Virus record (IMG/VR): IMGVR_UViG_3300021959_000342
Coordinates: 1 to 25,572 of that record
Reading direction: 5' to 3' (one strand)
Origin: a virus
Length of the DNA: 25,572 bases
Shown: positions 1-25,572 of the stretch, one piece after another
Layout of the letters: each line of letters opens with the position of its first letter
How positions within the stretch are numbered: the stretch's first letter is position 1
Position numbers and translations under genes: made by a program
Notes under the pieces: model-generated
Seen by the model: only the letters and a program-made list of their open reading frames with translations
The model's database searches: none
What the model was told of the DNA's origin: nothing

Positions 1-1
1 T

Positions 2-802
2 ACGGATCCTACAACACCTGGCGTACAGGAAAAAGACAAACAATTTATCACGGTGCAGGATCCAAAAGATAAAACAAAATACAACGTGGTAGATTCAGAA
101 ACACAGAAGGTAGTAGATGGTGGCGCAGGGCTTGATGCAGACGCAGCAGAAGAAATGCGTGACACTAAGAATGCTGAAGTTGTTTCACAGAAACAAGCAG
201 CAGATGGTGCCACAGACACGGATACAGCGTCAGCAAGCGGTGATGATACACAAACTGGTACAACTGACACCCAGACTGATACAACAACAGCACAGGGCAC
301 TGATAGCACAGCAACGGATACTGCTACATCTAGTGATACTACATCACAAACTGATACAACATCTAGTGATCAATCTGCTACAAGTGATAAGAGTTCAACA
401 AGTGATAAGAGTTCAACAAGTGATCAAACTTCTACAAGCGATCAATCTGCTACAAGCGATAAGAGTTCTGATCAAACCAGCACAAGCACAACAAGCACTT
501 CATCATCTTCTAATCAAGGTGGTAGTGGAGAAGGTGGAAGCAATACAAGCACTGATAGTTCGACCACAACAACAACATCTAATCAAGCAAGTGCAAACAA
601 TCAAGCAAGTGCAAACAATCAAGCAAGTTCAAATAATCAAGCAAGTTCAAATAATCAAGCAAGTGGTTCTCAACAGGCTACGTCACAAACATCATCTACC
701 AAGGTTGATGTTAAGACGGTCGCAAAAAATATTAAGACAGCCGGACCCAAGGTTACAATGGATGTAAGAGCCGCACTTGAAAAGGAAGTAAAGGCAGCGT
801 AA
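2..802 (+). CDS. Low-complexity Ser/Thr/Asp/Asn-rich protein, 5'-truncated by window edge
   Basis: The frame is open to the left edge, so this is the C-terminal part of a longer gene; a GTG at 53 is in frame but has no ribosome binding site, so I do not take it as the start. The visible protein begins with a short folded-looking stretch (KYNVVDSETQKVVDGG) followed by a predicted helix. About 150 residues of Thr/Ser/Asp/Gln/Asn-rich repeats follow (TSDKSS and NQASAN hexapeptides), then a charged tail ending ALEKEVKAA. The next gene overlaps its stop by one base (TAATG), which indicates translational coupling. I do not recognise the family. Its position beside hub and tape-measure genes suggests a baseplate or tail protein, and a gp5-type hub protein is possible but unsupported. 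The repeat region would act as a flexible linker. Confidence 0.75.
   Translation, partial: TDPTTPGVQEKDKQFITVQDPKDKTKYNVVDSETQKVVDGGAGLDADAAEEMRDTKNAEVVSQKQAADGATDTDTASASGDDTQTGTTDTQTDTTTAQGTDSTATDTATSSDTTSQTDTTSSDQSATSDKSSTSDKSSTSDQTSTSDQSATSDKSSDQTSTSTTSTSSSSNQGGSGEGGSNTSTDSSTTTTTSNQASANNQASANNQASSNNQASSNNQASGSQQATSQTSSTKVDVKTVAKNIKTAGPKVTMDVRAALEKEVKAA
362..469 (+). repeat. Six degenerate 18-nt tandem repeats
   Basis: Six consecutive 18-nt units encode variants of TSD(K/Q)S(S/A). The units at 380-397 and 398-415 are identical (ACAAGTGATAAGAGTTCA); the others differ mainly by GAT-CAA versus GAT-AAG. The array is in frame and lies inside the low-complexity protein. Confidence 0.85.
581..665 (+). 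repeat. 18-nt tandem repeats encoding NQAS(A/S)N
   Basis: About 4.7 copies of an 18-nt unit (AATCAAGCAAGTGCAAAC and a variant with TCAAAT) start at 581, 599, 617, 635 and 653. The first two copies match each other, and the third and fourth match each other, which suggests recent stepwise duplication. Confidence 0.85.
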
Positions 803-1059
803 TGAGAATCGGCGAATTACTCGAAAACGATCCATTTAAAGGTATAAAGGATTTTGCTGCAAACTTTAAAAAAGGCGCTGAAGAAGTAACTGGAAAATCT
901 CCTTCTAGACAAACTGCTGTAAAAAAATCCAGTCCCTTTGACAGATATAAAAAAGAAGATTTGAGAGATATGTTTAAGAAAATTATTAATAAAGAAGAAC
1001 TAGACCCTCAAGAAATAAAAATAGCCAAAGAGCTGTATAGAGAGTTTAATAAATTTTAA
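802..1059 (+). CDS. Small basic protein of unknown function
   Basis: An 85-residue, Lys-rich, mostly helical protein. Its ATG overlaps the TAA of the upstream gene by one base, so it is probably translated by re-initiation. The N-terminus (MRIGELLENDPF) looks like a short amphipathic helix. A basic middle with Ser/Arg/Lys follows, then a predicted helix pair (KKEDLRDMFKKIINKEEL). I see no signal peptide or membrane segment. It ends converging on the leftward gp26/gp51 unit, with 4 nt of stop-to-stop overlap. I do not recognise the family; its coupling to the repeat protein suggests a shared structural or assembly role. Confidence 0.7.
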   Translation: MRIGELLENDPFKGIKDFAANFKKGAEEVTGKSPSRQTAVKKSSPFDRYKKEDLRDMFKKIINKEELDPQEIKIAKELYREFNKF

Positions 1060-1259
1060 AAGAAAGGCATTCCGCTTTTCTTTGTTGTTTCTAAATTTTC
1101 CTTAATGATTTCAGAAATAATTTCGCGTTCCTCATAACTCATATTCATGACTTCAGAATAAGAAAGACCTCTCATAAACCAACTGAGTTTGAGGACGTCC
1201 TTCTTTATTCCCCTGGCCTGTTTATCGAGTTCATCAGATTCCTGCAAAATCTCCGGCAA
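1056..1259 (-). CDS. 51: gp51-position hub-assembly/tail-chaperone-like small ORF, probably read by -1 frameshift
   Basis: A 67-residue ORF directly downstream of the gp26-like gene, the same place gene 51 holds after gene 26 in T4. Residues such as KLSWFMRG, SYEEREIISEII and ETTKKSGMPFF resemble short gp51-like or tail-assembly proteins of marine T4-like phages, as I remember them; this was not searched. The only start at its 5' end is a TTG with no ribosome binding site. The frame is open upstream to 1316 and is -1 relative to the gp26 frame, so it is more likely the C-terminal extension of a frameshifted gp26 product than a free gene. It is far shorter than T4 gp51, so the name rests mainly on position. 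Confidence 0.6.
   Translation of the reverse strand: MPEILQESDELDKQARGIKKDVLKLSWFMRGLSYSEVMNMSYEEREIISEIIKENLETTKKSGMPFF
1059..1083. terminator. Possible bidirectional terminator between convergent genes
   Basis: A 10-bp stem (AAAGAAAGGC / GCTTTTCTTT, with one G-U pair) and a 5-nt loop lie exactly where the rightward and leftward transcription units meet. T-rich sequence follows on both strands (TTTTCTTT on +, TTTCTTTT on -). Part of the stem encodes the last residues of the leftward small protein. The stem is A/T-rich, so it would be a moderate terminator. Confidence 0.45.
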
Positions 1260-1292
1260 GGAGAGGTTTAAGATTTTGCTGCGAAAAAATTT
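1244..1292 (-). promoter_or_regulatory. Predicted -1 programmed ribosomal frameshift site
   Basis: Read on the minus strand near the end of the gp26-like gene, the zero-frame codons are TCA AAT TTT TTC. They contain overlapping slippery heptamers A-AAT-TTT and T-TTT-TTC (1292-1283). Three nucleotides later a perfect 9-bp stem begins: GCAAAATCT (1279-1271) pairs with AGATTTTGC (1252-1244) around an 18-nt loop that holds the zero-frame stop. A -1 slip on T-TTT-TTC enters a frame that stays open to 1056, giving a fusion of about 373 residues. The spacer is shorter than the usual 5-9 nt, so efficiency is uncertain. Confidence 0.6.
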
Positions 1293-2176
1293 GATTGATC
1301 CATTGTGATCGGCATATTAAATTCTCCACCACAATCTCCACACTTAACGTCCTTTGATTTAAATTCAATTTCACCCTTGATATCCTTAAGATGATTTTGA
1401 ACTGCATCAAATGTTTCCTTACCGCAATTGTTTATGAATTCTTTAATCATTGCAATGTCAGTAACTGTTCCTTCTGGAGTTTCAATCTTTGTTATACAGT
1501 CAGCAATAATATCAACTGTAAGTTCTGTTAGTTTAACAAAACTCTTACCAAATTTATCTAACTTTTCCTCATCTGAGAGTTTATCGTCGTTGATAGTTTG
1601 GAACACTCTCTGCTGTTCCATGGTCTTAATTGATGTCTTTGTAAGTTCCTGATAATTGTATGGTCTCAATTGTACAACTAGTGGATCAATTTTTACATAC
1701 TCATTGTATGAAAATCTATCCAAATCACCAATCCAACTTGTCAAATCAACATCATAGTTTTGTTCTTCTGAGCAGTGAGGACACTTAACTGTAACTTCCA
1801 TCTTGTTTCCATATGTTGCAACTCTAATAGCAACTAACAGGAAGTCCAAGTCTAACGAAGGCATCTTCCACGGATCAATTATTGCTGGAACACAACTCTT
1901 GATAACTTCTACAGTGCTTTGCCCTGTTAGCAGTGCATCAGGAGTCTTAAACATAAGCTCATCCTTTGCTGTCATTGCATATACAGCATATTCTCCGTTT
2001 GTGCTTACATCTAATGCACCATCGGGATAGAATTTTCCACCTGATGGCAGTTTTACATAAATTTTTGGCTGCCTGAAATACCCTGCCAACGGGTTCCTTT
2101 TAGCCGACTGATTTACCGTTACGGTCGGCTGAACATCAGTTAGTTCAGGCGCAACTGATTTTTGATTTTCGTCCAT
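1268..2176 (-). CDS. 26: gp26-like baseplate hub/assembly protein with zinc-ribbon-type Cys pairs
   Basis: A 302-residue protein of the T4 gp26 baseplate type (Pfam T4_baseplate, recognised by eye). In T4, gp26 is needed for assembly of the central hub. The N-terminal 30 residues are polar; a compact domain then starts near KIYVKLPSGGKFYP. Two Cys pairs, CPHC (C132/C135) and CGDC (C279/C282), could bind one zinc. The start ATG follows a clear GGAG at 5-nt spacing and sits about 29 nt downstream of the inferred start of a perfect TATAAATA late promoter. The C-terminus is short (NFFAAKS) and overlaps a -1 slippery site, so two products, 302 and about 373 residues, are likely. It is longer than T4 gp26 (about 208 residues). 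Confidence 0.75.
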   Translation of the reverse strand: MDENQKSVAPELTDVQPTVTVNQSAKRNPLAGYFRQPKIYVKLPSGGKFYPDGALDVSTNGEYAVYAMTAKDELMFKTPDALLTGQSTVEVIKSCVPAIIDPWKMPSLDLDFLLVAIRVATYGNKMEVTVKCPHCSEEQNYDVDLTSWIGDLDRFSYNEYVKIDPLVVQLRPYNYQELTKTSIKTMEQQRVFQTINDDKLSDEEKLDKFGKSFVKLTELTVDIIADCITKIETPEGTVTDIAMIKEFINNCGKETFDAVQNHLKDIKGEIEFKSKDVKCGDCGGEFNMPITMDQSNFFAAKS

Positions 2177-2196
2177 TTTATCTCCAATAAATACAT

Positions 2197-2204
2197 TATA
2201 AGTA
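2197..2204 (+). promoter_or_regulatory. Possible late promoter TATAAGTA for the tape-measure gene
   Basis: One mismatch from TATAAATA, and the same octamer occurs before the prohead-core gene at 7582. The inferred start near 2210 gives a 36-nt leader to the ATG at 2246. It interlocks with the opposed minus-strand promoter. Confidence 0.45.
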
Positions 2205-2210
2205 TATGTG

Positions 2211-2218
2211 TATTTATA
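2211..2218 (-). promoter_or_regulatory. Late promoter octamer TATAAATA for gp26/gp51
   Basis: This is an exact match to the T4 late promoter octamer on the minus strand. Transcription would begin about 6 nt downstream, near 2205, leaving a leader of roughly 29 nt with GGAG before the gp26 ATG. Confidence 0.7.
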
Positions 2219-2245
2219 TGCGCATTTATCTCGGAAAAATAAAGA

Positions 2246-4975
2246 ATGGCTAAAGTTGAAATTGATGTACCCGGAATAGGCTTAATTGAAGCCAAAAATG
2301 CAGCATCCGAATCTACCCTAAGAGAATTGGTTAATTTAATGAAGAAGGGTGGCGGCGGAGGCGGCGGAGGATCTGGCGGAGGATCTGGAGGCAGCGGCAG
2401 CGGCCGTGGAGGTGGTGCAGCAGATAATACCCAAAAGGCTGGACAGGCCATGGGTAAATTGTGGGGACATTCCAAACTACTAATAGGAAGTTTCAGCAAG
2501 TTATCCGACACTGTGGTAGAAACCCTAAGTAATTTTGCCAATGTTGGGGATTCGGTTGAATCTGCAGCACGAATATTTAATGGTATTCCTATAATAGGAC
2601 CCATGCTTGGTGCTGCTGCGTCAGCGGCAACAGCAGTATCTGATGCGTTTGTTAAAGCATCGGGCAGCGGCGCAAGTTTCAACGGTAGTGTTGTGCAAAT
2701 GACTCGTGCAGCAGGAGAAGCCGGACAGACTCTTGATCAGTTTGCGAGCTTTATTTCCAGCAACGGCGAAGCAATGGTTGCACTGGGTGGAACCACGGCA
2801 GACGGTGCAAAGAGATTTGGCGCACTATCAAAAGCATTACGATCCAATGCAAGTGATCTATATGGATTAGGATATTCTACTTCTGATCTAAATGAAGGTA
2901 TCGCAGCATACGCTACAAACTTACGTATTCTTGGTCGTAATGAAAACATGTCCAACAGAGAGCTAGTAGAAGGTTCTAAGTCCTATCTAAAAGAAATGGA
3001 CATGCTGGCTAAAATCACTGGACAGACTAGAAAAGAAAAAGAAGAAGAAAGAAAACAGTTAATGCAGGATATCAAGTATCAGGCATTTGCTAGCCAATTA
3101 AGTGAGAAGTCACAAAAAGAATTACAACTATTGATACAATCCTATCCTGCAGAACTACAAGGTTTTGTTAAGGATGCTGTTATGTCAGGTACGCTTACAA
3201 TGGAAGCAAACCAGAAACAGGCGCATGCACTTGGCGGAACAATGAATCAGATTCTAGGTATCAGACAAAAACTATTAAAGGATGAAAGGGTTGGGGATAA
3301 CATTATCCAAGGTGCTCTAAACACAACCAAAAGCGAAACACAAAAATTTATAGCATCTAACAGACAGGCAATCATTGGTAATGATGAGTATGCACAGTCA
3401 ATGCAAGGTGTTGTTGCAGGTAACAAGATTCAGACGGATGGTGTATTAAAGGCTAGACAGGCACAGGATCAGGCTGCTGCTGAAACTGATGGTATGAACG
3501 AGCAGATGCAATTGGCAAAGGCAGAACTTGCTAACTTTAGTAACCAATTCCAACTAGCATTGGCTAACACAGGATTAATTGATCTACTAATGAATGCATT
3601 TAGAACCGTGGGTACATTCCTGTTAGAAAATATTGTGCCTATATTCCAAGTATTTGCATTTGGTGTTACACAGGTAGGAAATTTCCTCATAGGTGCATTC
3701 CAGACGGCTATGAGCGCAGTGTCCGGATTGATAACCAATGTTGTATATCCGGCATTCCTCACTCTGGCTCTTTGGATTGACACCTATGTCAAACCAGTAT
3801 TCCAGTTCTTGGGAGAAATGATTCAAACCTATGTGATGCCGGTCTTCGAATATCTCGGAGGACTCATCAATACCTATGTTGCACCAATATTTGAAGGCGT
3901 AGGCGGATATCTAAATGATGTGCTTATACCGGTTCTGGCAGGAACAATGGGAGCATTTGCAGCCTACAAGATTGCAATGTTTGCCAAGACTGCGGCAACT
4001 TGGTTAGCATCTGGCGGATTGTTTGCTGCGGCTGGCGCTGCATGGGCACTTGTGTCACCTCTATTAGTAGCGGCAGCACCATTCATAGCAATTGGTGCAG
4101 CGGTTGCAGGACTCATATGGGCATTTAAAAAATTGTATGATGCAGGATTTTCCGTTGGTGATGTTCTCCAAGGCATGGGAGACTTCTTCTATAGATATCT
4201 AATGATGCCATTGAAGGAACTGTTCTTTAAGATTCAAAGTTCGTTACCCGGTTGGCTAGGTGGCCTTAGTGACGAAGAAGCGGAAATCAAGAGAAAACAA
4301 CTTGATGAAGAGTACAAGGAATTGGATGACAGGAAACTGGCAAGAGATCAGAGAAAAGAGGAAAGGAAAAAACAGAGATCCGAAGAAAAGGAAGAAACCG
4401 CGACCAAGGCGGAACAACAAGGACTAACCGTAGAAGAATACAAACTAAAACAGATGGATCTTAAACTTAAGAACCAGATGAATGGTATCACAACCAAAAC
4501 TGCGGTTGGATACAAAAAGGTTAGCAAACAAGAACAAGAAGTGATTGATGCCAAAAGCAAGACTGCCAAAACTTTCATGGATAATCTTCCAAAAGAAAAA
4601 GATTACAGCAACACGCTTCAAACCCTGGGGCAGGAATTAAAGGCTGCTAATAGTTCAATAATTTCTCCAAAAGATAAAACCAAATCGGCAGCACCTTCGA
4701 CTTCAAGTGTCCAAACCACAATTACCAAACCTGGAGAAACTGCCGATAAAACTGCAACTACGGACGCTCAGGGTAATGAAACCCAAACGGGTGGAGGCGG
4801 CACCAAAACTGCTTCTAACCAAACCACTTCTGAAGAAGGAAACATATTTATAGAGTTAAATAATAACGTGGTACAACTGGTAAGACTTACTAATCAACAA
4901 TTAGCAGTCCAAAATCGAACGAACCGTTCGATCCAAGACTTGGCTGGTGTTGGTAATTTGTTAAAGAACGTATAG
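2246..4975 (+). CDS. 29: Tail tape-measure protein (gp29-like)
   Basis: A 909-residue protein with tape-measure architecture: a short N-terminal domain (MAKVEIDVPGIGLIEAKN), a Gly/Ser tract at about 35-58, and a long helical body. Hydrophobic, membrane-segment-like stretches span about 440-660, and charged coiled coil lies at about 680-760. A polar low-complexity linker precedes a C-terminal helix ending VGNLLKNV. Residues 511-555 form three 15-residue repeats (IDTYVKPVFQFLGEM, IQTYVMPVFEYLGGL, INTYVAPIFEGVGGY). Such proteins fill the tail tube, set its length and leave at DNA ejection. In T4 this role belongs to gp29 (590 residues), and the adjoining gp26/gp51 unit fits. No strong ribosome binding site is seen, only GGA about 10 nt upstream. 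Assignment to gp29 rather than another tape-measure lineage is inference. Confidence 0.72.
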   Translation: MAKVEIDVPGIGLIEAKNAASESTLRELVNLMKKGGGGGGGGSGGGSGGSGSGRGGGAADNTQKAGQAMGKLWGHSKLLIGSFSKLSDTVVETLSNFANVGDSVESAARIFNGIPIIGPMLGAAASAATAVSDAFVKASGSGASFNGSVVQMTRAAGEAGQTLDQFASFISSNGEAMVALGGTTADGAKRFGALSKALRSNASDLYGLGYSTSDLNEGIAAYATNLRILGRNENMSNRELVEGSKSYLKEMDMLAKITGQTRKEKEEERKQLMQDIKYQAFASQLSEKSQKELQLLIQSYPAELQGFVKDAVMSGTLTMEANQKQAHALGGTMNQILGIRQKLLKDERVGDNIIQGALNTTKSETQKFIASNRQAIIGNDEYAQSMQGVVAGNKIQTDGVLKARQAQDQAAAETDGMNEQMQLAKAELANFSNQFQLALANTGLIDLLMNAFRTVGTFLLENIVPIFQVFAFGVTQVGNFLIGAFQTAMSAVSGLITNVVYPAFLTLALWIDTYVKPVFQFLGEMIQTYVMPVFEYLGGLINTYVAPIFEGVGGYLNDVLIPVLAGTMGAFAAYKIAMFAKTAATWLASGGLFAAAGAAWALVSPLLVAAAPFIAIGAAVAGLIWAFKKLYDAGFSVGDVLQGMGDFFYRYLMMPLKELFFKIQSSLPGWLGGLSDEEAEIKRKQLDEEYKELDDRKLARDQRKEERKKQRSEEKEETATKAEQQGLTVEEYKLKQMDLKLKNQMNGITTKTAVGYKKVSKQEQEVIDAKSKTAKTFMDNLPKEKDYSNTLQTLGQELKAANSSIISPKDKTKSAAPSTSSVQTTITKPGETADKTATTDAQGNETQTGGGGTKTASNQTTSEEGNIFIELNNNVVQLVRLTNQQLAVQNRTNRSIQDLAGVGNLLKNV
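4914..4932 (+). repeat. Perfect inverted repeat near the 3' end of the tape-measure gene
   Basis: ATCGAACG and CGTTCGAT form an 8-bp stem with a 3-nt loop, 41 nt before the tape-measure stop. No T tract follows, so it is unlikely to be a rho-independent terminator. Confidence 0.6.
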
Positions 4976-4983
4976 GAATATAG

Positions 4984-6684
4984 ATGAGCTGGAAAAAATA
5001 TTTTACACCCGTTAATGTTCAAAATCAATCAGGATCTATGAGCCCTATTAGTGGCGGTGGGAGACCAGGACCAGCACGTTCAAATTACTCATCATATCTA
5101 CCAGATGTATATGCTGGTGCTCCAAACAGAATAGAAAGATACATGCAGTACGATACCATGGACATGGATTCGGAAGTAAATGCTGCATTGGATATTCTTG
5201 CAGAATTTTGCACAGGCAAGGACAAGGAAAACGCAACTCCTTTCCACATGTTTTTTAGACAAGGTCCTACCAATACAGAAACTAAACTGTTGAAAGAAGC
5301 ATTACAAAAATGGACCAAGACACAGCAGTTTGAAAATAGAATTTTTAGAATTGTAAGGAACACATTCAAGTATGGTGATTGTTTTTTCATCCGCGATCCG
5401 GAAACTAAGAAATTATTATATGTGGATCAAGCAAAGGTCTCCAAAATTATTGTTAACGAATCCGAAGGAAAGATTCCCGAGCAGTATGTTATAAAGGACA
5501 TTAACTTTAACTTTAAGGAACTTGTAGCAACAACACCGCACGGAACTACAAATACTGCACCAAGCGGAACATCATCATATACCAGCGGCGGAGGCTTTGG
5601 TAGAGGCATGGTTGGAAGCGCAGCACAAACTCCAGGAACAAGATTTCATAATGCGGCAAATGAAATAACTGTGGATGCAAAACACATCATGCACATTTCT
5701 TTGTCAGAAGGGTTAGATAACAATTTCCCATTTGGTAATTCACTGTTGGAAAGTGTATTCAAGGTTTATAAACAGAAAGAATTATTGGAAGACGCTATCA
5801 TAATTTACAGAATTCAGCGTGCTCCGGAAAGAAGAATATTTTATGTTGATGTGGGTAATATGCCTGCACACATGGCAATGAGTTTTGTTGAAAGGGTCAA
5901 GAATGAAATTCAACAGAGACGTATTCCTAGTTCAACAGGTGGGGGAACAAGTATTATTGATGCTTCATACAATCCACTTTCAACCAACGAGGACTACTTC
6001 TTTCCACAAACAGCAGAAGGTAGAGGATCAAAAGTTGAAACGCTGCCAGGTGGTACTAACCTAGGCGAGATTACCGATCTAAAATACTTTACAAACAAAT
6101 TATTCCGTGCTTTGAGAATTCCGGCATCTTATTTGCCTACATCAATTGACGAGCAGGCTAACACGGTATCCGACGGCAAGGTTGGAACAGCATACATTCA
6201 GGAACTGAGATTCAACAAGTACTGCGAAAGATTGCAGAGTAACATTGTTGAATCATTTGATCAAGAATTTAAACTATGGTTAGACTCAAACGGTTACAAT
6301 ATTGATCCTAGCCTATTTGAATTAAAATTCAATCCACCACAAAACTTTGCTGCATACAGACAGGCAGAACTTGACACAACTAGAGCAAATATCTATCAAG
6401 TTGTACAGCAAGTTCCACATCTGTCCAAACGCTTTGCCATGAAGAGATATCTTGGACTTAGCCAAGAAGAGATTGCAGAAAACGAAAGACTGTGGAGAGA
6501 AGAAAATGCTGCTACACTAACACCACCAGCAGATGCCGCAGGCGAACTAAGAAGCGCAGGTATCACGCCAGGCGGTATAGCAGCGGATGCTGCTGCACAA
6601 ACAGCAGAAGCACCAGAAGGCATGGCAGCACAGGCTGAGCAACCGGCAGGAGGAGAGGCTACCGGCGAAGAAACTCCGCAGTAG
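4984..6684 (+). CDS. 20: Portal vertex protein gp20
   Basis: A 566-residue portal protein of the T4 type, forming the dodecameric ring through which DNA is packaged and to which the neck joins. The sequence carries the conserved body seen in T4-like portals: an acidic segment around MDSEVNAALDILAEFC, the RNTFKYGDCFFIRDPETKK region, then ALRIPASYLPTSIDEQANTV and FDQEFKLWLDSNGYNIDPS. It is slightly longer than T4 gp20 (524 residues). The extra length lies in a Gly/Ser/Thr-rich stretch near residues 180-220 and an Ala/Glu/Gly/Pro tail from about 515. AGGA, overlapping the upstream stop, precedes the ATG. It probably shares a transcript with the tape-measure gene 8 nt upstream. Recognition is strong. 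Confidence 0.93.
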   Translation: MSWKKYFTPVNVQNQSGSMSPISGGGRPGPARSNYSSYLPDVYAGAPNRIERYMQYDTMDMDSEVNAALDILAEFCTGKDKENATPFHMFFRQGPTNTETKLLKEALQKWTKTQQFENRIFRIVRNTFKYGDCFFIRDPETKKLLYVDQAKVSKIIVNESEGKIPEQYVIKDINFNFKELVATTPHGTTNTAPSGTSSYTSGGGFGRGMVGSAAQTPGTRFHNAANEITVDAKHIMHISLSEGLDNNFPFGNSLLESVFKVYKQKELLEDAIIIYRIQRAPERRIFYVDVGNMPAHMAMSFVERVKNEIQQRRIPSSTGGGTSIIDASYNPLSTNEDYFFPQTAEGRGSKVETLPGGTNLGEITDLKYFTNKLFRALRIPASYLPTSIDEQANTVSDGKVGTAYIQELRFNKYCERLQSNIVESFDQEFKLWLDSNGYNIDPSLFELKFNPPQNFAAYRQAELDTTRANIYQVVQQVPHLSKRFAMKRYLGLSQEEIAENERLWREENAATLTPPADAAGELRSAGITPGGIAADAAAQTAEAPEGMAAQAEQPAGGEATGEETPQ

Positions 6685-6685
6685 T

Positions 6686-6693
6686 CATAAATA
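6686..6693 (+). promoter_or_regulatory. Late promoter octamer CATAAATA, 5 nt before an ATG
   Basis: Seven of eight bases match TATAAATA, directly after the portal stop. With the usual T4 late spacing the transcript would begin at or next to the ATG at 6699, that is, with essentially no leader. Confidence 0.5.
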
Positions 6694-6698
6694 GTAGT

Positions 6699-6941
6699 AT
6701 GCTTCTTAGAGAATTTTTATATTTTAATGATGACAATAATGATTTTGCAGTTGATCGCAGATACGATAACAGCAAGGATCAATCCGTATTGGATTTTGAC
6801 GACACTAGGAAGATCAAACTAACACTCCGCCAGATTAATCAACTGAGACTGCAAGCAGAAGCTCATGAGGCTGAAAAGCAATCAGAACTTGAGTTTATTA
6901 GACAAATGTATGCGACACCAGTTGATGCAGAAGCAAGTTAA
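6699..6941 (+). CDS. Small acidic protein between gp20 and the prohead-core genes, function unknown
   Basis: An 80-residue, highly charged protein. An N-terminal MLLREFLYFN helix is followed by Asp/Asn-rich sequence (DDNNDFAVDRRYD), a basic TRKIKLTLRQINQLR helix and a final helix ending in RQMYATPVDAEAS. It may resemble small ORFs next to gene 20 in other T4-like phages, but I cannot confirm a family. No Shine-Dalgarno sequence precedes the ATG; instead a late-promoter octamer lies 5 nt upstream. Its location and charge suggest a prohead-core or portal-assembly partner, which is inference. Its 3' end overlaps the next gene by about 17 nt if that gene starts at 6925. Confidence 0.75.
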   Translation: MLLREFLYFNDDNNDFAVDRRYDNSKDQSVLDFDDTRKIKLTLRQINQLRLQAEAHEAEKQSELEFIRQMYATPVDAEAS

Positions 6942-7572
6942 AAAAGTTCATTCAAAAGTAGCGTTCGTGCTAGGAAATGGCATGAGCAGACTAGCGGTTA
7001 ATCTTTCAAAGATCCACGAAAGAGGAACGGTGTATGCCTGTAACGCAATCTATAGAGAATACGATCCACACTATTTGGTAGCAGTGGATGTTAAAATGGT
7101 TAACGAGCTAATAGAAGCAGAATACCATAAGAAAGGCACACTTTGGACCAATCCTAACAAAGGCATAAAGACTAAAGCACACATCAATCTTTTCACTCCA
7201 CACAAGGGGTGGTCAAGCGGGCCAACAGCACTATGGTTTGCGGCTTCAAATGGTCACAAGGACATTTATATAATGGGATTTGACTATCAAGGCCACAAAG
7301 GAAAGTTCAATAATATCTATGCTGACACGTTCAATTACAAGAAAACCACTGATTCTGCAACGTTTTTTGGCAATTGGTTAAGCCAAACGGAGCGTGTAAT
7401 CAAGGAATTTTCAGACGTAAGATTCACTAGAGTGATAGAACCCGGAGCATTTATACCGGATAAATTAGGGCCACAACACGGTAATTTAAAGCACATTACG
7501 TTCCAAGACTTCGAGAATACGTTCGAGGGCACTATATATCAGAACAAAATGAGTCAAAATACTACCATTTAA
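6925..7572 (+). CDS. GT42/CstII-like sialyltransferase-type protein
   Basis: A 215-residue protein with a Rossmann-like pattern. Three blocks resemble bacterial family GT42 sialyltransferases: FVLGNGMS (about residues 14-21; family FVSGNGPS), VYACNAIYREY (36-46; family VFRCNQFYFED) and a later block SSGPTALW...IYIMGFDY (97-121; family SGVYMC...IYLSGIDFY). GT42 enzymes move sialic acid from CMP-sialate to glycans, so a sugar-nucleotide-using enzyme is plausible, but the phage protein is shorter and the donor is unknown. DUF115/MptE-like proteins share the first motif and are an alternative. I chose ATG 6925 because earlier in-frame ATGs (6865, 6910) lie deeper in the upstream gene; no candidate start has a good ribosome binding site. 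It sits inside the gp20-gp23 head module. Confidence 0.65.
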   Translation: MQKQVKKVHSKVAFVLGNGMSRLAVNLSKIHERGTVYACNAIYREYDPHYLVAVDVKMVNELIEAEYHKKGTLWTNPNKGIKTKAHINLFTPHKGWSSGPTALWFAASNGHKDIYIMGFDYQGHKGKFNNIYADTFNYKKTTDSATFFGNWLSQTERVIKEFSDVRFTRVIEPGAFIPDKLGPQHGNLKHITFQDFENTFEGTIYQNKMSQNTTI

Positions 7573-7581
7573 CCCGGTTTT

Positions 7582-7589
7582 TATAAGTA
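7582..7589 (+). promoter_or_regulatory. Possible late promoter TATAAGTA for the gp67-21-22-23 block
   Basis: The same octamer as at 2197, placed in the only sizeable gap of the head module. The inferred leader is about 47 nt, ending in AAAGGAGA before the ATG at 7642. A second weaker octamer, TGTAAATA, lies at 7593-7600. Confidence 0.5.
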
Positions 7590-7641
7590 AAATGTAAATA
7601 CATAACGAAACAGCCTTATATATCAATAAAGGAGAATATCA

Positions 7642-8556
7642 ATGGCAGACAAATCTACACTAGAACAAATGTTAGAGCATTTGGTCAATGATGATTCTGC
7701 GAAAGCAGAAGAACTGTTCCACGAATATGTGGTAACAAAATCAAGAGAAATTTACGAAAACCTTATCGAAGAAGAAATGAAAGATGAAGACGTTGAAGAA
7801 GCATCTAAAAAAGATGAAGATGAAGCGGTAGACGAAGCATCTAAGGATGAGGATTCAGAAGAAGACAAAGTTGACGAAGCATCAGACGAAGACAAAGATG
7901 ATGAAAAAGTTGATGAAGAATTTGAAGAAGTTGCTGTAGAAGCAGACGATGAAGATGAAGGCGACATGGACGCTATGGGCGGAGACGCTACAGACGACCT
8001 AGAAGCAGACATTACAGGTGATGACGAAGAAGGCGATAAAGAGCCAGAAGAGTTATTCCAGGATCTAGATTCAATCGTTGATGAGCTACAGGCTAAATTC
8101 GACGAAATTAAGGGCGGCGAAGAAGGTGATGAAGATGAAGGTGATGACATGGAAGACGAAATGAAGGATTCCATCGAAACTCCAGTATCTGCTGATCCAG
8201 AAGGCGACGCTGAACTAGCAACAATGCGCGAGTATGTTGAAAAAGTAGCAGGCGGACACGGTGCTGAGAAAAAAGGCGGCGCGGAATCTGCGGACAACAA
8301 AAAGTCAGTTGTTGATAACATGAAGAACGATATGGGTGGAACTACTGCTAACATCGCAAAAGGCGGTGAAGAGTCAGGTAAAAATGACGGTGGATTAGCA
8401 GATATTACACCTAAAGAAGAGAACATGGGCAATGTTAACACGCCGGGTTCAAAAAATGCAACTAAAATGGACAGCACAAAAGGACATGGTGCTGAAAAAG
8501 CGGGTGCAAAAGAACAGGCTGATAACAAGCAATCAATTTTCCGTGGTCGTAGATAA
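7642..8556 (+). CDS. 67: gp67-like acidic prohead-core protein
   Basis: A 304-residue protein. Its first 50 residues (TLEQMLEHLVNDDSAKAEELF, then a helix ending NLIEEEMKDED) resemble the N-terminus of T4 gp67, the small prohead-core protein cut by gp21 into internal peptides. In T4, gp67 is about 80 residues. Here a very long Asp/Glu tract follows (about 50-185), then a Gly/Lys-rich C-terminal part with two copies of a GHGAEK...ADNK motif (205-223 and 281-299) and a basic end, FRGRR. AAAGGAGA stands upstream of the ATG. Position before gp21 supports a role in the scaffold core; the acidic tract may balance charge during DNA packaging. It could also combine gp67 and gp68 roles, since no separate gp68 is seen. 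Confidence 0.75.
   Translation: MADKSTLEQMLEHLVNDDSAKAEELFHEYVVTKSREIYENLIEEEMKDEDVEEASKKDEDEAVDEASKDEDSEEDKVDEASDEDKDDEKVDEEFEEVAVEADDEDEGDMDAMGGDATDDLEADITGDDEEGDKEPEELFQDLDSIVDELQAKFDEIKGGEEGDEDEGDDMEDEMKDSIETPVSADPEGDAELATMREYVEKVAGGHGAEKKGGAESADNKKSVVDNMKNDMGGTTANIAKGGEESGKNDGGLADITPKEENMGNVNTPGSKNATKMDSTKGHGAEKAGAKEQADNKQSIFRGRR
8254..8538 (+). repeat. Two-copy protein-level repeat in the gp67-like gene
   Basis: The copies at 8254-8310 and 8482-8538 encode GHGAEKKGGAESADNKKS and GHGAEKAGAKEQADNKQS. The DNA has diverged more than the protein, so the motif appears to be kept by selection. Confidence 0.75.
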
Positions 8557-8559
8557 TAG

Positions 8560-8564
8560 AGGAG
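8560..8564 (+). promoter_or_regulatory. Ribosome binding site fixing a TTG start
   Basis: AGGAG sits 7 nt before the TTG at 8572, and no ATG lies near the expected N-terminus. This decides TTG as the start of the protease gene. Confidence 0.75.
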
Positions 8565-8571
8565 TATAAGG

Positions 8572-9198
8572 TTGAAAACTAACCTACAAGAACATCTGAG
8601 CTTCGATCAGGCTAAAATCGTCGTAGAGCGTGATGAAGGCGAAGGCAAAACGTTACATTTGAGTGGCATCTGTATTCAGGGTGACATTCGTAACGCTAAC
8701 CAGCGCATTTATTCTTCTAAGGAAATTGATAGGGCTGTCAAGACGCTCAACGAACAGATTTCTGGGGGGTATTCAGTGCTAGGTGAAGTTGATCATCCTC
8801 AAGATTTACGTATCAACCTCGACCGTGTTAGCCACATGATTACAAAAATGTGGATGGACGGTCCTAACGGCTACGGAAAACTTAAAATGCTTCCAACTCC
8901 AATGGGTCAATTAGTTTCGACCATGTTGGAGTCGGGAGTTAAATTAGGAGTTTCTAGTCGCGGATCAGGCGAAGTAGATCCAAGTGGTAACGTTCAAGGT
9001 TTTGAAATTATCACAGTGGATGTGGTAGCACAACCAAGTGCGCCAGGCGCCTACCCAACACCAGTTTACGAGCACCTTATGAATAGTAACGGTGGTTACC
9101 AGGCATTTAAAGTGGCACAAGAAGTCCAAGGCGACACACAGGCACAACGATACATAGCAGAGAGCTTGAAAAAAGTAATTCAAGGTCTTAAATCTTAA
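8572..9198 (+). CDS. 21: Prohead core protease gp21
   Basis: A 208-residue serine protease of the T4 gp21 type. It degrades the scaffold and trims capsid proteins inside the prohead, cutting after (L/I)-x-E. The family core is visible: SGICIQGDIRNANQRIY, then GEVDHP (His75, candidate catalytic His) and LGVSSRGSG (Ser128 or Ser129, candidate nucleophile). EIITVDVVAQPSAPGA follows, carrying conserved Asp and Pro residues. Length is close to T4 gp21 (212 residues). It starts with TTG, which may lower expression relative to gp22 and gp23. It lies 15 nt after the core gene and 11 nt before gp22, so these genes are probably co-transcribed. Confidence 0.92.
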   Translation: MKTNLQEHLSFDQAKIVVERDEGEGKTLHLSGICIQGDIRNANQRIYSSKEIDRAVKTLNEQISGGYSVLGEVDHPQDLRINLDRVSHMITKMWMDGPNGYGKLKMLPTPMGQLVSTMLESGVKLGVSSRGSGEVDPSGNVQGFEIITVDVVAQPSAPGAYPTPVYEHLMNSNGGYQAFKVAQEVQGDTQAQRYIAESLKKVIQGLKS

Positions 9199-9209
9199 GG
9201 AGAATCACA

Positions 9210-10304
9210 ATGCTAGATTTTGTAAAACAATTGTTTGAAAACAACGTGATTTCCGAAGAAACTAAGTCGGAGATTGAATCCGCTTGGGAAACTGCTGTTC
9301 AAGAAAACCGTGACAAAATCTCTACCGAATTACGTGAAGAGTTTGCTACGAAGTATGAGCACGATAAAACCGCAATGGTTGAAGCAGTAGAAAAGATGCT
9401 TTCAGACAGAATTACTGCTGAGCTATCTGAGTTTGCTGAAGACCGCCAGGGGCTTATCGAAGCAAGAGCCAAGTATGCTAAGAAAATGAAAAACGATTCC
9501 AAAGCAATGGAATCTTTTGTTCTTAACAACTTGAAAAAGGAACTTGCTGAACTTCGTGAAGATCGTAAATCGGTTGCAGGTAATGTTGCCAAATTAGAAT
9601 CTTTCATAGTGAATTCATTGGCGAAAGAAATCGCAGAATTCCACGCAGACAAGAAGGATCTTGCTGAAACCAAAGTTAAACTTGTTAGAGATAGCAAGGC
9701 TAAATTTGAAGCAGTGAAACAAGACTTCATTGCTAAGGCTTCCAAGATTGTTTCAGAAACAGTATCGAAAGGTATTAAATCTGAAATGGGTCAATTGAAA
9801 GAGGACATTGAGGCAGCTCGCAGAAATGATTTTGGTCGCAGAATTTTTGAAAGTTTTGCAAGCGAGTACGCAACAAGCCATCTTAATGAAAAATCAGAAA
9901 CTGCTAAACTTCTTAAAGTTGTAAAACAGAAAGAAGATGCAATTGCTGAAGCGGAAGCGAAAGCGGAAGAAGTTAAGAATATTGTTGAAAGTAAAGATGC
10001 TGAAATCGCAAAAATCAAAGACGCAAGCGAAAGAAAAGAGATTATGTCAGAATTGATGGCACCTCTTTCTAGAGACAAGCGTGAAGTGATGAGCGAACTT
10101 TTAGAATCTGTACAGACTAACAAATTACACGCTACATTTGACAAGTACATTCCAGCCGTAATGGAAGGAAACGTACCAGCGAAGAAGGCGTTGACTGAAG
10201 GCAAAGAAGTTACAGGCGATAAAAACACACAGGCACCAATCGGCGCAGAGAACAAAGGCGCTGAGATATTTGACATCCGCAGGCTTGCGGGACTAAAAGT
10301 TTAA
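9210..10304 (+). CDS. 22: Prohead scaffold core protein gp22
   Basis: A 364-residue, almost wholly helical, Glu/Lys/Ala-rich protein, as expected of the scaffold on which the capsid shell assembles. It begins MLDFVKQLFENNVISEET and has a long coiled-coil body. A duplicated segment of about 29 residues starts at 100 (MESFVLNNLKKELAELREDR) and 129 (LESFIVNSLAKEIAEFHADK). Towards the C-terminus lies the conserved-looking SRDKREVMSELLESV region. Several (L/I)-x-E sites, such as LTE-G near 330, could be gp21 targets. It is longer than T4 gp22 (269 residues). AAGGAGA precedes the ATG. Its place between gp21 and gp23 makes the call firm. Confidence 0.9.
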   Translation: MLDFVKQLFENNVISEETKSEIESAWETAVQENRDKISTELREEFATKYEHDKTAMVEAVEKMLSDRITAELSEFAEDRQGLIEARAKYAKKMKNDSKAMESFVLNNLKKELAELREDRKSVAGNVAKLESFIVNSLAKEIAEFHADKKDLAETKVKLVRDSKAKFEAVKQDFIAKASKIVSETVSKGIKSEMGQLKEDIEAARRNDFGRRIFESFASEYATSHLNEKSETAKLLKVVKQKEDAIAEAEAKAEEVKNIVESKDAEIAKIKDASERKEIMSELMAPLSRDKREVMSELLESVQTNKLHATFDKYIPAVMEGNVPAKKALTEGKEVTGDKNTQAPIGAENKGAEIFDIRRLAGLKV

Positions 10305-10317
10305 AGGAGAACAAAAA

Positions 10318-11490
10318 ATGTCACAACTATTAGAGTCACGCTGGTCAGAAACCAAAGACGCCCTTTTAGAAGGTCTTCAAGGTAACAAGCGTACTGTTAT
10401 GGCAACGACTCTGGAAAATACCCGTAAGTATTTGTCAGAGAGTGCTACAGCAGGTGCTACTTCTGCCGGCAACGTCGCAACACTAAATCGCGTCATTCTT
10501 CCAGTAATCAGACGTGTAATGCCAACTGTAATCGCAAACGAATTAGTTGGTGTTCAACCAATGACTGGACCAGTAGGTCAAATTCACACACTACGTGTTA
10601 GATACTCAGACACTTTCTCAAGTTCATCTGGTACTGGCGCAACAGCGGGTGAAGAGGCACTATCACCTTTCAAAATTGCTGAAGGGTATTCAGGAAATGA
10701 TGACATCAAGGCTGGTTCTACTGCATCTTTAGAAGGTACAGCAGGAAACAGATTGTCAATTCAAATCTTGAAACAAACAGTTGAAGCGAAAACACGTAAG
10801 TTATCAGCTCGCTGGACTTTTGAAGCAGCTCAAGATGCACAAGCTCAACAAGGCATTGACATCGAGGCTGAGATCATGGCAGCTCTTGCACAAGAGATTA
10901 CTGCTGAAATCGATCAAGAAGTTATTACTTCTTTAACTTCATTAGCAGGTACAGCAGCATTAACATACGACCAAGCAGCGGTATCAGGTACTGCTACTTT
11001 CGTTGGTGATGAACACGCAGCACTTGCTGTTCAAATCAACAGAGTTGCTAACTTGATCGCTCAGCGTACAAGACGTGGTGCAGGTAACTGGGCTGTTGTT
11101 TCACCAACAGTATTAACTCTGTTACAATCTGCAACAACTTCTGCGTTCGCAAGAACAACAGAAGGTACTTTTGAAGCACCAACAAACACTAAGTTTGTAG
11201 GAACTTTAAACAGTGCAATGCGTGTGTATGTTAACGGTTATGCTACATCTGATGATGTGCTAATTGGTTACAAAGGTTCAAGTGAGTCAGACGCAGCAGC
11301 GTTCTACTGCCCATACATTCCATTAATGTCAAGCGGTGTTGTACTTGATCCTGCTACTTTTGAACCAGTAGTTTCGTTCATGACTAGATATGGTTATGTA
11401 GAGTTATCAAACACTGCATCATCTCTAGGTAATGCGGCAGACTACTTGGGTAAAGTTGCAGTAACAGCAGCAAACCTACGTTTTGCATAA
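10318..11490 (+). CDS. 23: Major capsid protein gp23 (compact form)
   Basis: A 390-residue capsid protein of the T4 gp23 family (HK97 fold). Recognisable blocks are LNRVILPVIRRVMPTVIANELVG, a stretch after it with QPMTGPVGQIHTLRVRY, then RKLSARWTFEAAQD, INRVANLIAQRTRRGAGNW and PVVSFMTRYGYVELSNTASS. The first 45 residues are the probable cleaved propeptide: LLE-G (after 18) and LSE-S (after 41) fit or nearly fit the gp21 rule. It is clearly shorter than T4 gp23 (521 residues), so a surface insertion is probably missing. AAAGGAGA gives strong translation initiation, and a strong terminator follows the stop, as expected for the most abundant virion protein. Confidence 0.94.
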   Translation: MSQLLESRWSETKDALLEGLQGNKRTVMATTLENTRKYLSESATAGATSAGNVATLNRVILPVIRRVMPTVIANELVGVQPMTGPVGQIHTLRVRYSDTFSSSSGTGATAGEEALSPFKIAEGYSGNDDIKAGSTASLEGTAGNRLSIQILKQTVEAKTRKLSARWTFEAAQDAQAQQGIDIEAEIMAALAQEITAEIDQEVITSLTSLAGTAALTYDQAAVSGTATFVGDEHAALAVQINRVANLIAQRTRRGAGNWAVVSPTVLTLLQSATTSAFARTTEGTFEAPTNTKFVGTLNSAMRVYVNGYATSDDVLIGYKGSSESDAAAFYCPYIPLMSSGVVLDPATFEPVVSFMTRYGYVELSNTASSLGNAADYLGKVAVTAANLRFA

Positions 11491-11513
11491 GCATTAACAC
11501 TTTACAGTGTATT

Positions 11514-11544
11514 AAAAGGGCGGCATTTATGTCGCCCTTTTTTT
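11514..11544 (+). terminator. Rho-independent terminator after gp23
   Basis: An 11-bp stem (AAAAGGGCGGC / GTCGCCCTTTT, one G-U pair) with loop ATTTAT runs into a T tract. A second small hairpin, ACACT-TTAC-AGTGT, lies just upstream at 11497-11510. Confidence 0.9.
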
Positions 11545-11549
11545 ATGGC

Positions 11550-11564
11550 TTGACAATCTGTCAA
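11550..11564 (+). promoter_or_regulatory. Inverted repeat containing a -35-like TTGACA
   Basis: TTGACA-ATC-TGTCAA is a perfect dyad with 6-nt arms. The left arm equals the sigma70 -35 consensus; 17 nt on lies TTAAAT (11573-11578, 4 of 6 to TATAAT). It may be a host-type promoter, possibly with an operator. Confidence 0.4.
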
Positions 11565-11571
11565 AAATAGT

Positions 11572-11579
11572 GTTAAATA
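11572..11579 (+). promoter_or_regulatory. Weak late-promoter-like octamer GTTAAATA, 5 nt before an ATG
   Basis: Six of eight bases match TATAAATA. The spacer ATAGT to the ATG at 11585 copies the spacing at 6686-6699, again implying a transcript that begins at the start codon. Confidence 0.3.
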
Positions 11580-11584
11580 ATAGT

Positions 11585-11857
11585 ATGGAAGACATTACTA
11601 GCCATAAAGATTTTGACAAGATAAGATCACAATTGGATAAGTGGCGAAAGCGGTTTCCCATGTTCGGACATGATGTTAGGCGAATACAATCAGCCATAGA
11701 AGTTCATATGAAAAACTATATGGATTTTCTAATCAAATACAAGCAAACCAAAAGCGATAGATACATCGATCACGCCCAAGGCGAAATAGACAAAATAAAT
11801 CAACTGTTAAACACCATAAGCAAGGTTGAACTTATGGCATTATTGAGCAAAGGATAA
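11585..11857 (+). CDS. Small helical protein of unknown function
   Basis: A 90-residue, all-helical, basic protein (FDKIRSQLDKWRKRFP, then HVDVRRIQ-like and KYKQTKSDRYIDHAQGEI segments) without membrane segments. ATG 11585 is preferred over an in-frame GTG at 11570, because the GTG lies inside the promoter-like sequence and neither has a ribosome binding site. It stands alone between the gp23 terminator and the next late promoter, which overlaps its stop. It may therefore be expressed separately from both the head block and the fibre block. I do not recognise a family. The long amphipathic helices would suit a small dimer or a chaperone, but that is speculation. Confidence 0.65.
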   Translation: MEDITSHKDFDKIRSQLDKWRKRFPMFGHDVRRIQSAIEVHMKNYMDFLIKYKQTKSDRYIDHAQGEIDKINQLLNTISKVELMALLSKG

Positions 11858-11860
11858 ATA
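11853..11860 (+). promoter_or_regulatory. Late promoter octamer GATAAATA
   Basis: Seven of eight bases match TATAAATA, overlapping the stop of the preceding gene. The inferred start is near 11866, about 84 nt before the next ATG. Confidence 0.6.
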
Positions 11861-11865
11861 CATTT

Positions 11866-11949
11866 GTCAATAAGCGAGCCGCTTAATATGTGGCGGACTT
11901 ATGGGGTACCCGCCCCGTAGACCTAGAACGTCAATATAAGGAGAAAACA
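11866..11949 (+). promoter_or_regulatory. Structured 5' leader A
   Basis: An inferred untranslated leader of about 84 nt. Hairpin 1 is TAAGCG-AGC-CGCTTA (11871-11885). Hairpin 2 is TATGGGG-TACCCG-CCCCGTA (11900-11919, one G-U pair); its left arm can also be rearranged, since GCGG at 11893-11896 can pair with CCGC at 11910-11913. It ends in AAGGAGA. No known riboswitch class was recognised. Confidence 0.45.
11938..11944 (+). promoter_or_regulatory. Ribosome binding site deciding ATG 11950
   Basis: AAGGAGA lies 5 nt before ATG 11950. An in-frame GTG at 11890 has no such site and falls between the leader hairpins, so the shorter protein is preferred. Confidence 0.75.
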
Positions 11950-12348
11950 ATGGGAAGACCTATAAACAAGAGACACTTTGGTGCATTAGGTAGCGATACT
12001 GTATCACCAAACATTCCAGTAGAAGCAGCATTTATTGCCGGTGAGATTAAGAGAGCCGAGGCTACAGGTGGAGCAGAAGTATTCATCGTAAAACAAAAAT
12101 CTTCTAGAAGATTCTTAGTACAATCGGTTGATGATGGCGAACAGGCAATCTGTAAATTAGTGAATAAGGTGACTGATTCATCTGCTGTTGCAGCAGGCGA
12201 AATGGTTATCATTGGTTACTACAATGGGCAGGCTGTTAATATTCAAAAAATGTCAAACAGAGTTGCTACAGATTTTAACAGCAACAGATACAAGTGGTCA
12301 GTACAAGACGACTCGACTACAACTATCTTAATCTTGTCTGACATGTAA
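11950..12348 (+). CDS. Small virion structural protein (MGRPINKR type)
   Basis: A 132-residue protein beginning MGRPINKRHFG and rich in beta-strand patterns (AEVFIVKQKSSRRFLVQS, AAGEMVIIGYYNGQAVNIQKM) with a conserved-looking end (YKWSVQDDSTTTILILSDM). Proteins with this N-terminus are, to my memory, common among marine T4-like phages and are annotated only as structural or hypothetical. It opens the fibre array, 8 nt before the next gene, and has its own late promoter, hairpin leader and strong AAGGAGA. This indicates high late expression, which fits a virion component. It may be a baseplate-fibre adaptor or a head decoration, but neither can be shown from the sequence. Confidence 0.7.
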   Translation: MGRPINKRHFGALGSDTVSPNIPVEAAFIAGEIKRAEATGGAEVFIVKQKSSRRFLVQSVDDGEQAICKLVNKVTDSSAVAAGEMVIIGYYNGQAVNIQKMSNRVATDFNSNRYKWSVQDDSTTTILILSDM

Positions 12349-12356
12349 GGTGACGT

Positions 12357-13328
12357 ATGGCACAGTTTTTACAAATTAACGGAGACTATAATATAAAGAC
12401 CAGCGAGGGCGGACAGGTTCTGTTCGACACTGGTCCAGGGATCGGTGAGGTTAGAGTCACTGGTAACCTAGTAGTTGAAGGTGATACTCTTACTGTGTCT
12501 GCGGAAAACTTGAATGTTAATGATAATGTTATTATTCTAAACTATGGAGAAACGGGTGCTGGTGTTTCACTAAGATATGCTGGTATCCAGATTGATAGAG
12601 GAACAGAGCAGCCCGTTTCAATCCTATGGGACGAGAATGAATCAGCCATTAACTTTGTTACAGGATCGCCGGAAGGTATTCTAAATTGGTCCGACAGTAA
12701 TATCAGAGTAAGAAGAATTTTTACTGATTCGGATACTGACGGAGGAGACCTAACACTAATTGGAACTGGTGCAGGAGTGGTCAAGGTAGCAGGCACACTA
12801 AACTATGAACAACAGATAACCGATGATGACGACATTCCTAACAAAAAATATGTTGATGATTCTATTAGAGATAATCCAACATTCCAGATTGTTGATGACG
12901 ACACGAGAGTTATTGTTAGTGAAGTTGATGTTAGTGGATCACTGGATTATCTAACCGACAATACTGGATTCAGTTCTTTTGGTGAAAGTGCTGTTTCGGT
13001 AATTGTAGATGGTAATCTTAATTCTCAGTTTTATGCAAATAGAGCGGTCATACAGAGTTTAGAAATTAATGACAACGAAATAACAAACAACGATACGAAT
13101 GCTAATGTTTATATTAGAACACAAGGTACTGGTAAGTTACAAACCAATTATGGTATTGAACTAGAACAATCTGGAGTTACTCCTGCATATGTTAATAATT
13201 CAACCATAATGTATTCAAACACACCAAGCATTGGTAGAAGCGGAGTGTATGTAAGTAATGCACAGGCAAATACCAGCGGAGAACTTGTTAGTAAAAATAG
13301 AGCATTGCTATTTGGTATGATATTTTAG
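12357..13328 (+). CDS. Tail-fibre-like structural protein
   Basis: A 323-residue beta-rich protein. It opens MAQFLQINGDYNIKTSEGG and has a short-repeat segment typical of fibre shafts (VRVTGNLVVEGDTLTVSAEN). Next comes LNVNDNVIILNYGETGAG, a segment with ILWDENESAINF, and the motif ITDDDDIPNKKYVDDSI that recurs in marine phage fibres. The C-terminus is SKNRALLFGMIF. AAGGTGA precedes the start. It is the first member of a tightly spaced array of fibre and structural genes. It could be a short fibre or a fibre-attachment protein; no receptor-binding domain can be identified. Confidence 0.75.
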   Translation: MAQFLQINGDYNIKTSEGGQVLFDTGPGIGEVRVTGNLVVEGDTLTVSAENLNVNDNVIILNYGETGAGVSLRYAGIQIDRGTEQPVSILWDENESAINFVTGSPEGILNWSDSNIRVRRIFTDSDTDGGDLTLIGTGAGVVKVAGTLNYEQQITDDDDIPNKKYVDDSIRDNPTFQIVDDDTRVIVSEVDVSGSLDYLTDNTGFSSFGESAVSVIVDGNLNSQFYANRAVIQSLEINDNEITNNDTNANVYIRTQGTGKLQTNYGIELEQSGVTPAYVNNSTIMYSNTPSIGRSGVYVSNAQANTSGELVSKNRALLFGMIF

Positions 13329-13336
13329 GAAAGATA

Positions 13337-13714
13337 ATGATAACAAGCACACTAGTTACATCGACAAATGTTAGTACGCCACAAAAGGTTTTTACCAGTT
13401 CAACAACTGGTGCGCCTATAGGCGGTGCTGTTACCGGACAAACAAATGCAATTACTACGATGGTATTGTGTAATACTGGAGCACCTAACCCAACTGACGA
13501 ATCAGTGAATACAGTAAATGTAAATATTCATCTTGTACCGTCAGGAGGTTCATATTCTGCAGCCAACACCATAGTAAGTAATTTGACAATACCCGCAGGC
13601 GAAACTGTATTTTTCAGCGATGAAAAAATTATTTTAGATAGCGGTGACGAAGTTTGGGTAGGTACAAGTGCAGCAAGTTTGATCGGTATAACAATAAGCA
13701 CACTGCCGGTATAG
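13337..13714 (+). CDS. Small beta-sandwich structural protein
   Basis: A 125-residue protein with alternating hydrophobic strands (AITTMVLCNTG, VNVNIHLVPSGG, NLTIPAGETVFFSDEKIIL, GDEVWVGTSA). It shares a layout with the 110-residue protein at 17219: strands, then TIP(A/P)-x-x-T, then a (K/R)(I/L)IL segment and a terminal TIS strand. The two look like distant paralogues. AGGA overlapping the upstream stop supports the start. Such small beta-sandwich proteins may cap or join fibres; the role here is inferred only from position in the fibre array. Confidence 0.65.
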   Translation: MITSTLVTSTNVSTPQKVFTSSTTGAPIGGAVTGQTNAITTMVLCNTGAPNPTDESVNTVNVNIHLVPSGGSYSAANTIVSNLTIPAGETVFFSDEKIILDSGDEVWVGTSAASLIGITISTLPV

Positions 13715-13723
13715 GAGTAGCGA

Positions 13724-14416
13724 ATGAAATTTTTAAAATCACAAAACACTTCGCGCTACAGTCCTAGCGATAACACATTCTTAGTGAATCCTTACGGAAG
13801 AGCAGTAATGGATTTCAATGGAGCAGTAATGGTTCCAAAAGGAACTACTGCTGAAAGACCAGATATTACTTCTGTAAGACAACCAGCAGAAGGTAATGCA
13901 ACATATCCTGCTAATGGATATCTAAGATTTAATACTGATGATAATGCATTTGAAGGTTACATAAACGGTAGATGGGAAACTATTAGAGCACCAGGCGCAT
14001 CAACAATTTCCATAGAAACATTTGGTCCGGGTGATGCAACCAGCACACTGTTTGGTCCCTTATCAAACGTGCCTGCAAGTGCAAATAATTTAATAGTTTT
14101 AGTTGAAAACGTTATGCAAATACCAACAACAAACTTTACCATAACACAGAATCCTAGCTCAACAGGAACAGGTGAAGAAGTTGATTCAGGAAATTTTGTA
14201 ACAAGTACGGAATACATTATTACTGCAACTGGTTCAACAGATTTTGTATCAGAACATGGAGCAGCAGATAACAATCCTGGAACAGTATTTACGGCAGCAT
14301 CAGCAGGAACTCCTGATGCAACCGGGTTGGCTAGACCAACAGGATGGTACTTAAACTTTACTTCGGCAGTACCGTTTGATAAAAATGTTACGATGTTCTT
14401 TGGATTTGCAAACTAA
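13724..14416 (+). CDS. Tail-fibre-type protein with AERP/RFNT module
   Basis: A 230-residue protein. After a short start (MKFLKSQNTSRYSPSDNTFLVN) comes the fibre module VPKGTTAERP ... GYLRFNTDDNAFEGY ... W (about residues 37-86). Related modules lie in the proteins at 14416 and 16159. The second half (from about 95) is a beta domain with LIVLVENVMQIPTTNFTI and ends in TMFFGFAN. TAGGAG overlapping the upstream stop gives the start. Its own TAA shares one base with the next ATG (TAATG), so the two are probably coupled and made in fixed ratio. Confidence 0.72.
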   Translation: MKFLKSQNTSRYSPSDNTFLVNPYGRAVMDFNGAVMVPKGTTAERPDITSVRQPAEGNATYPANGYLRFNTDDNAFEGYINGRWETIRAPGASTISIETFGPGDATSTLFGPLSNVPASANNLIVLVENVMQIPTTNFTITQNPSSTGTGEEVDSGNFVTSTEYIITATGSTDFVSEHGAADNNPGTVFTAASAGTPDATGLARPTGWYLNFTSAVPFDKNVTMFFGFAN

Positions 14417-16041
14417 TGGCACAACTGGGGCGAATAAGCGGACACTTACTTAATGCTAACCTTGAAAGGAACGGCGTTGATCTTACATTTAAAAATACCA
14501 ATTTTGATTCGGCATTACTTTTTCTTGATGTAAATTCAAACAAAATAGGTGTTAAAACAGATTCCCCTATTTTTGATTTAGACATCAACAATGATATTTC
14601 AACTACAAATGCAAATGCTACTAATAGAGCAAACATTGACAATATCATAGTTAATAACAACAGTAATTTTACTACAAAAGTAGGACCAATAAACATTGTT
14701 CCTGATCAAAACAATCCAAACATTTTTTTAAACAGGATGAGATCGGATGATTTGGATTTTAATGATAACACAATAAGTGGTTTGAATAGTAATCAACCAG
14801 TTGCATTCCAGGCAAGCGGAAGCGGAACTATAGAAGTTTTTGCTAATGCAAATGTTACTGGCGACCTAAGCATATCAGGTAATGTTTTAATTGATGGAAA
14901 CCTTTCATCAGCAGGAACTGTAATAGTTGGTGATAGTCCGTTGGACACAATTACTATAGCACCCGATCTTACACAGAATATTGTTCCTGGTGATGACAAT
15001 GTTCATGAATTAGGACAACAGGCAAATGATTCTAGTCCAAGAAGATGGGCAGAACTTTGGACACCAGATTTAACAAATGTTGATACAATGAGACCTAATG
15101 CTGCTATAGTCAGTGACCAAACCAGCATGGATGGTGTTAATAACGAAATTTTTGCCTTACAATCAAACGATCCAATAGTGCTTGCTCCTGATAGCGGAAT
15201 AAACTATATTGAATGGACAAGATGGCATGAAATAACAGCAAGTTCAACTTCTGCAAGCATAAGCGGTACAACACTTACGGTAGGCGGAACGATAACAGGT
15301 TCTTTTATTCCAGGCACCCAACTGTCTGGTGTTGGAATACTTCCGGGCACCGTAATTACAGAAACATCAACAGGCAGCGACAGTTCCGGAACATATACGG
15401 TTAATTTAAATTATGATGGCTCGGGTGGTAATCCTAGTCCAATCGGACCCATATCAATCACAGGGTCAGTTGATAACATAGACAATCTAACTGACATCGG
15501 TGGTGGTCCAAGAATTTCTCCACAAACACCTCTTACCTTTGCCAGCACTGGCATTGGCTACTTAAGATTTACGGATACAAGTGCAATTGTAGTGCCTGCA
15601 GGCGATAATTCAGATAGACCAGCAAGACCAGAACTGGGAGATACTAGATGGAATACTGCACTAGATTACCTAGAATGTTTTGCCGGCCCTGTTGAAGCAG
15701 TAACAGCCAGCGGAACAGTTAGCGGACTAGCAGACCAAACAGTTAGTTCAGGAGCAACTACATCAGATGGTCCAGGAACGGGGGCAGCATTTAACCTAAG
15801 CATAGTATCAGGAGTGTTAAGCATTTCTATTACCGCTGTAGGACAGGAATACCTACAGGGTGACAAAATTTATATAAGTGGTACAGTTTTTGTTGGTGGA
15901 TCTAGTCCAGCCAATGACATTGAACTAACGGTTGGTGCGCAGACCACGGGCGGGTACGCAATTGCAACTGGTGGTGGTGAGGAAGTTACTGAGGAATTAA
16001 TGGAAGACCTGGGTAACGTATATGCCCTAATACTGGCATAA
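14416..16041 (+). CDS. Tail-fibre protein with GRISG N-terminal module
   Basis: A 541-residue fibre-like protein. The N-terminus GRISGHLLNANLERNGVDL ... LDVNSNKIGV matches that of the protein at 16159. A shaft with GNVLIDGNLSSAGTVIVGD and a DNVHELG...RRWAELW motif follows. A beta domain of the GTTLTVGG...GTYTVN type sits near 275-350, then an ERP-like module (PAGDNSDRPARPELGDTRWN, about 394). An inserted domain around 437-520 contains EYLQGDKIYISG and PANDIELTVG; a relative of it occurs in the giant fibre at 17936. The end is LGNVYALILA. Coupled by a 1-nt overlap to the gene before. A hairpin leader and promoter for the next fibre follow it. Confidence 0.78.
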   Translation: MAQLGRISGHLLNANLERNGVDLTFKNTNFDSALLFLDVNSNKIGVKTDSPIFDLDINNDISTTNANATNRANIDNIIVNNNSNFTTKVGPINIVPDQNNPNIFLNRMRSDDLDFNDNTISGLNSNQPVAFQASGSGTIEVFANANVTGDLSISGNVLIDGNLSSAGTVIVGDSPLDTITIAPDLTQNIVPGDDNVHELGQQANDSSPRRWAELWTPDLTNVDTMRPNAAIVSDQTSMDGVNNEIFALQSNDPIVLAPDSGINYIEWTRWHEITASSTSASISGTTLTVGGTITGSFIPGTQLSGVGILPGTVITETSTGSDSSGTYTVNLNYDGSGGNPSPIGPISITGSVDNIDNLTDIGGGPRISPQTPLTFASTGIGYLRFTDTSAIVVPAGDNSDRPARPELGDTRWNTALDYLECFAGPVEAVTASGTVSGLADQTVSSGATTSDGPGTGAAFNLSIVSGVLSISITAVGQEYLQGDKIYISGTVFVGGSSPANDIELTVGAQTTGGYAIATGGGEEVTEELMEDLGNVYALILA

Positions 16042-16053
16042 TTCTTCATAAAG

Positions 16054-16061
16054 GCTAAATA
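16054..16061 (+). promoter_or_regulatory. Late-promoter-like octamer GCTAAATA
   Basis: Six of eight bases match TATAAATA. It lies in the largest gap (117 nt) of the fibre region, and the inferred start near 16067 coincides with the foot of a hairpin. Confidence 0.45.
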
Positions 16062-16066
16062 CTAGT

Positions 16067-16158
16067 GTTAATGCCGACCAAGCATTAATCTTTTACTGTG
16101 GTTAGCCCGCAATGCAAGGTGGCTAGAGGGACAGGATCCCCGTGTATAAGGAGAGACA
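16067..16158 (+). promoter_or_regulatory. Structured 5' leader B
   Basis: An inferred leader of about 92 nt. Hairpin 1 is TTAATGC-CGACCAA-GCATTAA (16068-16088), extendable by a G-U pair to the inferred first nucleotide. Hairpin 2 is TAGCC ... GGCTA (16103-16125). Hairpin 3 is GGGA-CAGGA-TCCC (16128-16140). It ends in TATAAGGAGA before the ATG. No known riboswitch or tRNA fold was recognised. Confidence 0.5.
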
Positions 16159-17211
16159 ATGGCGATTGGTCGTATATCAGGGCCGCTCTTAAAGGCAAAT
16201 CTCATACGTAACGGTGTGGATTTGGCATTTGAGACCGACTTACTTTACATTGATGTCAATAATAACCGCATAGGTATCAATAATGCGTCTCCTAGCACGG
16301 ACTTGGATGTTAATGGTACAACTAGAAGTACCACACTCACAGTAGATAATCAATTAGACATCGGAAATTTAACTATTACGGGCAATACCGTAAGTAGTAC
16401 TATAAACACTATTTCATTTGCACCTTCAGGTGATGATCCTGTTGTATATCATTCAGTGCTAGACGTTGATGATATTAGAATTACAGGTAATACTGTTTCA
16501 ACAACAAATAGCAATTCTAATCTTGAACTTAAACCAAACGGTTCAGGAACACTAGAATTACAATCAAGCACAAACATTACCGGTGACCTTTATGTTACAG
16601 GAAATGTAAATGCAGATGGAAACGTTACCATAGGCGGTAACATTACCATTGGTGACAGTTTAACAGACGAAATTCAATTTGTCGGTAGCATCAAGAGTGA
16701 TTTAATTCCTGAATCAGACAATACTTATGATCTAGGATCAAGTTCATTTAGATGGAAAACTGCATATGTTAATGATCTTTTTGCAGATACTCTTAATGTT
16801 CCAACGCTAGACATTGGCGATATCTCAATAAGAGATAATGAAATTACAACTGGCACAGGACTAGACCTTTACATTAATGGTAACGGAACTGGTGGTGTTA
16901 GATTAGGAAATTTTAAAATTGTAGATAACGTAATTACAAACGTTTCAAACAATGCAATTACACAAATTGGTCAAACAGGTACAGGTTACTTTAAGATCGA
17001 TACTACAAACGGATTTGTTCCTCCAAGAGGAACTGATGCAGAACGTCCTACCGCATATGCCGTATTAGGTATGACGAGATATAACACGAATTCGAAAGCA
17101 TTGGAAGTATGGGATGGTACTGCTTGGGCTTCTCCAGCAGGTGCTACTGGTGCTGTTTCGGAAATTGTAGCAAATGACATTGCGGCATCATTTGCATTAA
17201 TGTTAGGATAA
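16159..17211 (+). CDS. Tail-fibre protein, paralogue of the one at 14416
   Basis: A 350-residue fibre-like protein. It opens GRISGPLLKANLIRNGVDLA followed by LLYIDVNNNRIGI, the same module as the protein at 14416. The shaft has the common phage pattern YVTGNVNADGNVTIGGNI and the motif ESDNTYDLGSSSFRWKTAY. The C-terminal module is PPRGTDAERPTAYAVLGMTR with RYNT and an EVWDGTAW strand (about 295-330). It ends in AASFALMLG, like the ALILA end of its paralogue. AAGGAGA lies 6 nt before the ATG. It is shorter than the paralogue because it lacks the two inserted domains. Its own late promoter and leader suggest separate control of its amount. Confidence 0.8.
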   Translation: MAIGRISGPLLKANLIRNGVDLAFETDLLYIDVNNNRIGINNASPSTDLDVNGTTRSTTLTVDNQLDIGNLTITGNTVSSTINTISFAPSGDDPVVYHSVLDVDDIRITGNTVSTTNSNSNLELKPNGSGTLELQSSTNITGDLYVTGNVNADGNVTIGGNITIGDSLTDEIQFVGSIKSDLIPESDNTYDLGSSSFRWKTAYVNDLFADTLNVPTLDIGDISIRDNEITTGTGLDLYINGNGTGGVRLGNFKIVDNVITNVSNNAITQIGQTGTGYFKIDTTNGFVPPRGTDAERPTAYAVLGMTRYNTNSKALEVWDGTAWASPAGATGAVSEIVANDIAASFALMLG

Positions 17212-17218
17212 TTATAGT

Positions 17219-17551
17219 ATGCCAACAGTATTCAAACACGCAGTTAATACAGACGTAGGGACAACACCCGTAGATGTTTTACAAATCGGTGCAGGTGTTA
17301 GAGCAACGGTAATTGGAATTAATTTAGCAAACACTACTGATTACGATACGGTAGTTGCAGATTTATTTGTGATTGATGAAAACTCAACGCAGGCCTATTA
17401 TGTGCGAGGAATAACAATTCCGCCCAAGAGTACCATTAAGGTAATTACACAGGGCGAAAGGTTAATCTTGCCTGAAACTGCGGGATTGAGATTAGTGAGC
17501 GATACTGATAACAGCATTGATTCAACCATTAGTTATGTTGAGATATCATAA
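17219..17551 (+). CDS. Small beta-sandwich structural protein, paralogue of 13337
   Basis: A 110-residue protein of strand-rich pattern: VFKHAVNTDVGTTPVDVLQI, RATVIGINLANTT, YYVRGITIPPKSTIKVI, ERLILPETAGLRLVS and STISYVEIS. The same order of strands is seen in the 125-residue protein at 13337. AGGA lies about 10 nt before the ATG, inside the end of the preceding gene, so initiation is probably moderate and coupled. It is likely a small virion protein that works with the fibres; no enzymatic motif is visible. Confidence 0.65.
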   Translation: MPTVFKHAVNTDVGTTPVDVLQIGAGVRATVIGINLANTTDYDTVVADLFVIDENSTQAYYVRGITIPPKSTIKVITQGERLILPETAGLRLVSDTDNSIDSTISYVEIS

Positions 17552-17561
17552 GGAGTAAGAC

Positions 17562-17927
17562 ATGCCAAGTACATATTATGTAGGAACAAGTCCAGATACA
17601 GCACTAGGTGATAGTCCTAATTATTTTTATGCTATTCGCAGAAACGCAGATGGTGAATTATTTTTGGTTAGAAGTGACCAATTAAGAGATAAGGATTCTA
17701 TTACAATAAATGAACCAGGATCACCAAGCGAAAACTTTGAGGATTTAGAACCTGGAATTGATTATTTTGATGGAATTCAAGCAAACCACGAACCTGCTTT
17801 TGCAAACATTAAATATCCCCAGTACAGATGGGATGACAGAAGCATTTTGTATTACGTAGATGATGAAGGACAGTTGGTACAAAGAATTAATTATTCTTAC
17901 AATTACCCAACTGGAATTTCAAGTTAG
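17562..17927 (+). CDS. Small structural protein upstream of the giant fibre, family not recognised
   Basis: A 121-residue acidic protein beginning MPSTYYVGTSPDTALGDSPN, with YFYAIRRNADGELFLVRSDQ, a Glu/Asp-rich middle (SENFEDLEPGIDYFDGIQ) and a Tyr-rich end (YPQYRWDDRSILYYVDDEGQ). AAGGAGTAAG precedes the ATG, so it is well translated. It lies 8 nt before the 1991-residue fibre gene and is probably co-transcribed with it. The aromatic end suggests protein-protein contact. It may be a fibre adaptor; this is inference from position alone. Confidence 0.68.
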   Translation: MPSTYYVGTSPDTALGDSPNYFYAIRRNADGELFLVRSDQLRDKDSITINEPGSPSENFEDLEPGIDYFDGIQANHEPAFANIKYPQYRWDDRSILYYVDDEGQLVQRINYSYNYPTGISS

Positions 17928-17935
17928 GATAAATT

Positions 17936-20900
17936 ATGGCAGAGTTTAAAATAAGTCGAATTAGATATACCTGGAAAGGTGCATGGGGTCAATCAATAGC
18001 CTACCAAAGAGACGATGTCGTTTCTATTGGTGGATCAAGTTATGTCTGTCTCATAGGACATACCGCAGCAGCAAATTTTTACGATGATCTTTATTTTATT
18101 CCTCCGGGCGATACTGCTCCAACTCCAAGATGGGTAAAAATGACAGATGGCTTCTACTTTAGAGGCGACTGGCAAACTGGTACCGCATATGGCTTAGGTG
18201 ATGTTATTGTAGAAGGTGGAAAACTGTATCTCTGCACAGTGGCACACACTTCACATTCAACGGCATTTAGAAATGATTCAAGCAATTGGACTACATTTGC
18301 AAACTCAGAAGGATGGGCTAATGAATGGGCACCAGCAACAAATTATGAAGTTGGCGATTTAGTAAGATGGGGTGGAATAGTTTATAAATGTAAATCCGGT
18401 CACCTTTCAAGTTCTAACTCACAAGGATTATATGGTCAAATATCATTCTGGGACAACTACATCATTAATGTTGAATGGGTTGATTTTTGGAGACCATCAA
18501 TACTTTACAAGACTAACGACCTAGTAAGATACCAAGGTACTCTTCATAGATGTACTGATCCTCATACTTCAACAGCAACCTTTGATGCTACTAAATTTTC
18601 AGTTGAACTGCTTGGTAGTGAATATGAATCAACATGGAATTCAGACTCCTATTATGGAATAGGTAGCGTTGTTCAATATGGTGGATATCTATATCGTGCT
18701 AATTTTTCTCACTCTGCAAATGATTCAGGACATGATCCAATTAATTCAATCTATCAAGCAGAAGGAAATCCTGCTTGGTCAATACTATCCAAGGGAAATA
18801 ACTGGAGAGGTGTTTGGTCAGCAGCCAATACATACAAGACTGGTGACGTCGTAAGACGTGGTGGTAACTTATATGTTGCTATCCTAGACACGGTTGATGA
18901 CGGAAGTACTCTTGATTATCTGGATGCTTCTAACTGGGAATTAATTCTAGAAGGACAAAATTATGCTGGTACTTGGACTAGCGGCACAACATATTCATTG
19001 AATGATGTTGTTGTTTTCAAGGGTTCAACTTATAAATCAAACATTGAACACACAGCAGCAACTGATAACTTTCCTGGAGATAACGGTAGCGGATATAACT
19101 ATTGGGATCTATTAATCCAAGGTGACGAATTTGGTGCGCTGGATACGCAGGGACAACTATTAACATATGGTTTAAGTAGATCCGAAGTTGGTGATGGATC
19201 AACGCTAGGAACTGTAGGATTAGAAATTGGTAACCAAGGACAGGTATTAAGTGTTACTCCAACTTCAACTGCTGGCTACAGAACATTTGCACAACAACCT
19301 AGACAATTTTATGTGTCACCGAACGGAAGTGATGACTACGATTTACCGGTACCTCAATATATTAGAAAGGTAGTAACAACAACCTACAGAGAAATTCAAC
19401 AACCATCAGGATTACCTACGATAATCATTAATGACGATGGCTATTATTATGTTGATGGAGAAAGAAATCCAGCCATAACATTAGAAAGAGGAAATGTTTA
19501 TATATTTGATCAATCTGATGCAAGTAACAAACCACATCCTTTGTATTTCTCAGCAGATAATTTCAATGGATTACTTGCAGGCGGAACTGAATACGGTATT
19601 AATGTTACCTATAAGATTGAAAACGCAATAGTGAGTTTTGCAGATTATGTTGCATCGTTCTCAGGAGCAACACAGCGTTCAGTAGAAATTTATACAACAT
19701 CAAATACTCCGACAACTGTCTGGTATGTTTGTTACAGTCATTTGAATATGGGTAATGCAATTACCTTAATTGACAATACAGCAAATATTGGTGGTACTCT
19801 TTTCAAACCATTTAGAACTGTTAGATATGCTCTAGAAAGAGCAGATGACGGATACACTGGAAACACTACCATTCATGTTGAAACAGGATTATTTCAAGAA
19901 ACACTTCCTATGATTGTTCCGGCAAAGACTGTCGTTCTTGGCGCGGAATTAAGAAGCACAGCAATCAAGGCGGCACCAGCAGTCGCAGCCTTATCAGATG
20001 ATGCACAATACACCATACTGTCTCTTACTAGAATTAAGAACTTAATGTCAGATGTATTGCAAGGAAATGCAATTACCAAATCAACCAGCAATGCAGAAAA
20101 TCCTGTAGTGATTATAGAAGGCACTGGTGGTCAAAAATTATTAGTTGATAGCAACACTGTAACTGCTGTTAGTGATTTGATTGATGATGCAATTCAGTAC
20201 ATTAATTTCTATGTGAATAGTACTGGAAGTGATGTTACTGTTACTAGTAACAATACAAAAATTACAAATCTTGAAAAACTAAACACTGTAAGAATGCTTC
20301 TAACTAATAGAACATTCTTTGAAAAAGAAGCAGTTGCATACATGCAGGACAACTTCCCTGACTATGCATTCGATGGAACACGCTGTGCTAGAGATATGAG
20401 AAAATTCATAGATGCATTTGCGTATGATGTTTCGTATCCAGGAAATTACAAAACAATAATGGCAGCAAGATTATACAAAAATGCTGTGTTGGGTTCTGCA
20501 GGCGAAGACATGTTCTATCTAAGAGATGCTACAGGATTAAGAAACTGTACCCTAACAGGACTAACGGGTGCGCTTAACCCACCAAATGTTTTTGATCTTT
20601 ACAGAAGACCAACAGGAGGATCTTTCTGTTCATTGGATCCAGGTTGGGGTCCAGCAGATAATAGAACTTGGATTAACACACGTTCGCCATACATTCAAGG
20701 TGTTACCACAATTGGTACAGGATGTGTTGGTCAGAAGATTGATGGCTTCCTACACAACGGCGGAAACAAATCAATGGTGTCCAATGACTTTACTCAGGTA
20801 TTGAGTGATGGTATTGGTGCATATGTTCTTAACGGTGGTAGAGCGGAACTAGTTTCAGTATTCACATATTACAATCAAGTAGGTTATCTAGCAGAAAATG

Positions 20901-23900
20901 GTGGTATAATCAGAGCAACGAATGGTAACTGTTCATATGGTAGATTTGGTGCAATTGCAGATGGAATTGACGACACAGAAACTCCAGCCACTGCCTCAGT
21001 AAATGGTAGAACTGGAGAAGCAACAGTTGATGGTGCATTTTCAGGAGATTTCTCAGGAACTATTAAACTTGTTGAATATCTAAATGCCGGCAATGACTAC
21101 TACACTGCAACAGCATCCATAATTGGTTCTGGAGCCGGTGTCCAAGCGGTTATGGATGAATTCCGTGATAATGCCGTGTTTGAAGCAAGGTTACAGGATG
21201 CCAGCGATTCAACCATATTGGTTGGTGGTGGTGGATATGTTACCGTTGCTGGTAACGCACAGGTTAGTTTGTCCGGATTTGATGACACTCTTGGAATTAC
21301 GATTAGTACTGCTGATAGCCAATCAGAACCTGCATACATTGGAATGAGAATTCTAATTACGAGTGGTACTGGTACTGGTCAGTATGGTACGATTACTGCA
21401 TATAATATTTCTAACAAGCAGGTACTTGTTAAGAGAGAATCAGACGGAGTGGTAGGATGGGATAACGTGGTACCAGGAACACCTGCGGTAACACAGTTTG
21501 ATACATCTACCTCGTATGTGGTTGAACCAACTCCACAATTTACTGCTCCTGAATATTCAGCAACCAACGTTGAAGTTGATACTAGTGCAACATGGAACGA
21601 TGTCATATACTCAGAAACATCAAGAGTATATTCAAACGTTTCGGCTTCCCTAGGTACAGGAAGTGTTGTTGAGGATGATGGACTTGTGGCAACCGGTGCA
21701 AGATTTAATGTAACGAGATCAGGAAGAACATACACTGCCGTAACATTAGTCAATGGTGGTGCCGGCTATGCAGTGGGCGACTCGGTTACAATTAGTGGTG
21801 CTGCTCTTGGCGGTGAAGTAGTAACGAATGATGTTACCATTAAGGTAACGGCAATTTCCGATGATAGTACCAACTCCATAGTTTCATACACGTATTCAGG
21901 TTATCCTACTAGTGGAACTTTTATTGCGGTAGCAACAGGAAGTGCTACAGGACTTCGTTCAACCAATGGAGAAACATGGTCATCATTCACAATGCCAAGT
22001 GCAGGTGAGTGGTTCCTATCCAGAGGGAATAACAGAATTATTGCTGTAAGAGGTGGTACCACAAATGGTGCATATACTGATGATGGACTTACATGGACAA
22101 ACACCACACTACCAGCAAGCACATTGTGGAACGGTGTTACATATGGTAATGGAGTGCATTTAGCAATTTCTAGTTCATTGACCAATACCGCTGCATACAG
22201 TATTGATAATGGAGAAACATGGACATCAACTACATTACCAACAATCGGTGATTCAACAAACAATGAATGGCAGAAAGTTGCATATGGTGCAGGAAAATTT
22301 GTTGTAGTTGCTAATTCAAATAACGTTGTTGCAACGGGCGAGTACAATAGTTCCACGGATACATGGACATGGGCCGGACACGTAATGGATGTGATTGACG
22401 ATTCATCACAGAAAGATTGGATTGATGTTGAATATGGAAACAATAGATTCGTAGCAGTATCCACACAGGGAGATGTTGCTTACTCATTTGACGGAGAAAC
22501 TTGGTATGGTGCAACTTTACCAACACAGGACGGTTCAACTGCACACAATTGGAGAAGAATCTCATACGGTCAGGGAGTATTCTTTGCTGTTGGTACCACG
22601 GGTGGTAGAGATGTTGGAGGAATACCAAACACTGGCGGTCCATCAACGTTTGCTGCAACATCATACGACGGTATAGTTTGGACAACTAGACTACTTGCCA
22701 GTGAAAGAAATTGGGAAGCAGTTGCTTTTGGTAATCCTTACATTCCGGGAGAAGATTCAACAGTCATTGGAAGAACAGGAACTTGGGTTGTGGTTGCAAC
22801 AGGAAATAGATTCCAAAAAGTTCGTGCTGGTGCAACGGCAATGGGAAGAGTATCAATAACATCTGGTAGAATTGCCAAAATGAAATTATGGGAACCGGGT
22901 TCGGGTTACCAAGCATCACCCACTCTTACACTAGTTGATCCTTCGAATACATCGGATGCAATCTTCGACTGTAGAATTGGTGATGGTGTATTGGGACAAC
23001 CAACATTCACAAACAGAGGTACAGGGTACAAATCATCAACGACAAGAGTTACAATAACAGGAAGTGGATATGCTGATACGTATGCTGTTGGTAAATTTGT
23101 TACAGTAAAAGGATTAGTATCTTATCCAGGTCCTGGTGCTCAGCTCACATTCAATGGTGAGGATCAGATATATACCATGGTAAGCATCACTGAACTTGGT
23201 GAAAATTATCTAGGCGAAACTGGTTTCTCAGCAACCTTAAGAGTATCACCTCAAATTAAAGTAAGAGACAATTTTGGTCATGATACTGTTCTAACAATTA
23301 GAGAGCAGTATTCACAATGTAGAATTACTGGACACGATTTCCTAGATGTGGGCACAGGAAATTTTGAGGAAACCAACTATCCAACATTATATGCAACTGG
23401 ATTATACACACCTGCTCCTGAAAACGAAGTTATTGAGGAAACAGGCGGTAAAGTGTTCTATACATCCACTGACCAAAGTGGTAACTTTAGAACTGGAGAA
23501 TTATTTGCAGTTGAACAGGCAACGGGTATCGTTACAATTAGTGCTGATTTCTTTGACTTATCAGGATTGACAGAACTAAGACTTGGCGGTATTAGAGTTG
23601 GTGGTTCGGGTGTTATCATTAGAGAGTTTTCAACGGATCCTTTATTCACTGAAGACTCACCTAACATCATACCAACACAGAGATCTATTGCTGCCTACTT
23701 GGCTAATAGATTAAGCATCGGTGGATCGGAATTAACAACGACAAGTTTTATTGCAGGTAATGTGTTGGTAGGACCAGCATTAATTAACAACGTGTTATCA
23801 ACAGCGGTAAGATTGCCAAAAGTGGCAAAATTTGAGGGAGATAAAGCACAGATAGACGGATCAATACTGGCACAATCAATGTTCCATAGATCTTTCGACA

Positions 23901-23911
23901 ATGGGTTTTAA
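17936..23911 (+). CDS. Giant tail fibre/spike with W-rich repeats, cupredoxin-like insert, beta-helix and Asp-box repeats
   Basis: A 1991-residue fibre. Residues 1-395 hold seven repeats of the pattern W-x-G-x-W ... Y-x-x-G-D-V-V-x-x-G-G-x-x-Y ... H, like CBM5/12 carbohydrate-binding modules. A linker leads to YVSPNGSDD (459-467). A cupredoxin-like insert follows (about 485-607; H534, C599, H602, M605). GTLFKPFRTVRYALERA then opens a beta-helix (about 620-1030). A GAGYAVGDSVTISG domain lies near 1275. Five Asp-box-like strands (such as STNGETW, TDDGLTW, SFDGETW) with YGNG motifs span about 1325-1620. Conserved fibre-tip-like sequence (TSTDQSGNFRTGELFAVEQ, LSGLTELRLGGIRVGGSG) runs from 1840. 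It probably binds glycans on the host surface and may degrade them; no catalytic pair was identified. Confidence 0.82.
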   Translation: MAEFKISRIRYTWKGAWGQSIAYQRDDVVSIGGSSYVCLIGHTAAANFYDDLYFIPPGDTAPTPRWVKMTDGFYFRGDWQTGTAYGLGDVIVEGGKLYLCTVAHTSHSTAFRNDSSNWTTFANSEGWANEWAPATNYEVGDLVRWGGIVYKCKSGHLSSSNSQGLYGQISFWDNYIINVEWVDFWRPSILYKTNDLVRYQGTLHRCTDPHTSTATFDATKFSVELLGSEYESTWNSDSYYGIGSVVQYGGYLYRANFSHSANDSGHDPINSIYQAEGNPAWSILSKGNNWRGVWSAANTYKTGDVVRRGGNLYVAILDTVDDGSTLDYLDASNWELILEGQNYAGTWTSGTTYSLNDVVVFKGSTYKSNIEHTAATDNFPGDNGSGYNYWDLLIQGDEFGALDTQGQLLTYGLSRSEVGDGSTLGTVGLEIGNQGQVLSVTPTSTAGYRTFAQQPRQFYVSPNGSDDYDLPVPQYIRKVVTTTYREIQQPSGLPTIIINDDGYYYVDGERNPAITLERGNVYIFDQSDASNKPHPLYFSADNFNGLLAGGTEYGINVTYKIENAIVSFADYVASFSGATQRSVEIYTTSNTPTTVWYVCYSHLNMGNAITLIDNTANIGGTLFKPFRTVRYALERADDGYTGNTTIHVETGLFQETLPMIVPAKTVVLGAELRSTAIKAAPAVAALSDDAQYTILSLTRIKNLMSDVLQGNAITKSTSNAENPVVIIEGTGGQKLLVDSNTVTAVSDLIDDAIQYINFYVNSTGSDVTVTSNNTKITNLEKLNTVRMLLTNRTFFEKEAVAYMQDNFPDYAFDGTRCARDMRKFIDAFAYDVSYPGNYKTIMAARLYKNAVLGSAGEDMFYLRDATGLRNCTLTGLTGALNPPNVFDLYRRPTGGSFCSLDPGWGPADNRTWINTRSPYIQGVTTIGTGCVGQKIDGFLHNGGNKSMVSNDFTQVLSDGIGAYVLNGGRAELVSVFTYYNQVGYLAENGGIIRATNGNCSYGRFGAIADGIDDTETPATASVNGRTGEATVDGAFSGDFSGTIKLVEYLNAGNDYYTATASIIGSGAGVQAVMDEFRDNAVFEARLQDASDSTILVGGGGYVTVAGNAQVSLSGFDDTLGITISTADSQSEPAYIGMRILITSGTGTGQYGTITAYNISNKQVLVKRESDGVVGWDNVVPGTPAVTQFDTSTSYVVEPTPQFTAPEYSATNVEVDTSATWNDVIYSETSRVYSNVSASLGTGSVVEDDGLVATGARFNVTRSGRTYTAVTLVNGGAGYAVGDSVTISGAALGGEVVTNDVTIKVTAISDDSTNSIVSYTYSGYPTSGTFIAVATGSATGLRSTNGETWSSFTMPSAGEWFLSRGNNRIIAVRGGTTNGAYTDDGLTWTNTTLPASTLWNGVTYGNGVHLAISSSLTNTAAYSIDNGETWTSTTLPTIGDSTNNEWQKVAYGAGKFVVVANSNNVVATGEYNSSTDTWTWAGHVMDVIDDSSQKDWIDVEYGNNRFVAVSTQGDVAYSFDGETWYGATLPTQDGSTAHNWRRISYGQGVFFAVGTTGGRDVGGIPNTGGPSTFAATSYDGIVWTTRLLASERNWEAVAFGNPYIPGEDSTVIGRTGTWVVVATGNRFQKVRAGATAMGRVSITSGRIAKMKLWEPGSGYQASPTLTLVDPSNTSDAIFDCRIGDGVLGQPTFTNRGTGYKSSTTRVTITGSGYADTYAVGKFVTVKGLVSYPGPGAQLTFNGEDQIYTMVSITELGENYLGETGFSATLRVSPQIKVRDNFGHDTVLTIREQYSQCRITGHDFLDVGTGNFEETNYPTLYATGLYTPAPENEVIEETGGKVFYTSTDQSGNFRTGELFAVEQATGIVTISADFFDLSGLTELRLGGIRVGGSGVIIREFSTDPLFTEDSPNIIPTQRSIAAYLANRLSIGGSELTTTSFIAGNVLVGPALINNVLSTAVRLPKVAKFEGDKAQIDGSILAQSMFHRSFDNGF

Positions 23912-23923
23912 CAACTAATATAT

Positions 23924-23931
23924 GATAAATA
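23924..23931 (+). promoter_or_regulatory. Late promoter octamer GATAAATA for the second giant fibre
   Basis: Seven of eight bases match TATAAATA, and the octamer is identical to the one at 11853. The inferred leader is about 13 nt and contains CGGAG. Confidence 0.6.
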
Positions 23932-23949
23932 AATGCATCGGAGTCAAAA

Positions 23950-25572
23950 ATGGCAGAATTTAAACTAGGTAGAATTAGATTTGTATGGAAGGGCGACTGG
24001 ACAGGTGGCACTACATACTATAAAGACGACGTAGTAAGATACGGCGCACGCACATATATCTGTGCTGTGGGACACACAGCAGATTCAAGTTTCGGAACGG
24101 ATTTAAATTACAGTCCAACTAAGTGGAATCAGATGACTGATGGCCTAAATTGGGCTGGTGATTGGGCAACTTTAACTGCGTATAAGATTAGAGACATTGT
24201 AAAATTTGGCGGACTCCTATATATTGCCACTGCTGAGCATACAAGTACTACCGATCTTAACACAGATATTGCCAACTGGGATGTATTTGCAGAAGGTTTT
24301 GAATGGAAAGGCAACTGGGCAACCTCGACTACCTACAAGGTTGGTGACGTTGTAGCATATGGTGGTGTTGTATATCGTGCAAACGCTTATCATGCTTCAA
24401 CAACATTCAGTTCAGACAGTTCAAATTGGGATACATTCTCAACAGGATTTAGATACAGAAGCGATTGGGCACAATCCACAGATTATATTCCATACGATGT
24501 TGTAAAATACGGTGCAGGTTTATACCTAACAACAATTGGTCATACTTCGTCTTCTAGTTTTGCAACTGACGAACCAACAAAATGGGAAAAGATAGTCAAA
24601 GGATTTGAATTTATCGGTGACTGGAGCATTGGTGTAGATTATAAAATAGGCGATGTGGTTAGATACGGTGGTAACCAATACGTTGCTCTACAACACGGTG
24701 CAGGACAAACTCCTTCAACAGCATCAGCATATTGGTCATTATTCACAGAAGGTTTTGACTGGCAGTCAAATTGGTCAGTAAATAATTCTTACAAGATTGG
24801 TCAAGTAGTAAAACAAAACGGTTACACTTATGTTGCACAGGCTGATTCAACATCAGTTGCAACTACTGCGACAGCAACAACTGTTACCACAAACATAATA
24901 ACGATTGGTGACACTACTGGAATGTCTCCAGGCATGTCGATTAAATTTACCGGAACATCATTCGGTGATCTAAGCACAAGTGCATCATATTTTATTAAGA
25001 CTGTTGATAGTGGAACTCAAATAACAATTACAGAAACACTAGGCGGAGCAGTAAAAGTTCTGTCAAATGCTACAGGAACACTAACAGTAAATGCTAACTG
25101 GCCTTTAACAAATGTAACTTATTGGTCAGGTTTAGGAACAGGATTTAGTTGGCAAGGTGACTGGACTGACGATACAAATTACGCAATCGGTGATGTTGTC
25201 AAGTTCAATGCCAATGCTTATATCTGTATCAACTCTCATAGATCAGAAGGCGACGATGGATCAACGATTGGTGAAGCAGGCGGTGGAGCGGACAACTCAA
25301 GACCAGATCAGGATGTAACTGGTACATACTGGAACATTCTAAACATTGGTAGCGAAACATCAGTTTTAACTACAACAGGTGATTTGGTTTATTATGGTGG
25401 AGCAGGTCCTACAAGATTACCAATTGGTGTAGAAGGACAAGTTTTACAAGCAGGCGCAAGTTATCCTGAATGGGTTTCATTAGGACAAACGGATCACGTT
25501 TATTACGTGGCAACCTATGGACAGGATAGAGCATTTCCACTAAGTGGTGGTACGATTGACAGTCCTTGGAAA
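23950..25572 (+). CDS. Second giant tail fibre, 3'-truncated by window edge
   Basis: The frame is open for 541 codons from ATG 23950 to the window end. The N-terminus MAEFKLGRIRFVWKGDW closely matches the fibre at 17936. Seven W-x-(G/S)-x-W repeats follow (starting near residues 13, 70, 119, 170, 220, 273 and 402). Repeat 6 is interrupted by an inserted beta domain of about 95 residues (NIITIGDTTGMSPGMSIKFT). The linker GDLVYYGGAGPTRLPIGVEG leads to HVYYVATYGQ and GGTIDSPWK, equivalent to YVSPNG and GTLFKPF in the first fibre but without the cupredoxin-like insert between them. A beta-helix is therefore expected beyond the edge. CGGAG precedes the start. Probably a duplicated, diverged adhesin. 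Confidence 0.82.
   Translation, partial: MAEFKLGRIRFVWKGDWTGGTTYYKDDVVRYGARTYICAVGHTADSSFGTDLNYSPTKWNQMTDGLNWAGDWATLTAYKIRDIVKFGGLLYIATAEHTSTTDLNTDIANWDVFAEGFEWKGNWATSTTYKVGDVVAYGGVVYRANAYHASTTFSSDSSNWDTFSTGFRYRSDWAQSTDYIPYDVVKYGAGLYLTTIGHTSSSSFATDEPTKWEKIVKGFEFIGDWSIGVDYKIGDVVRYGGNQYVALQHGAGQTPSTASAYWSLFTEGFDWQSNWSVNNSYKIGQVVKQNGYTYVAQADSTSVATTATATTVTTNIITIGDTTGMSPGMSIKFTGTSFGDLSTSASYFIKTVDSGTQITITETLGGAVKVLSNATGTLTVNANWPLTNVTYWSGLGTGFSWQGDWTDDTNYAIGDVVKFNANAYICINSHRSEGDDGSTIGEAGGGADNSRPDQDVTGTYWNILNIGSETSVLTTTGDLVYYGGAGPTRLPIGVEGQVLQAGASYPEWVSLGQTDHVYYVATYGQDRAFPLSGGTIDSPWK

Follow-up and report, generated by a model that had tools for sequence, protein, structure and literature searches.

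Analysis of the window, that is the whole stretch of 25,572 bases of a virus record that carries a T4-type portal gene (PF07230, E 3e-108), revealed that gene 26 of this T4-like giant phage is most likely subject to programmed -1 ribosomal frameshifting. On comparative grounds this conclusion is close to certain, although it is supported by sequence comparison alone, with no experiment or peptide behind it; that frameshifting takes place in the cell, and at what rate, is inferred. The best joint explanation of the results, to which we give a probability of roughly 0.88, is that gene 26 gives rise to two proteins by a programmed -1 frameshift, that these proteins are likely a tape-measure/hub chaperone pair and that this old arrangement was replaced in T4. 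Most ribosomes would stop at the TAA at 1268 and produce gp26 of 302 amino acids, and some would slip by -1 on U UUU UUC (1289-1283), presumably assisted by the stem, and would read 75 further codons to produce gp26 extended by a gp51-like C-terminal domain, a protein of about 373 amino acids. The tape measure protein would then be covered by many short copies, with a few long copies recruiting the next component, as for lambda gpG/gpGT. On the T4 branch, a first gene copy would have stayed short (gp26) and a second copy would have become an in-frame fusion (gp51). Full-text searching, limited to open-licence papers, turned up no description of frameshifting in gene 26 of T4-like phages.

The features of the locus are shown in Table 1. 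Assignment of positions 1268-2176 as gp26 is firm at the level of profile similarity, with matches to Pfam T4_baseplate PF12322 (E 5.8e-19, 69.1 bits against a curated cut-off of 24.5) and to phrog_150 (E 7.9e-24); the AlphaFold2 model of this protein has a pLDDT of 83. The 3' end of the gene on the minus strand reads ...ATG GAT CAA TCA AAT TTT TTC GCA GCA AAA TCT TAA. Two overlapping heptamers are present here, A AAU UUU (1292-1286) and U UUU UUC (1289-1283), and both fit X XXY YYZ because the gp26-frame codons are AAT-TTT-TTC. The loop of the downstream stem is 18 nt long and its first letters are the zero-frame TAA (1270-1268). From 1316 to its stop at 1058-1056, the -1 frame stays open for 86 codons and overlaps gp26. 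Translation after a -1 slip gives NFFRSKILNLSLPEIL...GMPFF, with NFFRSK as the junction peptide. Inspection of the sequence found no ATG or GTG upstream in the -1 ORF of the window; the sole start-like codon ahead of the conserved region is a TTG at 1259. The window satisfies the criterion of a frameshift cassette, namely an X XXY YYZ heptamer in frame before the zero-frame stop together with an overlapping -1 ORF. The first-pass annotation had placed the heptamers at 1292-1283, followed by a 9-bp stem with the stop in an 18-nt loop and by a -1 frame open from 1316, and all of these coordinates were reproduced.

Table 1. Features of the gene 26 locus and its divergent neighbour in the window.
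Feature	Position	Strand	Remarks
Gp26-like zero-frame gene	1268..2176	(-)	302 aa, putative short product; PF12322 / phrog_150; two CxxC pairs
Slippery run A AAU UUU UUC = AAATTTTTTC	1283..1292	(-)	Read from the sequence; T6-C-G invariant in 55 aligned relatives
Constrained heptamer U UUU UUC	1283-1289	(-)	Kept across relatives
Zero-frame gp26 stop TAA	1268..1270	(-)	4 codons past the heptamer in the window
Stem 5' arm GCAAAATCT	1271..1279	(-)	Begins 3 nt past the heptamer
Stem 3' arm AGATTTTGC	1244..1252	(-)	Perfect 9-bp pairing with the 5' arm
-1 frame continuation FFRSKILNLSLPEIL...GMPFF, gp51-C-terminal-like domain	1056..1289	(-)	Coding selection, AlphaFold2, homology
Unproven candidate for the tape measure protein	2246..4975	(+)	Divergent neighbour, 909 aa

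The best 80 of 358 IMG/VR relatives, with 58-79% amino acid identity, were used as the window-clade set. The in-frame site and the -1 frame were found in all 80, and the -1 ORF ends about 212 nt past the gp26 stop except where contigs end earlier; the distance from heptamer to stop varies between 2 and 6 codons. Among 55 aligned representatives of this clade (<90% nucleotide identity), T TTT TTC G showed no variation. The second phenylalanine codon is TTC in 55/55 of them, against 17% of phenylalanine codons elsewhere in the same genes, and elsewhere in these 55 genes just 4 of 16,792 codon positions carry an in-frame T TTT TTC. The same choice of TTC is repeated in Kyanoviridae (41/41 representatives against 145/469, or 31%, of phenylalanine codons elsewhere) and in distant lineages, for example PhiW-14. 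Counts of TTC and of the heptamer are phylogenetically non-independent. Judged from these counts, the presence of the heptamer at the end of gene 26 exceeds chance, beyond what amino acid and codon preference would give. The first-pass annotation had named two overlapping heptamers. Both are indeed present, but they are not of equal weight and U UUU UUC is the constrained one: A AAU UUU is destroyed in L052 (GGATTTTTTC) and in L055 (AAGTTTTTTC) and U UUU UUC is intact in both, and U UUU UUC is therefore the likely working site. The case for A AAU UUU as an active heptamer is weakened by the same two variants.

Analysis of the -1 frame past the overlap in 49 window-clade sequences gave pN 0.167, pS 0.766 and a median dN/dS of 0.15, with variation peaking at the third positions of the -1 frame. 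By this pattern of substitutions the -1 frame is coding and under purifying selection. The AlphaFold2 model of the window -1 domain (pLDDT 91.4) is compact and all-helical and begins at the junction.

RNAalifold found no consensus structure on the window-clade alignment, and the stem was assessed through pair counts and folding energies instead. Across 52 distinct sequences, 90.6% of the 468 cells of the 9-bp stem are paired. The covariation score is 0.226 compared with 0.122 +/- 0.012 after shuffling (0/500 shuffles) and at most 0.097 when the stem is slid; the pair 18-45 is represented by GC in 33 sequences, AU in 17 and GU in two, and is never unpaired. Mean folding energy of the 45 nt downstream is -10.85 kcal/mol in the window clade versus -5.29 kcal/mol for windows within gp26, and the same comparison in Kyanoviridae gave -11.0 versus -5.5 kcal/mol. 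S-PM2 has a downstream stem of 13-14 bp (z -7.7), and strong structures were also found in P-HM2, Atu_ph07, S-SRM01 and PA5oct. No clear structure was found downstream of the heptamer in RaK2, PHA46, BF and Asswx_1, and the stem of the window itself has a z of merely -1.4. The sequences of the stem differ between lineages, and the structure is therefore kept as a tendency and not as one element. Textbook -1 signals have a spacer of about 5-9 nt between heptamer and structure; it is 3 nt in the window. This short spacer and the RNAalifold result were counted against a classical stimulator. Despite both, the criterion of a downstream stimulatory structure appears to be met by the covarying stem and its lower energy compared with the controls.

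Comparison of named phages revealed the same anatomy in 13/13 annotated jumbo-phage loci (PA5oct, Atu_ph07, RaK2, PHA46, CBB, 121Q, SCTP-2, Phosso, Vibrio 2.275, RAS14, XaC1, BF and GAP32), RAS14 having the variant heptamer U UUU UUU. The gp26 proteins of the RaK2/PA5oct/Atu_ph07/121Q type are the closest named relatives; they share the heptamer and their -1 domain is homologous to that of the window. They differ in that the -1 domain is mostly unannotated or given as a short hypothetical protein, and in downstream structures that vary by lineage. In Kyanoviridae, the site and a conserved -1 ORF were found in 80/80 loci. The site is also present in P-HM2, Melnitz-2 and S-SRM01, in KVP40, PC-Liy1, Asswx_1 and Aeh1, and in Delftia phage PhiW-14, Stenotrophomonas phage YB07 and Agrobacterium phage OLIVR6. 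A search of the named phages at the DNA level gave no matches. The first-pass annotation had left conservation of the slippery site, the -1 offset and the stem to be checked; all three are kept in the window clade, and the site and offset are kept in many other T4-like lineages. None of 12 T4-type phages (T4, 44RR, AM101 and nine further loci) has the heptamer within the final 60 nt of gene 26, and it is missing from Maynard (Ackermannviridae) and Vibrio phage K493 (Ackermannviridae-like). The latter two still carry, behind gp26, a -1 ORF that weakly resembles the gp51 domain or phrog_634. The gp26 stop of K493 shares letters with an ATG (TAATG), and this overlap suggests translational coupling as a possible second route to expressing the -1 domain.

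The -1 domain is unannotated in the records of RaK2 (NC_019526), PA5oct (NC_071039) and Aeh1 (NC_005260), it is absent or cut short in that of Atu_ph07, and truncated hypothetical proteins are annotated in its place in GAP32, CBB, PHA46 and others. The unannotated -1 ORF of Aeh1 matches phrog_634 (baseplate hub assembly catalyst) with E 2e-14. Gp26 of cyanophages and KVP40 resembles that of the window in its heptamer (there one codon before the stop), in its continuing -1 domain and often in a strong stem-loop. The published genomes differ in annotating two genes, gp26 and a short gp51, and the annotated order in cyanophages is 26-51 in tandem. Gp51 of cyanophages and vibriophages was described as lacking the first approximately 200 residues ("significantly reduced", unexplained) and as absent only in Aeh1 (Sullivan et al. 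2010, PMC3037559); the text of that study makes no mention of frameshifting. A frameshift would account for both the truncated cyanophage gp51 and the "missing" gp51 of Aeh1 (PMC3037559), and annotations in which the -1 domain is absent or cut short are hereby corrected for PA5oct, RaK2, Atu_ph07, Aeh1 and others.

The first-pass annotation had linked the small ORF to gp51 from the adjacency of T4 genes 26 and 51. That argument fails, since the two genes are adjacent in T4 but divergently transcribed and gene 26 is followed by gene 25; the link itself is upheld by a chain of profile comparisons. Direct comparison of the window -1 domain with T4 gp51 gave no match (hhalign 0.9%), and its identity as gp51 therefore rests on the chain from the window through jumbo phages to Kyanoviridae. 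The window -1 domain matches the jumbo-phage -1 domains (hhalign 99.5%, E 3.6e-22), and the fused jumbo products match the fused Kyanoviridae/KVP40-type products (98.9%, E 1.5e-17) in an alignment that runs through the junction; jumbo and cyanophage -1 domains alone gave just 24%. The fused Kyanoviridae/KVP40-type products in turn match Teven gp51 over 233 columns reaching the C-terminus (99.3%, E 4.9e-20), and the Teven gp51 and gp26 profiles match each other (99.1%, E 4.4e-19). Alignments of several gp51 and gp26 sequences were used here because hhalign gave too weak a signal when the fused profiles were compared with T4 sequences taken singly. Kyanoviridae/KVP40-type -1 domains alone match gp51 (hhalign 96.7%, E 3.1e-10), at residues 198-248 of T4 gp51 (E 8.9e-7 for T4 and 2.7e-10 for 44RR). 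The Kyanoviridae/KVP40-type HMM of the -1 domain places 12 gp51 sequences higher than any of the 2,000 shuffled ones and does not pick up gp26. An independent public profile, phrog_150, is in agreement: it is covered at 14-235 by T4 gp26, at 13-280 by T4 gp51 and at 231-281 by the cyanophage -1 domains, and the domain boundary therefore coincides with the slip site. Overall, these profile comparisons support, by way of intermediates, the correspondence of the window -1 domain to the C-terminal domain of gp51.

Gene 26 of T4, 44RR and AM101 leads into gene 25, and these phages encode gp51 at full length in a divergent gene. T4-type gp26 and gp51 (Tevenvirinae, Twarogvirinae and 44RR) resemble the window products in that gp26 corresponds to the short form and gp51 aligns colinearly with the fusion, its C-terminal domain included. 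They differ in being encoded by separate, divergent, paralogous genes without a slippery heptamer. The residues FF are retained in 7/12 T4-type gp26 proteins, written TTC TTT; the C-terminus of T4 gp26 itself is still KEFFELL, and its TTC TTT is not slippery. In the tree of gp26 domains, T4-type gp26 and T4-type gp51 each form one group and together stand opposite all frameshifting lineages (91/86, below the starred level, unrooted). As far as profiles and tree allow, T4 gp26 can be equated with the short product and its paralogue gp51 with the frameshifted one. The frameshift arrangement is probably old in T4-like phages, and duplication appears to have replaced it on the T4 branch, giving a short gp26 and an in-frame fusion gp51; the direction of this change is inferred. 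The reverse direction, in which a frameshift arose repeatedly from fused genes at the same codon, is less economical and is not formally excluded. We consider it probable that T4 is no exception to tail-chaperone frameshifting: a single gene in the ancestor of the T4-like phages would have yielded both gp26 and a gp26-gp51 fusion through -1 frameshifting, a mechanism that would persist in cyanophages, KVP40, Aeh1 and RaK2-type jumbo phages; the essential gene 51 of T4 would then be a duplicate with the fusion fixed in one frame.

The -1 ORF could also be read as a small gene in its own right, whose translation would begin at an internal start past the gp26 stop through re-initiation or coupling; the U run would then be incidental. 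An ATG or GTG does occur within the first 15 codons of the -1 frame in 26 of 68 distinct window-clade loci and in 45 of 65 Kyanoviridae loci, annotators have called short ORFs from such codons, and the overlap in K493, which has no heptamer, is of the kind expected. However, the positions of these starts vary and the heptamer is constant down to a disfavoured phenylalanine codon; conservation starts at the slip codons themselves. ATG, GTG and TTG are all absent throughout the -1 ORF of PA5oct, and in 42/153 distinct loci in five groups the stretch that begins at the preceding stop and extends 15 codons beyond the slip contains no start codon. As a general route, re-initiation is therefore excluded. 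A separate coupled gene, which we regard as improbable, is ruled out as a general reading by the startless PA5oct and may hold in Ackermannviridae. Slippage of transcription on the T6 run is somewhat less probable again: it would yield a frameshifted message, and a one-base slip would give an identical protein, but productive slippage usually involves eight or more T and a run of six is short. Selection maintains TTC even though TTT, the codon otherwise preferred, would make the run longer (exceptions are RAS14 and Melnitz-2), and a covarying downstream stem suits ribosomes better. Nothing was found to support a sequencing error or the decay of a single gene into two frames, and both can be practically dismissed; error is refuted by the identical break and site in 153 distinct loci from many independent assemblies, isolate genomes included. 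The first-pass annotation had named two observations in relatives that would refute frameshifting, an uninterrupted frame, or a clear ribosome binding site and ATG for the small gene together with no conserved slippery run. Close relatives showed neither an uninterrupted frame nor a conserved start codon; the lack of an uninterrupted frame therefore excludes a homopolymer error.

With programmed ribosomal frameshifting as the preferred reading, the function of the two products remains to be considered. A tape-measure-chaperone role of the short and long pair is likely; it is inferred by analogy, with no biochemistry. The frameshift that produces lambda gpG/gpGT, and its counterparts in other long-tailed phages, were reportedly described by Xu, Hendrix and Duda; a review is PMC5009743. 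Gene 26 resembles this system in a short and a rarer C-terminally extended product, predicted to arise by -1 frameshifting close to the end of a small tail gene, in a -1 ORF without need of its own start and in a heptamer that is kept while the proteins diverge. It differs in that gp26 (PF12322, with zinc-ribbon-like CxxC pairs) has no detectable similarity to known tail assembly chaperones, in that the candidate tape measure gene of the window is divergent, and in that its lineage is the one reported as "except T4". G-T frameshifting is widely conserved in long-tailed phages with that stated exception, gpG coating the tape measure protein and gpGT recruiting the tube protein (Atkins et al., PMC5009743). 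A standard review counts T4 gp26 and gp51 among the hub assembly chaperones and describes gp51 as an essential protein that is not part of the particle and whose function is unknown (PMC3004832), and tape measure protein assembly chaperone is the annotation of gp26, gp51 and gp28 in the record of Acinetobacter phage AM101. The chaperone role is the leading inference because of these three sources, and the functional idea is partly not new since the AM101 GenBank record already names gp26 and gp51 in this way. It is possible, if rather unlikely, that the frameshift is real and its products serve in baseplate hub assembly or remain as hub parts of the virion, with no chaperoning of the tape measure. 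The description of T4 gp26 and gp51 as hub or hub-assembly proteins with an unknown function for gp51 (PMC3004832), the annotation of gp26 as a structural protein in CBB and the divergent, not downstream, candidate in the window agree with a hub role, whereas the AM101 annotations and a short/long architecture that is a hallmark of tail assembly chaperones (PMC5009743) speak against it. If the chaperone reading holds, much of the T4-like world would fall under the tail-chaperone frameshifting rule, with a suggestion of why T4 differs, and T4 gp51 would gain a testable role as a GT-like form.

Of the features of a G/GT module, the presence of a short and a frameshift-extended version of a single small tail-assembly gene is satisfied on anatomy and conservation, the expression of both being inferred; a tape measure gene directly downstream on the same strand is not satisfied in the window. 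The 909-aa candidate has hydrophobic segments at 491-509 and 590-628 and shares its divergent position with RaK2 ORF088, annotated as similar to tape measure protein; it had no Pfam or NCBIfam match. Fold searches of the gp26 and -1 domain models against the PDB gave no significant match, the best chaperone being 2ob9 (HK97) at E 2.3, and no Pfam chaperone family was matched in the window. A large gene, whose identity is not established, follows on the same strand in PC-Liy1 and S-PM2.

The S-PM2 gene after gp51 (L177:1857-3998) overlaps gp51 and encodes an ADP-ribosyltransferase-like domain (PF01129, E 4e-6) together with a long part of unknown function; its product could be a virion or tape-measure-like protein. 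Comparison of the gp26 model with BFVD (E <1e-3) identified matches in Bacillus phage SP-15, Campylobacter phage CP220, Leptospira phage LE4, Ralstonia phages RSL1 and RP12, Pseudomonas phage PaBG and Erwinia phage Special G; several of these distant matches are uncharacterised. Elsewhere in the window, an ORF near the start of the record (53-802, plus strand) has a high content of S/T/Q/D/N and contains NNQAS and SDKSST as repeat units, and an 85-aa ORF (802-1059, plus strand) with a weak, below-threshold match to DUF1128 is convergent with the -1 ORF and overlaps it by 4 nt. An ORF of 1,991 amino acids (17936-23911, plus strand) has N-terminal repeats of the form W..T.Y..GD.V..GG..Y.C..H, and its product is probably a tail fibre or adhesin.
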